Shown here: positions 1 to 64,000 of the stretch, piece by piece
How the letters are laid out: each line of letters opens with the position of its first letter
Numbering within the stretch: the stretch's first letter is position 1
Assembly (NCBI GenBank): GCA_009840545.1
Contig: VXNM01000010.1
Span: forward strand, 248,001 to 312,000
Source: Gammaproteobacteria bacterium
Lineage (GTDB): Bacteria; Pseudomonadota; Gammaproteobacteria; Pseudomonadales; Azotimanducaceae
DNA: 64,000 nucleotides
Direction of reading: 5' to 3'
Notes under the pieces: model-generated
What the model saw: only the letters and a program-made list of their open reading frames with translations
Databases searched by the model: none
What the model was told of the DNA's origin: nothing
Translations under genes and position numbers: made by a program

Positions 1-315
1 ACGCGGACCGGGTGCTCCATCGCTAGTTCCTCCTGACTCCAATGCTGTGTCGTAAAACGCTTGCACAGCTTCTTTGGAGGAGGCAGTAAACGCAAAGTGT
101 CCTCCGTTGGCGTTTGTGGCTGTCTCCCCGTTGAGGGGTCGCTGCACCCAGAACTCAGGAAATCTCTTTCCATAAGCAACAGCGATATTGGGAATCTCCA
201 ACTGTCTACTCGCGCCAATTGTTGCCATAACCGCATCGTAGAACTTCAATGCACTATCCAAATTATTGACACCTATGGAGACATGATTGAGAATGCTGGG
301 ATTGGAATCCGACAT
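1..315 (-). CDS. VOC (glyoxalase/bleomycin-resistance) family protein, C-terminus off the left edge
   Basis: Translating the minus strand from an ATG at 315 gives 105 codons, open to the window edge. The N-terminus reads ILNHVSIGVNNLDSALKFYD, the first beta strand and helix of a vicinal-oxygen-chelate domain, with His as the first likely metal ligand. Further on, GGHFAFTASS supplies the second-strand His typical of small glyoxalase-like proteins. VOC proteins bind a divalent metal and catalyse isomerisation, lyase or dioxygenase reactions, or bind drugs; the substrate cannot be read here. It is divergent from the thioesterase gene, with about 50 bp between the starts. The C-terminal half lies outside the window, so metal-site completeness cannot be judged. 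Confidence 0.85.
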   Translation of the reverse strand, partial: MSDSNPSILNHVSIGVNNLDSALKFYDAVMATIGASRQLEIPNIAVAYGKRFPEFWVQRPLNGETATNANGGHFAFTASSKEAVQAFYDTALESGGTSDGAPGPR

Positions 316-364
316 CAAGTATTCATCCATCTGATCTGTTTTGCTATTGTATTTGCCCGTTTCT

Positions 365-784
365 ATGAAGGTATGTGGCTTGAATTCTCACGGTTCTTCA
401 GCAATCCGAATTGCATCGGAGAGTTTCGCTGAATGGTTGGGAATTCAGCTGATCCGATCAGAAGAAGACAAAGCAGTCGTCAAGCTGCCGTACTCAGTTC
501 AGCTGGGAATTGGGCGAATACATGGAGGAGCAATAAGCGCTCTGGTCGATGTCGCTGCAACAGCCGCGTTCTGGTCTACACCTCTCGTAAATGCAAAGTC
601 TCGAGGGGCCACAGTCGGATTCACCATAAACTTTCTGAAATTAGCAGTATCGACAGACTTAACGGCCACTGCCACGGTTCGCCGTCGTGGCAACACCTTA
701 TGCACGGGTAATGTAATTGTTACAGACAAGAACGAGGATGAAGTTGCGGTTGCAGTAGTGACCTATAAGCTTCAGCACAAGTAG
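365..784 (+). CDS. PaaI-type hotdog-fold acyl-CoA thioesterase
   Basis: The 139-residue protein has the hotdog-fold signature RIHGGAISALVDVAATAA at about residues 50-67, where HGG and the following Asp line the thioester site in PaaI/4-hydroxybenzoyl-CoA thioesterase relatives. It should hydrolyse an acyl-CoA or aryl-CoA in the cytoplasm. The length fits the family (130-150 residues). The frame is open upstream to 341, but homology to the family begins well after the ATG at 365, so I chose that start; a later start is possible. It lies 29 bp upstream of a reductase on the same strand and may be cotranscribed with it. The natural acyl group cannot be deduced. Confidence 0.8.
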   Translation: MKVCGLNSHGSSAIRIASESFAEWLGIQLIRSEEDKAVVKLPYSVQLGIGRIHGGAISALVDVAATAAFWSTPLVNAKSRGATVGFTINFLKLAVSTDLTATATVRRRGNTLCTGNVIVTDKNEDEVAVAVVTYKLQHK

Positions 785-813
785 AACCAAGAATCACATG
801 AAAGGAACCAAAA

Positions 814-1806
814 ATGAGCTTTGAATCACGAGAGGTCCATCTAGTCGAACGACCGACCGGTCTCCCCACTCCAGATCACTTTTCGATAGTCGAACGAGAG
901 GTGGGCGATCCGAATTCGGGAGAAGTGGTAGTAAAGAACCGTTTCATGTCAGTGGATCCAGCCATGCGACCCCGATTGTCGAATGGTCAGCAACCCGTAG
1001 GTGAGGTCATGTCAGGTGGCGCACTTGGAATCGTCGTCGAATCTCGAAATTCGGAATTTAAGGAAGGCGATACAGTTCTCAATGGCATGGGTTTTCGAGA
1101 GTATTTCACTTCCGATGGCAGAGGTCTCACCCCATTGGACCCCAAGGGCTTCCCAGAGACTCTGTACATGCATGTCTTGGGCACGACAGGTTTTACCGCT
1201 TGGGGTGGAATGCTGATCGTGGGAGAACTTAAAGAGGGTGAGAACGTATTTGTTTCGACCGCGGCGGGGGCTGTAGGTTTAGTTGCAGCTCAAATTGCCA
1301 AGATCAAGAATTGCTATGTCATTGGCAGTACAAGCACTGAGGAAAAGTGTAAATGGTTGAGGGACACTCTTGGTCTAGACGTTGCGATCAATTACAACGA
1401 AGGAGTGCTTAGAAAGAACCTCAAGGCAGCAGCACCAAATGGAATCGATGTGTATTTCGACAATGTAGGAGGCTCGCACCTTGATGCTGCGTTACCACGA
1501 ATGAACGTGCTCGGACGCATTCCGATCTGCGGGATGATTTCCGCCTACAACAATTTCGGAGCAATCTCTGAAGGTGTAACCACCTTGTCCAACATGATCT
1601 ACCAACGGGTGACAATGCGAGGATTTGTAGTCTATGACTTCGAAGACAAACGTGAACAGTTCTTGGACGACATGAGAGGCTGGCTTTCCACAGGCGCAAT
1701 GAAGTACGAAGAAACCATCTTTGATGGAATTGAAAGTGCGGCGGATGCATTGATTGGATTGTTCACCGGGGCGAATATTGGGAAGATGCTTGTCAAACTC
1801 GATTAG
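814..1806 (+). CDS. NADP-dependent oxidoreductase, medium-chain dehydrogenase/reductase family (CurA/prostaglandin-reductase-like)
   Basis: The 330-residue protein has the MDR layout without zinc ligands: an N-terminal GroES-like substrate domain containing NRFMSVDPAMRPRLS (about residues 44-58), then a Rossmann domain with STAAGAVGLVAAQIAK near residue 150. The glycine-rich turn AAGAVG and the later VYFDNVGG motif are characteristic of the zinc-independent alkenal/enone reductases (prostaglandin reductase, CurA). The expected reaction is NADPH-dependent reduction of an alpha,beta-unsaturated carbonyl. A purine-rich stretch (AAAGGAACC) precedes the ATG. With the adjacent thioesterase it may act on unsaturated acyl or aldehyde products, but that pairing is inferred from position only. 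Confidence 0.88.
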   Translation: MSFESREVHLVERPTGLPTPDHFSIVEREVGDPNSGEVVVKNRFMSVDPAMRPRLSNGQQPVGEVMSGGALGIVVESRNSEFKEGDTVLNGMGFREYFTSDGRGLTPLDPKGFPETLYMHVLGTTGFTAWGGMLIVGELKEGENVFVSTAAGAVGLVAAQIAKIKNCYVIGSTSTEEKCKWLRDTLGLDVAINYNEGVLRKNLKAAAPNGIDVYFDNVGGSHLDAALPRMNVLGRIPICGMISAYNNFGAISEGVTTLSNMIYQRVTMRGFVVYDFEDKREQFLDDMRGWLSTGAMKYEETIFDGIESAADALIGLFTGANIGKMLVKLD

Positions 1807-1876
1807 CTTGATTGGGAATCACTGTAGAAGGACATCCCCATGACCAATCGTCTTCCCAACGACAGGAGTACTGATC

Positions 1877-2209
1877 TTGCATGCTGCCATCGCTGACAAT
1901 GAAGGAGAACTCGAACAGCTGTGTGTTCGATACGATGTATTGCGACTCTTTGTGTTTGGTTCGGCGGCTCGCTCAGTCGATTTCGATCCACAATTCAGCG
2001 ACGCCGACTTCCTTGTCGAGTTTAAGGCCATCAGTAGGCTGTCTCCCTTCGAACAATTCTTCGACTTTGCTGGTGCGTTAAGGCAAATCCTCGGTCGTTC
2101 AGTCAATCTCGTGGAGGTCGGTGCAGTTCGAAACCACTATCTTTGCTCAGCTATGAACAAAGATCGTGAGCTTATTTATGAATCTTGCGAGGCGACTACC
2201 ATCGGCTAG
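1877..2209 (+). CDS. MNT-type minimal nucleotidyltransferase (MntA-like antitoxin)
   Basis: This 110-residue protein has a compact nucleotidyltransferase fold: VFGSAARS near residues 26-33, followed about ten residues later by SDADFLVEF, giving the GS-x(n)-DxD metal-binding pattern of polymerase-beta-like enzymes. The start is TTG at 1877, supported by AGGAG eight bases upstream; no ATG precedes the conserved domain in frame. MntA proteins usually AMPylate the HEPN RNase toxin HepT encoded next door. No intact HepT gene follows; only a short possible remnant is seen at 2243-2320. It could therefore be an orphan antitoxin or a stand-alone nucleotidyltransferase. Confidence 0.75.
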   Translation: MHAAIADNEGELEQLCVRYDVLRLFVFGSAARSVDFDPQFSDADFLVEFKAISRLSPFEQFFDFAGALRQILGRSVNLVEVGAVRNHYLCSAMNKDRELIYESCEATTIG

Positions 2210-2514
2210 CGACCACGCTGCAGGAGTTTCATTCCTCAAGACATGCGTCTAGATCGGGCTAAGTGCGTAGGAGATATTGAGAAATTTCTCGTCAGTGACG
2301 GCCAAGCGTATAGGCAGTAATTTCTCACGGTGCAAAGTAGATAGCGAAGGCTGATGGTTTTCATTCCCAACATCGTATGCTTAGACTTATGTGGTACGCT
2401 CAGACTTGAGGGTAACTAGCCGCTTGTGGTTTGCTGAGTCACTCAAGGTCCACCAGACAAGAAAATTCGATAGAACCACAGATAAGTAGCTAGCAAGCAG
2501 ATGGGAGAGGAGAG
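2210..2514. other. Intergenic stretch between the MNT gene and the dioxygenase gene
   Basis: No intact gene is visible in these 305 bases. They hold a short frame at 2243-2320 that may be a HepT remnant, and the leader of the downstream dioxygenase, which ends in a strong purine-rich ribosome-binding site (GGGAGAGGAGAG) directly before its ATG at 2515. I see no convincing promoter pair, terminator or repeat. Confidence 0.5.
2243..2320 (+). pseudogene. Possible remnant of a HepT (DUF86) HEPN toxin N-terminus
   Basis: A 25-codon frame (ATG at 2243, TAA at 2318) starts 33 bases after the MNT stop. It reads MRLDRAKCVGDIEKFLVS..., which resembles the first helix of HepT/DUF86 proteins (Arg-x-Asp, then a Leu/Ile-Asp-Ile... 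helix ending in a short Phe-Val segment). Position after an MNT gene is the expected place for the partner toxin. The RxxxxH HEPN catalytic motif is absent and nothing continues in other frames. The match is short and judged by eye only, so this may be chance. Confidence 0.25.
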
Positions 2515-3474
2515 ATGAAATTTGGAAATTTCAAGAGCACTGAAGCACTAAATAAGAACTTCAATCGAATTCGGGAACTTGGTCTAGAGTCCCATGTTTC
2601 CGAGCTCAACACATACGGCTTTACTGTAGTACCACCCGAAAAGGTCGCGGATCGAGAGTTTTTTCTTGATATCCGTGAAACCGTTCTGCGAATTTGCAAA
2701 GATCGTACCGGCTTCGAATTTCAATTGGACAAGAACGGGGAATTCGGTGAATACAAGGCTCAACCCCAATCGGACGGACAGTTTCTGCTCTTCTATCTGT
2801 TGATGGCCGATCCAGTCTTTGAGAAGTGGATTCTCAATCCCACTCTCTATACATTGATCGACTACCTGATGGGTGGGCAGCAACAATTGTCGAGCCTAAC
2901 TTCGTTCGTCAAATGGAAAGGAGAGAGACAGGGATTAGGTTTGCACAGCGATTCGCCTCCCGACCGAGACGGACACCTTCCCGCTTGCTCAGACGTGGCA
3001 AATGCCGCTTATTGCCTGACTGACTATACATTGGACAACGGAGCCATTGCGATGGTACCGGGAAGCCATCGATATTGTCGACAGCCTCGCCCTGGTGAAG
3101 GAGAGAAGAATGCAGTTCCAGTCGAGGCGGAAGCTGGCTCGTTAATTGCCTGGCACGGGAATACGTGGCACGGAGCGTTTCCCAAGAAAACGGATGGTTT
3201 GCGCCTAAATGTCACAAGCTACCACTGTCATAGGAGACTCAAAACCCAAGAGGCCTATCAGTGGCGCGTGACTCAGGAAATGTTGGATCGCAACCCGACC
3301 GAGTTCGCACGACTCGTCGCCGCAGATGACCACATGGGATGGGATGAGCGAGGTCCCGATTACGCTCGCTCTCACAAATATCTTCCCGAGGAAGCGAAAA
3401 AGCAAATCCGAGAATTTCGAAGAAAGCAAGCAGAGGCACAGGCTCAAAAAGCAGAGAGTGCTGCTGCCGGATAG
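2515..3474 (+). CDS. Phytanoyl-CoA dioxygenase (PhyH) family Fe(II)/2-oxoglutarate oxygenase
   Basis: The 319-residue protein has the double-stranded beta-helix iron site of PhyH-like oxygenases: GLHSDSPP near residue 142 gives the His-x-Asp ligands, and AWHGNTWHGAFPKK near residue 212 gives the distal His, followed by an Arg-containing strand (GLRLNVTSYH) that should bind 2-oxoglutarate. NGAIAMVPGSHR before it is typical of the family. It should hydroxylate an organic substrate in the cytoplasm using O2 and 2-oxoglutarate. The C-terminus is a charged Ala/Glu/Lys/Gln helix. It is convergent with the macroglobulin genes and has no obvious operon partner. Bacterial PhyH proteins have many substrates, so phytanoyl-CoA should not be assumed. 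Confidence 0.82.
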   Translation: MKFGNFKSTEALNKNFNRIRELGLESHVSELNTYGFTVVPPEKVADREFFLDIRETVLRICKDRTGFEFQLDKNGEFGEYKAQPQSDGQFLLFYLLMADPVFEKWILNPTLYTLIDYLMGGQQQLSSLTSFVKWKGERQGLGLHSDSPPDRDGHLPACSDVANAAYCLTDYTLDNGAIAMVPGSHRYCRQPRPGEGEKNAVPVEAEAGSLIAWHGNTWHGAFPKKTDGLRLNVTSYHCHRRLKTQEAYQWRVTQEMLDRNPTEFARLVAADDHMGWDERGPDYARSHKYLPEEAKKQIREFRRKQAEAQAQKAESAAAG

Positions 3475-3608
3475 AGAAACCGATATTTCTTGATGTCTGT
3501 CGAGTGTTTCGTACTGGAGTTCTTAACGTTCTTCGAATCTCCAACTCAACCTGTAAACTAGGCCCGTAGTTGAACCACTAATTCTTAGTCAACACTCGCG
3601 AGATGTCG

Positions 3609-6600
3609 TTACTCACCTTCGACTATCAGCCGACGAGCACTAGATTTTCCGTAAATCTCAGGTGAATACATGGATTCGGCATGAGCTGGTCGTGACAAGA
3701 AATCTCCTGTAGCAATTACGCGAGCCGTCCATTGCATTTCGTGTTCCCCTGAATCCAGGAAGTCACTGACAAATCTGACCGACTCGTGTCTCAGTTCGCG
3801 TCTATAAAACCCTGTTCGCACAAAGCCCAGGGGCAACCAAACGTCACTGATTCTCTCTTGCAAGACATCGTTGAGCACATATTCCCCAAGCAAGTCGTCT
3901 ATATTGGTCGTCGCTAGTCGAGGATCAACAGGCTCAAAAGCTCCCGGAACGGGATCATCGACTATGACAAAATCAAGGGGATCACGAATATCTAGCACGA
4001 GCCTCACACGTACAAGATCTCCTCTTTGCAGTTTGGAAGAATCGTCGATCTCATGCCATTCCTCTCCTTGCTTAATCCAATAACTCTTACTGATGTCAAT
4101 TCCATGGTTTTGCGGTTGGTTGTTGGATTGGATTGGCTCGTATTGCAATGTGGCTCTGTAATAAAGTCGGGACTCGCCGCGTTGACTCAACACCAACTCT
4201 CCAGTCTTACCAAGATTCCTGCGATTTAGTGCAGTTTCGAACATTGCAAACTCCACGTTGGAATCACCTGTCGCTCGACGAACACGCGGAACATTTTGAT
4301 TGCGCCTTCCCATCGCAACTTTCACAGAGATGTCCAACTCATCAATTTCCGTTTCCATAGCCGTTGTATATGCGGCAATGGCGTTGAGACAAAAGGCGGA
4401 AGGGTGTGGAACTGCGCGTGGTTTAGGCTTGTTCCATTCGTACACAGCACCGCGTACGAGAGAAGCAAGTCTCTCGTCGGAAATCAATGGTCTTCCGTTA
4501 TCACGTGCTTGGACGAACGTTGAGATTGCACTGCAAGTCGTGCGCAGCATGCTGGAGAGCAAAACGTTACCATTCCTCACCACATCGTGCTGGATCATTG
4601 CCTTGTCGCCCGACACCGCAATGCTGTTTGCCAGCCGTGCTGCAAGTTCGTCAAGCAGCTCTCTAGGCGCGTCAACAGACAGTGCAGCTTGAAGAGTTTG
4701 TGTCAGAGCAAATGGACTTAGATTTTCATTTTCACGGAAGAAACTCTCGACTTTCTCAGTATCCCCTAAGCCGTGCTGAACGAGTGCATTCATAATCATC
4801 GCACGAAGGGATCTAGCTGTATCTCCAGAAATCTGACCGCGACTAGATTGCCCGTTCTCAAGTTGATTTTGGAGATATGCAAGCAACCCAGAAACTACTG
4901 CGTCTTGTATGTCGTGACCTTCGTCACCCATCCATTTCAGAGCTTGAGCTGTGTACGCCGATAAAAATGGGCTGGAGTAGCCTCCGCCATCGCTCCAATA
5001 ATCAAACCCTCCCAAGCTCGTTTGATAGTCGGAAGCACTTCCCAATACGCTTTGCAAGTACTCATCCGCTTGAGGCCATTCGAGATCAAAATGTTTTTTC
5101 AATCCCCCATATTTGGCAGCAATTACAGCTTTGCTAAGCTGCTGTTCCCAACAATCATAGGGGTAGTCCTTGATTTGAGACAGTTTGTCATCTAACGATC
5201 GAATTAGCGATGGAGTCACGACTACTTTAAGGGAACCTGTGTCCTTCTTGACATCCCGAGGAAACTCAACCGGTTCAGCGACTTGGGAAGAAATAGACGT
5301 TCCATAAATTGAATGAATGGCAATTCGTTTGTCCGGTTGTACGGACAACGTTTGAACAACAGCATCTGAAAGTTCATCCGAAGTCACTGTAGCAAGGAGC
5401 CGAATCGATCCTCCGGATTGGGGTCGTTTGTTGGCACTGGGCGAAACTGTTTGAGGAAACGTAACTATCTTTCGTTCGTAGCTCTTGAGAGTGATCGAGT
5501 CTTCAAATGAGTTTGGATCGACATCGCCGGATGTTTCTATGGCTACTCTCACCGCTCGTTCCGAATCCGTGCGGTTCAAAACTGAGTAGCTGGCATCAAA
5601 TATATCTGTATCCGTTATCTGATTGGGCAGTACAGGGTGGATTTCCAAGTCAAGACGCGTCTTGATGGACTTGTAGCCTCGACCAAACTGGTCGGCGGAA
5701 TCTGCCGCAACCACAATAATTTTCCATTCGGTTAGACGATCTCCAACCTCAAAGTCAAAACTTGCCTCTCCTTCTTCATTAGTACGAAGTACAGGGATCC
5801 AGTGACTCAACAGTTCTGTGTTTTCTCGCGGCTTCTGGCGTGGCCCGTGGACAGCTCTCAGACCTGGTAAAAAAGAACCACTGACGAAATAACTGTAGCC
5901 TCGAGACAGAAGACCAAATCCTTGCACATCGAACTCGAATGTACTTGAGAGACCCAGTATTGGATCAAAGTGCTCAAGTCCTGCTTTAGACACTTCCAAG
6001 ACACCTTGGTCCACTACAGCGACCGCGAATTCAACCGGTGACGTTAATTTAGAGCCGTCTCCCGTCCTAGCATTGACCGAGACTCTTACAGTCTCACCAG
6101 GTTCAAAAATATCCTTGTCGGCGTTTACCTCTATCTGTAGAGAGCGCTCCGGATCTAGAACACTCAAAAATACGTCATCGTCTATGGTGTCGGGATGGGT
6201 TGGACCTTGGTTTGATTCTTCCTCCTGTCTGGAGTGTTTAGGAAAATCGGGAACCATCGCAACCATATTCACTCTCACGCGAGGCCAATACTCCTTCTTA
6301 ATGGGTATATCAACGGATTGAAGGTCTCCTTCCAATTCGACAACCCATTGATCGAGAATTCCTAATCGTTCGACAGTGACTAGTGCTTTGTTATTGGGAA
6401 AAGTGTGTTCAACTTCAATTTCTGCCACCTCTCCAACTCTGTACTCGTGCTCCCGCCAGTACGGATCTCTTCGATCTCGAATATTGAAAGAACCTCGACT
6501 TCCATCATAGACGGCGGTTTGTGGTTTCCCGCGAACAAAGAAATTTCGTCTCACGATTTGCTTGAGCTCTTTCTCGCTCTCAATGGATGCTGTGACGCGG

Positions 6601-9596
6601 TAATAACCAGATCTACCGGGCGTATATGCACACGACTTCGGCTGTGTATCTTCTTCAAGACCGCAATAATGTACATTCGTCCACCTTGACGAGTAACCCC
6701 GCCCTTCGTTCATTCGAGCAAACTCGATAGAAATCGGCAGGTCATCTCGAGGTCTTCCGCTAATGTCTGTTACAACCGCGTCCACGGACACAGGACTTCC
6801 CACTTCGTTTCGCCTTTCTTTGAGACGTATACCCAAAAAGCGGTCGCCAGTTCTAAATTGTGCGTGTTGATAGTCCCATACAAAGTCACCACGGTCACTT
6901 CGAACACCCGTAGAAACTTTCATGGTTCCATAGAAAAACTTGTCGAAGGCGATCTTTCTCGATACTTGGAACGCACCGTTCGAATCTGATTGTCCTTCCG
7001 CTGAAGGAGTATTCCCACCGGCTGAGTCCGCAAACTTGAAGCTCTTGGTTTGAGGGAATTCAGACACAAACCGCTTGGGCAAGAATTCCGTACGAACGGT
7101 TACAGCTGCAGAGGTAAAGGGTCCTCCTGATAGCAACTCCGTTCTCCCTCTGACCGTGACAGCATCTCGGTTTCTATAGGAATCAGAATTCAGTTTGCTT
7201 TCCAATCGAATTGTCGCGGGGATGAAATCGAGCACATCAACAGTGAGTGCAACCCAGTGCGAATCGTAGTATCCACGAGGCTTGCCATATTCTGCTTTAG
7301 CCAAATCAGGCAGCATCTCCCGAATTTCCGCAAGACTCTTTCCTCCATCTATTAAGACAATGAATTTCAAACTACCCAAAACATCTAGAGGCACTTGGAA
7401 CCCGCCATGGAAGGAACCGAACTCGTTCAGTTCAATGCCATTTCTGTAGTCAACAAGCTCGCCTCTCGAGCCAACAACAACGAGGATGAATTTCAAGCCT
7501 TTGTTGACTTTGTCCAAGCCGTATCCTGTTTGTTTTCGTACATAAATCTTGTATTGCAGAGCATCACCTGGACTGTAGATTCCTTGTGCTGTGTGTCCCC
7601 ACACTGAGAAGTGAGGTTCGTCATGAAATACACCTCTGTATTCAAGCTCGGCAAAAGCTTGCTCTAACGGCAGGATTGCAAAACCCTTTGGACCTGCAAC
7701 CTTCAATGCATATTTGGAGTTGTATACATCCTCACAAATATGACGATAGCTTGGTCCGTAGTGTCCTGAGTATCCTCGGTCGATAAGAGGAAATCCACTG
7801 AGATCAGCTTTGCCCAGGAATGTGGCAATGCCTTCTTGATCCGTTTTTGTCTCCAGAATGGAGTGTCTTTGGTCGGTTTCTAGTTGGACAAGGTCGACTG
7901 TGGCATCCGAAACCACATCCCCTGTCTCTAAATCGGTCACCCATGCGATCGAAGATGTCAATCCCACTCTGGCTTGCAAGTTATAAGGAGTGAATTGACC
8001 ATATATGCACGACTTGGGTGGGTTTTCGCCGATGTAGGAGTAAGCAATTGGCTCTGCTCTCGCAATAAACTCCCCATTTCGCATATGAAGCCAGTCTGAG
8101 ATGTTCAGTGTTTCATTGCCAACGCGATCTACGAGTCCGCCGAAGTCGACCACCCTTTCCTGCTGAGTTAGTGAATTCTCTTCAGAATTGCGAACCTCCA
8201 ATTCGATTTGTAACTTCTCAAGATTCGCGAACTCAATGGGTACTTCAAACTCTGAATCTATCTCCTGCACAGTTACAGGATTAAGACGTTCCAACCTAGG
8301 CTTGATGTGTCCTGTCCTAAAGGTGAGTGGGTTCTCAAGGGTCAATTCCCGTCCGAAGACATCAACCATTGATTTGGTGCCCGTTCCAATTGAGTATTCC
8401 GTGTTGCCGTTCAGTTGTAATCGGAAATCGATCTTGAAGTAGCCATTAGATGGAGTGGATAGCCACCTTTCATCTCTCAAATTTATGCGGACTAAGGAAT
8501 CCCTGCCTCTACCAGCAGAAAAATTTCGTTCGAACCGAATCCTTTCCAAATTCGGTAGAGGTGTAACTTCAGGAAAATTTTCATCCACTGTGAGACTTAC
8601 TGGAGATGTGAAGTACAATGTCAATCCTAGGTCAGGATCGCAGTTCTCCAGTATTTGTGGCTTGATTCCACTTTCGTTGGCTAGACTCTGTTCCACTTTG
8701 CCTTCGGTGTTCTTGCATCCCAATCCTGCCAATTCAAAGTCGCCTAGAGTTTCGAAAGACGCAAACTGAGTTGGTTCTTTCGTCGATTCCGATGCGAAGA
8801 TGGACTTTGCACCTGAACCTAGAAACAAATCGTACGTGGAATCAGCCTGTAGTTCCCTTACTGGTTCGACATACCAACGCCTTGTGGCGACGTCCTTAGA
8901 GCTCTCTTTGTCCTCTAGTCCGATTCCTCCATCAGACAAAATCGAAACAAAGTCTTTAACGTCCTCATCTGACATGAGATTCCACTTACCGCCTTCGCCT
9001 TGCGAGTAGAAATCCGTCTGCATTCGACCAAGACGAGACAAATACACAGCACGAATTCCAATTTCTTCTGAACTATCTTGATTGTGAATCCGAACCGTCT
9101 TGAGAACCGTGTCTAACGACACTGGTCGAGAGAACCACAAACCGGTGATTGGCTGAGTGAGACTTCTCCAATGGGATGTCTCTGCTTCTACATGCAGTAG
9201 AGCTGTCTTGAATGTGTATTCACGGCTTGTTCCAAGAACCGATCCGTCGAGTGACTTTGCTGTCTGCAAGACTTTGATGGCATATGTCGTTTCCGCTTCG
9301 AGATCATCGTCAAGAAAGCATGTATATTCGTTGGTCTCAAAGGCTCTCCACGCACACCGAACACCGGGAGTTACTTCAACGGGTATTTCTCCCGAGAAGC
9401 CCTCGAGAGAACGTCCCAAAGCCACCATTGGTTTATTGAACTCGACCGTGATTCGCCCAAACGTAGTTGAGACTCCATCACCAGATGGAGTAACACTGAC
9501 GACCTCCAGCGGAGTCTCAATTGCTTCCTCAGCTACTCCAGTTAGCGCGTACAACAGGAATCCGCAGAGAATGGAGAGGTTGAAGCTACGATTCAT
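3609..9596 (-). CDS. Bacterial alpha-2-macroglobulin family protein, copy 1 (promoter-distal)
   Basis: The 1995-residue exported protein has a signal peptide of about 22 residues (ending LTGVA-EE, no lipobox). An SbsA-like Ig domain follows (VVSVTPSGDG..., about residues 30-125). Macroglobulin-type domains around residue 670 carry SVWGHTAQGIYSPGD. The A2M core motif LTEWKIIVVAA sits near residue 1285. The thioester motif YPYDCWEQ places Cys1482 before a helical thioester domain (about 1470-1770), and a C-terminal MG10-like region contains VIVDDPVPG. Such proteins trap proteases: bait cleavage exposes the Cys-Gln thioester, which links to the attacker. It is longer than E. coli YfhM (about 1650 residues). 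No penicillin-binding protein 1C gene is adjacent. This is the most divergent of the three copies by eye. Confidence 0.93.
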   Translation of the reverse strand: MNRSFNLSILCGFLLYALTGVAEEAIETPLEVVSVTPSGDGVSTTFGRITVEFNKPMVALGRSLEGFSGEIPVEVTPGVRCAWRAFETNEYTCFLDDDLEAETTYAIKVLQTAKSLDGSVLGTSREYTFKTALLHVEAETSHWRSLTQPITGLWFSRPVSLDTVLKTVRIHNQDSSEEIGIRAVYLSRLGRMQTDFYSQGEGGKWNLMSDEDVKDFVSILSDGGIGLEDKESSKDVATRRWYVEPVRELQADSTYDLFLGSGAKSIFASESTKEPTQFASFETLGDFELAGLGCKNTEGKVEQSLANESGIKPQILENCDPDLGLTLYFTSPVSLTVDENFPEVTPLPNLERIRFERNFSAGRGRDSLVRINLRDERWLSTPSNGYFKIDFRLQLNGNTEYSIGTGTKSMVDVFGRELTLENPLTFRTGHIKPRLERLNPVTVQEIDSEFEVPIEFANLEKLQIELEVRNSEENSLTQQERVVDFGGLVDRVGNETLNISDWLHMRNGEFIARAEPIAYSYIGENPPKSCIYGQFTPYNLQARVGLTSSIAWVTDLETGDVVSDATVDLVQLETDQRHSILETKTDQEGIATFLGKADLSGFPLIDRGYSGHYGPSYRHICEDVYNSKYALKVAGPKGFAILPLEQAFAELEYRGVFHDEPHFSVWGHTAQGIYSPGDALQYKIYVRKQTGYGLDKVNKGLKFILVVVGSRGELVDYRNGIELNEFGSFHGGFQVPLDVLGSLKFIVLIDGGKSLAEIREMLPDLAKAEYGKPRGYYDSHWVALTVDVLDFIPATIRLESKLNSDSYRNRDAVTVRGRTELLSGGPFTSAAVTVRTEFLPKRFVSEFPQTKSFKFADSAGGNTPSAEGQSDSNGAFQVSRKIAFDKFFYGTMKVSTGVRSDRGDFVWDYQHAQFRTGDRFLGIRLKERRNEVGSPVSVDAVVTDISGRPRDDLPISIEFARMNEGRGYSSRWTNVHYCGLEEDTQPKSCAYTPGRSGYYRVTASIESEKELKQIVRRNFFVRGKPQTAVYDGSRGSFNIRDRRDPYWREHEYRVGEVAEIEVEHTFPNNKALVTVERLGILDQWVVELEGDLQSVDIPIKKEYWPRVRVNMVAMVPDFPKHSRQEEESNQGPTHPDTIDDDVFLSVLDPERSLQIEVNADKDIFEPGETVRVSVNARTGDGSKLTSPVEFAVAVVDQGVLEVSKAGLEHFDPILGLSSTFEFDVQGFGLLSRGYSYFVSGSFLPGLRAVHGPRQKPRENTELLSHWIPVLRTNEEGEASFDFEVGDRLTEWKIIVVAADSADQFGRGYKSIKTRLDLEIHPVLPNQITDTDIFDASYSVLNRTDSERAVRVAIETSGDVDPNSFEDSITLKSYERKIVTFPQTVSPSANKRPQSGGSIRLLATVTSDELSDAVVQTLSVQPDKRIAIHSIYGTSISSQVAEPVEFPRDVKKDTGSLKVVVTPSLIRSLDDKLSQIKDYPYDCWEQQLSKAVIAAKYGGLKKHFDLEWPQADEYLQSVLGSASDYQTSLGGFDYWSDGGGYSSPFLSAYTAQALKWMGDEGHDIQDAVVSGLLAYLQNQLENGQSSRGQISGDTARSLRAMIMNALVQHGLGDTEKVESFFRENENLSPFALTQTLQAALSVDAPRELLDELAARLANSIAVSGDKAMIQHDVVRNGNVLLSSMLRTTCSAISTFVQARDNGRPLISDERLASLVRGAVYEWNKPKPRAVPHPSAFCLNAIAAYTTAMETEIDELDISVKVAMGRRNQNVPRVRRATGDSNVEFAMFETALNRRNLGKTGELVLSQRGESRLYYRATLQYEPIQSNNQPQNHGIDISKSYWIKQGEEWHEIDDSSKLQRGDLVRVRLVLDIRDPLDFVIVDDPVPGAFEPVDPRLATTNIDDLLGEYVLNDVLQERISDVWLPLGFVRTGFYRRELRHESVRFVSDFLDSGEHEMQWTARVIATGDFLSRPAHAESMYSPEIYGKSSARRLIVEGE

Positions 9597-9667
9597 GAAT
9601 CTACTCGCATCTCTAGTACTAATGGGAAATTTGCGTGGAAAGAGTGTCGGATATCAGATCACTACGA

Positions 9668-12600
9668 CTACTTCGCGATTGCCGTAACTCTTCGAAGTCG
9701 GGAGTTTCCATAGATTTCCGGTGAGTACATAGCTTCAGCATGTGCTGGGCGGGCAATGAAATCGCCGGTAGAAATCACGCGACCCGACCAATAGAGCCGG
9801 TAACGGCCCGAAGGCAGAAAGTCGCTTGCAAATCTAACGTTTTCGTTGCGTATTTGGCGATTGTAGAAACCCCAGCGAGATGAACCCAAGATATTCCAAT
9901 CCGCCTTGATGTCGCCAGGTATCAGTTTGCCGAATATATCAAGTGAAGGCCGGACTTCACGGACATTGGTCTTGGCTAGACGCAAGTTAATGGGTTTCAG
10001 GAATCCTGGAACGGGATCATCGACAATCACGAAATCGCGCTGGTCGCGTATATCAAGGTAGAGACCAACATGAACAACATCACCCATTTGCACTGTACGA
10101 GAGTCGGCCAGTTCCTCCCACCCATTGCCATTCTTTACCCAATAGGACTTTCTTACGTCTATGCCAAGGTTCTCCCTTTTAGTTTGTATGGCTGTAGATT
10201 CGTACTTAAGCGTTGCTTTGTAGTAGATCCTTGAGTTCCCGACTTTTCGAAGAAACAGTTCCGCTGGCTTGCCGACGTAGTTTGGTCCCAAATTGGTAGA
10301 AAACATAGTCGAACGATCGTCTTCGAGTGAATTTGAAAAACGTTCGAAATGAACCTGACCCACAGATTCGTCCATTGCCATCTGGATTTCAATCGCGATG
10401 TCATCGGTATAGGTTTCAAAGTTTTCAACATACTCTATGACGGCACTCAAGCAAAAAGCGGACTCGTGCGGATTGGCTCTAGACCCTTGGCGATTCCATT
10501 CAAAGAGTATTCCACGGACCAATGCAGCCAGTTTTTCTTCAGACACTAGCTGCTTTCCTGCCCTACTAGCTCGAACAAGTGCGGAAACTGCGCTGCATGT
10601 CGTCTTTAGCGTGCTGGACAGCGAATAGTTTCGACTTCCCGCTGAGTCGTGATGTATGAGTGCCCTGTCGCCTTCGACCCCTATTGCGTTGTTCAGCCTA
10701 GTCGCCATAGGTGCGAGTTTCTCTTTGGACGCGTCTAGTTGCACTGCAGCTTCGAGCGTTTGTGCTGTGGCAAAGAGATTGGCATCACTACCCTCTTCGT
10801 ACAGTCTCGACACCAGTTTCCAATTCCCGCGCTTGTGCTGCACCAAAGCATTTGCCACGGTCAGCACCAATGAGGACCCAATCGTCTTGTCCCATCGCAG
10901 ATGGTCAGGAAGCAGAAACAGGCCTTGATTTTCAAGATAATCAAGTAAATTTGATAGGACGGTGGGTGGAATCTCATGTCCCGCATCAGACAACCATGAA
11001 AACGCCAATGCCGTATATGCTGAAAGGTAAGGATCCGTGTTTTCGGGTTGACTGCTCCAATAACCGAAACCTCCACTGCTGGCCTGAAAGTCGACGGCGG
11101 AATACAAGACATCTCGGATGTAATTGTTTGCACCCTTCCAATTGACATTCATGCGTTCTTTCAGTCTGGAGTATTGAGCCGCAACTACTGCGGAACTCAA
11201 TCTTTGTTCCCAACATTGATAGGGGTAGTCTCGCACCTGTGCTATCCGCTCTTCCACGGCATTGATCAGAGTAGGTGTGACGAGAACACTTAATGATCCT
11301 GTTCCATCTTTGATGTCATGGGGAAACTCTACGTTCTCCGACACTGCTTCTTCGGTCGACGTGCCGTAAATCGAACTTACAAAATACCTCTTACTAGGAT
11401 GGACAGGCACGAACTGCTCGAGAGAATCGACAAACTCATCCGAAGAAGCCGTCGCGAGAAGCCGAATCGAACCAACGAAGGTTGCTTCTCCTTTTTTAAG
11501 TTCAGTTTTGGTCAGTGCAGATATAACTTTGCGTTCAAACGGTTCAAGGGCAATCAATTCGGTGTGGGAATAAGGCTCAACGTCTCCTGTCGCTCTTATC
11601 TCGACTGAAACTTTGCGAGTAGAATCTGTTCGGTTCAATATGGAAAAACTTGAATCAAACACGTCTCCATCCGTGACCAGATTCGGCAGAACCGGGCGTA
11701 TCTCAATTCCGAGGTTTGTCCTGATGGACTTTTCAGCCAGGCCAAACAATTCCGAGGGCGTAGCGGCGATTACAATAATCTTCCATTCCGTTAATCTGTC
11801 CCCCACTTCAAACTCGAACATCGCCGTTCCGTCGCTGCCAACTTCTATGTCGGGCAGCCATAAGCTTGTGAGGTCCTCGTTTGACCGCGGATTCCTTTCA
11901 TTCCTTTCGCCGTCCGTCGGACCCCTCATATAGCTCATATTCCACTCGTTTGATAGCATCCAATATGCCCTGACATCCATGTCTCGATCGATCAAAAGAC
12001 CTCGAACCGGATCATAGTGCTTCATTCCAGCTCGCGACATCTCAAGCACACCTTGATCTACAACTGCGACCGACAGTTCTGTCGGTGTCGGATTGTCAGT
12101 CAAAGAAACACTCGATATCGCCACTCTTACCTGTACTAGATCTCCTGGCTTATATACCTCCTTGTCAGTGTCAATTTCCACAACCAATGGCTGAATCGAA
12201 TTCGTTACTTGTAGCTTTGTGGACAGAGTCCACGAGTTTGGAAACTCTTCTCGGTCGGCTGCAGTAACCAACGCGTTTGGTTTTTCTAAAGAATTTGCCG
12301 TTACCACCGTAGCCGTTACGCGAACAATGGGAGCGTAGTCTTGGTGTATAGGAATGTCGATAACATCGAGTGAGCCAGTTAGATCAATGACCCAGTGTTC
12401 GAAGATGCCAAGTCGTTCAACTGTAACCAAGGCTACTGAGCCGGGGAATGTATGTTCGATCATCAGCGAAGCAATCTCGCCGCCCTTATACTCTCGACTC
12501 TCTATCTCACTCCTATTTGAAAGTCGTACGTACTCAAATTGATCGTCGTGTCTATACGATTGTCCAGTTACGTAGATTCTTTGAACCGCTTCTTGAGTCA

Positions 12601-15600
12601 TATCGCTAGGGGATCGAATAGTAGCGACCGCATGGTACAACCCTGATTGTTTTGGAATCATCGTGCACGAGCTGGATTCATCACCCACTGCTAGTTCACA
12701 GGAATGGACCAAGTTTCTGGCTTCTCGTCCGTAGTTTCCTTCAGCCGAGACGCGAAAGTACCTCATAGTGATTGGTAGATCGTTTTTGGGCTCGCCTTCC
12801 GGCCCCACCACAATGGCTTCAACAGTTACTGGTTCGCCTATATTCGCTTTTGTTCCGTCGTGGTAGACACCTACGATCCTATTTGCACCTCGATATTTGA
12901 CCCGTTCAAAATCCCAAATTACTTCCCCACCGTCCTCCTGCACACCGAGAGAAACCGTCAATGTTCCATAAAGAACTGTATTCAGGTCCAAGTGGAGAGA
13001 CGCTCGAAACTCGCCTTTTTTGTCCGTCCTATCACTGTCGGTCTGAAAGTCGTCAAACTCCCACGAGGGACGCCACCCCTTGGACGACGGAAACGTGAAT
13101 TTCTTGGATTGTGGGTGTTGAGAGAAGAATCTCTCTTCTCTCAAAGAAGCTTCGATTGACACCGGTGCATTGTCAAACGGACCGCCTGAAATGAACTCAG
13201 ATCGACTCTCTATTTCGAGCTCGTCACCGCGGTTGTATGCTGCCTTGTTGAGCGTGTTGGTCACACGGATGGTAGCCGGGTCGAAATCCAACACTTCAAC
13301 CTCGAATGCTTTCCAAGCCTCGTGCCCAAACCGCAAGAATCCAGATTCTGTATTCCAAATAGTCTCGAGGTCTTCTCCATTGTCGACTAGAACAACAAAA
13401 TTCAAATTTCCGACTGTAGATTTGGGAATCTTGAACTCTCCGTGAAACGCACCGACGTCGTTCAGTTCAATGCCGCTCTCGTGATAGACCAACCCTTCCC
13501 CTTGTACAGATACGATCAGGTGATAGCGAAGACTCTTGACTGTCCGCAAACCCTCATCGGTTTGCTCACGCACATATATCTTGAATTGGACGTTCTGACC
13601 CGACCGATAGATTCCTTGCGCCGTATGGCCCCAAACTGACAGGTGCAGATCTTGGGGTGTACCGAATCTCCAGTCGTGGATATAGGTGTACCAATTCAAC
13701 GGCAGAATCGAAAACCCTTCATTCTCTTCAAACCACAGACCGTAGTCAGATTTGAAAAACTCCAGACATTTTGCATCCTTAAACTCCTCATTGAAGAACT
13801 GAGGACTATCTCCATCGTCGACAATCGGCAATTCGTTTCTTCCAGGTAAGATCGCAATTCCCTGACCGTCAGTCGAGACCTTTGAAATCGTGGTGTTTTC
13901 AGAGCCTGACGATCTAACTAACGAAACAGGGACATCCGGAACCACTTTTCCGGTCTTGAGGTCTGTTATCCAAACGATAGAAGACAAGTGTCCCATTCGC
14001 GCCCAAACGTTGTACGAAGTTACCTGTCCCACAATGCAGCTCGCCTCTGGGTCATTGCCAAAACGGCGAATTGCCCTCGGTTCCAAGACTGCGACGAAAG
14101 GAGTCTTTTGCTCGACCAGCAATTTGCTCAAATCTAAGGTGGTTGGAACTAATTGATCCGTGGCTACATCTAGATTCTGCCTCTGTTCCTTCACTGACCA
14201 ATCAGACCCTCTTGCTAGCGGGTTGAACAAGCTCAGATGCAGATCTCGCAGATTCGCAACTGCAATGGGAAGCTCGGCATTCGCTCTCTCGTCAATCAAA
14301 GCCACTGAAGGGCCGTGAAGTTTGGGTTTGAGACGTCCTGTACGAAATTCAATTTCAGAAAGTGTTGATAGCTTGCGTCCAAACGCGTCGCGAATTGGAT
14401 TGGATCCAACGCTAATCCGATAGGTCGTATTCCCATGCAAACGGTATCCTAAATGAATCTTGCTGTAGTTATCATCCTGAGCAAAAAGCCGTTTTCTCCA
14501 ACTGAAATCGTAACGGGGAACGAAAACTAAATCTTTTCTCTCATGGAATTGAAAACCGCTAGCAGAATGACGTGCTTCGACATACAACGATCGGTCGGAA
14601 TTTGTGGGCTTTGGCGTTATAGGCAAACCGGAACGAAATTCCCGAGAAACCGGTGGCGCAGTAAACAATAGTGTGATTCCTTCGTCGGGGTCGCATCCAC
14701 GTAACTGATTCCGGTCTGTCTTGCTTCCATCAATAAGCTGTTTTTCGAACATTCCCTGTGTGTTGATGCACTCCAATCCAATGAAATCAAAATTTGGGTA
14801 TACCTCGAAGCGAGCAATGTGCATTGATTCGCTCGTAGGATCGGAAGCAAAAATCGATCGCGCTCCCTTTTCAACCTCGATGTCGTAGGAAGAATTAACT
14901 ACCAACGGGCTCGAGGCTTCGACATTCCAGACCTTCGAGGCAAACTCTCGGTTGCCCATTGCGTATCGGTTGAGGTTAATGCCCTCACCCTCAAGAGATG
15001 CTTGAATCTCCTCCGTATCTGTAGCGCTTGCTTGACTCCAGGAACCGTCTTCATTAAGGATGAAATATCGGCTGTCGTTCGTCAGCCAGTTTCTTCGCCT
15101 CGGTTCGGCAACCGCCCTAATTTGATGATTTTTATTTGTATGTATATTTTGAATTTGGACTTTCTTGAGCACGGTCCCCAGTGACATTGGCTGTGTAAAA
15201 GTCACCGTGAAAATCGGCTGGGTTGGACTTCTCCAAAAATCGTACCTGCCGTGTACTCCTAGAGATAAAGTTCGAAACGTATATTCGATTGGATTTTCTA
15301 GTTTTGAACCATCGAGCGATTCGAATGATGTACCGATGGAGACAACGTATGTAGTCGTGTCTCTCAAATAGTCACGATGTGTGCATGTAAGCTGACTCGT
15401 AGTAGTCCATCGCCAATCACAGAAAAGCGATGGTTTGATTTCAACAGGAACGTCCCGTAGGTCCTTGTCAGTATGACCGAATGCAACCATTTTCTTGTTA
15501 AACTCAATGATGATTTCGCCACGAGTAGTCGGTACTTCCTCACCCAATGGAGTAACACTAACAATTCGTAGCTGATCACCCCCATTCTCACACCATGCCG

Positions 15601-15655
15601 CCGACCCAGATAGGAGTAGAGACAAAATACAAAAGAAACGAAACTTACAAACCAT
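9668..15655 (-). CDS. Bacterial alpha-2-macroglobulin family protein, copy 2 (middle)
   Basis: This 1995-residue paralogue has the same domain order as its neighbours. The Sec signal peptide spans about residues 1-21 (SGSAAWCEN); a Trp precedes Cys22, so a lipobox is unlikely. An Ig-like domain begins RIVSVTPLGEE; the macroglobulin segment has SVWGHTAQGIYRSGQ; the core has LTEWKIIVIAA near residue 1285; and the thioester YPYQCWEQ puts Cys1481 at its centre. The C-terminal third ends in RPAHAEAMYSPEIYG, shared by all three copies. It is closer to copy 3 than to copy 1. Only 71 bp separate its stop from the start of copy 1 downstream, so the two are probably cotranscribed. It should be a periplasmic or surface protease trap; the target protease cannot be predicted. 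Confidence 0.93.
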   Translation of the reverse strand: MVCKFRFFCILSLLLSGSAAWCENGGDQLRIVSVTPLGEEVPTTRGEIIIEFNKKMVAFGHTDKDLRDVPVEIKPSLFCDWRWTTTSQLTCTHRDYLRDTTTYVVSIGTSFESLDGSKLENPIEYTFRTLSLGVHGRYDFWRSPTQPIFTVTFTQPMSLGTVLKKVQIQNIHTNKNHQIRAVAEPRRRNWLTNDSRYFILNEDGSWSQASATDTEEIQASLEGEGINLNRYAMGNREFASKVWNVEASSPLVVNSSYDIEVEKGARSIFASDPTSESMHIARFEVYPNFDFIGLECINTQGMFEKQLIDGSKTDRNQLRGCDPDEGITLLFTAPPVSREFRSGLPITPKPTNSDRSLYVEARHSASGFQFHERKDLVFVPRYDFSWRKRLFAQDDNYSKIHLGYRLHGNTTYRISVGSNPIRDAFGRKLSTLSEIEFRTGRLKPKLHGPSVALIDERANAELPIAVANLRDLHLSLFNPLARGSDWSVKEQRQNLDVATDQLVPTTLDLSKLLVEQKTPFVAVLEPRAIRRFGNDPEASCIVGQVTSYNVWARMGHLSSIVWITDLKTGKVVPDVPVSLVRSSGSENTTISKVSTDGQGIAILPGRNELPIVDDGDSPQFFNEEFKDAKCLEFFKSDYGLWFEENEGFSILPLNWYTYIHDWRFGTPQDLHLSVWGHTAQGIYRSGQNVQFKIYVREQTDEGLRTVKSLRYHLIVSVQGEGLVYHESGIELNDVGAFHGEFKIPKSTVGNLNFVVLVDNGEDLETIWNTESGFLRFGHEAWKAFEVEVLDFDPATIRVTNTLNKAAYNRGDELEIESRSEFISGGPFDNAPVSIEASLREERFFSQHPQSKKFTFPSSKGWRPSWEFDDFQTDSDRTDKKGEFRASLHLDLNTVLYGTLTVSLGVQEDGGEVIWDFERVKYRGANRIVGVYHDGTKANIGEPVTVEAIVVGPEGEPKNDLPITMRYFRVSAEGNYGREARNLVHSCELAVGDESSSCTMIPKQSGLYHAVATIRSPSDMTQEAVQRIYVTGQSYRHDDQFEYVRLSNRSEIESREYKGGEIASLMIEHTFPGSVALVTVERLGIFEHWVIDLTGSLDVIDIPIHQDYAPIVRVTATVVTANSLEKPNALVTAADREEFPNSWTLSTKLQVTNSIQPLVVEIDTDKEVYKPGDLVQVRVAISSVSLTDNPTPTELSVAVVDQGVLEMSRAGMKHYDPVRGLLIDRDMDVRAYWMLSNEWNMSYMRGPTDGERNERNPRSNEDLTSLWLPDIEVGSDGTAMFEFEVGDRLTEWKIIVIAATPSELFGLAEKSIRTNLGIEIRPVLPNLVTDGDVFDSSFSILNRTDSTRKVSVEIRATGDVEPYSHTELIALEPFERKVISALTKTELKKGEATFVGSIRLLATASSDEFVDSLEQFVPVHPSKRYFVSSIYGTSTEEAVSENVEFPHDIKDGTGSLSVLVTPTLINAVEERIAQVRDYPYQCWEQRLSSAVVAAQYSRLKERMNVNWKGANNYIRDVLYSAVDFQASSGGFGYWSSQPENTDPYLSAYTALAFSWLSDAGHEIPPTVLSNLLDYLENQGLFLLPDHLRWDKTIGSSLVLTVANALVQHKRGNWKLVSRLYEEGSDANLFATAQTLEAAVQLDASKEKLAPMATRLNNAIGVEGDRALIHHDSAGSRNYSLSSTLKTTCSAVSALVRASRAGKQLVSEEKLAALVRGILFEWNRQGSRANPHESAFCLSAVIEYVENFETYTDDIAIEIQMAMDESVGQVHFERFSNSLEDDRSTMFSTNLGPNYVGKPAELFLRKVGNSRIYYKATLKYESTAIQTKRENLGIDVRKSYWVKNGNGWEELADSRTVQMGDVVHVGLYLDIRDQRDFVIVDDPVPGFLKPINLRLAKTNVREVRPSLDIFGKLIPGDIKADWNILGSSRWGFYNRQIRNENVRFASDFLPSGRYRLYWSGRVISTGDFIARPAHAEAMYSPEIYGNSRLRRVTAIAK

Positions 15656-15842
15656 CTATCTTTCCTAGCAATACCAGCAAGATTGCTCTTCTACTGAATG
15701 TAGCATAATTTGCTGGCTGTTCCAGCTGTCTTCTCGTTTTATTTGGGAACAGTGAGACTGTCAATCAAAAAACACTACACAGTCGAGATTCCCTATTTGC
15801 CAAAAACTCACCCAGGTTTTTCGAAGCCACATGTTCCGTTTT

Positions 15843-18800
15843 CTAATTCAAAGATACATGGATTCTTCGAGACCGTGAGTTGCCATAGACTTCTGGTGAA
15901 TACATCGCTTCTGCGTGTGCAGGCCGGGCAAGGAATTCGCCTGTAGAAATCACACGCCCTGCCCAATTCAGTCGATATTGACCTGTCGGCAGGAAGTCGC
16001 TTGCAAACCTAACGCTATGGTTGCCAATTTCGCGGTTGTAGAAACCCCAACGAGAGGTGCCCAACGCATAAATGTCGTCTAGATCTAAGATTTTCGTGGG
16101 GAGAGGTGTTCTGTCTCTTTCTGCCAGTCGCAATTCTCGTCTGTTGGTCTTTGCCAAGCGTAGGTTGATCGGTTGCAAGAATCCTGGTACAGGATCATCG
16201 ACGATCACAAAATCACGTTGGTCTCGAATGTCAAGATAGAGTTCAACACGGACAACATCTCCTCTTCGTAACTGATGGGAGTCCTCCAATTCCACCCATT
16301 GGTCTTCATGCATGATCCAGTAAGTCTTACTGATGTCGATTCCAAAATTCTCTCCTTCGGTCTGAACTTCGGTCGGTTCGTATTGCAACGTCGCCTTGTA
16401 GTAGAACCTGGAATCTCCAGCTTGCTGCAGCTCCAAATCTCCGGGCAATCCGACAAACTCCGGCTTTAGCGAGGTTGAAAATGTGAAAGATCGGTTACTT
16501 CCATTCATCTGTGTCGGTTGTTCGAACTGCGATTGACTTGATTGTCCTTCCAAGATCAGCTTGACGTCGACTGCAAAATCATCCTCAACAGTCTCCATTG
16601 CTTCCGCATACTCCGCTATCGCGCCCAAGCAGAACGAAGACTGATGTGGATTGGTCTTGAGTTTTTGGTGATTCCATTCGAATAGAACTCCTCGAACCAG
16701 TTCCGCAAGTTTCTCATCTGAAATAAGCTCTTTCCCACGGTTGCGGCCACTAACAAATGCGGAAATCGCACTGCAAGTGGTTTTCAAAGTGCTCGAAAGC
16801 ATGAAGTTTCGTCCATTTACCGCTCCGTGATGAATCAGCGCACTGTCACCGGAGACTCCTATGCTACTCGTCAATCTTGTTACTAGAGGCGAAACAAATT
16901 CCTTTGGAGCCTCTAACGAAATGGCGGCTTCGAGAGTCTGAGCGATTGAGAACAAATTAGGGTTCTGGTTCTCTTCATAGAGCTTCTTCACTAGATCCAA
17001 GTCCCCTTTACCATGTTGAACGAGAGCGTTGACCAGCATCAGTCTCATTGAAGGAACAACAGACTTGTTCCTGCTTAGGTAATCAGGGATACGGTAAACG
17101 GTATATTCCTCAAGATATTCAAGCAGTTTCTGCATGACTTTCTCGGGGACTTGATAGCCGGCATCCATTAGCCACCTGAACGCTAGCGCCGTGTAGGCCG
17201 ATAGGTACAGATCAGAGTGACTGGACTCTCCCATCCAGTAGCCAAACCCTCCCAAATTGGGAGATTGATATTCGACGGCGGATTGCAGTACACCTTCAAT
17301 GTATTGACCCGCACTCTCCCAATCTACATTCATGTGCTGTTTCAATCGGGAATACTGAGCCGCAACAATCGCCGAACTGAGTTTTTGCTCCCAACATTGA
17401 TACGGGTAGTCGCGTACCTGAGCTACACGATCTTCAACTGTACCGATCAATGAAGGTGTAACTTGAACCTCTAGATAGCCGGTACCATCTGTAATGTCCT
17501 GGGGAAACTCAATTGGTTCCGAAACCGTCTTCTTAGTCGATGTGCCATAGAGCGAACTAACGAAATAGGGTCTCCTTGGATGTACGGGAACCTCTTGCTC
17601 TAGTGCATCGGAATCTTTGCCGGCAGAAGCGGTCGCCAGAAACCTGACCTTGCCTCGTTGTGCATCTTTCTCATGTGACAATCGAGCTAGTGTTCTTGCT
17701 GACACTAGCCTTCGTTCAAATGGCTCCAACGAAATCGATTCGGAGTGCAAATACGGTTCAACATCGCCTTGTGCTTCAATCTCGACCGAAACTACTCGCT
17801 TCGAATCCGTTCTATTCAATACAGAAAAACTGGCATCGAAGGCATCTCCGTCTGTTACCAAATTCGGCAAAACCGGACGGACTTCAACTCCAAGATTTGT
17901 CTTGATGGATTTCTGACCCAGACCAAAATGTTCTGTCGTTGATGCAGCAACAACAATGATGTTCCATTCCGTAAGCCTGTCTCCAATTTTGAACTCAAAA
18001 GTCGCCTCTCCGTCATCATCTGTCTCGACATTCGGCATCCACAGACTTGTGAGATCTTTGTTGGATCTTGGACCCTGATCAAATCCTTCTCTTGCAATGT
18101 AGCTACCGCTTATGACCCAATTGCCTTCACGTAGTAACCAGTAGCCTTCAACATCGATGTCCATGGTTTCCAAGAGCCCTTGAATGGGGTCGAAATGGTC
18201 AATTCCCCTCTCAGACACTTCAAGTACGCCTTGATCCACGACGGCAACTGCCAATTCAGTAGCAGGAGGAGTTCGAGTTTCGGTTCGAGAATCTTGATTG
18301 ACATTGACCGAAACCCTAACGAATTCTCCAGGTTCATAGATCTCTTTGTCTGTGGACACTTGAACATTCAACTGCCGAGTTGGATCCTTAACTCTGAGGC
18401 GTACAGCCCGCCGCCATGAATTCGGAAATGTCTGCTGATCGCTTTCGGCGACTAACGTTCCAGGCTTGTTGACGGAATTCGCAGTTGCGACCGTAACCAT
18501 CACTCGGACGATGGGGGCGTAGTCCTGTCTAATGGGAATGTCAATTACATCGTGAGTTCCTTCCAATTCAGTAACCCACTGGTCGAGAATGCCCAGCCTC
18601 TCAACGGTAACCAGCGCCATCGACCCGGGCACTGAGTGTTCCACCACAAGAGATGCGAACTCTCCCGCTTGAAATAGTCGGTCTTCCAGTTCATGGTTAT
18701 TCACAAAGTGCACATAGTCCTGCTCCCTAGCCGCAATTTCCCTCGCACGACCTTGAACATAGATTCTCTTGCTCGCCTCCTGAATACGTCCGTCAGAAGT

Positions 18801-21800
18801 TTCAATCGTCGCAATTGCACGATATGAGCCCTGGCGCGTCGGTGTCATTGTGCAAGCTCTAGATGTGTTCTCAACGCTTAGTTCACACGAATGGACCAAG
18901 ATTTCTTGTCGTGCGTCTTGTATATCTGAGGAGTCGATCCGAACAAACTTAATTACGACGCGTCGATCGTTTGTTGGTACACCTTCAGGATTCACGACAA
19001 CAGTGTCCACCGAAACAGATTCATCTATACGAGGTTGCTCTCCGTTGAAGCGAATCCCAACAAATCTATCGGTGCTTCGATACTTGGCCGATGCGCTGTC
19101 CCAAATAACGTTTCCGCCGTCTTCCTGAACACCTAGCGAAACATGGATGGATCCGTAGTGAACATCAATAACTTCTAGCTCTAAAGACGCTTTGAGTATT
19201 CCTCCAGCATCTGTCGCACCACTTTCGGTTTCAAAATCATTGAGTGTCCACCTGTGACGGTCCCTCGATGACGTTACAAAAGTGTAGCCCTCCGTTTCGA
19301 GGTGTTCCGACACAAAACTCTCTGACAACAGCCTGGTCTCGATTAAGAACGGTGCATTGGAGAAAGGTCCTCCAGATATGAGGTCAACTCGCCCCGTGAC
19401 ATCCAACATGTCCCCAAGCTCAAACACTTCTTTTCCAAGCGAATGCTCAACTCGAATCGTCGCTGGATCGAAATCGAGAACATCGACCTCAAAAGCTTCC
19501 CAGTGCTGGATGTCGTCATAATTCAGCGATCCGTCCTCTGCATCCAACATTGAAGCTAAGCTCTCGCCGTTATCTACCATTACAAGAAAGCGCAAAGTTC
19601 CTTCGTTTCCAAGAATAGTTTCGGGTACAGTGAATTCCCCATGGAATGTTCCAAACTGGCTGAGTTCAATGTCGTTTTCGTGATACGCCACATTGTCGTA
19701 GCGTTTCGTAACTACAAGCCGAAAGCGGCGATTCTTATCGACTCGCAATCCTTCGTCAGTCTGCTCTCTAACGAAAATCTTGTATTGGATTACTTGTCCA
19801 GGCCTATACAGCCCTTGAGCAGTATGACCCCAAACTGATAGGTGCGGAGAACCTTGAGATCTTGAGCGTGAAGGGCTCCCAAGACTGAAAGCAAGCGGTA
19901 GGGCTGACGAACCTTGGGGTCCATCCACCCAAAGAGTGTGATTGGCCGCAAACGGAGTTTGACAATCCAGATCATCGAATACATCGGAAGGCGTTGACAA
20001 CGCTCTGTCAGGACTGCCTATTGAAAAGATCGCCTTTCCCGGTAGCGAAGCAATCCCCCACTTGTTCGTGGGGACTTCTGCCAACACTGTGCTGGAGGAA
20101 TCATCTGTTTCTATGAGAGCAACGGACGCATCAGGAACTACCTGGCCCGTTTCAAGATTAGTTACCCAAGCAACGGATGAAGTTTGCCCGATTCGGGCAT
20201 GCACGTGATATGGAGTAACTTGTCCAAAAATGCAACTGACCTCGGGGTCGCTACCATGTTTCTCGAGTGCAGTTGGCTCGAGCGCAAGAGCGAACTGGCC
20301 CGTCCTGCTCGACAACCACTCTCCTATGCCTAAAGTGGTCGATACGACTTGATTGGCTGCCAGTTTAAGCCTTTCTTTTTTGTTTGTTACAGACCATCCA
20401 CGTTTCGAATTCCGTTGAGTAGCCAACCTTACACGGAGTTCCTGGACGTTTGCGACGTCGATTGGTAGCTTCCCATCCGAATCTGTGTTTAACACTAGCC
20501 AAGCAGGTTCAATTTGAAGCTTTGGCTTCATGTGTCCGGTACGAAACTTGACAGTTGAGTTACTGCGCAGTCTTCTACCAAACACATCTGATAGAAGCCC
20601 AAAACCGACTCTTAGCTCATAAGCAGTATCGCCTTGAAGTTCGTAGCCCAGTCTGACCTTATGGAGATCATCATCAGTTGCGAATTGTTTGTTATTTCCA
20701 GTTAATTCGGTACGAGATATGCGCACAAGCGTTCCGTTCTTGGATGAGTAGTACCTAGCTCTCGCCAAATTTCTACCGTCTTTGGGTCGGGGCGATAGTG
20801 GAGATCTGTACTTGACGTCATAAGGCTTCGCTGGTACCGTGAACATCAATGTAATGCCTTCATCAGGATCGCATCCGGTAAATTTCTCTCGACTTGCTTG
20901 AGTATTTCTGATTAGGTGCTGTTTGAATTCGCCGTTTGTATCCAGGCACTCCAAACCCAGAAACTCAAAATCCGGGTAGACCTTAAATCGAGAAATGTGC
21001 ATTGGTCGCGTTGTTGGCTCAGTCGCGAATATCGACGCAACATCTGAGTCAACTTCCAAGTCGTATGTGGTATTGGGGTCGAGATTCGAGTGGGGTTCCA
21101 AGTACCAGGACTTCGTTGCAAAATCAACGTTCTCTTTTGAATACCTCTCGCGATCAATTCCCTGTCCCTTTAGAGATTGAAGCAGATTCTCCCTTTCGCT
21201 CTCACTTGCTTCGGTCCAATGACCGCTTTCTTCCTGGAGATAGAAATTGGATGTGTTCTGTTCCCACCGTAACATGCCAGGTCCGGCAATGTTGACCGCC
21301 CTTACCTCCAATAGCTCAGATGTCTTTAGGTCTCGAATGTGTACTTTCTGCAACATTGTGCTCAGTCGCATAGGCTGTGAAAAGCTCACATAGAAAATAG
21401 GTCGCGTAGCACTACGCCAATAGGTGTTCCTTCCATACACTCCCAGCGATGCGGTTCGAAACGAAAATTGCCGTTTCGAGACAAGACTCGAACCGTCCAA
21501 GGCTGAAAAGGACGACCCAATGGACACGACATACGAAGTGGTGTACTTCAAGAAATCACTGTGTGTGCAGGTGAGTTGGTTGGGGCTGGTCCATCGCCAC
21601 GTGCATTGGAGTTCTGGGGTGATTTCTACCGGTACGTCTGACAGGTCCTTGTCGGTTTGGCCGAAAGCAACCATGTTTTTGTTGAACTCGATGATGACTT
21701 CGCCCCGAGATATGGGGACCTCGACGCCAGAAGGAGTCACGCTAACCACTTCCAATTCTTCGACCTGTTCGTTCCCGAACACAAGAGTGCAAACGAGAAG

Positions 21801-21839
21801 AATTGCGCCAAATGCTAAAGCTTGAATCTTAGAAATCAT
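15843..21839 (-). CDS. Bacterial alpha-2-macroglobulin family protein, copy 3 (promoter-proximal)
   Basis: I start this 1998-residue protein at the ATG at 21839 rather than the longer open frame from 21911, because it begins a clean signal peptide (MISKIQALAFGAILLVCTLV, cleavage near FGNE) that aligns with copies 1 and 2. It has the Ig-like start VVSVTPSGVE, the macroglobulin motif SVWGHTAQGLYRPGQ, the core motif LTEWNIIVVAA near residue 1286 and the thioester motif YPYQCWEQ at Cys1482. The conserved C-terminal VIVDDPVPGFLQPINLRLAK is almost identical to copy 2. It is first in the transcription order; 187 bp separate it from copy 2, enough for a second promoter. Retained thioesters in all copies argue against decay. 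Confidence 0.93.
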   Translation of the reverse strand: MISKIQALAFGAILLVCTLVFGNEQVEELEVVSVTPSGVEVPISRGEVIIEFNKNMVAFGQTDKDLSDVPVEITPELQCTWRWTSPNQLTCTHSDFLKYTTSYVVSIGSSFSALDGSSLVSKRQFSFRTASLGVYGRNTYWRSATRPIFYVSFSQPMRLSTMLQKVHIRDLKTSELLEVRAVNIAGPGMLRWEQNTSNFYLQEESGHWTEASESERENLLQSLKGQGIDRERYSKENVDFATKSWYLEPHSNLDPNTTYDLEVDSDVASIFATEPTTRPMHISRFKVYPDFEFLGLECLDTNGEFKQHLIRNTQASREKFTGCDPDEGITLMFTVPAKPYDVKYRSPLSPRPKDGRNLARARYYSSKNGTLVRISRTELTGNNKQFATDDDLHKVRLGYELQGDTAYELRVGFGLLSDVFGRRLRSNSTVKFRTGHMKPKLQIEPAWLVLNTDSDGKLPIDVANVQELRVRLATQRNSKRGWSVTNKKERLKLAANQVVSTTLGIGEWLSSRTGQFALALEPTALEKHGSDPEVSCIFGQVTPYHVHARIGQTSSVAWVTNLETGQVVPDASVALIETDDSSSTVLAEVPTNKWGIASLPGKAIFSIGSPDRALSTPSDVFDDLDCQTPFAANHTLWVDGPQGSSALPLAFSLGSPSRSRSQGSPHLSVWGHTAQGLYRPGQVIQYKIFVREQTDEGLRVDKNRRFRLVVTKRYDNVAYHENDIELSQFGTFHGEFTVPETILGNEGTLRFLVMVDNGESLASMLDAEDGSLNYDDIQHWEAFEVDVLDFDPATIRVEHSLGKEVFELGDMLDVTGRVDLISGGPFSNAPFLIETRLLSESFVSEHLETEGYTFVTSSRDRHRWTLNDFETESGATDAGGILKASLELEVIDVHYGSIHVSLGVQEDGGNVIWDSASAKYRSTDRFVGIRFNGEQPRIDESVSVDTVVVNPEGVPTNDRRVVIKFVRIDSSDIQDARQEILVHSCELSVENTSRACTMTPTRQGSYRAIATIETSDGRIQEASKRIYVQGRAREIAAREQDYVHFVNNHELEDRLFQAGEFASLVVEHSVPGSMALVTVERLGILDQWVTELEGTHDVIDIPIRQDYAPIVRVMVTVATANSVNKPGTLVAESDQQTFPNSWRRAVRLRVKDPTRQLNVQVSTDKEIYEPGEFVRVSVNVNQDSRTETRTPPATELAVAVVDQGVLEVSERGIDHFDPIQGLLETMDIDVEGYWLLREGNWVISGSYIAREGFDQGPRSNKDLTSLWMPNVETDDDGEATFEFKIGDRLTEWNIIVVAASTTEHFGLGQKSIKTNLGVEVRPVLPNLVTDGDAFDASFSVLNRTDSKRVVSVEIEAQGDVEPYLHSESISLEPFERRLVSARTLARLSHEKDAQRGKVRFLATASAGKDSDALEQEVPVHPRRPYFVSSLYGTSTKKTVSEPIEFPQDITDGTGYLEVQVTPSLIGTVEDRVAQVRDYPYQCWEQKLSSAIVAAQYSRLKQHMNVDWESAGQYIEGVLQSAVEYQSPNLGGFGYWMGESSHSDLYLSAYTALAFRWLMDAGYQVPEKVMQKLLEYLEEYTVYRIPDYLSRNKSVVPSMRLMLVNALVQHGKGDLDLVKKLYEENQNPNLFSIAQTLEAAISLEAPKEFVSPLVTRLTSSIGVSGDSALIHHGAVNGRNFMLSSTLKTTCSAISAFVSGRNRGKELISDEKLAELVRGVLFEWNHQKLKTNPHQSSFCLGAIAEYAEAMETVEDDFAVDVKLILEGQSSQSQFEQPTQMNGSNRSFTFSTSLKPEFVGLPGDLELQQAGDSRFYYKATLQYEPTEVQTEGENFGIDISKTYWIMHEDQWVELEDSHQLRRGDVVRVELYLDIRDQRDFVIVDDPVPGFLQPINLRLAKTNRRELRLAERDRTPLPTKILDLDDIYALGTSRWGFYNREIGNHSVRFASDFLPTGQYRLNWAGRVISTGEFLARPAHAEAMYSPEVYGNSRSRRIHVSLN

Positions 21840-21981
21840 TTGAAACACTGGACTGCAGAACTGAAGTTGGACCTTGGTTGAATGTAGCACAAAACAGGTG
21901 TCCGAAATCAAGAATCAACTGAGTTTGGAGACGCATTCCAAATCAACCTCCTATGTAGTTCGGATTGAGTCTCGTTGGCTG

Positions 21982-22506
21982 TTATGTTCCCTCGGTCTCT
22001 CGCCATATCCAAGGGGCAGTAGGCTCTATTTCGCGCCACAAACCAAGTTTTCGATCCTTGGCATATTCCTCGGCCAAATCGAATTCAGCAGCGTCGGAAT
22101 CTTCTTCAACTATCGACCAAGCGTGTCCCTCCATCAACAAGTGAACGTTGAGATTAGATGGCTCGTGGCCTACGACGAAGACTTTTACGAGTTTCCTGCC
22201 TGCTTTGTTGGTTTCCTTAACTTCCAGCACGATAATGCGCGATTCCACGACACTCTCCAAGTACTCCTTGGCTTTTTGAGCATGAAATTGCTTTCGCGGT
22301 ACTACTTCAGGTGCGTCGATGCCCCATAGATCCACTTCGTAGCGTTCCGCAGACTTGCACTCGCCTTCAATCTTTGGACAGAACACAATCGTGTCTCCGT
22401 CGACCACCTCGTGTACAGTACCTTTCATAAAGTCCTCTTCTTCGGAATGTGCCGCAAAAGTCACAAGCATGCAAAGAATTCCGAAAAAAGAAAGTACTGT
22501 TCTCAT
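21982..22506 (-). CDS. Secreted thermonuclease (SNase-like) family protein
   Basis: The 174-residue protein starts at the ATG at 22506, which opens a good signal peptide (MRTVLSFFGILCMLVTFAAH). A TTG at 22518 overlapping the upstream stop would add only four residues. The mature part is an OB-fold nuclease: VHEVVDGDTIVF, then VDLWGIDAPE (metal and catalytic region of staphylococcal nuclease), AGRKLVKVFV (the Gly-Arg turn) and LLMEGHAW. It should cut DNA or RNA with Ca2+ outside the cytoplasm. It is the last gene of a tight run with the ankyrin protein and nucleoside hydrolase. Together these could scavenge nucleic acids: nuclease outside, nucleoside hydrolase inside. Confidence 0.87.
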   Translation of the reverse strand: MRTVLSFFGILCMLVTFAAHSEEEDFMKGTVHEVVDGDTIVFCPKIEGECKSAERYEVDLWGIDAPEVVPRKQFHAQKAKEYLESVVESRIIVLEVKETNKAGRKLVKVFVVGHEPSNLNVHLLMEGHAWSIVEEDSDAAEFDLAEEYAKDRKLGLWREIEPTAPWIWRETEGT

Positions 22507-22514
22507 GTAACGTC

Positions 22515-22973
22515 TCAATCTAGTTGAATCGCGGTGAAGTCGTTCAGAATCTGCCGAACATCTTGAGCAAATGTGTTCTCATCATTAGAGTCATTTCCAC
22601 AGATTTCCAGCGCAAAGTCCACAATGTCTCCCTCTTTGAATCCCAACTTTGCCCTAAAGTTCGCCCCAAACTCCAAAAGCACTCGAGCGACGTCTGTTTC
22701 GCCAGTACTGAGAGCTCCACTGAGAGCTGTTCCATTCTTGCTGTCTCGTCGGGCATCCACGTCAGATCCCGCAATCAGCAGCACTCGTGCGGTCTTGGCC
22801 GCGTTCGGACGGTTTCCTGGGTAGTCGATCAATTTGATGAGCAAGGTGGCATTTGAATCGTCTCGGTACTTCGCCAGATTGGGATGCCTTATTAGGTGTG
22901 CGCGTAGTTCGTGATAGTCACCGGATTCGATCAGTTCCAATGCTCGAACAACTTCGGGGTCAAGTCTATTCAT
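22515..22973 (-). CDS. Small ankyrin-repeat protein
   Basis: The 152-residue protein has about three ankyrin-type helical repeats: LIESGDYHELRAHLIRHPNL near residue 14, then ARVLLIAGSDVDARRDSKNG and ARVLLEFGANFRAKLGFKEG spaced about 35 residues apart. No signal peptide or membrane segment is present. Ankyrin repeats bind other proteins, so a partner-binding role is likely. Its start lies three bases after the nucleoside hydrolase stop and its stop almost touches the nuclease start, so the three form an operon. Whether it contacts the pre-secretory nuclease, for example as an immunity-like partner, is speculation. Confidence 0.78.
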   Translation of the reverse strand: MNRLDPEVVRALELIESGDYHELRAHLIRHPNLAKYRDDSNATLLIKLIDYPGNRPNAAKTARVLLIAGSDVDARRDSKNGTALSGALSTGETDVARVLLEFGANFRAKLGFKEGDIVDFALEICGNDSNDENTFAQDVRQILNDFTAIQLD

Positions 22974-22976
22974 AAC

Positions 22977-23888
22977 TCATGGCGATTTTAGCGAGCCAAC
23001 TACTAGTGAGAGAGCCGTTGCTGCATCGATTTCTTGAGCAACCCAAACGTTTGGCTGCTCGCGCATACGAGTTGTACGTTGGTCACAAACCGTCATGCCT
23101 CTTGTTAGAGTGCCACTCAATTCAACGTGTACCGACAATTCCTCGAAACCAAAGATCGACGGATGAGTTACAGCCAGCACTGCACAAGGATCATGCAACG
23201 CTGCGAAACGTCTTCCGTTTAGAGATTCCATTCTGTCAAGCAGGAATTTCAACATCGGAGTTACAAACTTTGCCAGATCACTATCAATTCCGTGCAACTC
23301 CTTGACTGTCTCATCTGATGTCAGAAACTGATGGGTGAGGTTGAGCCCGCACATGCGGATGTCTGCGCCGGACTCAAAGACGATTGCCGCTGCTTCGGGG
23401 TCAGCATACACATTGAATTCTGCAGTGGGTGTGATGTTTCCATGAGTGGTGCTACCGCCCATCATTGAGATTCCGCGAATTCGTTCGACCCAGTCTGGAT
23501 CGCGTTGAATCGCAGTTGCTAAATTGGTCAATGGTCCTAGTGCTACGATCCAATCTTCGGGAGATGCTTCTTCAAGCAAGAAATCGACACCGCCTTTCTC
23601 TTCTGATACACGGCGTTGTTCAATTCGTACCACACCACCAAGTCCATTAGAGCCGTGAACGTGTTCTGAATGGACCGGCTCGGATTCGAGGGGTTTTGAC
23701 GACCCGCGATAGACAGGTGTGTTGACTTGCAATAACTCTGTGGCAAGTAGTGCATTCCAAGTGGTTGTTGCAACTGGCACATTTCCACTAACCGTAACAA
23801 TACCTTTGACATTGGCGACATGGTGTGCAAGTAATATCGCTACCATGTCATCCACGCCAGGATCACAATCGATAATCAACGATTCCAT
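22977..23888 (-). CDS. Inosine/uridine-preferring nucleoside hydrolase
   Basis: The 303-residue protein begins with the family's Ca2+-binding signature, IIDCDPGVDD at residues 5-14 (DxDPGxDD). HGSNGLGG near residue 79 and GGSTTHGNITPTAEFN near residue 144, which helps form the ribose site, complete the pattern. NPxAxFN-like and late His/Asp elements (LHDPCAVLAVTHP) match the full-length fold, and about 300 residues is the usual size. It hydrolyses the N-glycosidic bond of ribonucleosides to base and ribose in the cytoplasm. It is the first gene of an operon with the ankyrin protein and a secreted nuclease, consistent with nucleoside salvage. Base preference is not readable. Confidence 0.92.
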   Translation of the reverse strand: MESLIIDCDPGVDDMVAILLAHHVANVKGIVTVSGNVPVATTTWNALLATELLQVNTPVYRGSSKPLESEPVHSEHVHGSNGLGGVVRIEQRRVSEEKGGVDFLLEEASPEDWIVALGPLTNLATAIQRDPDWVERIRGISMMGGSTTHGNITPTAEFNVYADPEAAAIVFESGADIRMCGLNLTHQFLTSDETVKELHGIDSDLAKFVTPMLKFLLDRMESLNGRRFAALHDPCAVLAVTHPSIFGFEELSVHVELSGTLTRGMTVCDQRTTRMREQPNVWVAQEIDAATALSLVVGSLKSP

Positions 23889-23977
23889 CTTCGGGCTTTA
23901 GATCAAGACGAATGAAGTGGAAGCCATACTACTAGGTGAGTTCTCACTTATAAGCAAACAATAACGAGGCAACAGAC

Positions 23978-24643
23978 ATGTCGAGTCGGACTCTTTCTTT
24001 AAACGAGAACATCTACGAGTACCTCCTTCAAAACATCCGACCAGAATCCGATGCAATGCGAGAACTTCGCGAAGTCACACATGCAAAGCTAAGAATGCAT
24101 GTAATGCAGGTTTCTCCAGAACAGGCAGCCTTCATGGCTCTGCTCTGCCGCCTGATGAACGCAAAGAAAACAATTGAAGTCGGAACTTTCACTGGCTATA
24201 GCGCACTTGCGGTTGCGGAAGTTTTACCAGAAGGTGGAACAGTTGTTGCTTGTGACATTTCAAAGGAATGGACCGACATTGGAAGAGAGTATTGGGAACA
24301 GGCAGGTGTTGCGGACAAGATTGATCTTCGACTTGGACCGGCAGGAGATACGCTCGACGGATTGATTTCCAATGGATTACAACGATCGTTTGATTTTGCA
24401 TTTATCGACGCGGACAAGTCGAATTACGACGACTACTATGAGAAATGCCTCGTTCTTCTACGTCAAGGAGGTACGATCGCGATTGACAACGTTCTTTGGG
24501 GAGGACGCACAGCTGATCCATCAGTAATCGACATTGACACTGTAGCTTTGCGTGAGTTGAATAAGAAAATCTCATTCGATGAAAGGGTCTTCTCCACTAT
24601 GCTCCCGATTGGTGATGGTTTGACATTGGCACAAAAGCTGTAG
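23978..24643 (+). CDS. Class I SAM-dependent O-methyltransferase (caffeoyl-CoA/catechol O-methyltransferase family)
   Basis: The 221-residue protein is a full-length methyltransferase of the O-methyltransferase 3 family. SAM motif I is IEVGTFTGYSALAVAEVLP at about residue 66. The acidic ribose-binding residue follows in VVACDISKEW, and DFAFIDADKSNYDDYY near residue 133 supplies metal-binding Asp residues, with the third metal ligand region in IAIDNVLWGG. It transfers a methyl group to a hydroxyl, usually of a catechol, using a divalent metal. It is divergent from the nucleoside hydrolase operon with 89 bp between starts. The gene stands alone; the substrate is unknown. Confidence 0.9.
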   Translation: MSSRTLSLNENIYEYLLQNIRPESDAMRELREVTHAKLRMHVMQVSPEQAAFMALLCRLMNAKKTIEVGTFTGYSALAVAEVLPEGGTVVACDISKEWTDIGREYWEQAGVADKIDLRLGPAGDTLDGLISNGLQRSFDFAFIDADKSNYDDYYEKCLVLLRQGGTIAIDNVLWGGRTADPSVIDIDTVALRELNKKISFDERVFSTMLPIGDGLTLAQKL

Positions 24644-24819
24644 TAAGAGTGATCGGTCTGCAGCCGGTGTAGATTGCAGGTCTATGAGCCACAGAAAGCG
24701 TTGATTGTCAACAAAAAATCTCGACACTCGACGAATTGAAATAGCCTTGACAAAAAAGAGACTCCATTGCAACAAATCATCTACCGTGTATCTCGCTGAA
24801 TGATCTATTGTCGAAAACA

Positions 24820-25797
24820 ATGCCTGAGAAAACATACAAAATCCAGCGCGTTCTAGTCGGCGCAACCGTAGTTCTCGCATTCTGCGTGGTGGTCGTCGGT
24901 GCATACACTCGTTTAGTGGATGCAGGTCTTGGGTGCCCAGACTGGCCGGGATGCTACGGAATGTTCACCGTGCCCGAAACCGAGTCGGAAACATCTCGAG
25001 CTGAGCAGCTCTACCCTGAATTTCCCGTGGATCAAGCAAAGGCGTGGACCGAAATGTTCCACCGCTACATAGCGACTTTTCTGGGAATTGTGGTGATCGG
25101 AATAGTTGTCGTTGCGTGGAGGGGCAAAATGCCACCTACTCTTCCCGTCACGCTGCTTGCTCTCGTAATCGTGCAGGGAGCGTTTGGGGCCTGGACGGTA
25201 ACGTTGAAGCTCTGGCCCCAAGTAGTTACTGCGCACTTGCTCGGTGGCTTCTGTACATTGGCTCTTCTTTGGTTCTATTTCTTGAAACTAGATGGTGTAA
25301 CTATTCCAACGGTGAGTCCAAGATTGCGTACTCACTTGTGGGTCTTTTTTGCTTTTGTTGTTCTGCAAGTCGCACTCGGCGGATGGACTAGTTCGAACTA
25401 CGCCGCTCTAGCATGTCCCGAATTTCCGTATTGTCATGGGACTTTGTTTCCTACCGCAGACTTCCTCGCGGGGTTCAATATCTTTCAAGACATTGGTCCG
25501 AACTACCTTGGAGGGGAACTATCCAATGACGCCCGAATAGCTATACAAATGGCACACCGGTGGGGGGCATACCTGGTAATGTTTATTGGTTTAGCACTGC
25601 TATTTCGTCTGGATCTGATCCCAAGAACAATTCTCGGTGCAATTCTTGTGACTCAGTTCTGCTTAGGGGTCTTAAACGTCGTACTTTCACTGCCCTTGGT
25701 ACTAGCGGTACTTCACAATGCTGGGGCCGCAATCTTGCTACTCATTGTCGTAACTTTCTTGGTCGGTGCGAAACCAAGTCGTACAAACAATGCTTGA
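24820..25797 (+). CDS. ctaA: Heme A synthase, COX15/CtaA family
   Basis: The 325-residue membrane protein has about eight transmembrane helices and the four His residues expected for heme binding: FHRYIATFLG, TAHLLGG, MAHRWGAYLV and LHNAGAAILL. Two extracytoplasmic Cys pairs (CPDWPGC near residue 48 and CPEFPYC near residue 199) match the disulfides of CtaA loops. The reaction is oxidation of the heme O methyl group to heme A for an aa3-type cytochrome oxidase, in the inner membrane. I start at the ATG at 24820; an in-frame TTG at 24808 is possible. Neither the heme O synthase gene ctaB nor oxidase genes are within the window, so the gene is away from its usual partners. Confidence 0.9.
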   Translation: MPEKTYKIQRVLVGATVVLAFCVVVVGAYTRLVDAGLGCPDWPGCYGMFTVPETESETSRAEQLYPEFPVDQAKAWTEMFHRYIATFLGIVVIGIVVVAWRGKMPPTLPVTLLALVIVQGAFGAWTVTLKLWPQVVTAHLLGGFCTLALLWFYFLKLDGVTIPTVSPRLRTHLWVFFAFVVLQVALGGWTSSNYAALACPEFPYCHGTLFPTADFLAGFNIFQDIGPNYLGGELSNDARIAIQMAHRWGAYLVMFIGLALLFRLDLIPRTILGAILVTQFCLGVLNVVLSLPLVLAVLHNAGAAILLLIVVTFLVGAKPSRTNNA

Positions 25798-25975
25798 ATT
25801 GTGCTGCAGCGGTAGGAAAGGGCTACACAAATTGGGAGAAATTTCCTTCGAGTTGTTTCAAATCGAGGCCGTGAGACAGAATTCTGAAGTAATTAGTATG
25901 GTCCAGCGTGGTGGCTCTAGTTTTGTGTCCAGACCGACCGCCACCGTTCTGAGTTCATCGGATATCCCGACATAA

Positions 25976-26611
25976 ATGGCCACCAAAGACTCTTCTAAAG
26001 AACGTCCGAACCTCTATATTGCTCCACGTTCTCGACTAACCAATGAGACCGGTTCAAGCTTGGATTGGGAGGAGTTTTCAAAGCGATGTGCAGAGAAGAT
26101 GGTGCGGTGGCGCACCATGGCTCTCCTTGTAATCCACTGTACGTATTGGATCGTTAATTGCGCACTGCTCTTGACTGTTCAGATCTTGATTGGTGATGGA
26201 ATGATAGTTCATCTTCATCCGACCGGTCTTACTCTATTGATCTTGGGGTATGTAGCTTCCTTCGCGCTCGCGTTCGTAGGGAGTAAGTTGTTCGTGTTTT
26301 ACTACTTTCGCTATAGAAACTTCGAGAATTTCGTAACCATGATGGAGAAAAGAATGAATCATATATCTGAGCGACGACCTTTGGTATTTACACTGTTATT
26401 CGTTTTTGTAGCTTCTACCTTCAGTATGTCTAGTCTTATGTTGATGGCTGACTTCCCGCCATACTTGCTTCTCTCGACCCTTGTGGCTTTTCCGGTGGTT
26501 TTCGCGCTGTGCTTCCCGATGTGCAAAGCGGTCATTCGCAACAACTCAAGACTGCTACAGGCCATGGATCCAGCCAATCAAGAAACCTCCGCTTCAGGTG
26601 CTAGCACTTAA
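25976..26611 (+). CDS. Hypothetical four-helix inner-membrane protein
   Basis: I do not recognise this 211-residue protein. It has a hydrophilic N-terminus of about 48 residues, four predicted membrane segments in two pairs (about residues 48-72, 82-106, 134-154 and 160-180), a basic cytoplasmic loop between pairs (YRNFENFVTMMEKRMN...) and a short polar tail. The two hairpins with a charged linker resemble small membrane proteins of unknown function common in proteobacteria. The 178 bp upstream hold no recognisable gene; the ATG follows a purine-poor leader, so the start is uncertain. It has no operon partner: the next feature downstream is a tRNA-like sequence. Confidence 0.6.
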   Translation: MATKDSSKERPNLYIAPRSRLTNETGSSLDWEEFSKRCAEKMVRWRTMALLVIHCTYWIVNCALLLTVQILIGDGMIVHLHPTGLTLLILGYVASFALAFVGSKLFVFYYFRYRNFENFVTMMEKRMNHISERRPLVFTLLFVFVASTFSMSSLMLMADFPPYLLLSTLVAFPVVFALCFPMCKAVIRNNSRLLQAMDPANQETSASGAST

Positions 26612-26781
26612 GCGCAAAGACTAAAAGCTCTTTCAAAAACAAAGCCACCTCCATTGGCCACTCGTGTCCCAACGCCACCTGAATCCTATACGCCAATCTC
26701 TCGCCAGTGCTGGAAGTGGTCTGCCGATATAGAGGCTGCTGTAGTAGATATATAGCGTGAAACGAATTGTGCTATATGCTT

Positions 26782-26858
26782 GCGCCCGGAGCTCAGCTGG
26801 ACAGAGCTTTGGCCGTCGGAGTCAAAGGCCACAAGTTCGAATCCTGTCGGGCGCGCCA
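26782..26858 (+). tRNA. tRNA-Arg-like gene (anticodon TCG) with altered invariant bases
   Basis: The 77-base sequence folds as a cloverleaf: acceptor 26782-26788 pairs perfectly with 26848-26854 (GCGCCCG/CGGGCGC), followed by discriminator G and an encoded CCA. The D stem is GCTC/GAGC, the anticodon stem TTGGC/GTCAA contains one G-U, and the T loop is TTCGAAT. The body matches the usual bacterial tRNA-Arg pattern. By alignment the loop reads CGTCGGA, giving anticodon TCG, but position 33 is G instead of the near-universal T, position 8 is G instead of T, and the T stem has an A-C mismatch. It may be a functional oddity, a decaying copy or an assembly error. I see no adjacent integrase. Confidence 0.7.
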
Positions 26859-26900
26859 CCGACACAAGGTGCAAGCCTGCGACCAATCCTCCAACCAAAT

Positions 26901-29171
26901 CTAAGGAGACGCAAGATCGATTGTTAACTCAGTATCTCCAACAACCACCGCTTCGTAACGTACCGGTTCACTTTCCTCATTACTTGAACTAATACCAATT
27001 TCACGCTCGTCTCCTATTTCGATCCAATACTCGCCGTCACTGAGTCCGCGAATTTCAAACGATCCGTCGTCGAGAAGGTCGCCCCAGCCAGAAATGGATC
27101 CCTTCTCCTTCCCAATTGCGCGTATTTGAGAATTTCGGTCGCGAGAGATGAAAGACGTCACTTTGCCGTGGAGTCTCGAGTTGCCCTCAAAGGCTATTTC
27201 CACAAACGCCTCTTCAATGTCTTTGGACAATTCGAACGACTGTTCCAATTGTCGATTCATTGATGTTTGGACTCTGACTGTGAATAAACCCGTACCTATT
27301 CCTTCTAGTGCAAAACTTCCGTTTGAAACTACCCCTGTGGCTTGAACTAAGTTGTTGCCAGAAAGCACCGTGACAAAGGGATCTTCTGCACGCTTAAGAC
27401 CAGTTATCGTTCCTCTGAGTCTTCCAGATGGATCAACAACCAAAACTACTTCTTCAGTTTGGCCTTCAGCGAGATTGACATCAACGGTTTTGGATCGTCC
27501 CTGAGAGGAGACCGCCCAGACTTTGTAGGTTCCGGGATATGCGAGATACTCATAGCCACCGTCGCGCATAGGACGAATAGCTGGGTACCTTGATTCCTCC
27601 ACATGATAGATTACGACGTCTCCTCTTATTGGTTCTCCACTTGCAGTCTGAATTCGAGCGACGATTTTTGTATTTTGAGCATCTCGTGCTGTCAATCCAA
27701 TTTCAAATCTCGAGACATGGGGATCGAAAACAATTTCCTCCGATTTATAACCGTGTGCTTCTACTTTTAGATATGACTCGTCCAACGGCACAGGCCCAAT
27801 CGAGAATTCTCCTTCCACATCACTCCTAGTTCTAACTCCGCTCTCAAAGCGCGAAATCAAGGAATGCTCGCCGAGTGGACCGTTGTCTTCTAGATGATGT
27901 CTTACCCAACTCTCAAGTAGTACTCCCTCAACGGGTTGCCGACTTTGCAGGTCGTATACCTGTCCAGACATGTATGTACCGGGATCTAATTCGACGATTC
28001 CCAGGTCATATAGGTCCAGCGAATCCAGTTTGAGATCCTTCTTGAAGTATGGGACGTACTTTGGCGCGAAAATGACTATCCCCCATGCTGCTGGATCGAT
28101 TTGCGCAGAGATTCGCCCGCTCGCATCCGCGTGTTCGATTTCGCTCGTCACTCGACCACGCACTCTTAATGTGAATTGTTCTATTGGCACACCTGTCTTT
28201 GCGTCTACTACTGTTCCCAAGACTTCCACCAGATCGGAAAGCACTAAAGTGACATCGTGATTTTCCGAAAACACCTTTACGTCATTCGTAGCGCGACCGT
28301 CTGTGTGTGAGGCAGACACCTTCAATCCTTGTCCGCTGACAAAGGGTCCCAATTGGAAAGCACCTTTAGAGTCGCTCGTGGTACTAAAGCTATTCTTACG
28401 ATGGAATTCGAGGTATCCTCGGGCATTGCCCATTTCCGCACCCAAAACGAGGTTCCCAGATGTGTCTTTCCACATCGGAGGATCGAGGAATGAATTTACT
28501 GTGGCACCATCCACTGCCTCACCAGACTGGTCGACAACGAGACCTTTCAAGTGATACGCATCCGCTAGAACCAAATCTTGCTGATTGTCCTCCCCATCCT
28601 TGATTTGAATGAAGAATGACTCCTTTGGCACATACGTTAGCGCAACATGAACCTCGTAACTACTCTCAACAAGTCCGCCAATTGAAAATGTGCCATCCTC
28701 ATTGGTTGTCCACTCCAACTCTGCTTCGCTGGGAATTTGAATGGAAGTTCCATCCAGTCGCCGAACCTTGAATAGGGCATCGGGCACTGCTATCCCATCC
28801 GTAGACAAAACTAGACCGCTAAACACTTGACCTCTCTCGAATTCGAGAGTGATTTCAGAATTAGGTAACCTTTGTGTTATTCGAGTAGTAATGGGTACAG
28901 AGTTCTTCCGCAACGCTATAAGGGTGATTTCTTCCTTGGTATCTGGAATTTCCAGGGAGAATTGCTTAGTAGCTACCGAAGTCCAACTCCAAGCCTCAAT
29001 TCCTTGCTCCACGCGACCGACAAACACACCCAACCAAGCCACTTCGTCATCTGTATGATCAGACACAATTCGACCTTTGATGGTGGACGTTTCCTCGCCG
29101 CACAAAGGCAAGGCACCAGCCACCAAACACGAAAATATCATGTGGATTAGTGGCTGTGAAATATGCTTCAT
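26901..29171 (-). CDS. Secreted multidomain protein with carboxypeptidase-regulatory-like / SpaA-like beta repeats
   Basis: The 756-residue protein begins at the ATG at 29171 with a signal peptide (MKHISQPLIHMIFSCLVAG..., cleavage near LCGEE). The rest is a string of roughly eight small beta-sandwich units with recurring cores such as GLVVDQSGEAVDGATVNSF, GTVVDAKTGVPIEQFTL, GQVYDLQSRQPVEGVLL and ARIQTASGEPIRGDVVI, each followed by a Gly-x-Phe-x-(I/L)-G-P/G-L strand (for example GTFSIGGL, GEFSIGPV). This is the transthyretin-like fold of carboxypeptidase regulatory-like domains. No enzymatic domain is visible, so it is probably an extracellular or periplasmic structural or binding protein. It is convergent with the tRNA and follows the DUF433 gene after 113 bp. 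Confidence 0.75.
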   Translation of the reverse strand: MKHISQPLIHMIFSCLVAGALPLCGEETSTIKGRIVSDHTDDEVAWLGVFVGRVEQGIEAWSWTSVATKQFSLEIPDTKEEITLIALRKNSVPITTRITQRLPNSEITLEFERGQVFSGLVLSTDGIAVPDALFKVRRLDGTSIQIPSEAELEWTTNEDGTFSIGGLVESSYEVHVALTYVPKESFFIQIKDGEDNQQDLVLADAYHLKGLVVDQSGEAVDGATVNSFLDPPMWKDTSGNLVLGAEMGNARGYLEFHRKNSFSTTSDSKGAFQLGPFVSGQGLKVSASHTDGRATNDVKVFSENHDVTLVLSDLVEVLGTVVDAKTGVPIEQFTLRVRGRVTSEIEHADASGRISAQIDPAAWGIVIFAPKYVPYFKKDLKLDSLDLYDLGIVELDPGTYMSGQVYDLQSRQPVEGVLLESWVRHHLEDNGPLGEHSLISRFESGVRTRSDVEGEFSIGPVPLDESYLKVEAHGYKSEEIVFDPHVSRFEIGLTARDAQNTKIVARIQTASGEPIRGDVVIYHVEESRYPAIRPMRDGGYEYLAYPGTYKVWAVSSQGRSKTVDVNLAEGQTEEVVLVVDPSGRLRGTITGLKRAEDPFVTVLSGNNLVQATGVVSNGSFALEGIGTGLFTVRVQTSMNRQLEQSFELSKDIEEAFVEIAFEGNSRLHGKVTSFISRDRNSQIRAIGKEKGSISGWGDLLDDGSFEIRGLSDGEYWIEIGDEREIGISSSNEESEPVRYEAVVVGDTELTIDLASP

Positions 29172-29284
29172 TGGAGATCGGCTCGAACTGCTACTCACAC
29201 AAGAAAATTCAATCACATTGTGTGCCGATTGAAGAAAGCGGCAATAGGCAACAGGAGTTTCTCGATCAAACAGATTCCCAGATG

Positions 29285-29509
29285 TCAGTCCACCGCTTTA
29301 AAGAAATCAGTTGCATGCTTGAGAACTGACTCAACTTGCCAAGACTCTACTTCAGGATACCAATCAAGAAACTCTTTCACTGTCGCACCGCTCTCAAGAT
29401 TCTCAAAGAGAGCGTAAACTGGAACTCTGGTTCCAGTGAACGCCCAAGCTCCGCCAATTTTGCGCGGATGACACTCAATCGCTGGACAAGCCGACCAATC
29501 AGGCATCAT
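29285..29509 (-). CDS. DUF433 family antitoxin-like protein (orphan)
   Basis: The 74-residue protein has the DUF433 pattern: AIECHPRKIGGAWAFTGTRV, the conserved Pro-Val turn, then a helix-turn-helix-like segment (GATVKEFLDWYPEVESWQVE) and a short C-terminal helix. DUF433 proteins are usually antitoxins paired with a DUF5615 PIN-like nuclease encoded immediately downstream. No such gene is present here: only 113 bp separate it from the multidomain protein start, with no matching frame. It may therefore be an orphan antitoxin or a regulator. Length is normal for the family. Confidence 0.75.
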   Translation of the reverse strand: MMPDWSACPAIECHPRKIGGAWAFTGTRVPVYALFENLESGATVKEFLDWYPEVESWQVESVLKHATDFFKAVD

Positions 29510-29730
29510 GCACTTTCAGACTCCATGTTGAGTAATTTAAAGCCTGCTCTAGCCAGGCAGAGGGCGAAATGCTTGAAGTGTCCAAAATCGACAAAACAAC
29601 GCTCCAGAATCGAAGCGGACCATCGTCGGCCACATCGCTGTGTACACCGCTAGCCATTGTCTTTCTTTTCTTGCTCGTTTTTCGTCACTTGGTTCTCCAA
29701 TTGGTGCTTCGCCCCGAGGGACTTAAGCTC

Positions 29731-30201
29731 TTAAAGCTCTTCGAGAAGCGCTTCTACTTCCGATGAATAGTCTAGCTTCTCATTTGACGCGCACAATCCA
29801 GAGTACCAATACTCGCGAGTTTCTCCGTTTTCCTCTGATTGAGTTTTAATGGCAGAGGCAAACACCACATATCGGTCGCCAAATTTGAATGGATAGCCAC
29901 AGGACGCCGATGTCTGCTCAGTGGACACTGTCATATTGTCCCCTGTCTCTCCTTTCCAGCTCTTATCCAGCTTAAATTCGACTTCAATGAGGTCTGTAGT
30001 CAAAACCTCGCCATTACCTTCGGGTTCACATCTGTGCAACACCGTTCCCGCAAACACTAAGTCGGCATCTTTGAAATCTATCTCGAGTGTCTCTTCCACA
30101 CATGAACATGTCCATCCGCTGAAAGCACAGGGGACAAGCATCAAGTTGCAAGTCCAGGTGAAGATGGGATTGCGACGGGTTGTACGCTTAATTGTTTCCA
30201 T
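29731..30201 (-). CDS. Secreted NTR/TIMP-like domain protein, copy 1
   Basis: The 156-residue protein has an N-terminal hydrophobic segment (FTWTCNLMLVPCAFSGW) and then a mature region starting TCSCVEE. The pattern Cys-x-Cys at the mature N-terminus, DADLVFAGTVLHR, CGYPFKFGDRYVVFA and a late Cys (LCASNEK) fits the OB-fold netrin/TIMP-like family found in metalloprotease inhibitors. In animal TIMPs the first Cys-x-Cys chelates the target's zinc, but most bacterial members are uncharacterised. After the TAA stop at 29731 the frame continues open for 26 codons with a charged sequence similar to the tail of copy 2, so the C-terminus may have been shortened by a nonsense mutation. It lies 41 bp downstream of copy 2. 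Confidence 0.72.
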   Translation of the reverse strand: METIKRTTRRNPIFTWTCNLMLVPCAFSGWTCSCVEETLEIDFKDADLVFAGTVLHRCEPEGNGEVLTTDLIEVEFKLDKSWKGETGDNMTVSTEQTSASCGYPFKFGDRYVVFASAIKTQSEENGETREYWYSGLCASNEKLDYSSEVEALLEEL

Positions 30202-30242
30202 GTGAGGTTCTCACTCAAATACACGTAGAGAGCGCTCGGAAA

Positions 30243-30833
30243 TCATGTCGGAGCATCTGATTCACTGGTGTCATCTAACCGATTGTCGTTCTCGTCTTTA
30301 GACTCTTGCTGGTCCTTGGACTTGAGAGCTTCAAGTTGCATGACTAAGTCTTTAGCCCCCAGAGAATCGTCAAGCTTTTCATTGGCGGAGCACCAAGTAG
30401 TGATGAGAAGCTTCGGATGCGTTTTGTCATCTTCTTTAATACGCACACGAGAAGAGCCTGCAAATACCAAGTAAGTCTCTCCAATTTTGAAGGGGTAGCC
30501 GCAATAAGTAGTATGGGCCGGAGTGGACACCTCCATACTGGGGAGTCTCTCGCTTTTTTCCAAGTCGTCTGTGTCGCTTTCAGACTTACCTTTCCAGAAT
30601 TTGACAACACCGAATTTGACCCCAATTAGCGCAGGTGTTAACTGTCCATCCTCCAGTTCACCCTTATGTAGTACTCTCCCAAAAAACACAAGATCCGAAT
30701 CCCTAAAGTCTTCCTCGACAGTGGCCGTGACGCAATCGCACGCCTAACCACTGACCGCAAACAAGACCAAAAGAAGGCTGCAGAAAACTGGAATTGGATG
30801 GGTTCCATCTTTCCTAGTGATCTGCCTTTGCAT
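30243..30833 (-). pseudogene. Secreted NTR/TIMP-like protein, copy 2, interrupted by an amber codon
   Basis: The minus frame from the ATG at 30833 encodes a signal peptide ending LLLVLFAVSG, then TAG (30746-30744), then ACDCVTATVEED... in the same frame to 30243. Copy 1 reads FSGW-TCSC at the same place, so the TAG replaces a Trp codon (TGG to TAG). Everything downstream is intact: DSDLVFFGRVLHK, CGYPFKIGETYLVFAG, a late Cys (WCSANEK) and an acidic tail. The stop separates the export signal from the mature domain, so without readthrough or suppression no secreted product is made. A shorter open frame from 30689 exists but would lack the signal and the Cys-x-Cys motif. Recent pseudogene, sequencing error or recoding are the alternatives. 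Confidence 0.75.
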
Positions 30834-31141
30834 GTCTAGCCTCCAGACCACTGGTGGAAACGGTCGCTCTTGTATAGAAATAGCTGTTAGCCAATTCTGT
30901 TGCGAATCCGCCCCTGATTCAGAATGGTTGAGATCTGAAGACCTTACGGGATCTAGAAATTTATGAGCTTCACCCAGTTCTTCAACATGACACTCCAACA
31001 CAGAAACATTGTCAGGGTGTCAGATCAAAACTCGTTGTACCTATGTATGACACTCGTCGCGTCTGTGTAATATGGCACTCGATGGAAGTCCCAACAGGCC
31101 ATCCTCACCCAAGAGTTCGGGTCACCAATTGGAAAATTCAG
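30834..31141. other. Divergent intergenic region between the NTR-like pseudogene and the GST gene
   Basis: These 308 bases separate divergent genes and should hold both promoters. An open frame runs through part of it on each strand but without homology or composition that convinces me. The short motif TGACACTC or TGGCACTC occurs three times in the last 150 bases before the GST gene (near 30988, 31048 and 31074), which could be a binding site or chance. I see no terminator or RNA gene. Confidence 0.4.
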
Positions 31142-31777
31142 ATGAAACTCTACGATCAGCAATTTGCGCCCAATCCCAGACGTCTACGCATTTTCATGGC
31201 TGAAAAAGGCATTGAATGCGAAATAGTCCAAGTCAATATCGTCGAGGGAGAAAATCTCAGTAGCGATTTCTTGAATGTGAATCCACGAGGACGCTTGCCG
31301 ACACTAGTACTCGACGACGGAACCGTCCTCGACGAGTCCCTTGCGATTTGCCGATATTTGGAGGAGGTTCAGCCGGATCCAGCATTGTTTGGCACCGACG
31401 CACTGAGCAAAGCCAAGATAGAAGCACGACAGCGACACATGGAATTCGATGGATTGATGCCCACGGCCGAAGCGTTTCGCAACTCCTATCCAGGCTTCAG
31501 AAAGCGTGGAGTCGGGGGAAACGTGGGCGAAATCGACGCGATACCCGAACTTGCCGAACGTGGAAAAGTCATGGTCGACCAATTCTTTCAAAGATTGGAC
31601 GAAGAACTGAGCGATTCACGCTATGTAGCAGGAGACGAATTCAGTGTTGCGGACATAACGGCATTGTGTACTATCGACTTTGCAACAACAGCTGCTCGAA
31701 TACCGTTTCCAGACCAATGCGGCAACGTCAAGCGGTGGTACGACGAGGTAAGTAACCGGCCCAGCGCAAAGGCGTAG
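31142..31777 (+). CDS. Glutathione S-transferase family protein
   Basis: The 211-residue protein starts at the ATG at 31142 (MKLYDQQFAPNPRRLRIFMA), the usual first beta strand of the thioredoxin-fold domain; the longer open frame upstream has no homology and is rejected. The N-terminal domain contains NPRGRLPTLVLDDGTVLDES near residue 53, with the cis-Pro and Glu-Ser that bind the gamma-glutamyl group. The all-helical C-terminal domain includes YVAGDEFSVADITALC, the conserved N-capping box. It should conjugate or isomerise substrates using glutathione in the cytoplasm. It is followed after 43 bp by an N-acyl-D-amino-acid deacylase-type amidohydrolase on the same strand. Confidence 0.9.
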   Translation: MKLYDQQFAPNPRRLRIFMAEKGIECEIVQVNIVEGENLSSDFLNVNPRGRLPTLVLDDGTVLDESLAICRYLEEVQPDPALFGTDALSKAKIEARQRHMEFDGLMPTAEAFRNSYPGFRKRGVGGNVGEIDAIPELAERGKVMVDQFFQRLDEELSDSRYVAGDEFSVADITALCTIDFATTAARIPFPDQCGNVKRWYDEVSNRPSAKA

Positions 31778-31820
31778 GAACTCAATAGAGACAGCAATTA
31801 AGAGAGGGAGTACGAACCAA

Positions 31821-33503
31821 ATGGCACACGATATTGTTATCAAGAACGGACTTGTTGTAGACGGAACCGGATCTGAACCATTCCAAGCGGATGTCGCGAT
31901 TGATGGCGACACGATTAGCGAGGTGGGCTCAATCTCAGATGGTGCAAATCGAACCATCGATGCGGAAGGCAACTACGTAACACCTGGATTCGTCGATCTA
32001 CACACGCATTTCGACGCACAAGCTGGCTGGGACCCGCTTCTCACGCCAGTTTCGTGGCATGGAGTAACGACCGCCCTCTTCGGAAACTGCGGAGTTACTT
32101 TCGCACCTTGCAAGGAAGAGGATCGAGACTTTCTCGCAGGCATGATGGAAACCGTCGAAGACATTCCCAAGAACGCCATCCTGACTGGATTGCCTTGGGA
32201 TTGGGAGTCATACGGAGAATACCTCGACTCGATCGAATCTCTCGATCCGGCGATCAATATCACAGGGCTGGTGGGCCATTGCGCTTCTCGGTTCTATGTC
32301 ATGGGGGAGAGATCCATAACTGACAATGCAACCGACGACGAGATCGAGCAGATTGCTGCGCTGGTGGGGAGATCTGTCAAGGAAGGAGCTGTGGGCTTCT
32401 CCACAAACCGACTGCCTGGCCACACACTTCCGGATGGTCGATCAATACCTGGAACGTTTGCTGAACCCAAGGAACTCGTCGCAATTTCCAAGGAAGTCGC
32501 AAAGTACGGCGGCATATTGCAGAGCGTTCTCAATTACGGCAAACTTGATGAGGAACTGAACATCTTGCGCGAGCAAATGAGACAGTCGGGTACACGTCTG
32601 CTGTTCAGCGCTCCACATCAACCGGGTTCCAATGGTGGCGTGTCCGCCTACGATTCGTATATCAAGGACATGCAAGAGGAAGGCTTGGATATTAGTGGGT
32701 TGACCCTTCCAAGAAGTGGTGGATTTCTCTCAAGCCTTAGCTCAATGATTATGTTCCCCGGCGAAACCTGGAATAAGTTGAGACAGCTGAATCTTGAGGA
32801 CCGATTGAAGGCCATTCGAGATCCGGACACACGTTCAAAGCTGATTGAAGAACCCAAAAACAATCCGCAACATCAACGACTAGTAGATGGAACGCGTGCC
32901 TGGTATTGGATTAGCGATGCCGATCGGCCGAATTACGTCAAAGATTCCTCCGAGAGCTTGGCAAGCATTGCCGAACGAAACAACGAAACCTCAGTCGAGA
33001 CGTGGTTGCGCTACATGGATGAGTCAGATGGCAAAGGATTCTTCCACGTTCGTTTCTTCAACAATGATGTAGAAGCCTTGGGACCATTCTTGAAAGAAGA
33101 TTGGGTGCTCCCGGGAATCGGAGATGCCGGTGCCCATGTAAGTCAGATTATGGACTCTGGTTGGACTTCTTTCATGTTGGCTCACTGGGTCAGAGACAAG
33201 GGTTCGTTCTCCATTCAAGATGCCATCAGGAAATTGACTAGTGCGCAAGCTCGTGTGATCGGCTTCAAAGATCGAGGCACGCTGGCGAAAGGCATGAAGG
33301 CTGACGTAAACGTCATCGATCTGAATCAGGTAGCCGAAAGACAGCCCAAGCTGGTACACGACTTCCCAGACTCTGCACCGAGATTAATACAGAGAGCAGT
33401 CGGCTATAGAGCAACCCTTTGTAACGGTTCTGTGATTCTCGAAGACGACGAACACACTGGAGAACGATCAGGTCGAGTTCTACGCAATCCAAACGTCGCG
33501 TAG
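31821..33503 (+). CDS. N-acyl-D-amino-acid deacylase family amidohydrolase, copy 1
   Basis: The 560-residue enzyme has the urease-superfamily barrel: a beta-sandwich start (IKNGLVVDGTGSEPF), the zinc motif GFVDLHTHFDAQAGWDP at about residue 57, the Cys ligand region FGNCGVTFAPC near 91, and the C-terminal catalytic Asp in GIGDAGAHVSQIMDSGW. The barrel is followed by the returning sandwich (GTLAKGMKADVNVIDL). It should hydrolyse an N-acylated D-amino acid or a related amide in the cytoplasm. AGGGAG lies about ten bases before the ATG. A clear paralogue sits at 46761-48419 with the same motifs. The neighbouring GST, Rieske oxygenase and CoA-transferase suggest a catabolic island, but the substrate is unknown. 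Confidence 0.9.
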   Translation: MAHDIVIKNGLVVDGTGSEPFQADVAIDGDTISEVGSISDGANRTIDAEGNYVTPGFVDLHTHFDAQAGWDPLLTPVSWHGVTTALFGNCGVTFAPCKEEDRDFLAGMMETVEDIPKNAILTGLPWDWESYGEYLDSIESLDPAINITGLVGHCASRFYVMGERSITDNATDDEIEQIAALVGRSVKEGAVGFSTNRLPGHTLPDGRSIPGTFAEPKELVAISKEVAKYGGILQSVLNYGKLDEELNILREQMRQSGTRLLFSAPHQPGSNGGVSAYDSYIKDMQEEGLDISGLTLPRSGGFLSSLSSMIMFPGETWNKLRQLNLEDRLKAIRDPDTRSKLIEEPKNNPQHQRLVDGTRAWYWISDADRPNYVKDSSESLASIAERNNETSVETWLRYMDESDGKGFFHVRFFNNDVEALGPFLKEDWVLPGIGDAGAHVSQIMDSGWTSFMLAHWVRDKGSFSIQDAIRKLTSAQARVIGFKDRGTLAKGMKADVNVIDLNQVAERQPKLVHDFPDSAPRLIQRAVGYRATLCNGSVILEDDEHTGERSGRVLRNPNVA

Positions 33504-33534
33504 ACGCACAACTGTCAGTTCAAGAGTCGAAGCA

Positions 33535-34716
33535 CTAGGCGGTTTCGAGTTCTAGTTGATCTCGGCCTAACCCCATCCGGTGGGCGTTGTGGTAGTGGTG
33601 CAACGCAGGTTCGTTGCGACCGAAAACTACGTGCGAGTACAGTTCCGACTCAGCCCCATTCTGTGATTGAGAGGCCACGAAGTAGTCCTCGTTGACGATA
33701 ACGCTGTTGAAGCCGACGAAACGTTCCTCGTAACTGTGGGGACCTTCTTCAAAGTAGTGCTTCGCGTCGTCATAGACGTACCAGCTGTGAAAAGTGTTTG
33801 ACTTGTTCGTTGAGTTTTCCGCTGGAAAAATTCGCAAGATATCGACCGCGTACTGATCTGCCAGGAATATGGTGTTTGGATAGATGAAGTAGACAGAGAG
33901 CGTGATGAACCGAAATGGCAATTCTTCCGGATTGGAGACCGTCTGAAATGCTTCAAGAAGATTCTTTCGTGCAAACACCATCCGATAGTTGAGTCCAAAT
34001 ATGTCGTGCGTTTGCAGATTGCCTCTAATCTCGGGTGCCAGCGAATCTCGATGCAGTACGTCGAAGTGGTAGTTTTCTCCGAACGTGTCGATGGCCAGCT
34101 TCCAGTTTGCAGCCGCTGGAATCACTTGGGTAGCCCCATGGCTCTTGTTCGCTAAATCCAAATTTTCCATGTCGTCTTCCAATCCACCCAAGCAACTGGC
34201 TACGTCCACTGTTCCACCGGGACTCGGTTTAACCCATAACATCCCGTACTTTTCTTGACATGGAAGTTCGACGAGGGAATGATCTTCTTTGCAGATCGTC
34301 CCAAACTTGCGCTCTCGATTGATTGCAATCAAGTTACCGTGATTGCTGTAGGTCCAGGCGTGGAATGGGCATGAAAATTGAGTTGCACTTCCGCGTCCTT
34401 CGGGAACCACCTGAGCACCGCGGTGCCGACACACGTTTCCAAACGCTCGAAACTCTCCTTCCGAGTCGCGAACCATGAGAATGGAAATTCCCGAAGCATT
34501 GTCCACCCAATAGCTATTGGGTTCAGGCAAGTCGCTCGACAAACCCATCAACATCGGCGTTTCACGGAAAAAAGTTCGTTGCTCCCGAGCAAGCAAATCG
34601 GGACAAGTGAAGTCCGATACCGGACATCGGACAATTCCACCCGCATCGTGAGATTCGTCGTTTTCCCACCCGTGTCGCAAGATGGAAAGTAATCTTTGCT
34701 GCTCTTCTTTTCGCAC
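33535..34716 (-). CDS. Rieske non-heme iron oxygenase, alpha subunit
   Basis: The 393-residue protein has an N-terminal Rieske domain with the two ligand pairs CRHRGAQ and CPFHAWTY (near residues 98 and 117), and a C-terminal catalytic domain. The mononuclear iron site is visible in IDTFGENYHFDVLHRDSL, where two His are spaced as in ring-hydroxylating oxygenases after the conserved Asn. It should hydroxylate an aromatic or other unactivated ring using O2 with electrons from a separate reductase; no ferredoxin or reductase gene is adjacent. It is convergent with the deacylase and 43 bp separate it from the upstream VOC gene on the same strand, so they may be cotranscribed. Confidence 0.9.
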   Translation of the reverse strand: MRKEEQQRLLSILRHGWENDESHDAGGIVRCPVSDFTCPDLLAREQRTFFRETPMLMGLSSDLPEPNSYWVDNASGISILMVRDSEGEFRAFGNVCRHRGAQVVPEGRGSATQFSCPFHAWTYSNHGNLIAINRERKFGTICKEDHSLVELPCQEKYGMLWVKPSPGGTVDVASCLGGLEDDMENLDLANKSHGATQVIPAAANWKLAIDTFGENYHFDVLHRDSLAPEIRGNLQTHDIFGLNYRMVFARKNLLEAFQTVSNPEELPFRFITLSVYFIYPNTIFLADQYAVDILRIFPAENSTNKSNTFHSWYVYDDAKHYFEEGPHSYEERFVGFNSVIVNEDYFVASQSQNGAESELYSHVVFGRNEPALHHYHNAHRMGLGRDQLELETA

Positions 34717-34759
34717 TGGTTTTCCTTAATCGTCGTTTCTCATGGATCGCACAAACAGA

Positions 34760-35155
34760 CTATTCTGATTGGATTAGTTGGTGGAAGTAGAAGCACAAAC
34801 CGTCGGGTGCAACCACGAAAAAGACCTGGTACTTCTTTCCGTCGTCGTGTTCATCAACTCTCCATTCACCGGTTCCAACTCCACGTCCGTCGAGTTCTTC
34901 TTTCATCAGAGCCGCGTCATTCACCAAGACCGCCCCACCATCGTTTGAGGAGTCGCCCCCATTCTCCGAAAACCCCATACGAATTCCATCCCGTTCCATG
35001 ATTACCGTAGGGTGTGGATCTTCCTTGCGTTCAACTTCTCTCATGGCAAATTTCTCGCCATACCACGAAGCGGCGACCTCGCGATCCGCAACCGGCAACG
35101 CCAATACGTCGTCTTGAAAGGGATGGGCTGCTTCAAACTTCGCTTGTTTCGTCAT
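34760..35155 (-). CDS. VOC family protein (glyoxalase-like)
   Basis: The 131-residue protein has one VOC unit pair. PFQDDVLALPVADREVAASW begins the first beta-alpha-beta unit, and VILVNDAALMKEEL-type elements follow before GEWRVDEHDDGKKYQVFFVV and the closing strand DGLCFYFHQ. The usual first His is replaced here (LALPVAD rather than xHxxx), so metal ligation is uncertain. It may be a dioxygenase/lyase relative or a binding protein. It is upstream of and probably cotranscribed with the Rieske oxygenase gene, and divergent from the CoA-transferase gene. Substrate and activity are not predictable. Confidence 0.7.
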   Translation of the reverse strand: MTKQAKFEAAHPFQDDVLALPVADREVAASWYGEKFAMREVERKEDPHPTVIMERDGIRMGFSENGGDSSNDGGAVLVNDAALMKEELDGRGVGTGEWRVDEHDDGKKYQVFFVVAPDGLCFYFHQLIQSE

Positions 35156-35296
35156 TGAAATTCTCCGTTGGGACGTTACTCAATCCTCTTATAACCACGT
35201 GCGCTCTATCCTCATTCAGATGTGTCAAGCACACTCACAAGTCGGGCAGTCCCACGCTGTTCCGTAATATTGTGCGAATCTTTCAAGTCTTGTGCA

Positions 35297-36529
35297 ATGT
35301 CCAAACCACTATTTGAAGGACTAAGGGTTGTCGACGCAGCATCGGTAATTGCCGCTCCAGCCGCGGCCATGATGCTGGCAGACTTCGGTGCCGACGTCAT
35401 CAAAATTGAAAAGCCCGAACGCGGTGACATGCTCCGGATTCTGTCAAACATGCCCGGCACACCCGAGGAGTGCCGCAACTACATGTGGGATATGGACGGT
35501 CGCAACAAGCGAAGTATTGCACTCAATCTCAAGACTTCTGAAGGCGTGAAGATCCTTCATCAGCTGGCGAATTGGTGCGATGTGTTTATCACGAACATGC
35601 CTTATCCCTCCCGCATTGAGTTCAAAGCCACCTACGAAGATTTGCAGATCACTAATCCGACCATGATCTACGCTTCGCTGACTGCCTACGGCGAGTTGGG
35701 CGAGGAACGAGACCGGAAAGCCTTCGATCAACTGGCGTACTGGGCACGCAGCGGCCTCATGGACCTAATGAGAGAACCCGGCACCAAACCTACCCAAGGT
35801 CTCCCTGGAATGGGAGACCACCCCACTGCCGTTGCTATCTACGCAGGTATTGTCACCGCGCTTCTAAAGAGGGAACGAACCGGTGAGGGATCGTTTGTCC
35901 AAACTTCTCTGCTGGCCAATGGGCTTTGGTCGAATGCAGCGATAGCTCAAGGAGTAATGGCTGGTGCAGATATGGAACGTTATCGTGCAGCGACTGAAGT
36001 TCCGGGAGTCACGATGCAGGGCTACCAAGCAAAAGATGGTCGATGGCTGCAGCTCAACATGGTCCGAACCGAACAATTACTCTCCGTCCTATTCACGGTA
36101 ATGGGAGCTGAAGATCTCCTGGTGGATCCAAGATTTGCGTCCATGCGAGACATGTACATGAATCGCCGTGAAGCGGGCGAAGCCATTCAAGCCATCATTG
36201 AGACCCGGACATCTGCTGAATGGATGGAGCTCTTCGACGAGGCTGATCTTCCGGTGAACCTCATGGCTATCGTTGACGAATCTGCAACCGACGCCCAAGT
36301 AATACAAAACCGCATCGCGATCGTGCCAGACAAAGACTCGGTCGGTGTACCGCTGTTGATGAATCACCCGGTTCAAGTCAGTGGAGTCGAACACGTCCCC
36401 GTAACCTCCTCTCCTCGTTTGGGGGAGCACTCAGAGGAAATTCTGTCGGAGCTCGGCTACGATCAGAATGCCGTGGCAGAGCTTATTCAAAATGGAGCGG
36501 TCGCGACCTTTCCTACGGATACATCATGA
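35297..36529 (+). CDS. CaiB/BaiF family class III CoA-transferase
   Basis: The 410-residue protein starts at the ATG at 35297 (MSKPLFEGLRVVDAASVIAA); the longer frame from 35222 adds residues without homology. It has the family N-terminus, the Rossmann-like ADFGADVIKIEKPERGD near residue 34, NKRSIALNLKT, and FDQLAYWARSGLMDLM near residue 150, whose Asp matches the catalytic Asp that forms the aspartyl-CoA anhydride in formyl-CoA transferase. It moves CoA between carboxylic acids in the cytoplasm. It lies divergent to the VOC/Rieske pair, so it may activate an acid in the same catabolic path. Substrate not predictable. Confidence 0.92.
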   Translation: MSKPLFEGLRVVDAASVIAAPAAAMMLADFGADVIKIEKPERGDMLRILSNMPGTPEECRNYMWDMDGRNKRSIALNLKTSEGVKILHQLANWCDVFITNMPYPSRIEFKATYEDLQITNPTMIYASLTAYGELGEERDRKAFDQLAYWARSGLMDLMREPGTKPTQGLPGMGDHPTAVAIYAGIVTALLKRERTGEGSFVQTSLLANGLWSNAAIAQGVMAGADMERYRAATEVPGVTMQGYQAKDGRWLQLNMVRTEQLLSVLFTVMGAEDLLVDPRFASMRDMYMNRREAGEAIQAIIETRTSAEWMELFDEADLPVNLMAIVDESATDAQVIQNRIAIVPDKDSVGVPLLMNHPVQVSGVEHVPVTSSPRLGEHSEEILSELGYDQNAVAELIQNGAVATFPTDTS

Positions 36530-36548
36530 GCTTCTCTACTGCTCATGA
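36524..36548. terminator. Inverted repeat spanning both stop codons of convergent genes
   Basis: TCATGAGC (36524-36531) and GCTCATGA (36541-36548) are perfect 8-bp arms around a 9-base loop. The plus-strand CoA-transferase stop and the minus-strand PnuC stop both lie inside the arms. The position fits a shared bidirectional terminator or mRNA-end hairpin, but there is no T run on either side, so a Rho-independent mechanism is unproven. Confidence 0.4.
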
Positions 36549-37151
36549 GGTTGACGATTCCCGTTGGAGCATTGATTGTCTCCACTCGAAGAATCCCCAA
36601 ATCGCCATGAAAAAATACGCAAAGTACAGCAACCCATAGAGCCAAAGACCTTGGTTGATGTAGATTACGACCGATAGAACATTCACGACAACCCACACTA
36701 GCCAATTCTCAATTTTCTTGTGAGCCGTCAGATACATGGCGGCGAAGCTCATCATGAATATGACATTGTCCGTATAGGGAAGCGCGGCATCGGTGTATGT
36801 GTTGAAGAGATAGCCGAAAACGACTCCTCCTAGCGCACAAATAGCACCGAGGACACAAAGCAATACAACACTACTTCGAGTAACAGGAAGGTCGTCCTTC
36901 TGTTCTCCGCCAAAAATCCAGACATACCAACCGTACAAGTTAAGTGGAAGAAATCCCAGTACGTGAAGTGCGAGATTTGCGTAGAGTTTCGCCTCGAGCA
37001 GAACAGTTATAGAAACAAGAACATAAAACACGCCGAGTGGCCATGCCCATACTTTTTGCCGGATCAGACAAAGGACGATGAGCACACCAAGAACGAGACC
37101 AATCGGCTCGTCCACGTAGAGCCAGAAATTCCAAACAGCATCCCAATTCAC
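36543..37151 (-). CDS. pnuC: PnuC family nicotinamide riboside (or related vitamin) transporter
   Basis: The 202-residue membrane protein has about seven hydrophobic helices and the family motif NLYGWYVWIFGG near residue 70, with a late Trp/Asn-containing helix (WLVWVVVNVLSVVIYINQGL) that lines the substrate path in PnuC structures. It facilitates uptake of nicotinamide riboside, or in relatives of thiamine or riboflavin, across the inner membrane. I start at the GTG at 37151 because AGAGGTGG stands seven bases upstream; a TTG at 37184 would add eleven residues without homology. It is convergent with the CoA-transferase and has only 13 bp between stops. The vitamin is not certain from sequence. 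Confidence 0.87.
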   Translation of the reverse strand: MNWDAVWNFWLYVDEPIGLVLGVLIVLCLIRQKVWAWPLGVFYVLVSITVLLEAKLYANLALHVLGFLPLNLYGWYVWIFGGEQKDDLPVTRSSVVLLCVLGAICALGGVVFGYLFNTYTDAALPYTDNVIFMMSFAAMYLTAHKKIENWLVWVVVNVLSVVIYINQGLWLYGLLYFAYFFMAIWGFFEWRQSMLQRESSTS

Positions 37152-37216
37152 AGCTATTCCACCTCTTTTAGCTGACCAACCCAAGACTACAATTTAATCG
37201 AAATCACGGAATCAGA

Positions 37217-38293
37217 GTGCTTGCATTTGGACTCATCCCCTTGAACCAACCACAGTCCCCAGTAACAGCGACGGAGAAGCGAAGCCGTTGGGTCCGTCCA
37301 CTCGATGTACCACCAGGCCACTGGAAAAAACAGCTTTCAGGAAAGTTACGCGAACTAACGATCAGAGGAAAACTTGACCAACTCAAGCAAGTAATTGCTG
37401 CCGATCCTTCCCTATTGAACAAGAGAGGCAGTCACGGGCGAACATTTTTGTTTGAAGCTGTTCGGAAGAACCGATTGGAAACCGTCATGTGGTTGCTGGA
37501 ACGGGGTGCGGATGTTCAACTCACTGGCTGCTACAACTCAGAATCGATAGTACAGCTCGATCCCCTTACTGCAGCTTCGTATTACGGTCGTGAGCGACTC
37601 ATTGAGCCTCTTCGTGACTACGGAGCACAAAGAGATGTATTTAGGGCTGCTTTCCTAGGCGACATTGACTCTGTGAACGGATTTCTAAGGAAGAATCCGG
37701 AGTTGCTCAATGCGGAAGATCCGAACGACGATATCTACTACACGCCGCTGGTTAGTTTTTGTGTGGCAGGTGGGCAATTGGAGCTGCTGAACGATATGTT
37801 CGATCGAGGCGCACAACTTCTAGGCTACGATGCTCAGCTTCTCTTCATCGCGGCGCGCGTGGGGAACACGAGCATCCTTGTATATTTGCTGGATCAGGGC
37901 GTTTCGCCTACGTCCTCCGATGCGACCCTATGGATGGCAACAAGCTCAATGGAAGACTTGAAGCTACTGGTGAAATCAGGATTGTCGCCCAACCAGAGGC
38001 CGTATCACGGCTTGCATCCACTCATGTACGCCTGTCGAGCCGACAAGACTCTGGATATTCCGAAAGCCAGGTACTTGATTGAGTTGGGAGCTGATGTGAA
38101 TGCAGTTGGACCTCAAGGCAGAACTGCGCTGCACTATGCCGCCCGTGGAGGCACCACCGAACTTTGCGAGCTTCTACTCGTTGCAGGAGCAGATGAAACG
38201 GTCACTGACAAAGAGGGGAGAACTCCACTTGACATTGCCCAACAGTACGACAAGACTGCAGTCGAGCAACTCTTAACTGGTCGGACAGCCTAG
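37217..38293 (+). CDS. Ankyrin-repeat protein
   Basis: The 358-residue protein is built mainly of ankyrin repeats: TFLFEAVRKNRLETVMWLLERGADV, HPLMYACRADKTLDIPKA with YLIELGADVNAVGPQGRTA, and HYAARGGTTELCELLLVAGADE followed by DKEGRTPLDIAQQYDK are clear units, with degenerate ones between. The N-terminal 60 residues are a basic, Pro-rich segment. No signal peptide or catalytic domain is seen, so it is probably a cytoplasmic protein-binding scaffold, or conceivably an effector delivered to a host cell, as ankyrin proteins of symbionts are. The start used is a GTG; the true start may be slightly later. It is divergent from pnuC. Confidence 0.8.
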   Translation: MLAFGLIPLNQPQSPVTATEKRSRWVRPLDVPPGHWKKQLSGKLRELTIRGKLDQLKQVIAADPSLLNKRGSHGRTFLFEAVRKNRLETVMWLLERGADVQLTGCYNSESIVQLDPLTAASYYGRERLIEPLRDYGAQRDVFRAAFLGDIDSVNGFLRKNPELLNAEDPNDDIYYTPLVSFCVAGGQLELLNDMFDRGAQLLGYDAQLLFIAARVGNTSILVYLLDQGVSPTSSDATLWMATSSMEDLKLLVKSGLSPNQRPYHGLHPLMYACRADKTLDIPKARYLIELGADVNAVGPQGRTALHYAARGGTTELCELLLVAGADETVTDKEGRTPLDIAQQYDKTAVEQLLTGRTA

Positions 38294-38509
38294 ACCAACC
38301 ACAGACAGACACTTTTCAGTGTGGATGTTTGCTTCTGAGTCTCAAGTGGTTTTCGCACTACTTTATTAAGAAAGTAGAGCTAGGATATGTGGCACTAGTG
38401 GTGCGAAACAGCCAAAGTTCGATCTAACAATTCTCCATCAGAACGACGCGATTCACGCGCAAGCCTGTGCAAGGAAACCAATCAAACTGTTCTACAGCGA
38501 GTTCCGCTT

Positions 38510-39673
38510 TCAATCGTACAGCCCCAGTTCGCGCGCCACGGTTTCAATCTTCTCAATGGTCTCCATCTCACTTTTCTGGTCCCATTCAAACGTTAGCTTC
38601 CGTTCCTCAATTGCCGTTTTACAAATTGCTTCTTCGGTTTTTTGAGGTGCGCACACCATTCTGACTAGATGGTCCCAATCAAATTCCAATCCGGATTCCT
38701 GAAGCGAAATCGCTATAGATATTCCCATTCGCAGCAAGTATCTGACTTTGTCGGGGAGCAAGATTGCACGGTTGCGTGTGGTTTCATCGATCTCTCGTAG
38801 GGTATTTCTCCAAGGCCACACACTGTTCATGTGATTGCTCCAAGAATCATCTGCTTTTCTTTGCGACGGTGTTTCGTAATAAATCACTGCTGTGGAAAGA
38901 TCACCCAATCGTGCTGCCAAGGACTTGAGAACGAAAGTTTCTGTGGGTGCATCAGACGGGAACCTGTCTTCTCCCAATCGTTCCGCAATTGAACGCAACA
39001 ATTCATACTGCTTTTGGTCTCGTGTCGCATCGAATCGCATTTCGGATAACTCATACCCTGAGCACTTGTTCCTGAGCCAATGATTTTCGAGAATCCGCAC
39101 GATGGTACGGTGCAATATTCGCTTGTAGTATTCGGGTCTGGAGAACTCTAAGTCTGCGTCTTCGCTCATATCAACCGAGTAATCAGCCGGACGGGCTGAA
39201 TTGCTATGCTTGTCGCACGTCCACAAAAACACGGACAAGTTTGCGAAAGCGTCGGCCTTGCAAGACTGAGATAGATCCCAACGAACTGTTTCTCCGTCTT
39301 CTAGGCGGCATTGTGTCTCCTCCAATGCTTGAAGGACACGATTTCGATCTAGTTCCGGATTCTTGAACACTCTTCCATAGGTGAGCCGGTTAGGTAGCGA
39401 AATCCAGGTGGTATCCGAGCTTTCCAGGGGCAAGTTTTCAAAGTATTCGTCCACTGCACTCTCACATTTCGCTGAGAGTCTGTCGAGAGGCAATGGACAG
39501 TTTTCGATTAGATCACCTGTATTCGCTTCAAAAGACGGACTGTGCCACGGATCGTGCGCGACGATAAAGGTAGCATGAATTGATTGCGAACTACAAAGGC
39601 TTGAAAGAAGCACCAAAGGGAAAAAACACCAAAAACATTTCGCCGCACTCGATAAAGTTCGCGAATTTGACAT
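38510..39673 (-). CDS. Secreted eight-cysteine protein of unknown family, copy A1
   Basis: I do not recognise this 387-residue family. A signal peptide spans about residues 1-34 (CFWCFFPLVLLSSLCSSQSI, cleavage near HAT). The mature part has eight Cys at positions conserved in copies A2 and A3 (ENC, AKC, TQC, QSC, WTC, NKC, VC, IC), suggesting four disulfides in the periplasm or outside. Shared blocks are SLPNRLTYGR, DRNRVLQALE, CRLEDGETVRWDLS, DAFANLSVFLW, FVLKSLAARLGD and the C-terminal FEWDQKSEMETIE ending in LYD. It is mostly helical. It is divergent from the small membrane protein B1, with a 257-bp shared regulatory region that is duplicated at A3/B2. Confidence 0.7.
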   Translation of the reverse strand: MSNSRTLSSAAKCFWCFFPLVLLSSLCSSQSIHATFIVAHDPWHSPSFEANTGDLIENCPLPLDRLSAKCESAVDEYFENLPLESSDTTWISLPNRLTYGRVFKNPELDRNRVLQALEETQCRLEDGETVRWDLSQSCKADAFANLSVFLWTCDKHSNSARPADYSVDMSEDADLEFSRPEYYKRILHRTIVRILENHWLRNKCSGYELSEMRFDATRDQKQYELLRSIAERLGEDRFPSDAPTETFVLKSLAARLGDLSTAVIYYETPSQRKADDSWSNHMNSVWPWRNTLREIDETTRNRAILLPDKVRYLLRMGISIAISLQESGLEFDWDHLVRMVCAPQKTEEAICKTAIEERKLTFEWDQKSEMETIEKIETVARELGLYD

Positions 39674-39860
39674 GGGTTCGTGCCAATTTCAAACCAGGTC
39701 AGAGAAAGCGTAACACACTGAATTCAAATGATTACGCTTCATTTGCGGCTTGGCGAACGCGTTTGCCCTCTCTGTAACACCTGTTGTATGCGATATTGGG
39801 CGATTCGCTTCGCCAAATTAGGGTGCTAGACCAATAACCACACATTGCAGCGCGACTGAA

Positions 39861-39889
39861 TTGACACAGTTGACGTACCGATGTACGAT
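39861..39889 (+). promoter_or_regulatory. Candidate sigma-70 promoter for membrane gene B1
   Basis: TTGACA (39861-39866) is followed after exactly 17 bases by TACGAT (39884-39889), a close match to the sigma-70 -35 and -10 boxes. The B1 start codon is about 41 bases downstream, with AAGGGG as ribosome-binding site. The same layout is conserved before B2, which supports it. Confidence 0.65.
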
Positions 39890-39930
39890 GCTTTTACGAT
39901 GGAATTTACCCCGTCAAGGGGCGACAAACG

Positions 39931-40449
39931 ATGGATAGGCAACTAACACTTATCGCGAAGATGTTGAAATCGGATTCTCCTTTTGAAGCCTGGAAGTTCT
40001 GCAATTGGTTGCTCTATTTTTGGTCTCCGCCATTCATTGCGGCTATCGGAATTTCCGGTAGAAGCCTCGTTAGTGTCGTCCTTCTTTCGGTTCTTGGCGT
40101 AGGTCTGATTATTCTCTCAGTCTTCTATTACAGGTTGAGGCGTTCGCTTGTCTCAATCGGGATTGCGAAAAGCGAGTTAATCGCATACTCCAAAGGATTG
40201 GGACGTTCACTTGCCGCTTCAGCCTTCATTGCATTGCTTGTGTGCGTGATCGTTTACTTTACAGTTGAGGTGTTTGCCAAGAATCTTGGAGTGTGGGACA
40301 CAATTGGAAGTTGGGAACCGAACTTGATCATCCAATTTGTGATTTTGATGACTGTGATGTCACTTTTTGGAGTGATCGGTTGGCTATTGTGGGGTAGGCA
40401 TGTGTACAGCAAGCACATTCACAGATTCAATATGGTTGAGTCCCAATAG
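39931..40449 (+). CDS. Small membrane protein of unknown family, copy B1
   Basis: The 172-residue protein has an amphipathic start (SDSPFEAWKFCNWLLY), four hydrophobic segments (about residues 25-40, 43-64, 88-112 and 132-152), and the conserved middle AYSKGLGRSLAASAFIA. The C-terminus is a short basic, His-containing tail (HVYSKHIHRF). It closely resembles B2 at 43505-43975 but nothing I recognise. It is transcribed divergently from the secreted protein A1, an arrangement repeated at A3/B2, which suggests that the two proteins act together. The ATG at 39931 has a good upstream AAGGGG; an internal ATG at 39961 aligns with the TTG start of B2 and could also be used. Confidence 0.65.
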   Translation: MDRQLTLIAKMLKSDSPFEAWKFCNWLLYFWSPPFIAAIGISGRSLVSVVLLSVLGVGLIILSVFYYRLRRSLVSIGIAKSELIAYSKGLGRSLAASAFIALLVCVIVYFTVEVFAKNLGVWDTIGSWEPNLIIQFVILMTVMSLFGVIGWLLWGRHVYSKHIHRFNMVESQ

Positions 40450-40678
40450 AACCCTCCGCAAACGCACCATTAACAATAGGGCAGCGGATTGGGGACTTGC
40501 TCCAAGGTCTTGCCCACAGTCAATCCAACCCATCGAGAAAAATGCAGTAACCGACATGCCTCATTCGAAGTGAGCTGGAACCTGATTCGTAGCAAGGTCT
40601 CTTCAGTTAGCAACTGACAAAGCCTTTCAGCCCTCTATGAGCAGGCTCAAGAGAAAGTCTTGAGGAAGTTCTGCAGAC

Positions 40679-41842
40679 TCAATCGTACAAGTTTAGTTTC
40701 TGTGAGAGGCTCGCAAACTTGTCAAGAGTCTGCAATTCGTCTTTCTGGTCCCACTCGAGAGTCTGGCTCAGTTCTCTAATAGCTGTCTGACAAGTCGCTT
40801 CATCGGGACCGTGGAGGGTGCAGACTCTCTTGACCAGAAAATTCCAGTCAAAATCCAGCCCTGATCTCTGCAAAGAAACTGCTACAGAAATCCCTTTTTT
40901 CAAGCGTTTGATTGTCTCGGAACGCCGATTCGAGAATTTTTGTGTGGATGCGTCGAAGTTCATTAGCGAACGTCTCCACTGCCACAATTTATTCCCAATA
41001 TGCCTCCATGAATCGTCCTTTTTTCCAGTCGACGGTCCTAAGTAAAGAATGGCTGTTGACATATCACCCAATCGAGCTGCCAGAGATTTGAGCACGAATG
41101 TTTCTGGTACTCCACTCGATTGATCCCACTTCTCTCCCAATCGACTTGCGGTTGAGCGGAGCATTTGATAATTCTTTCGGTCGTTCCGTGAGTCAAAACG
41201 AAAATCGGATACTTCAATCTCCGCACATTTATTCGTGATCCATCGTGCTCTCAGACTTCGTACGTTATGCGAGTGCATCATGTTGTTGTAGTATTCAGGA
41301 TCGGAAAATTCAAAGCTGGCGAAATCGTCTAGGTCAAATTCTTCAGTCAGATTCTTGTCATTGCCATACTTGCTGCAAGCCCACAAGAATACGGACAGGT
41401 TAGCGAAAGCATCCGAATGGCAACGCTCCGAAAGGTCCCAACGAACGACTTTCCCATCTTCCAGTCGGCACTCCTTCAGTTGAAGCGCCTGAATCACCCG
41501 ATTTCTATCCTCTACCGGATTCGTGAGTGCTCTTCCGTAGGTGAGTCGATTGGGGATCGAGATCCATGCCGTATCCTGGCGTTCCAACGGCAGATTCCCA
41601 AAATAATCATCCATTGCTTCACCGCACTCCACTGAAAGTTTGTCATTGGATTGGGGACAGTTTTCCTCAAGACTAGGTATGGGATCATTAAATGTAGGAT
41701 CGTTCCACGCATCGAATTCGAACACTTCATATATCCCGTCAGCAATAATCATCTGCCACGTCCAAAGCAAAGAGACTGACAACAGTAGGACACGAGAATC
41801 AGTGCATTTTGTTGGTCTAGGTGAGCTCAGCGGAATTGACAT
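40679..41842 (-). CDS. Secreted eight-cysteine protein of unknown family, copy A2
   Basis: This 387-residue paralogue of A1 and A3 has a signal peptide (SRVLLLSVSLLWTWQMIIAD). It keeps all eight mature Cys and the shared blocks SIPNRLTYGRALTNP, DRNRVIQALQ, CRLEDGKVVRWDLSERC, DAFANLSVFLWACSKYG, FVLKSLAARLGDMSTAILY, LEWDQKDEL and the terminal NLYD. It differs more from A1 and A3 than they do from each other. No membrane-protein copy lies next to its start: the upstream 200 bp lead to the stop of A3. It may have lost its B partner, or A3 and A2 may be cotranscribed. Function unknown. Confidence 0.7.
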   Translation of the reverse strand: MSIPLSSPRPTKCTDSRVLLLSVSLLWTWQMIIADGIYEVFEFDAWNDPTFNDPIPSLEENCPQSNDKLSVECGEAMDDYFGNLPLERQDTAWISIPNRLTYGRALTNPVEDRNRVIQALQLKECRLEDGKVVRWDLSERCHSDAFANLSVFLWACSKYGNDKNLTEEFDLDDFASFEFSDPEYYNNMMHSHNVRSLRARWITNKCAEIEVSDFRFDSRNDRKNYQMLRSTASRLGEKWDQSSGVPETFVLKSLAARLGDMSTAILYLGPSTGKKDDSWRHIGNKLWQWRRSLMNFDASTQKFSNRRSETIKRLKKGISVAVSLQRSGLDFDWNFLVKRVCTLHGPDEATCQTAIRELSQTLEWDQKDELQTLDKFASLSQKLNLYD

Positions 41843-42042
41843 CGAATGTCCAAGAAAGAAATACCGACTGTAAAACGGAACGAATCGAAGCGTAACACAA
41901 TAAACGGGGAATCCTGAAATTGCCTCTCACAGTCAAGTGAAGCAGAGCTTTCTTGTAGATCATTAAAAGATAACAAATCTGGCAATTCAGATGGTTGCCG
42001 AAATCTATTGGTTTGGATAATGGGGTTGGGCATTGGCAAGAA

Positions 42043-43209
42043 TCAATCGTACAGGTCCAGTTTCTGCGAAACGCTTTCAAACATGGCAAGAGCTTCTAGT
42101 TCAGCTTTTTGGTCCCATTCAAAATTTGGGTTCAACTCTTCAATCGCGGATTGACAATTCGGTTCTTCAGAATTCCTGCGTTTACAGACAGTTGTGACCA
42201 ACCAATTCCAATCGAACTCCAATCCCGATTTCTGTAGCGACACTGCCATGAAGATTCCCGTTTTCAAGCGTGCTCCCGTCCGAGGGGTTCCACTGAAAAA
42301 TTCGTCAAGAGTAAGAAAGTCTCCACGAATTCTTTGAATTGCATCTTTCCAAGGCCACATTTCGTTCATGTGTTTGGTCCAGCTATTGTCCTTTGCCAGA
42401 GATGATGGTCCGGAGTAAAGCAGTGCTGTCGAATTGTCGCCGAATCGTGCCGCTAGAGACTTGAGAACGTAAGTTTCTGGCACATTGCTAGGCTCATCCC
42501 AAACCTCTCTTAATCGTTTTGCAATTGAAAATAGCACTCGATAATGCTCTTGGTCTTGCTCTTCATCAAACCGTATTTCGGAAAGTTCGTGTCTCGAGCA
42601 CTGGTTGCTGAACCAGTGTTTTTCGAGAACACGCACGACCTTTTTATGCAATATCCTGTTATAGTGTTCAGGTTCAGTAAACTCCCGATCAGCATATTGG
42701 CTCATGTCGACTAGGTAATCAGTCGGATTGGTTGGACTACCATACTTGCTGCACGACCACAAAAATACTGACAGATTTGCGAAAGCGTCTGCATGGCAAA
42801 ATTCCGATAAGTCCCAACGAACTGTTTCTCCGTCTTCTAAGCGACACTGCCTCTCCCCCAATGCTTGAAGGACACGATTTCGGTCTAGTTCCGGACTCTT
42901 GAACACTCTTCCATAGGTGAGCCGGTTAGGTAGCGCAATCCAGGTGGTACGCGAGGTTTCCAGGGGCAAATCTTCAAAGTATTCGTCCACTGCACTCTTG
43001 CACTTCTCTGAGAGTTTCTCGAGCGGTGGTGAACAGTTTTCGATTAAATCTGCAATATTCGCATCAAATGATGGTCCGTGCCACGGGTCGATGGTAATCA
43101 TTGAGGTGGCATGAACCGATTGCCAAGTACAAAGGCTTGAAAGTAGCAACAAAAAGGAAACAAGCGAGCTGCACTTAGGTGCTTCTAGACTAGGTTGCAA
43201 CTTCGACAT
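42043..43209 (-). CDS. Secreted eight-cysteine protein of unknown family, copy A3
   Basis: The 388-residue paralogue is closest to A1. I start at the ATG at 43209 (MSKLQPSL), which aligns with A1; a TTG at 43230 would add seven residues. The signal peptide is SSLVSFLLLLSSLCTWQSVH with cleavage near ATS. The eight Cys and the blocks ALPNRLTYGRVF, DRNRVLQALG, CRLEDGETVRWDLSEFC, DAFANLSVFLWSC, YVLKSLAARFGD, FEWDQKAELEAL and terminal LDLYD are present. It is divergent from membrane protein B2. A stretch of about 95 bases around 42860-42955 is nearly identical to A1 at the DNA level, including synonymous positions, suggesting gene conversion. Confidence 0.7.
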   Translation of the reverse strand: MSKLQPSLEAPKCSSLVSFLLLLSSLCTWQSVHATSMITIDPWHGPSFDANIADLIENCSPPLEKLSEKCKSAVDEYFEDLPLETSRTTWIALPNRLTYGRVFKSPELDRNRVLQALGERQCRLEDGETVRWDLSEFCHADAFANLSVFLWSCSKYGSPTNPTDYLVDMSQYADREFTEPEHYNRILHKKVVRVLEKHWFSNQCSRHELSEIRFDEEQDQEHYRVLFSIAKRLREVWDEPSNVPETYVLKSLAARFGDNSTALLYSGPSSLAKDNSWTKHMNEMWPWKDAIQRIRGDFLTLDEFFSGTPRTGARLKTGIFMAVSLQKSGLEFDWNWLVTTVCKRRNSEEPNCQSAIEELNPNFEWDQKAELEALAMFESVSQKLDLYD

Positions 43210-43405
43210 GAACTCCTGCCAATTTCGCAATATGAAGAGAAAAAGCGTAACACACTGAATTCAAAGCCAATGCGCTTCTTTACAGCTTGGAGAACAGGTC
43301 GGCTTACTTTGTAACATTTGTGGCCTTATAGATGTGACAATCGACGATTCACTTCGAAGATTTAGCGTGCTCGTACAAAAAACCACAGCGTGCAGAGCGG
43401 CAGCA

Positions 43406-43434
43406 TTCACACAGTTTTCGTACGGATGTACGAT
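43406..43434 (+). promoter_or_regulatory. Candidate sigma-70 promoter for membrane gene B2
   Basis: TTCACA (43406-43411), 17 bases, then TACGAT (43429-43434) reproduces the promoter layout before B1, including the intervening GTACxGATG. The -35 box differs from that of B1 by one base, a G to C change in the consensus. Confidence 0.55.
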
Positions 43435-43504
43435 ACTTTTTAAATGGAATTTAAGCAGCTAGGCGGCGACAACTGATGGACAGCTACATTCGCTCATCGC
43501 GAAA

Positions 43505-43975
43505 TTGTTTAAATTGGACTCGCCTGTTGAAGCGTGGAAGTTCTGGAATTGGTTTCTTTTTCTGGTTCTGTTCATTCCACTGGTAAACAGAGGCATTGAT
43601 CTGGCGATTCTCTCTCTTGTTGTCGTAATTTCGTTATTGCTCTTGGGGTTGTCTTACGGTTTGCGACGTCAACTAGCTTCAATGTGCATCCCGAAAAGCG
43701 AATTAGACGCATACTCGAAAGGATTGGGGCGTTCGCTTGCAGCTGCGGCCCCAATTGCATTCTTTGCGTGTGTAATCGTTTTCTTTGCAGTTGAGGCGTT
43801 TGCCGAACATCTTGGTGTGTGGGACAAAATCGACGATTGGGAATCTCACTTTATCGTTCAGTATGGGATTTTGTTGACTGTGCTGTCCCTCTTTGGACTT
43901 ATCGGCTGGCTGTTGTGGGGTAGGGAGGGGTACCGCAAGCACATACACAGACTCAAAATGAGCGAGTCCCACTAA
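43505..43975 (+). CDS. Small membrane protein of unknown family, copy B2 (original start lost by frameshift)
   Basis: The 156-residue protein parallels B1: DSPVEAWKFWNWF, four hydrophobic segments, AYSKGLGRSLAAAAPIA, a soluble turn with HLGVWDKIDDWE, and a basic tail (GYRKHIHRLKM). The ATG at 43476 that matches the B1 start is out of frame, because one base is missing in the next 20. The readable frame begins at a TTG (43505) that aligns with an internal ATG of B1. Either TTG is a true start of both proteins or B2 is translated poorly. The remainder of the frame is intact and conserved, which argues for function. It is divergent from A3. Confidence 0.6.
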   Translation: MFKLDSPVEAWKFWNWFLFLVLFIPLVNRGIDLAILSLVVVISLLLLGLSYGLRRQLASMCIPKSELDAYSKGLGRSLAAAAPIAFFACVIVFFAVEAFAEHLGVWDKIDDWESHFIVQYGILLTVLSLFGLIGWLLWGREGYRKHIHRLKMSESH

Positions 43976-44077
43976 ACACCTAGGTTCATGTCCGAACAAA
44001 ACATCACTTGCGACTAAATTTGGGACACCATGGGACCGCCGAGTTTGATTTACCACACCTTGGTGTAGCGGATTCGG

Positions 44078-44899
44078 CTATGTTTTGAAGTTTCCTTTCC
44101 ACGGTTCTCCAGGTAGGAACGCGATTAAGTCTTGTGAAATAGTTCTAGCGGCATCGTTAGGCTGCCACTCAGTCGTCGGGCCGACAAGCCCATTCATGTC
44201 TTCGAGAAATACGGGATCACGCAACTTTTCGGATAGATTGCGCTCGAACATTGCACGGGTGACCGAGCTACCCTCGTGGTTCATGTATTCTGCAAAAGTT
44301 GCAGCGATTCGCTCGGCATCACATTGATCGCCACTTAGCCCGACGATTAGGTCAAATAGATCACGGCTTTTGCGCCGTTGATATAGAGCTCTCAACTTTG
44401 TTGCTAACAGTTCATCAAGCACGAACGTCGTGACATCGGCTGTTCCAGAAAACCACCCGGAGTCGACGTGGTAGGGATATTTTTCGAAGCCTAATACGGC
44501 AAAATGCTCACGAGTGTTGATCTCCACTTTCAATCGCATGCGTTTTGCTGGCATCTCCTCAGACAAAAATCGGTAACCGAATGTCACTCGACCTTTCGAT
44601 TGCTTCCACACCGCTTGACCTAGCCAAGGATCAAGAACACTTCGTACCCGATCCATCAACGGCCCAGCCGGACCCGCTTCGATTTGCACAAGATCGATAT
44701 CTTCCGAGTATCTTGAGGGCGACATTAGTTGAAGTTTGTTGAGAGCCGTTCCACCTCTAAGTGCTAGTGCACTCGCAAAGACTGAATCTGAAAACAGCTC
44801 TACGATTGCACGACTGATGATCAAGTCCTGCTCCACTTGAAAGTCTTCAATCCACGGGACTTGAGTACGCCATTCACGAACAAAAACTCTCGGAATCAC
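44078..44899 (-). CDS. abiEii: AbiEii family nucleotidyltransferase toxin (type IV TA, abortive infection)
   Basis: The 273-residue protein is a nucleotidyltransferase-like toxin. ALRGGTALNKLQLMSPSRYS near residue 47, with SEDIDLVQI, is the family's GGT...RxSxDID motif. A later KLRALYQRRKSRDLFDLIVG, with the Lys and Asp of motif III/IV, completes the AbiEii/AbiGii pattern. In characterised AbiE systems the toxin halts growth when phage infect; relatives modify tRNA. The ATG overlaps the antitoxin stop by four bases, so the two are translationally coupled. It lies beside the A/B module but on the strand opposite B2. Confidence 0.92.
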   Translation of the reverse strand: MIPRVFVREWRTQVPWIEDFQVEQDLIISRAIVELFSDSVFASALALRGGTALNKLQLMSPSRYSEDIDLVQIEAGPAGPLMDRVRSVLDPWLGQAVWKQSKGRVTFGYRFLSEEMPAKRMRLKVEINTREHFAVLGFEKYPYHVDSGWFSGTADVTTFVLDELLATKLRALYQRRKSRDLFDLIVGLSGDQCDAERIAATFAEYMNHEGSSVTRAMFERNLSEKLRDPVFLEDMNGLVGPTTEWQPNDAARTISQDLIAFLPGEPWKGNFKT

Positions 44900-45696
44900 G
44901 CCTCCACCTCAATTGTTGCATTCGCGTACAATCGCCAATCCTTGGATCGTTGTACAACGCTTCCATTCACGTACGGAAGGAGTTTTGTGTAGTTTTTTGC
45001 ATTTCTCTGCACGTGATCCTTGAGGAGTGCTGCCTTGTCTCCAGCACCGACAAAATCCAGCAAATAACCTAGTCGTTGTGACCACAAGATCGATGCAGAT
45101 TCACTGGCATCACACAACTTTTGTGGGTCCAAGTCTTCGGACAGTTCCGCAAGCATGCCCGCCACACGGTCGACACCACCGCTGCGATGCATATAACCGA
45201 CAAGATCAAGTGCTGTTGCTTCCACACTAGAGACCAAGATAGTTCCATGTTCATTGTTGAGGCGATCGACTGCTACATCGGCCATTCTCTTGCGTGCAAC
45301 GAATGTGACTCGGACCGAACCGCAAACGATCGGTGGCCTGTTTCCTGCTAGGACAACTTGAAACTCCTGTGGTCGATGATGGGCAGCACCATGGTATTGT
45401 GCGGCAGAGAGAAGTCCGACATAATATGGAGTACCTCTCTCTGCCATGAGTGCGGGAATGAATTGGTCCGCAGGTAGACACCCGATTCGTCGATATTCAG
45501 GTGGAACGAATACATAAAAGCCTCGCGCAGGACTAGCGACCTCGCCCTTGGCCGCTAACCGGCTCAGTGCCTGCCGTGTGGCAACGTTGGAGACACCAAG
45601 CGCATCGCGAAGATCTTTGGAAGTAAAATGGTATTGACCACGTGCAACGAGATCATTGATTACGTTACGCGCTCTTGGCCGAAAAATTACACACAT
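44896..45696 (-). CDS. abiEi: AbiEi family antitoxin, transcriptional autorepressor
   Basis: The 266-residue protein has an N-terminal winged helix (FTSKDLRDALGVSNVATRQA, then SRLAAKGEVASPARGFYVF) and the AbiEi C-terminal domain, including YYVGLLSAAQYHGAAHHRPQ near residue 90 and VSSVEATALDLVGY. AbiEi proteins neutralise the toxin without binding it directly (type IV) and repress their own operon through inverted repeats at the promoter. A suitable inverted repeat lies 9 bp before its start (45705-45729). The toxin gene follows with a four-base overlap. This should be a complete phage-defence operon. Confidence 0.9.
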   Translation of the reverse strand: MCVIFRPRARNVINDLVARGQYHFTSKDLRDALGVSNVATRQALSRLAAKGEVASPARGFYVFVPPEYRRIGCLPADQFIPALMAERGTPYYVGLLSAAQYHGAAHHRPQEFQVVLAGNRPPIVCGSVRVTFVARKRMADVAVDRLNNEHGTILVSSVEATALDLVGYMHRSGGVDRVAGMLAELSEDLDPQKLCDASESASILWSQRLGYLLDFVGAGDKAALLKDHVQRNAKNYTKLLPYVNGSVVQRSKDWRLYANATIEVEA

Positions 45697-45704
45697 CTAT
45701 TTCT

Positions 45705-45729
45705 TAAAGTAGCGTTATTCAATACTTTA
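45705..45729. promoter_or_regulatory. Candidate AbiEi operator (inverted repeat)
   Basis: TAAAGTA (45705-45711) and TACTTTA (45723-45729) are perfect 7-bp arms with an 11-base spacer, placed 9 bp upstream of the abiEi ATG. AbiEi is known to bind inverted repeats in its own promoter. The region around is AT-rich, as promoters are. Confidence 0.5.
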
Positions 45730-45957
45730 TGTTAGCAAAATATTTTTAGCGTCGCAATTCCGGCACGATTGTCTTGCATTAAGAGATTGAATCGAGCTTC
45801 CAACAAACTATTGAAGTGCAAGACATTGACATTCAGTTAGTTCAACCACGAATGATGGATCAAGCTCGCCTAAACTTGCTCGCCGCACATCTGTTCGCAT
45901 TCTCATGAGATACCATGCACTCCATTTTGTCTCTTACCAAATAGTTCGAGTAATACC

Positions 45958-46659
45958 GTGAATCGTCAGCTTGTTAAGATTTTTCTCGCGATGTTTCTGA
46001 CTTTCGTAGGAGTTATTGCCTTGAATTCTGAAGAACTAGCCCTTTCCAAAATTTCCGATGAAGAATTTCGCCAGATGGGCGAGCTCATGCGGGAACTCCG
46101 CAATATCAAGAAAGATGCTCTCTTTGTGCCTGTCGCGCGGCTGCAATTGCTATATCTTGACAATCAGATTGAGCAAGTGAAAGAGAGCGATCCTGAGACA
46201 GCGAACAAGATGCGGAAATTCGCACGTGGGGTTGCCTACAACATCGCATCTTTCACGTGGCCGGGTTGGGGAAACACCGGACCAATCTCATCCGAAGCAC
46301 AAGAACTAGGATTTTCTGCAGCGCGAGTCGGGCTTGAATACTCCAAGGCTGCAGATGACATTACGTCAAACATTCTGTGGATCAACGGTGCGCACGCTCT
46401 GTCTGCTAAGCAGTTCGAGCTTGCTATTGAGAGATTTGAGGCCGCACACCAAATCGCCTCAACGGAAATAGACAAACTCATGCAAGGGGGCTGGATCGCA
46501 CTGACTCAGTTGCTAAAACGGTCTGACGAAGAGACTGAGAAAGCATTCGACACCGCGTTCAATAATCTTCAATCCTCCGATCATGAGTATGCCGAATTCT
46601 TCGCTTCACAACTCACTACTGCTCGCGAAATCTTTACCGCCGAAGATACCGACGAATAG
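45958..46659 (+). CDS. Hypothetical secreted protein, helical
   Basis: I do not recognise this 233-residue protein. It begins at a GTG with a signal peptide (LVKIFLAMFLTFVGVIALNS, cleavage near SEE). The mature part is mainly helical: a charged segment (MGELMRELRNIKKDALFVPV), a central block with FTWPGWGNTGPISSEAQELG, and TPR-like helices (ALSAKQFELAIERFEAAHQI) towards the C-terminus. The single hydrophilic chain with a TPR-like end suggests a periplasmic protein-interaction role. It precedes the second deacylase by 101 bp on the same strand, but nothing links them functionally. Confidence 0.6.
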   Translation: MNRQLVKIFLAMFLTFVGVIALNSEELALSKISDEEFRQMGELMRELRNIKKDALFVPVARLQLLYLDNQIEQVKESDPETANKMRKFARGVAYNIASFTWPGWGNTGPISSEAQELGFSAARVGLEYSKAADDITSNILWINGAHALSAKQFELAIERFEAAHQIASTEIDKLMQGGWIALTQLLKRSDEETEKAFDTAFNNLQSSDHEYAEFFASQLTTAREIFTAEDTDE

Positions 46660-46760
46660 CCCATTTCGGACTTTCGTGTCTCCTCAACCGACGATGGTCT
46701 GAATAGCGGATGAAGAGATTTGGCATTATTAACTGTTCTTCTTGAGGGAGTTTTCGAGAA

Positions 46761-48419
46761 ATGGCACACGATCTTGTAGTACGGAATGGACTAATTGTCG
46801 ATGGTACGGGCAAAGACCCGTTCATCGGAGATGTGGGAATCGACGGTAACACAATCTCCCACGTCGGACCGGATTGCTCCAAGGGTAATCAGGAAATTGA
46901 TGCCGACGGCAGGACGGTGACACCTGGATTTGTCGATTTGCACACTCATCTCGACGCTCAAATTGGTTGGGATACCAAACTGACTTCGATTACCTGGCAC
47001 GGTGTAACAACCGCACTGCTAGGAAACTGCGGAGTTACCTTCGCTCCTTGCAAGAAAGGAGATCGAGAATTCCTTGCAGGCATGATGGAAACAGTCGAGG
47101 ACATTCCAAAGTACGCCATCCTGACGGGACTGCCTTGGGATTGGGAGACCTATGGGGAGTACTTGGACTCCATTGAACGCTTGAATCCTATGATCAACGT
47201 CACAGGTCTTGTGGGACACAGTGCTACCCGATTCTTTGTAATGGGTGAACGAGCCATTGACGAACAACCAACCGAAGCGGAAATTCAACAAATAGCTGAC
47301 CTGGCTGGTGAGTCGGTCAAGCAAGGCGCAATCGGATTCTCCGTCAACCGGCATCCAGGTCATGTATTGCCAGATCGTAGGCCGATTCCAGGAACGTTTG
47401 CAACAAGAGAAGAACTACTTGCAATTTCCAAAGCAGTGGCAGCAAATGGTGGATTGATGCAGACAGTTCCACATTTCGGAGACTTGGAAAACGAAATGGA
47501 TCTGCTCGCGGAAGAAGCTCAGAACGGTCGCGTGCTGTTCAGTGCCATCTCAGAACATGCAGCACTTCTTGATGAACGAGTTGGCAAGATGCGAAACGAC
47601 GGACTCGACGTAACAGCTGTCACAGTTCCTCGGAGTGGCGGCGGTGTAACGGGACTGTCCACAAACAATTTCTGGCGCACCAAGTCGTGGAATGAGTTGA
47701 GAAAGATGAACTTGACCGAACGGCTTGACGCCATTAGAAACTCCGAATTCCGGTCCAAGCTCGTACAAGAAGTCAAAGATCATCCACAGTACGAAGGCTT
47801 GCTCAAGGCAATGAAACGTCAGTACTACATGGGAGATCAAGCGCGACCCAACTACACGCATTCGCGGTACGAGAGTCTTTATGACATCGCAGAAGAGCAC
47901 GGCGAGCATCCCGTAGAGTCTTGGTTGCGCATCACGCTTGAAACGGATGGCAAAGCACTTTTCCATGCGCGAGGATTCAATGTAAATCTCGAGCATTTGC
48001 AACGCATGATCTCAACCGAATGGGCAATGCCTGGTCTCGGAGATGCGGGTGCTCATGTCAGTCAAATGATTGATTCTGGCTGGTCTACATTTGTGCTCTC
48101 GCACTGGCATCGAGATGCAGGACTGTATAGCTTGCCCGAAGCCGTTCGGAGAATTAGTTCAGAACCTGCAAGAGTGTTGGGCTTCAATGATCGTGGATCG
48201 CTTCAAGTCGGCAAGAAGGCGGATGTCAATGTATTGGAAATTGAACGGCTTGAGGAACGCCAACCCGAGATCGTGAACGATTTTCCAGGTGGTGCACCAA
48301 GATTTATCCAACGTGCAGCGGGCTATGCGGCTACGATTTGCAATGGATCCGTAATTTTGCGCGACGACGAACACACGGGGGAGAGTGCTGGGGAAGTCTT
48401 GAGGAATCCCGCCAGCTAG
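46761..48419 (+). CDS. N-acyl-D-amino-acid deacylase family amidohydrolase, copy 2
   Basis: The 552-residue protein is a paralogue of the enzyme at 31821. It shares VRNGLIVDGTGKDPF, GFVDLHTHLDAQIGWD, the Cys ligand LLGNCGVTFAPC, GMMETVEDIP, GLGDAGAHVSQMIDSGW and VGKKADVNVLEIERLEERQP. The two differ mainly in the middle third (residues about 230-330), which probably shapes the substrate pocket. It should be a zinc amidohydrolase in the cytoplasm. The ATG follows GAGGGAG. The GST, Rieske and CoA-transferase neighbours of copy 1 are missing here, so this copy may serve another substrate. Confidence 0.9.
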   Translation: MAHDLVVRNGLIVDGTGKDPFIGDVGIDGNTISHVGPDCSKGNQEIDADGRTVTPGFVDLHTHLDAQIGWDTKLTSITWHGVTTALLGNCGVTFAPCKKGDREFLAGMMETVEDIPKYAILTGLPWDWETYGEYLDSIERLNPMINVTGLVGHSATRFFVMGERAIDEQPTEAEIQQIADLAGESVKQGAIGFSVNRHPGHVLPDRRPIPGTFATREELLAISKAVAANGGLMQTVPHFGDLENEMDLLAEEAQNGRVLFSAISEHAALLDERVGKMRNDGLDVTAVTVPRSGGGVTGLSTNNFWRTKSWNELRKMNLTERLDAIRNSEFRSKLVQEVKDHPQYEGLLKAMKRQYYMGDQARPNYTHSRYESLYDIAEEHGEHPVESWLRITLETDGKALFHARGFNVNLEHLQRMISTEWAMPGLGDAGAHVSQMIDSGWSTFVLSHWHRDAGLYSLPEAVRRISSEPARVLGFNDRGSLQVGKKADVNVLEIERLEERQPEIVNDFPGGAPRFIQRAAGYAATICNGSVILRDDEHTGESAGEVLRNPAS

Positions 48420-48628
48420 GTGAATGAAACAAATGTCCGTCTTGTGGGCACTGAATCTGCGGTTTTAGAGTCACATCGGAAGAGAGCGTAGCCCCATCAC
48501 GAAGGACGGCTACCACATTTCAGTAGTGATGATGTTGGCTAGATAGCATCGTGAGCGGCTGGCCATAGAAGACAATAGACGTAGTGTCCCTAGAACTTCG
48601 TCGGCAGCTGTCTTCACACTCGGCTACA

Positions 48629-49222
48629 TCAGAAATCCCATAAGAGGTAGCAACTCAAGCCTGTCGCCTGGGCATCGTCGCTAAAGACATGGGAAAACGA
48701 AACGTTTAGCCTGTAGTTCTCCTTCACAGGAAATTGAATCCCAAATTCCACTCGGGGATCACCTAAACGTTTTTTTGAGCTAAAGGATGCTCCATTTATT
48801 TCTGCCTTTATTTCCTGCTGATAGACCGACCAACCCAACTTGCCAAAGAGAGTTCTGTCCTTTTCAAGGGGAATGGAATAAATGCCAGACCATGTGAGGT
48901 ATTTGGTAGGAGTCGTCCTAACCGAATAGTCAAAAATCAATGCGCCTCTTCTTTCATACGATTCGATGAAAACTCCAGGATCGAGGGGAGGTGTGGAGTC
49001 CAAAGACAGCTCAAATCCAATCCGTTGGGTGAAGTCGAAGCCATAGCCGAGCTTACCGCCAATTCCCTTTCCTACATAGTGATCGAAGTCCTCTTGATAG
49101 ACGGACAATCCTGCAATGAAGTATCCCCTATCTTCTTTCTCTTTCTCGTCGGCATGGATTGGCACACCAGTGAGAAGGAGAATCGAGAGAAATACACTTG
49201 TAGTTCGCATAACCAGCCTCAT
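48629..49222 (-). CDS. Outer-membrane beta-barrel protein
   Basis: The 197-residue protein has a signal peptide (TTSVFLSILLLTGVPIHAD) and a mature chain of alternating hydrophobic strands: YFIAGLSVYQEDF, GIGGKLGYGFDF, IGFELSLDSTP, LFGKLGWSVYQQEI, and YRLNVSFSHVF, ending in a terminal strand CYLLWDF with C-terminal Phe, the recognition signal for the Bam machinery. The size suits an eight-strand barrel of the OmpA/OmpW type. Function is unknown. Alternative start at the ATG at 49210. It supports a Gram-negative envelope. Confidence 0.8.
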   Translation of the reverse strand: MRLVMRTTSVFLSILLLTGVPIHADEKEKEDRGYFIAGLSVYQEDFDHYVGKGIGGKLGYGFDFTQRIGFELSLDSTPPLDPGVFIESYERRGALIFDYSVRTTPTKYLTWSGIYSIPLEKDRTLFGKLGWSVYQQEIKAEINGASFSSKKRLGDPRVEFGIQFPVKENYRLNVSFSHVFSDDAQATGLSCYLLWDF

Positions 49223-49442
49223 AATTCAGCAGCCTTTCTAATATCATGGCAATCCCATTTTTCGGGTATTGCTTGAACTCTTCAGATTGGTGTTAGCCCA
49301 ATCTGCAGCAACTTGGACACTACATGCATGCTCTTGTTCCAGCTAATGAAGATTCCTAGCTAATAGAAGAGCTGCTGACAGAGATTCGCAAAAGCTTAAG
49401 TAGCACGAGAAGGAACATCCGCTTGGTATTCAACCTTTTGAC

Positions 49443-50750
49443 ATGAAAGTCTCATTGCCTTACGGAAAATCGTCTATCACGGTAAGAATTCCGGATTATT
49501 GCGACGTGTCAGTTATTCGCAAGCCTCCAATGCCTCTAGTGGCATCGCCCATTGACGAGGTTCGAAAGTCGCTGAATCAACCAGTTGGCTGTTCTCCGCT
49601 TAGTTCAGTAGCGAAATCATCGACTACTGCATGCATATTGATCTGCGACATTACTAGACCCGTTCCCAACAGTACTCTGCTTGGACCGCTTGTTGAATGT
49701 CTGATGGATTTGGGCATTGAGGCTGCAAACATTCTCATTCTTGTGGCTACTGGGCTGCACCGACCCAACGAGGGAGAGGAACTGGAATATCTGATAGGTG
49801 ACCCGAAAATCCTCAACGCCATACCTATAAAGAACCACCATGCGCGAAACAACTCAGAACACGTGGATCTGGGCACAACAACGTCTTGGACCCCTGTACT
49901 AATCGATCGGAGATTCGTAGAAGCAGATCTAAAGATTGTGACCGGGCTCGTGGAACCGCATTTCATGGCTGGCTACTCCGGCGGAAGAAAAGTGCTAGCT
50001 CCGGGAATTGCCCACGCTGACACGATACGAACGCTGCATAGCTCGAGGATTCTCGAAGATCCGAACACTCGCACCTGCAATATTGATGGCAATCCGTTGC
50101 ATCGCGAGCAACTCGAAATCGTTGAGATGGTCAAGAAGCACTCACATTCCGAGATCTTCGCCGTAAACACGGTAATCGACGAAGACCGAAAAATGGCATT
50201 CGTGAACTTTGGAGAAATCGTGGAAAGCCATCAACAAGCGATGGATTTTGCGCATCGTTACTGCACTGTAGTTGTCGACAGGAAATTTGAAACGGTCGTG
50301 ACTTCGGCTGCAGGCTATCCGCTAGACCAGACTTACTATCAAGCTGTAAAAGGTATGGTCACCCCGCTGGACATTCTTGAGAAAAACGGCACACTTGTAC
50401 TTGTCGCCGAGTGCAAAGAGGGCCTCGGTTCTAACGCGTTCCGCAAATCGCAGCGTGACCTGATTAGAGAGGGGTCTTCGACATTCCTACATCGAATCTC
50501 TCAAAAACCGAAAGCTGATATTGATGAATGGGAAACGCAAATGCAAGCTAACGCACTAGAAAGTTTCGAGTTCTGTCTTGTCAGCGATGGACTTGCCGGA
50601 GAGGACCGAGAACTGGCGGCCGTTCACATGGCGACAACTATTGAAGAGGGAGTTAACTACGCGCTAGAGCGAGCAAAATCAACGAATGTTGCAGTGATTC
50701 CAGAAGGTCCGTACGTGGTGCCGCAATTTGCCCAGCACTCTAATTCCTAG
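49443..50750 (+). CDS. LarA-like nickel-pincer-dependent racemase/epimerase
   Basis: The 435-residue protein has LarA signatures: ICDITRPVPN near residue 69, VATGLHRPNEGEE near residue 103, NHHARNNSEHVDLG, and EPHFMAGYSGGRKVLAPGIA near residue 178. The Lys in SGGRK corresponds to the Lys that covalently carries the nickel-pincer nucleotide in lactate racemase, and His in GLHRP, EPH and the following GIAHAD match catalytic or ligand His residues. It should invert a 2-hydroxyacid stereocentre. The cofactor-building genes larB, larC and larE are not in the window. LarA homologues differ in substrate, so I give no gene symbol. Confidence 0.85.
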   Translation: MKVSLPYGKSSITVRIPDYCDVSVIRKPPMPLVASPIDEVRKSLNQPVGCSPLSSVAKSSTTACILICDITRPVPNSTLLGPLVECLMDLGIEAANILILVATGLHRPNEGEELEYLIGDPKILNAIPIKNHHARNNSEHVDLGTTTSWTPVLIDRRFVEADLKIVTGLVEPHFMAGYSGGRKVLAPGIAHADTIRTLHSSRILEDPNTRTCNIDGNPLHREQLEIVEMVKKHSHSEIFAVNTVIDEDRKMAFVNFGEIVESHQQAMDFAHRYCTVVVDRKFETVVTSAAGYPLDQTYYQAVKGMVTPLDILEKNGTLVLVAECKEGLGSNAFRKSQRDLIREGSSTFLHRISQKPKADIDEWETQMQANALESFEFCLVSDGLAGEDRELAAVHMATTIEEGVNYALERAKSTNVAVIPEGPYVVPQFAQHSNS

Positions 50751-50961
50751 TAGCAAATTCTCGGTATATGGTTTTTTCTTTGCGCGTTTGGCTCGCATGC
50801 ATTAAGCGATTAAGTACACAACCTTAATACAGGCTCGAATCAAACCACAACAAACACCCGCATTCTCACATTTCATATTGTGGAAAGGCTTCGAAGTGGC
50901 GGTTTGAGATCAGAGGTGCAAGCTAAGACTTCCTCAATTGCACCAACAACGCATAGCAAAT

Positions 50962-52122
50962 CTACTCGAACAGTAAGTTTCGCTCTGTGATTGGCAAGTC
51001 GCTTTCGTTGATGTATTTCCTCACATATTCAATCTGTTCGTCCGACAGGCTTCCAGATCGCTCGTAAAGGGTGGCCGCAGCCAACGATTGGATATCGGGG
51101 TCTGACATGCCGCTCAATGAATCCAGCAGTCCCAGTTTGTCTTTGTTCGCCCATTGAGACAATATTTTTTTGACATAGCCGTCGTTGTCGTTATCGATAT
51201 CAACATCTAATTCCAGCGCTTTTGCAAAAAGATCCTTAATTTCCATGAATTGGGTTGCCGTCATAACCACACCAAACAATATTTGGTCACGCGCGTGATC
51301 GTTTTCTAAGCTTGTGCTGATTTCGTCGAGGACTTCAAGCCCACTTTGCCTCATCCATATATTGGCTGAAAGCGTAAGAGCTTCGACGTCGTCGCTGTCA
51401 TCTGCACGTTTTCGCAGCGCTTCGTACCATGCCTGTTCCGGGTCTCTCTGAATATCCGAGACTTGCTGCCACTCCGCGATGTCGTTTACTAGGTCTTCAC
51501 GGCCAAGTTCGCGAGCAATTTCTTCCTTCTGTGATACCGACAATTCAGAGTAGGAAGACAGCATTCCTGACAGAGCAGCCTCACGGGTCGTACCTACGAG
51601 AGCTTTGGCCCGCGAAATGGCATCTTCCATGTGCCTTTGTGCCCAATCCTGAAACATGAACCGAACTAAAACGGGGTGAAAGCTCTCGGCGTGAGACATC
51701 GCGAACTCGGGATTGATCTCATAGAGTCGCATTACATAGACTCTTTGAAAGTCAAACTCAAGCAGAACTGGAAGATCTTCGCTTTGGTCAATTAGATCGA
51801 GCAATTGGGGTTCGTCGGCTTCGAGAACAAGGTTGTAGAGAGCCAAGTGTCTCGAAAACTCGCTATCGATCTGAACTATTTCTTCGAGTGTGGCTACCTG
51901 AGCTCCAAAGAGTGCAGACGAGTCTGATTCAAGTTCAGTCAATTCACTCGATTTTGTGTGGTCGGATTCGACTGCCGATTCGTCAGGAATCCCGCTTTGG
52001 TCGGTGCTCTTTGGATTCCAGAGAGTCGATCCTATCCACAACCCAGCTGCCGCAGACAATCCCAATATGAAAGCAACACAAATGCTCAGGAAGCTGAATT
52101 GTTTTACAGCATAAGATTTCAT
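50962..52122 (-). CDS. Hypothetical membrane-anchored helical-repeat protein
   Basis: The 386-residue protein begins at the ATG at 52122 with one membrane anchor (FSFLSICVAFILGLSAAAGL); the frame upstream to 52179 is rejected because the anchor then lies inside. An acidic, Ser/Glu-rich linker (about residues 35-70) is followed by a long all-helical region with repeats of about 35 residues, such as RHLALYNLVLEADEPQLLDL and DALSGMLSS-like helices, resembling HEAT/TPR-type arrays. It probably projects into the periplasm. I do not recognise a family. It is alone between the LarA-like and RelB-like genes. Confidence 0.6.
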   Translation of the reverse strand: MKSYAVKQFSFLSICVAFILGLSAAAGLWIGSTLWNPKSTDQSGIPDESAVESDHTKSSELTELESDSSALFGAQVATLEEIVQIDSEFSRHLALYNLVLEADEPQLLDLIDQSEDLPVLLEFDFQRVYVMRLYEINPEFAMSHAESFHPVLVRFMFQDWAQRHMEDAISRAKALVGTTREAALSGMLSSYSELSVSQKEEIARELGREDLVNDIAEWQQVSDIQRDPEQAWYEALRKRADDSDDVEALTLSANIWMRQSGLEVLDEISTSLENDHARDQILFGVVMTATQFMEIKDLFAKALELDVDIDNDNDGYVKKILSQWANKDKLGLLDSLSGMSDPDIQSLAAATLYERSGSLSDEQIEYVRKYINESDLPITERNLLFE

Positions 52123-52359
52123 ATCAACTACCAGAAAAATTGTCTCAACGTCGAACAAGCCATTGTCAGCATATGGCAACCAAATTCCTTGGATAAGCTA
52201 TGTGGCATCAAAAATCAGTTCGATAGTTCGTCTAAGCGACTAACGACGCATTTGGAATGCTCTACGCACCAGACTACTTGCCTTAGAAATTCAATAACGA
52301 AGGTGTTGCTTAAACGACTTCCTCCTTTGAACTGCTACAAATGAACCGAAGCTAGCATC

Positions 52360-52617
52360 TTAGATGTCTAAATCCCGAATCAATTCCCGCGCACTGCTAA
52401 ATCGTTGACCCTTTCCATCGCGTAGTTCCTTCATCGCATCCAAGGTGGTGGGATTTGGTATTTGGACATTGAACGGAATTTGCTTTTCCTCGGCCACCCG
52501 AATTAACAAGAGGCGAACCGCGTCTGACAAAGACAATCCCATGGCTTGAAGCACTTCGGAGGCTAGTTCCTTTGTCCTAGAGTCAATACGGGCTCGTACT
52601 ACTGCGTCTTTGCTCAT
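52360..52617 (-). CDS. RelB/DinJ family antitoxin (orphan)
   Basis: The 85-residue protein has a ribbon-helix-helix start (DAVVRARIDSRTKELASEVL, then MGLSLSDAVRLLLIRVAEE), followed by the RelB/DinJ C-terminal helix region (IPNPTTLDAMKELRDGKGQR). Such antitoxins bind their operator as dimers and wrap around a RelE/YafQ RNase toxin. No toxin gene follows: the 237 bp downstream to the next gene show no RelE-like frame. A palindromic element upstream (52633-52663) suits its own operator. Confidence 0.82.
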   Translation of the reverse strand: MSKDAVVRARIDSRTKELASEVLQAMGLSLSDAVRLLLIRVAEEKQIPFNVQIPNPTTLDAMKELRDGKGQRFSSARELIRDLDI

Positions 52618-52632
52618 TGTTGGTATTCCAAT

Positions 52633-52663
52633 TTGTAGCTACATTGTATCTACAATAAGCTAC
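52633..52663. promoter_or_regulatory. Nested inverted repeats before the RelB/DinJ gene (candidate operator)
   Basis: Three overlapping palindromes lie 16-46 bp upstream of the antitoxin start: TTGTAG/CTACAA (52633-52655), GTAGCT/AGCTAC (52635-52663), and ATTGTA-TC-TACAAT (52643-52656). Ribbon-helix-helix antitoxins typically bind such short, repeated palindromes. Confidence 0.5.
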
Positions 52664-52822
52664 TAACCCGCAGTCATCTGAATTGTGTGTCACTCTCATT
52701 AACGGTCGAATTCAACCATTCTCAAATACCCGAAAATCTGGGTAACTTAGAATTTCTCACTTTCAGTATCGAACAAACGAGTGTTTCGAGCTCTTCTTCT
52801 TAGTTGCTGGATTTCTTAGGAC

Positions 52823-55201
52823 GTGGCGCAAGCCTTTGAAGACATACGAGTACTAGATCTTTCCAATCGGCTGTCAGGAGCGTGGGCGGCGAGACTGTTT
52901 GGAGACTTCGGTGCGGATGTGATTCTCGTGGAAGACGAGGATGGACACCCAGTACGCAACGAACCCCCATTCTTGGACAATGAACCTGGTGTCGAAAACT
53001 CGCTCTTGCACGCCTATGTGAATTGGAATAAACGTTCCATTCTTAAGATTAATGCCGATCTTCGTGAATTGATCGAAAGTTCCGATGTTGTAGTTACTAC
53101 ATCGATTGAATTTCCTTACGAGCTCGAGTTTGTATCTTCAGGTGCCATTCATCTCTCGATCACTCCTCACGGACTCGAGGGACCCATTTCAACTCTCCCG
53201 GGCAACAATCTCACGGCATGTGCGCGATCCGGCTGGTGCGCAATCAATCAATGCATCGATCATGAGCCTTTACAGCTACCCCACAATCAAACTGGCTACA
53301 TTTCAGGCGTGGCGGGATTTGTAGGAGCGTCTGCTGCATTGTTCAAGTCCCGTCGCACTGGGCACGGAGAGGTTGTAGATGTTAGTGAAGATGAGGCGAT
53401 GGCTTGTACTTGCGCTCCCTGGGCTGAAGTTGGACTTTTCATCGGCGGCGAGAACCGCATGGCACATGGTCCCAATGGCCCACGAACAAGAGACCGAGCT
53501 GGCCCGTTGTGGCGTGCAAGAAATGGACACTTGAATTTCGGCTATGGAGATTGGGCTCAATGGACGAGTGCGTTTCATTTTCTGGAGTTGCCTGAAATTG
53601 CAGAGCATCCCGACTTCGTTTCGACGTTTGGGAGGCATCAGAAAGACACGAGGCCTGTTCGCGACGGATTGGAGAAGGTCCTAGTCAACCGAGACAAGTG
53701 GGATGTGTTTCACGGACTCGCCGAGAGACGCTGCATATCGGGAGTAGTTCAGAACACCCAGGAACTCATTGATAGTGAGCACTTGCAAGCTCGGGAGTTC
53801 ATTCTTGACGCAAAATCCAATGGAAGAAGCGTCGCAGTTCCCGGAGCGTTTGCACAGCTCTCTGCTACTCCTTGGCAAAAAATGCAGGATGCTCCACAAC
53901 TCGGAGAGCACTCCGACCAGATTCAGCGACGAAAACGCGAAGTCGTTTCGAAGCGACCAAGCAATCAACTCCCTCTACACGGAATTCGGGTTCTGTGCTT
54001 TACGGGAGCATGGTCCGGGACATTCGCGACTCAACTCCTTTCTCTCTTGGGTGCTGATGTTGTACAAGTGGAGTCTCGCAAGCGACCGGATGTATGGAGA
54101 GGAGCTGGAGCACCCGTACCTCCCGGAGTGAGAGATCCCGATATTTCTCAAGACCGTCTCAATACCAATGGGATGTACAACACTGTAAATCTCAATAAGC
54201 GTGCCATCACGTTGGATGTATCACAACCAGAGGGAATGGAGATCTTTTGGAGATTGATACCGAAATTTGACATTCTTGCCGACAATTTCAGTCCCCATGT
54301 CATGACCAAGTGGGGAGTGACTCTGGAAACTCTACGTGAGAAACGAAGAGACATCATCTTTGCTTCGCTATCGGGCTACGGTCGGACTGGTCCACTTGCT
54401 GAGTATCCCGCAAATGGAGCAACCACCGAGCCGATGGCAGGATTGTCTTCCATTCACGGATACAAGGGAGACAAGGCACAAAACACGGGCGGACTAATCC
54501 CGGATCCTATTTCTGGCTACTACTTTGCAGGCACTATCCTAGCTGCGCTTCACCACCGTGAGAAAACGGGTGAGGGTCAACGCATCGACCTCTCCATGAT
54601 CGAATCGGTAGCAGTACAAATGGGTGATGCAATTATGGAATGCAGCGCCAACGGCCGAATTCGGGAACCCGTAGGAAACAAGCATCCAAGAATTGCACCC
54701 TACGGAATCTATCAGACCCAAGACGAGCATTGGATAGCAATTTCAATCGAGGAAGATGACGTGTTCTCTCGATTTGCGGAGGCCATTGGACTTTCCGATC
54801 AGCGTTTCGAGAGTGCAACAGGGCGAAAACAGCACGAATCGGATTTGGATGAAGTAGTCTCGACGTGGGTAGCAGGCGAACGCATGATGAAAGCCGTTTC
54901 CTTGTTGCACGAGATTGGGGCAATTTCCTGCAGGGTTCCTGGATTTCTAGAGGTCTACCGCAATCCTTCCACACAGTTTGCTTTTCGAGACTTCCTGCGA
55001 GCAGTAGACCATCCCGAATCCGGAACACATTTCATGCCCACCAATCCATGGGTATTTGAGTCAGTCGTTAAAGGCGAGATTCGGCATTCACCTTGTTTTG
55101 GTCAACACAGCTTCGAAGTTCTCAATGAGGAACTGGGAATCACTGAAGAGGAATACCAGCTACTTGAACAAAAAGGTATTACAGGTACGACCAGAATTTA
55201 G
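52823..55201 (+). CDS. Tandem CaiB/BaiF class III CoA-transferase fusion
   Basis: The 792-residue protein contains two complete CaiB/BaiF halves. Half 1 (about 1-370) starts IRVLDLSNRLSGAWAARLFG; half 2 (about 385-792) starts IRVLCFTGAWSGTFATQLLS and includes GADVVQVESRKRPDVWRGAG, NLNKRAITLDVS and ILAALHHREKTGEGQRIDLS. In both, the position of the catalytic Asp of formyl-CoA transferase is changed: half 2 reads YPANGATTEPMAGL and half 1 LPGNNLTACARSGW, so neither shows the Asp. Known class III enzymes act as intertwined dimers, so the fusion may form one enzyme from a single chain. Start is GTG. It is convergent with a methyltransferase; the substrate is unknown. Confidence 0.88.
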   Translation: MAQAFEDIRVLDLSNRLSGAWAARLFGDFGADVILVEDEDGHPVRNEPPFLDNEPGVENSLLHAYVNWNKRSILKINADLRELIESSDVVVTTSIEFPYELEFVSSGAIHLSITPHGLEGPISTLPGNNLTACARSGWCAINQCIDHEPLQLPHNQTGYISGVAGFVGASAALFKSRRTGHGEVVDVSEDEAMACTCAPWAEVGLFIGGENRMAHGPNGPRTRDRAGPLWRARNGHLNFGYGDWAQWTSAFHFLELPEIAEHPDFVSTFGRHQKDTRPVRDGLEKVLVNRDKWDVFHGLAERRCISGVVQNTQELIDSEHLQAREFILDAKSNGRSVAVPGAFAQLSATPWQKMQDAPQLGEHSDQIQRRKREVVSKRPSNQLPLHGIRVLCFTGAWSGTFATQLLSLLGADVVQVESRKRPDVWRGAGAPVPPGVRDPDISQDRLNTNGMYNTVNLNKRAITLDVSQPEGMEIFWRLIPKFDILADNFSPHVMTKWGVTLETLREKRRDIIFASLSGYGRTGPLAEYPANGATTEPMAGLSSIHGYKGDKAQNTGGLIPDPISGYYFAGTILAALHHREKTGEGQRIDLSMIESVAVQMGDAIMECSANGRIREPVGNKHPRIAPYGIYQTQDEHWIAISIEEDDVFSRFAEAIGLSDQRFESATGRKQHESDLDEVVSTWVAGERMMKAVSLLHEIGAISCRVPGFLEVYRNPSTQFAFRDFLRAVDHPESGTHFMPTNPWVFESVVKGEIRHSPCFGQHSFEVLNEELGITEEEYQLLEQKGITGTTRI

Positions 55202-55228
55202 TCGCAAGGCTGAGAGAACCTCAGTGCT

Positions 55229-55999
55229 TCAAAGTTTCTTCCGGGCAAACCAGACTTCCTCAGTCGGCCACGAACGAGCCCACTTCTCATCAGCCCAGAC
55301 ATAGCGGCTCGTTGCACCTTCAGGGGCTCCGAGTTCCAACAGAGACTCGACCTCAAAGCCGCAAGAACTCAGCAATTCAATCCACTTTCCGTGAGGAAGC
55401 TGGAATTCAACAGTTGGAGGATCAGACCAACGAAGTTCGTACATTCCTAGGTACGGGCGCAACAAGCTGGTGCCATTTCTCAGATCTGGCTGTTCGGGAC
55501 AACAGAGTTGCGAAATCGGATGGCAGGTCATGAATACCAAAGAACCTCCCGTTCTAAGCACACGCGCCGCTTCCGGTACCCACTGATAGGGATCAGCCCA
55601 AAGAGAAGCTCCGTACTCTGATATCACGAAGTCAAAGCTATCGTCGCCAAACGGCAGACTCTCACCAAATGACTCAATCAAAGTAATTGGCACTTGATGT
55701 TGAGATTGAAGTCTTGCGGCGGTTTCCAACTGAGTTCGGGTAGGGTCTAAGGCGTAGACCTCGCCGCCACGCTTGGCCATCCATGAGGCTACATAAGCAG
55801 TACCGCAACCAATTTCCAGACACCGTCGTCCAGACAGGTTTTCGGGCAGCATCGGAACCGATTTGTTCGGCAATTCCCATATTCCCCAGACAGGCTCGCC
55901 CGATGCCCACTTGGACTCTGCCGGGTCGGAATATTCCTCGGCTTTCGTGTCCCACGCGGCTCGGTTGAGACGTTGGTGTCGTTGGATGGACTCGGTCAA
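55229..55999 (-). CDS. Class I SAM-dependent methyltransferase (UbiE/type 11 family)
   Basis: The 256-residue protein carries motif I CLEIGCGTAYVASWMA near residue 61, the acidic motif II VYALDPTRTQ, post-I LPFGDDSFDFVISEYGA, and a following strand GGSLVFMTC, as in methyltransferase type 11 enzymes. The N-terminal NRAAWDTKAEEYSDP is also typical. The start is TTG at 55999; no ATG precedes the conserved region in frame. Methyl acceptor unknown. It is convergent with the CoA-transferase fusion, with 27 bp between stops containing a short CTGAG/CTCAG hairpin. Confidence 0.85.
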   Translation of the reverse strand: MTESIQRHQRLNRAAWDTKAEEYSDPAESKWASGEPVWGIWELPNKSVPMLPENLSGRRCLEIGCGTAYVASWMAKRGGEVYALDPTRTQLETAARLQSQHQVPITLIESFGESLPFGDDSFDFVISEYGASLWADPYQWVPEAARVLRTGGSLVFMTCHPISQLCCPEQPDLRNGTSLLRPYLGMYELRWSDPPTVEFQLPHGKWIELLSSCGFEVESLLELGAPEGATSRYVWADEKWARSWPTEEVWFARKKL

Positions 56000-56103
56000 A
56001 TTAAGCGCTTCTATTTGATGGTATATGTGGTGACTGAGGGATTCTCACTCAGTATTTTCCCAAACTACCAATCGGAGAGCTTGTTTGAGAGCATTCAACT
56101 GCA

Positions 56104-56122
56104 GTCTTTAGTTGATAAAGAC
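56104..56122. repeat. Perfect 7-bp inverted repeat in a divergent intergenic region
   Basis: GTCTTTA (56104-56110) and TAAAGAC (56116-56122) flank the five-base loop GTTGA, between the methyltransferase and the enoyl-CoA hydratase-like gene. There is no T run after it, so a terminator is unlikely; it could be a regulator site. A second weaker hairpin (ACTGAG/CTCAGT) lies at 56033-56053. Confidence 0.35.
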
Positions 56123-56280
56123 GAACCTACTTCAATTTGAATGAGCAGTTCTAACCTCTAGTTTTGCATCAATACCCCTGTACTAGCTGTAAACATACCT
56201 GATTCATTGGTGAATCCAGACACTCGTCTGAAGTCCAAATGAGTACGATAGTCGCTTCAATGATATTTCGGATAACTTCC

Positions 56281-57117
56281 ATGTCGGACGAAAAACCTAT
56301 CCTCCAAGAACGCAGAGGCGAAGCGAACGGAATTCTCTGGCTGACGCTCAATCGTGCTCACAAACTCAACGCATTGACATTTCCTTTACTAAAGGAAATG
56401 CGCGAAATCTTGTTCCATGCGCGATTTGACAGAACGATTCGCTGCATTGTGATTACAGGTGCTGGACGTGGATTCTGCGCTGGCATGGACTTCAGCGGGG
56501 CGGCAAACCCAAATCCTGATCCTAGACCAGAAGGATTGGACGAAGCTGGTACAGCGGACATCGAAGGCTACCGTCTCAATTTCAGGCACGAAACGGAGAC
56601 CTACATCGCCCTGCGACGGATGGAAGTACCGATTATTGCTATGGTCAATGGTCCATGCGTTGGAGCTGGATTTGATCTTGCAAGCCACTGCGATCTTGCC
56701 GTCGTTTCAACTGCAGCTCGATTCCAAGTTGCGTATGTGAAACGAGGACTCTATGCGGACTTAGGAGGTTTTTGGTCGCTGCCCAAAGTGGTCGGTTGGC
56801 GCAAGGCGATGGAACTCATGATGACTGGACGGTTTATGAGTGCCGAAGAAGCCCACGAAGCTGGCTTTTCCAATTATCTAGTCGGTCCGGAAGAACTAGA
56901 AGGACGCACAATGGAACTAGCTCTCGAAATCGAAGCGGGTCCCCCAATTGGACAGAAAATTGGCAAGCTCTTGGCTGTAAGAACGGCCAACATGGATTTT
57001 GACACGGCAATGCAATGGTCTGAATCCGCAATTCCGCTTGTTGGCATGTCGTGGGACGGTCGCGAGGGAGCTCAAGCCTTTCGTGAGAAACGCGATGCGA
57101 GATTCAAAGGCTTCTAG
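56281..57117 (+). CDS. Enoyl-CoA hydratase/isomerase family protein
   Basis: The 278-residue protein starts at the ATG at 56281, where homology begins; the frame from 56239 is longer. It has the crotonase oxyanion-hole segments GAGRGFCAGMDFSG near residue 60 and GPCVGAGFDLASHCDLA near residue 124. Hydratase-type Glu residues are not present: the positions read FDL (Asp) and QVAYV (Tyr). The following GLYADLGGFWSLPKVVG resembles dienoyl-CoA isomerase, where two Asp residues (both conserved here) and a Glu (here Tyr) act. It is therefore more likely an isomerase or a variant hydratase. It acts on an acyl-CoA in the cytoplasm. No ribosome-binding partner gene overlaps. Confidence 0.85.
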   Translation: MSDEKPILQERRGEANGILWLTLNRAHKLNALTFPLLKEMREILFHARFDRTIRCIVITGAGRGFCAGMDFSGAANPNPDPRPEGLDEAGTADIEGYRLNFRHETETYIALRRMEVPIIAMVNGPCVGAGFDLASHCDLAVVSTAARFQVAYVKRGLYADLGGFWSLPKVVGWRKAMELMMTGRFMSAEEAHEAGFSNYLVGPEELEGRTMELALEIEAGPPIGQKIGKLLAVRTANMDFDTAMQWSESAIPLVGMSWDGREGAQAFREKRDARFKGF

Positions 57118-57321
57118 ATGGAAGTCGTTTCGACTGAGGACCGATTACGAAATCAGAATCATCCGATACTTCTACAATCCGGATCAAACGCAAGAACTAG
57201 AATGCAATTAGAGTAACTATTCAGCTTGAACCATACAAATCCAGGGAATGAATGCAGCACAATTCTGGAACAATGGAAGGATCACTGGTCATATGACATA
57301 TTCTGCAGGAACGAACACGTG

Positions 57322-57546
57322 ATGAAAGAGCCACCGACCACCAACGAGGTCATTTTCGAAGTAACTGAAGCCCTTGAGGGTGGCTACAACGCCCGAGCGC
57401 TTGGTCATAGTATTTTCACCCAAGGGGACAATTGGAACGATCTGAAGGAGATGGTTCGAGACGCTGTCTTGTGTCACTTTGAAGAGAAAGATGTGCCAAG
57501 TGTTATCCGACTCCACTTAGTCAGGGACGAGTCCATCGCCGTTTGA
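57322..57546 (+). CDS. HicB-like antitoxin lacking a DNA-binding domain
   Basis: The 74-residue protein begins at the ATG at 57322 (KEPPTTNEVIFEVTEALEGG) and shows the HicB partial RNase-H-like fold: EVTEALEGGYNARALGHSIF, then DNWNDLKEMVRDAVLCHFEE. Full HicB proteins add a C-terminal HTH or ribbon-helix-helix domain; this one ends right after the fold. It should neutralise the HicA toxin encoded next. Its TGA stop overlaps the toxin's TTG start, so the two are translationally coupled. The frame upstream to 57226 looks unrelated. Confidence 0.8.
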   Translation: MKEPPTTNEVIFEVTEALEGGYNARALGHSIFTQGDNWNDLKEMVRDAVLCHFEEKDVPSVIRLHLVRDESIAV

Positions 57547-57791
57547 AGATTCCCCGAGATCTTTCAGGAGAAAAACTCGCTTCATTGCTAGAGCGACACT
57601 ATGGCTACCAGCTAAAGCGAAGTAAGGGTAGTCACATGATCTTGACATCGAAGATAGGTTCTAATCAACACACCGTAACTGTACCTCGACATCGGTCAAT
57701 CAACACGGGAACTCTCGATGGACTACTAAATGATGTCGCAAACTCTCTCAATAAGTCGAAGAAGGAAGTGCGAGACACACTCTTTGGTTGA
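57543..57791 (+). CDS. hicA: HicA family mRNA interferase toxin
   Basis: The 82-residue protein has the HicA double-stranded-RNA-binding-like fold: PRDLSGEKLASLLERHYGYQ, then KRSKGSHMILTS, whose Gly-Ser-His contains the catalytic His, and HTVTVPRHRSINTGTLDGLL with the strand-helix finish. It starts at TTG (57543) overlapping the upstream stop. HicA cleaves mRNA and is held in check by HicB. Usual order is hicA then hicB; here the order is reversed, as in a known subset of loci. Confidence 0.85.
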   Translation: MKIPRDLSGEKLASLLERHYGYQLKRSKGSHMILTSKIGSNQHTVTVPRHRSINTGTLDGLLNDVANSLNKSKKEVRDTLFG

Positions 57792-57893
57792 ACAATCTAC
57801 AAACTCAATAGGAACTTCTTGCAAGGACTTAGCGATATTTGACGGGACGGAACTCCAAGGCCTTTAAAACTAGCTCACTGGCGAGTACTAGAG

Positions 57894-60017
57894 CTACACG
57901 GCTTGTCGAGCCCACTTGTATTTCGCGCCAAGTACTGCAACCGGTTTCTCCGCCGTGTAGGGATAGGCAAGTATCCGATGCTCGTTAAGAAACTCGCAAG
58001 CGTTCTCCACTTCCACGTCGCCAACTAGCGAACAAACTACAGGCTTGTCAATTCCTTTCTCTCTTGCAGCCGCAACAGATTCCGCAAGCAGTTCTGCAAA
58101 GACCATCGGTGGCGTAATGATTGTGTGCCAATAGCCCACGACCAAAGAGTGAATCCGCTCTTCGTTGAGAGCTAAGTCGATGGTTGCCGAGTACGTCGAT
58201 GGTGGCTCTCCACCCGTTATGTCGACTGGATTACCGGCCGCCCCAAATGGAGGTATGAATTCCCGAAACGCCGTGTCCAGGTCGTCAGGCATTGTCATAA
58301 GCGTCAAATCATTGTCAACGCACGCATCCGAAAGAAGAACACCAGATCCACCAGCACCTGTGAGAATTAGCACGTTTTCTCCTTTTGGAGTGGGCAGAAC
58401 GGCAAGTCCTCGGGCAAACTCGAGCATGTCGTTCAGCGAATTCACTCGAATGACCCCACTTTGGCGTAGCACCGCATCATAGACTTGGTCGTCACCGGCG
58501 AGTGCACCTGTGTGTGAGCTAGCGGCTCGAGCACCTTGGTGAGTTCGTCCTGCCTTGAGAACTACAACGGGTTTCTTCTTGGACACTCTAGAAGCTACCT
58601 CTGCAAACGCGCGACCATCCTTCAGGTCTTCCACATGCATTGCGATGACTTGCGTATTGGGGTCGTCTTCAAAGAAAGTGAGTAGGTCGTCTTCGTCGAT
58701 GTCAGCCTTGTTGCCCAATCCTACAATTGCGGATACTCCCATATTGGCACTTCGGCTAAATCCGATGATCGCCATGCCAACTCCTCCACTCTGAGACGAT
58801 AGAGCCACAGAGCCTCTTTCAGTGTAGGGAGTACAAAATGTGGCACACAAGTCGTGGTGCGTGTAGTAGAACCCGTAGATGTTGGGTCCCAAGAGTCGGA
58901 CGTTGTGCTGTCGGGCCGCATCGACCACTTCCTGCTGCAGTTCATGCTCACCGATTTCTGCAAATCCTGAAGGAATCAAGACAGCACCTGCGATACCTTT
59001 TTGGCCGCACTCCGCGATTACAGAAGCGACGAATCTCGCTGGAATGCAAAACACCGCAATGTCTACATCGGTTGGGATGTCCAATACTGATGGGTAGCAT
59101 TTCTTGCCCAAAATTTCTTCCGCGCGAGGATGTACGGGATACAAGTGCCCCTGATAGCCACCATCGATGAGATTTCGCATGACCGAGTTGCCGATCTTTC
59201 CGTCTTCGGCGGAAGCTCCCACCACTGCAACAGCAGACGGTCTCATGATTCTGGTCATGGCTGCCAGGATTTCGTCCTTTGAAGGACGAGGACGTTGAAC
59301 TTGCTCTTCAAAGTCAAGGATGATGCGTACATCGACTGCGACCGATTCCGTCGAAGTAGCAATCACAGGGTTTAGGTCAATTTCGCTGATCTCCGGACAA
59401 TCGGCCACCAATTGACTTACCGAACAAATCAGGTCGATGAGGCCCTCCTTTCCCACTGCGGGCTTTCCTCTTACTCCTTCAAGCAATTTGCTATCTGAAA
59501 TCTCGTCCAACATCTCACTGGCTTGAGTCCTGGTTGTGGGTGCCAATCGAAACGTAATGTCTTTCAGCACCTCGACCATGATCCCTCCTAATCCGAAGGC
59601 CACAAGCTTCCCAAACACGGGATCCGAGGTAGCACCAATAATTACTTCAACCCCATCCGATACCTGATCCTGAATGAGGGCGCCCTTAATTTCAGCTTCA
59701 GAATTTTGGGTACGTGCACTATCGACTACCTGTTGAAATGCGTTTTGCATTGCTTCCGTACCAATCACATCCGTGACTACTCCGCCTACGTCAGTCTTGT
59801 GCAGGATTTCGTCAGAAACGACTTTGACAACCTTTGGTGTGTTGTCTTCCGCAACCAGCTTTGCTGCTTCTTCTGCACTGGCGACAAAGTGCTGATTTGG
59901 CGTTGGAATTCGATACGCATCGGCGATCAGTGCCACTTCTTCTGGTGAGAGTGACACTCTCTGTTCGGATATGGCCTTGTCAATTACGGCACGTGCGTTC
60001 TGAGTATCGAAGTTCAT
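57894..60017 (-). CDS. NDP-forming acyl-CoA synthetase (acetate-CoA ligase family), fused alpha/beta
   Basis: The 707-residue protein carries an N-terminal ATP-grasp part (about residues 20-225, with VVKVVSDEILHKTDVGGVVT), then a CoA-binding Rossmann domain (SAVAVVGASAEDGKIGNSVM near residue 257), then the succinyl-CoA-ligase-like domains (ALSSQSGGVGMAIIGFS near residue 395). SSHTGALAG near residue 493 should hold the phospho-His. It would interconvert an acid, CoA and ATP with acyl-CoA and ADP plus phosphate. The beta-before-alpha order is a known circular arrangement. The ATG at 60017 is preferred over TTG at 60023. It is divergent from the ThDP enzyme gene. Confidence 0.9.
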   Translation of the reverse strand: MNFDTQNARAVIDKAISEQRVSLSPEEVALIADAYRIPTPNQHFVASAEEAAKLVAEDNTPKVVKVVSDEILHKTDVGGVVTDVIGTEAMQNAFQQVVDSARTQNSEAEIKGALIQDQVSDGVEVIIGATSDPVFGKLVAFGLGGIMVEVLKDITFRLAPTTRTQASEMLDEISDSKLLEGVRGKPAVGKEGLIDLICSVSQLVADCPEISEIDLNPVIATSTESVAVDVRIILDFEEQVQRPRPSKDEILAAMTRIMRPSAVAVVGASAEDGKIGNSVMRNLIDGGYQGHLYPVHPRAEEILGKKCYPSVLDIPTDVDIAVFCIPARFVASVIAECGQKGIAGAVLIPSGFAEIGEHELQQEVVDAARQHNVRLLGPNIYGFYYTHHDLCATFCTPYTERGSVALSSQSGGVGMAIIGFSRSANMGVSAIVGLGNKADIDEDDLLTFFEDDPNTQVIAMHVEDLKDGRAFAEVASRVSKKKPVVVLKAGRTHQGARAASSHTGALAGDDQVYDAVLRQSGVIRVNSLNDMLEFARGLAVLPTPKGENVLILTGAGGSGVLLSDACVDNDLTLMTMPDDLDTAFREFIPPFGAAGNPVDITGGEPPSTYSATIDLALNEERIHSLVVGYWHTIITPPMVFAELLAESVAAAREKGIDKPVVCSLVGDVEVENACEFLNEHRILAYPYTAEKPVAVLGAKYKWARQAV

Positions 60018-60130
60018 TTTCAAATTCCTCGACTCCTAGGGCTTCCACGAACTAGTTAAGTACTATACGCCTCAAGAGCTAGTAATTGTTGTTGTAGGTG
60101 TGCGTAGAAGAGATGGTCTATTCTGCACAT

Positions 60131-60153
60131 TGAGTACAAATCGCTGAGTACAA
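60131..60153. repeat. Nine-base direct repeat in the leader of the ThDP enzyme gene
   Basis: TGAGTACAA occurs at 60131-60139 and 60145-60153, 14 bases apart, just before the GGGAGAGGG ribosome-binding site and the ATG at 60166. It may be a regulator half-site or chance. Confidence 0.35.
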
Positions 60154-60165
60154 GGGAGAGGGAAT

Positions 60166-61821
60166 ATGGCAACTATCAATGGTGCAGCGCTGATGGCTCG
60201 CAGCTTGAAAGAGCAAGGCGTCGACTACATGTTTGGAATCGTAGGTTTTCCGGTTCAAGGCGTCGCTTCAGCTGCGCAAGACGCTGGAATTGAATTCATT
60301 GGGATGCGCAACGAACAAGCAGCCAGCTATGCGGCACATGCCGCTGGCTACCTAACCGGACGTCCTCAGGCTTGTTTGACCGTTTCCGGTCCAGGAGTGA
60401 TTCACGCATTCGCGGGGCTCGCCAACGCACAGCAGAACTGCTGGCCCATGATTCTCATCGGCGGTGCTTCTCCGATCTACCAAAATGGAATGGGAGCATT
60501 TCAAGAAGAACGGCAGGTCGAACTAGCCACACCCTACTGCAAGTATGCACACGCCATTGAGCATACGAGTCGAATCCCCTTTTATGTAGCAGAAGCCGTT
60601 CGAAACTCCTTGTACGGTCGGCCTGGGGCAGCCTACCTGGACTTTCCGGACGACATCATTCGTGGAGAAGTGGATGAATCCGAGGTAGTCTCGGCGAACC
60701 GAGTGGGTGATCCGCCCCGTACACTTGCGGACCCCGAAGCAGTGGAAGAAGCTCTCTCGGTATTGGAGTCCGCTGAAAGGCCTTTGGTGATCGTCGGCAA
60801 GGGAATGGCATGGTCGCGAGCCGAAGACGAGGTTCGAGCGTTTATGGAACGCACTCAGCTTCCATTCCTTGCATCTCCGATGGGCAAGGGCATCCTTCCC
60901 GACGACGATCCCTTGTCCGTAGGAGCTGCACGAAGCACAGCACTACGAGAGGCTGATGTGGTGTTTCTCATGGGAGCACGCCTCAACTGGATTATGCACT
61001 TTGGGCTTCCTCCAAGGTTCTCCGAGAATGTTCGCGTAATTCAGCTGGACATTGCGCAGGAAGAGATCGGTCGAAACGTAGCTCCTGAAGTTGCCCTCGT
61101 TGGAGATGGAAAGGCCGTTACCCAGCAACTCAATACCGCTCTGACAAACCGACAGTGGTTCTATCCTGCCGAGACGGAGTGGAGAGCCACTCTGCAAGCC
61201 AAAGCAAGTGAAAACGCGGAAGCCGTAAAACCGATGATTGACGATGACTCGAGCCCGACGAACTACTACAGAGCGTTTCGAGACATCGAGGATTGGTTGC
61301 CGGATGATGCAATCATCATCGGAGAAGGTGCCAACACGATGGACATCGGCAGAACTCAAATGCTGAATCGCCGAGCACGGCATCGTCTAGACGCTGGAAC
61401 CTATGGAACCATGGGGGTCGGCTTGGGCTTCGCCATCGCAGCGGCCGTAACAAATCCGGACAAGCCCATCGTGTCGGTGCAAGGAGACTCTGCATTCGGA
61501 TTTTCGGGAATGGAACTCGAGACCATGGTTCGCTACAACTTGCCCGTAAAGCTCATTGTGTTGAACAACGGCGGTATTGGTGGGGGAGTTGGACCGTTAG
61601 AGAAGGGTCGTAGGGTTCCGCCCAACATCCTTACCTATGGTGCTAGATATGAAGGAATGCTGGAGGCACTTGGCGGAAAGGGAATGTATGTTTCCGACCC
61701 GGCAGACCTGAGGTCAGCTCTGGACGAAGTCATGGAGCATGACGGACCTGCAATGATCAACGTGCCCCTAAATCCGCGCGCTGGCCGAAAGCCTCAGAAG
61801 TTTGGATGGCTAACCACCTAA
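60166..61821 (+). CDS. Thiamine-diphosphate enzyme, 2-hydroxyacyl-CoA lyase/oxalyl-CoA decarboxylase-like
   Basis: The 551-residue protein has the three-domain ThDP layout. The activating Glu is in RNEQAASYAAHAAGYLTG near residue 49. A central Rossmann-like domain follows (RPLVIVGKGMAWSRAEDEV near residue 205). The cofactor motif GDSAFGFSGMELETMV near residue 445, with Asn-Asn after about 28 residues (LIVLNNGGIGGGVG), completes it. The sequence resembles oxalyl-CoA decarboxylases and 2-hydroxyacyl-CoA lyases more than acetolactate synthases. Expected chemistry is C-C cleavage of a 2-hydroxyacyl-CoA or oxalyl-CoA, releasing formyl-CoA. The VOC protein gene follows after 55 bp. Which substrate is used cannot be decided here. 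Confidence 0.88.
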   Translation: MATINGAALMARSLKEQGVDYMFGIVGFPVQGVASAAQDAGIEFIGMRNEQAASYAAHAAGYLTGRPQACLTVSGPGVIHAFAGLANAQQNCWPMILIGGASPIYQNGMGAFQEERQVELATPYCKYAHAIEHTSRIPFYVAEAVRNSLYGRPGAAYLDFPDDIIRGEVDESEVVSANRVGDPPRTLADPEAVEEALSVLESAERPLVIVGKGMAWSRAEDEVRAFMERTQLPFLASPMGKGILPDDDPLSVGAARSTALREADVVFLMGARLNWIMHFGLPPRFSENVRVIQLDIAQEEIGRNVAPEVALVGDGKAVTQQLNTALTNRQWFYPAETEWRATLQAKASENAEAVKPMIDDDSSPTNYYRAFRDIEDWLPDDAIIIGEGANTMDIGRTQMLNRRARHRLDAGTYGTMGVGLGFAIAAAVTNPDKPIVSVQGDSAFGFSGMELETMVRYNLPVKLIVLNNGGIGGGVGPLEKGRRVPPNILTYGARYEGMLEALGGKGMYVSDPADLRSALDEVMEHDGPAMINVPLNPRAGRKPQKFGWLTT

Positions 61822-61876
61822 GAGTCTGAATCCAAGATCCAACTGCGTAAATCACCATAAGAGGAAATTCGAACCG

Positions 61877-62338
61877 GTGTCCGATACGAAATCGATAGGT
61901 CGAATGGACCATATTGGAATCGCCGTCAAGAGCATTGAGGAAGCGCGTAAGTTCTATGAGGGACAGCTTGGTGCCAAGCATGTTCGGACAAGCATGCATC
62001 ACACGGGCGAGTTCAAGTTGGGAATCTTCGATCTCGATGGATTTTGCATTGAGCTTCTTGAACCTGTCGATCCTGATGGATTTCTGGCGAAATTTATCGA
62101 GAAAAGAGGAGAGGGCGTACACCACATAACGCTGCAAACGCCCAATCTAGACGAACAAACTCAACGACTCGAAGAAAACGGTGTTCGAGTGGTCGACAAG
62201 AACTTGGATCCCGAAAGTGGCGGAGTCGATGCTTTCATTTCTCCAAAGAGTTCCCATGGAGTGCTCATTCAGCTCGGCGAAAACATCGGTCCACTCAATA
62301 CTCCACCCTATTGGGAATCGGAATCGAGCGAGGATTAG
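61877..62338 (+). CDS. VOC protein similar to methylmalonyl-CoA epimerase
   Basis: The 153-residue protein, starting at GTG, resembles methylmalonyl-CoA epimerase: RMDHIGIAVKSIEEARKFYE (metal His), CIELLEPVDPDGFLAKFIEK, GEGVHHITLQTPNLDEQTQR (second metal His) and PKSSHGVLIQLGE at the end. In epimerases that last segment is normally VLIEL, whose Glu is a metal ligand; here it is Gln. The protein may have weaker or changed activity, or may be another acyl-CoA lyase/isomerase. It follows the ThDP enzyme and is only five bases from the start of the glutaredoxin-DinB gene, so the three are probably cotranscribed. Confidence 0.8.
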   Translation: MSDTKSIGRMDHIGIAVKSIEEARKFYEGQLGAKHVRTSMHHTGEFKLGIFDLDGFCIELLEPVDPDGFLAKFIEKRGEGVHHITLQTPNLDEQTQRLEENGVRVVDKNLDPESGGVDAFISPKSSHGVLIQLGENIGPLNTPPYWESESSED

Positions 62339-62343
62339 TCGAC

Positions 62344-63102
62344 TTGACAAACGAAGCCGTTAACACATCCTGTGCAACCGTGTATTGGCAGCCTGGATGA
62401 ACAAGCTGCCTGCGAGTTAAGGAGTTTCTATCGGCTCGTGGAGTCGAGTACAAGTCGATCAACGTCTCAGAGCAATCCGAGGCGTGGAAAGACCTATCCC
62501 ATTTCGGCTTCAGTTCGGTGCCGGTTGTGTCTCTAGGAGAGAAGTCTGTATCAGGAGTGAATCTTGGCCAAGTCGCTCATCTCCTTGATCTCGAGTTCGA
62601 CCCAAACCCCCTACTTGACCCTTCGGAATTAATTGAGAGACTTGATCGGTTTCTGTCGGCCTTAGAGGTGGTCGCACCTCAAATCCCACCTAATGTTCTT
62701 AGCACGACATTGCCCGGACGTGATCGGACTGTGCTGGAGCTACTTCATCACACAGTTGAAGTTGCTCAGACGTCAACACGGATGAATGAAACTCTTGAAT
62801 TTGAACCAGCAAATGTAGATTCTGAATTCGACACACCTATTTCTCACGCCGACCTAGGAGGCATGATTAAACGCACTCGAGAAGAACTGAAATATCCGGG
62901 CAAGGACTGGCAATCAACGGTAAAGACCTACTACGGTCTGCAGACCAAGCATCAAATTCTTGAGAGATGTACATGGCATGTCGCACAGCATCTGCGACAA
63001 CTAGAACACTTCTGCTCCCAGTGGCAGCAAGAAATTCGAGGATGGCCCACAGCTGTCGACTACCGAGATCTCCCCCTACCCAATAGCATTTGGGATGACT
63101 GA
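62344..63102 (+). CDS. Glutaredoxin-DinB fusion with in-frame UGA at the first redox position (probable selenoprotein)
   Basis: The frame starts at TTG 62344, with AGGA overlapping the upstream stop, and runs 252 codons to TGA at 63100. One in-frame TGA occurs at 62398-62400, codon 19. Around it the protein reads VYWQPG-(TGA)-TSCLRVKEFL, so the TGA sits exactly where glutaredoxins have the first Cys of CxxC. FSSVPVVSLGEKSV (cis-Pro motif) then completes the thioredoxin fold. A linker leads to a DinB-like four-helix domain (about residues 85-240) with CTWHVAQHLRQLEHF. A SECIS-like hairpin follows the TGA. If decoded as selenocysteine, the product is a UxxC oxidoreductase fused to DinB. Otherwise it is a broken gene, and translation from the GTG at 62518 would give only the DinB part. 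Confidence 0.72.
62410..62441 (+). promoter_or_regulatory. Candidate bacterial SECIS hairpin
   Basis: Nine bases after the in-frame TGA, CTGCGAG (62410-62416) pairs with CTCGTGG (62435-62441) with two G-U pairs. Above an internal loop, AGG (62420-62422) pairs with TCT (62427-62429, one G-U), leaving the apical loop AGTT. The loop starts 23 bases after the TGA and contains GU, as bacterial SECIS elements require. The fold was drawn by eye without energy calculation. Confidence 0.5.
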
Positions 63103-63116
63103 AGCAGAGAAGGAAC

Positions 63117-63548
63117 GTGAAGGACGACCTTATCGACGCGAATACTCCAATAGGAGCTGTCAAGTTTGTCTTGCTTCATCACGATGGATGTGCTCGAGCC
63201 AAATTTCACTTTCGCATTGAATTGGATGGATCACGAACTCAATTGATTCCCACAAACAGCAAAGGTCAGCATCCCAATAGCCTTGGAATCGTAATTTCAG
63301 GTGTATTTGACGAGCTCACTCCGACTCCAGAACAGATGAACGGGCTGAAAGAGTTGCTCGTCGATCTAAAAATGCGTTATCCGGGTTTCGTGCTCGGAGC
63401 CCATCGCCAAGTCAGGGCGGACAGAACAACAACCTGTCCAGGTGCAAAATTTCCGATGGGAGAACTGTCCGCATGGGCGAAGGGAGAACTTCTGACCATT
63501 CGAAATGAACGCATCCAGGTGGACATAGAGTCCCAATATGGTCCATGA
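63117..63548 (+). CDS. N-acetylmuramoyl-L-alanine amidase (PGRP / amidase_2) family protein, no signal peptide
   Basis: The 143-residue protein, starting at GTG with AGGA seven bases upstream, has the amidase_2 zinc site: VLLHHDGCARAKFHFRIELD near residue 18 supplies the first His, GAHRQVRADRTTTCPGAKFP near residue 100 the second His and the Cys, as in T7 lysozyme. The middle HPNSLGIVISGVFDELTPT fits the strand that carries the substrate-binding residues. It should cleave the amide between muramic acid and L-Ala. There is no signal peptide, so it acts in the cytoplasm on recycled muropeptides, is exported otherwise, or has been recruited from phage. It lies 14 bp after the glutaredoxin-DinB gene. 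Confidence 0.8.
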   Translation: MKDDLIDANTPIGAVKFVLLHHDGCARAKFHFRIELDGSRTQLIPTNSKGQHPNSLGIVISGVFDELTPTPEQMNGLKELLVDLKMRYPGFVLGAHRQVRADRTTTCPGAKFPMGELSAWAKGELLTIRNERIQVDIESQYGP

Positions 63549-63723
63549 CGAATCTAGGTTTTAGCTAGATCCCCATTCATCTAAGTCAGCGATGGCGCAG
63601 TACACATGCTTTGGCCAGAAACAGCTTGTGCGTTCATTTCGAGTCGCGTCGGCCACGGACTATTCTTGAAGACGTTAAGGAAGCTCCGTTCGCGTTCGAG
63701 GTATAGAACTTAAACTCCAGGTT

Positions 63724-64000
63724 CTACGGTGGTGGGGCCAAGTGCTTCTTAAAGAAGTCTACGGTTGCTTTATTCACTTTTTCGGAGTGTTCCGGTGTAG
63801 AAAAAGAGTGCCCCGCGCCTTCGATCTCGATGTATTCGTTAGTTACACCTGCTTCTTTCAGGGCGGCCTGCATACGCCGACTGTGTTCGACAGGCACGAC
63901 ATCGTCCTGATCCCCGTGAATCAGGAGAATGGGCGGGTCATCGTCGGTCACAAACTCTATCGGTGAATTGGCTGGCGCTAACTCGGGATCGAAACGCAAT
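63724..64000 (-). CDS. Alpha/beta hydrolase (prolyl-oligopeptidase/dienelactone-hydrolase type), N-terminus off the right edge
   Basis: Ninety-two codons of the C-terminus are in the window. The catalytic Asp strand reads ILLIHGDQDDVVPVEHSRRM, and the catalytic His is in EIEGAGHSFSTPEH, followed by a final helix (ATVDFFKKHLAPPP). The nucleophile Ser lies beyond the edge. The pattern fits peptidase S9-like or acetyl-esterase hydrolases with a C-terminal core. It is convergent with the amidase gene, with 175 bp between stops that hold nothing I recognise. Confidence 0.85.
   Translation of the reverse strand, partial: LRFDPELAPANSPIEFVTDDDPPILLIHGDQDDVVPVEHSRRMQAALKEAGVTNEYIEIEGAGHSFSTPEHSEKVNKATVDFFKKHLAPPP

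Follow-up and report, generated by a model that had tools for sequence, protein, structure and literature searches.

A predicted selenocysteine-containing glutaredoxin-DinB fusion protein in uncultured bacteria

A 252-codon reading frame (recoded codon counted) in a 64,000-nt stretch of gammaproteobacterial DNA, hereafter the window, is open except for one TGA codon, which falls at the catalytic position of a glutaredoxin-like redox motif. We asked whether this codon disrupts the gene or is read as selenocysteine (Sec), and what enzyme the complete frame would encode. The original prediction had proposed a UxxC redox domain attached to a DinB-like four-helix domain, translated from a TTG start behind a good Shine-Dalgarno sequence.

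The reading frame and its two domains

The features of the gene that bear on this question are as follows.

62344-63102, + strand: predicted glutaredoxin-DinB selenoprotein gene, TTG start to TGA stop
62398-62400, + strand: UGA codon predicted to be read as Sec, residue 19, first position of UxxC, with Cys22 as partner; TGA, TGC or TGT in this column of homologues
62377-62547, + strand: Glutaredoxin domain, residues 12-68 (PF00462, 42.4 bits, cut-off 22.9)
62641-63003, + strand: DinB_2 domain, residues 100-220 (PF12867, 24.0 bits, cut-off 24.8; Foldseek matches to YfiT/DinB)
62749-62751, 62977-62979 and 62989-62991, + strand: candidate metal ligands His136, His212 and His216 (His in 81 of 81 aligned rows)

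When we re-read the frame, codon 19 was confirmed as its sole internal stop, in the context WQPG-TGA-TSC, and the expected ribosome-binding sequence was found as GAGGA at 62330-62334, identified by eye 9 nt 5' of the TTG. The TTG start region is kept in the nearest relative (L018, 74% identity), and a start at or beside the stop codon of the upstream VOC gene is possible in several other members of the genus; TTG 62311 and GTG 62380 are alternative in-frame starts in the window. The terminal TGA (63100-63102) looks like a true stop, because the reading frames of homologues stop at almost the same position, some of them with TAA or TAG. Comparison with the nearest relative indicated purifying selection on the frame 3' of the internal TGA (dN = 0.15; dS = 0.54).

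The N-terminal half scores above the cut-off of the Pfam glutaredoxin model and carries the UxxC motif together with a conserved Pro60, which we take to be the cis-Pro of the glutaredoxin fold. The DinB_2 match in the window protein falls 0.8 bits below the cut-off; at E 0.01 or better, Glutaredoxin was found in 55 and DinB_2 in 52 of 55 aligned family members. Five residues (Cys22, Pro60, His136, His212 and His216) are invariant in 81 of 81 rows, with Arg208, Trp211, Gln215 and Gln219 conserved alongside the His triad. An AlphaFold2 model built from 55 rows, with Sec entered as Cys, had a mean pLDDT of 90.1 and a pTM of 0.86. Using Foldseek, we matched its redoxin half to the thioredoxin-like protein BC3987 and to NrdH (probability 1.00), and its C-terminal half to YfiT (1rxq) and the DinB structures 2p1a and 6iz2 (probability 1.00; E-values 0.004-0.01); no Foldseek match of either half had an E-value of 0.001 or lower. 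The DinB-like domain of the original prediction is thus upheld by profile matches, the His triad and the fold, and the C-terminal half is predicted from the model to be a DinB/YfiT (S-transferase-like) four-helix domain, in which the three invariant His probably bind a divalent metal.

Exchange of TGA and Cys codons and the selenocysteine machinery

To learn which codons homologues carry at this position, we compared the window protein with 97 related genomes, its own included. Full-length copies were found in 13 of them (own included), with TGA in the motif in all 13, and the remaining matches cover the redoxin part only. An unbiased scan of contigs from 84,980 species, in which the alignment started 3' of the Sec column, confirmed 228 relatives. 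We analysed the best 80 of these, 12 of which are the 12 relatives from the 97-genome search and were counted once. The codon in the Sec column of the best 80 of 228 relatives is TGA in 67, TGC in 10 and TGT in 3, so that the alignment suggested as a check returned either TGA or a Cys codon at every one of the 80 loci, with the frame otherwise intact. As this holds in 80 of 80 further loci and the downstream frame is under purifying selection, the internal TGA is not a chance occurrence.

The 80 loci belong to 79 genomes, and a SelB match over the cut-off was present in 60 of the 66 genomes with TGA forms versus 3 of the 13 with Cys forms (Fisher p = 1.2e-6, a test that ignores relatedness). 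Corrected for relatedness, the comparison of Sec with SelB has only five independent pairs, one of them on supported branches, and therefore no power. For the 6 of 66 TGA genomes with no SelB over the cut-off, our guess is that incompleteness of metagenome-assembled genomes (MAGs) is the explanation. The Cys forms in SelB-positive genomes are L074, L098 and L104. Two SelB matches over the cut-off occur in the genome of L104 (G156) and in that of L059 (G111), and one genome (G169) holds two TGA copies of the family, L117 and L119. On the 81-row tree, the Sec/Cys label changes 5 times (best tree) compared with 12.3 times in shuffles, and at least once when only the starred branches are trusted.

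Judged by record titles, the best 80 loci come from six phylum-level groups (Pseudomonadota, Actinomycetota, Acidobacteriota, Rokubacteria, Nitrospinota and SAR324), and single odd taxon records among them may be binning errors, since nearly all 80 loci are MAGs. Fusion relatives with the same TGA codon are present in many uncultured bacteria. In an evenly drawn sample of 398 genomes from the phylum, two matched at E 1e-20, both with TGA; with 2 of 398 genomes matching, the glutaredoxin-DinB family is rare. These two are the window's own genome and a 5.4 Mb one-contig genome that has SelB over the cut-off and, by eye, a hairpin of the same form as that described below.

The genome from which the window derives (3.39 Mb, 14 contigs, 96.5% complete) was searched for selA, selB, selC and selD, as the original prediction had called for, and all four gave matches over their cut-offs. 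SelA scored 523 bits (cut-off 268) and SelB 388 bits (cut-off 242), with selB directly 3' of selA. The selC product, tRNA-Sec, scored 72.7 bits (cut-off 47) and was called tRNA-SeC with anticodon TCA by ARAGORN. The SelD-type protein scored 262 bits in the genome search and 259 bits as an ORF (cut-off 125); its gene lies ~3.6 kb from that of tRNA-Sec (locus L126, 4662-6689, - strand) and encodes a fusion to a pyridine-nucleotide oxidoreductase domain. From its sequence, this protein is likely, but not certain, to act as a selenophosphate synthetase, because its best NCBIfam model is TIGR04369, 'fusion_not_SelD', which outscores the selD model at 391, under its own cut-off of 700. Between tRNA-Sec and the SelD fusion (L126, 1049-4618) lie genes for a GCS2 (glutamate-cysteine ligase type 2) protein and an AstE/AspA-type protein, and these genes are perhaps part of a thiol-related cluster.

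SECIS-like hairpins and the decoding of UGA

Beyond the points of the original prediction, support for Sec insertion came from a covarying SECIS-like hairpin 3' of the UGA.

62431-62447, + strand: SECIS-like hairpin with a 7-bp stem and a GUG loop at 62438-62440, UGA-to-loop spacing 37 nt; supported by covariation

The bacterial SECIS model, as set out in PMC13188914, has a loop of 3-9 nt, a stem of 4-16 bp, a G in loop positions 1-2, a spacing of 16-37 nt and a minimum free energy of -7.5 kcal/mol or lower. The window hairpin agrees with this description in its loop, its stem, the placement of the G and the spacing, 37 nt being the outer limit; its computed energy is -7.4 kcal/mol for the bare stem and -8.2 kcal/mol when flanking bases are included. 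With bare-stem energies, 45 of 68 Sec rows obey the published rule, compared with none of the 13 Cys rows and 74 of 1360 synonymous shuffles; the window is among the 23 Sec rows that fail on energy.

Excess synonymous conservation in the Sec genes peaks at codons 11-14 past the TGA (+0.63, +0.38, +0.63 and +0.34), with codon 2 also high (+0.38). The values for codons 11-14 in the Cys genes are +0.19, not computed, +0.08 and +0.21. Across the 55 Sec rows (53 distinct) that share the window's hairpin position (the far hairpin), 85.8% of cells are paired and 5 of 8 pairs have changed on both sides. The covariation score of 0.349, versus 0.197 for shuffled alignments, was equalled in 0 of 500 shuffles, and versions of the hairpin slid along the alignment scored 0.094 or less. 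For the 13 Cys rows, the same positions were paired in 47.1% of cells with a covariation score of 0.114, no better than shuffled.

A second Sec subgroup of 13 rows (7 distinct) has a GUU-loop hairpin 23 nt past the TGA, 14 nt nearer than the first. This near hairpin is paired in 87.5% of cells in its own 13 rows, mostly by invariant bases, and in 34.6% in the Cys rows. Within its own group (7 distinct rows of 13) its covariation is weak, a score as high being obtained in 66 of 500 shuffles, and it has no support in the remaining 55 Sec rows. When six core pairs were scored in the 68 Sec rows, 45 had only the far hairpin, 18 only the near one, 1 had both, 2 had the far hairpin minus one pair and 2 had neither, counts that lean towards two hairpins because the rows were grouped by eye from folds. 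As controls for these counts we used the Cys rows and slid versions of the hairpins; no full far or near hairpin was found in the 13 Cys rows. The two Sec rows with neither full hairpin, L067 and L093, may have a third, shifted one ~30-50 nt past the TGA.

Mean MFE z-scores of the Sec rows at three offsets past the TGA were weak (-0.28, -0.78 and -0.76; elsewhere in the Sec genes -0.03 to -0.19), those of the Cys rows at the same offsets were -0.14, -0.15 and +0.13, with -0.70 in one other stretch, and such values alone would not show a SECIS. The RNAalifold consensus of 13 rows held the loop hairpin and also a helix spanning the TGA, but the pairs of this helix were mostly invariant or changed on one side, so we did not take it as evidence.

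These data bear on two ways in which the TGA could be something other than a Sec codon. A pseudogene, nonsense mutation or assembly error would place a stop at an ancestral Cys codon, and a Cys codon does stand there in 13 of 80 homologues. We nevertheless consider this scarcely credible, as TGA recurs at 67 of 80 loci in many separate assemblies, 13 relatives have no other internal stop (the second TGA of L025 is its terminal stop), purifying selection extends past the TGA and the hairpin covaries. Hardly better placed is the idea that UGA is read as Trp, Cys or another ordinary residue through a changed code or leaky termination. Nothing specific speaks for it, although an open frame would also be maintained by readthrough as such; the column otherwise holds only Cys codons and never TGG, TGA serves as the terminal stop in homologues including this gene, a tRNA-Sec with anticodon TCA is present, and only the Sec rows show the hairpin constraint. 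We therefore rejected pseudogene, assembly error and code reassignment on the spread of TGA, selection, the Cys-only alternatives and the hairpin. The UxxC position, the covarying hairpin and a genome with tRNA-Sec, SelA, SelB and a SelD-type protein together indicate that this UGA should be decoded by SelB and Sec-tRNA(Sec). The reading of the codon as Sec is thus supported by machinery, codon exchange, RNA structure and the placement of the gene next to selA at 10 of 80 loci, and we conclude that the gene very probably encodes a selenoprotein with Sec inserted at codon 19 and a predicted two-domain glutaredoxin-DinB architecture.

Relation to known families, proposed reaction and gene neighbourhood

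Sec-glutaredoxin (Grx, PF00462; table of PMC13188914) resembles the window protein in having Sec first in the UxxC of a Grx domain; the table entry comprises the Grx domain only, whereas the window protein has 252 residues with DinB as its second half. The NrdH, GlrX_YruB and UXX-star families are likewise glutaredoxin-like and include some selenoproteins. Among NCBIfam models, the window protein matched glutaredoxin-type entries only, each below its cut-off (score/cut-off: TIGR02194, 50.5/85.75; TIGR02196, 47.1/88.55; NF041212, 36.7/66; NF041211, 27.6/100; NF045501, 23.7/325), and judged by these scores it is not a member of the NrdH, GlrX_YruB, UXX-star or HUGP-GUXX-star families. Among PHROGs profiles, it matched thioredoxin-type entries only.

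The C-terminal half is most readily compared with B. subtilis BstA (YfiT, 1rxq), which it resembles in predicted fold and in a three-His set with HxxxH spacing. In PMC5815605, His67, His160 and His164 are the proposed metal ligands of BstA, and the spacing of window His212 and His216 equals that of BstA His160 and His164. Unlike BstA, the window protein is fused to a Sec redoxin, its genome encodes a glutathione synthetase and its DinB_2 score falls just below the cut-off. EgtB and an enzyme of the lincomycin pathway also join a DinB thiol-transfer domain to a second domain (PMC5815605), but in the window protein the second domain is an N-terminal Sec redoxin.

The DinB fusion is absent from the 119-family selenoprotein table of a 2026 review (PMC13188914), nor is DinB mentioned in its main text or in those of two marine surveys and the deep-Sep paper. 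Among the titles listed in a literature search that left out most subscription journals and all bioRxiv preprints, none concerned such a fusion. Short metagenomic reads of this family could have been counted as Grx or Grx-like in the 2005 and 2008 surveys, so that the Sec motif as such is perhaps not a novelty. Sec-glutaredoxin is already known; what appear to be new are the fusion, its Sec/Cys history and the two SECIS registers. The bacterial selenoproteome would thereby gain a domain architecture not listed in the 119-family table, and in annotations that take the TGA as a stop, the gene would appear in two pieces or be cut short. The natural occurrence of Sec and Cys versions of the same enzyme makes it possible to examine the advantage that selenium gives a thiol enzyme, and the two SECIS registers on a single protein offer a natural test of how far the hairpin can be moved and still be accepted by SelB.

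Members of the DinB superfamily carry out metal-dependent transfer of low-molecular-weight thiols, according to PMC5815605 and PMC10950700. By analogy, the metal site of the DinB domain would activate a low-molecular-weight thiol and pass it to, or take it from, a substrate that is electrophilic or oxidised; the attached selenol-thiol redoxin, with the UGA-encoded residue at the catalytic position of its glutaredoxin/NrdH-like UxxC and Cys22 as the resolving residue, would then reduce the resulting mixed disulfide or selenylsulfide. We hold this sequence of steps tentatively, at somewhat less than an even chance. The thiol would most likely be glutathione, because the genome encodes the glutathione synthetase GshB (388.8 bits, cut-off 299), and we infer that the product would be a GSH-using transferase or reductase whose attached selenol redoxin handles the mixed disulfide. 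More speculative still is a broader proposal, that the family represents a bacterial enzyme type in which selenol redoxin and metal-dependent thiol transferase are permanently linked, so that a mixed disulfide or selenylsulfide arising at the DinB metal site would be resolved by the Sec of its own polypeptide. This proposal also takes in the two SECIS registers (37 and 23 nt) and would have the gene belong, in some lineages, to a selA-selB operon that serves selenium physiology.

Two other functions have to be weighed against thiol transfer. The protein could be a plain Sec-glutaredoxin, that is, a disulfide reductase in which DinB is a substrate adaptor or binding module and no thiol transferase. 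Sec, UxxC and the strong Pfam score all lie in the glutaredoxin half, and Sec-glutaredoxins are established (PMC13188914); against this, the metal-type His triad in 81 of 81 rows and the conserved Arg208, Trp211, Gln215 and Gln219 suggest an active metal site, and we regard the plain reductase as possible but doubtful. A role in selenium metabolism, such as reduction of selenite or seleno-diglutathione or the handing on of selenide for selenophosphate synthesis, would fit the loci in which the gene sits beside the Sec machinery: selA adjoins it in 10 of the best 80 loci, and in 9 of these 10 the fetched flanks also contain selB, in two orders (selA-fusion-selB in L060 and L063; fusion-selA(-selB) in the eight others). 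We consider such a role unlikely, because the flanks of the remaining 70 of 80 loci (up to 4 kb, some shortened by contig ends) contain neither selA nor selB, Cys forms occur in 10 genomes without SelB over the cut-off, and selAB often travels with a selenoprotein gene.

The genes on either side of the fusion gene are as follows.

60166-61821, + strand: thiamine pyrophosphate (TPP) enzyme, upstream (TPP_enzyme N, M and C; cluster of 10 loci plus the window)
61877-62338, + strand: VOC/glyoxalase-fold protein, upstream, 5 nt before the gene (PF13669, PF00903; cluster of 8 loci plus the window)
63117-63548, + strand: Amidase_2-like protein, downstream (PF01510, 31.8 bits, cut-off 26; cluster of 8 loci plus the window)

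No neighbour widely common across lineages was seen among the clusters and representatives examined, and Pfam searches on chosen representatives gave no clue to the substrate other than those from the selAB linkage and from the genus of the window. Within that genus, the gene order places the TPP enzyme and VOC genes on one side and the Amidase_2-like gene on the other. One genus relative (L047, 5087-6979) has genes for a PhyH dioxygenase and an SMP-30/gluconolactonase downstream of its Amidase_2-type gene, which suggests a catabolic cluster.
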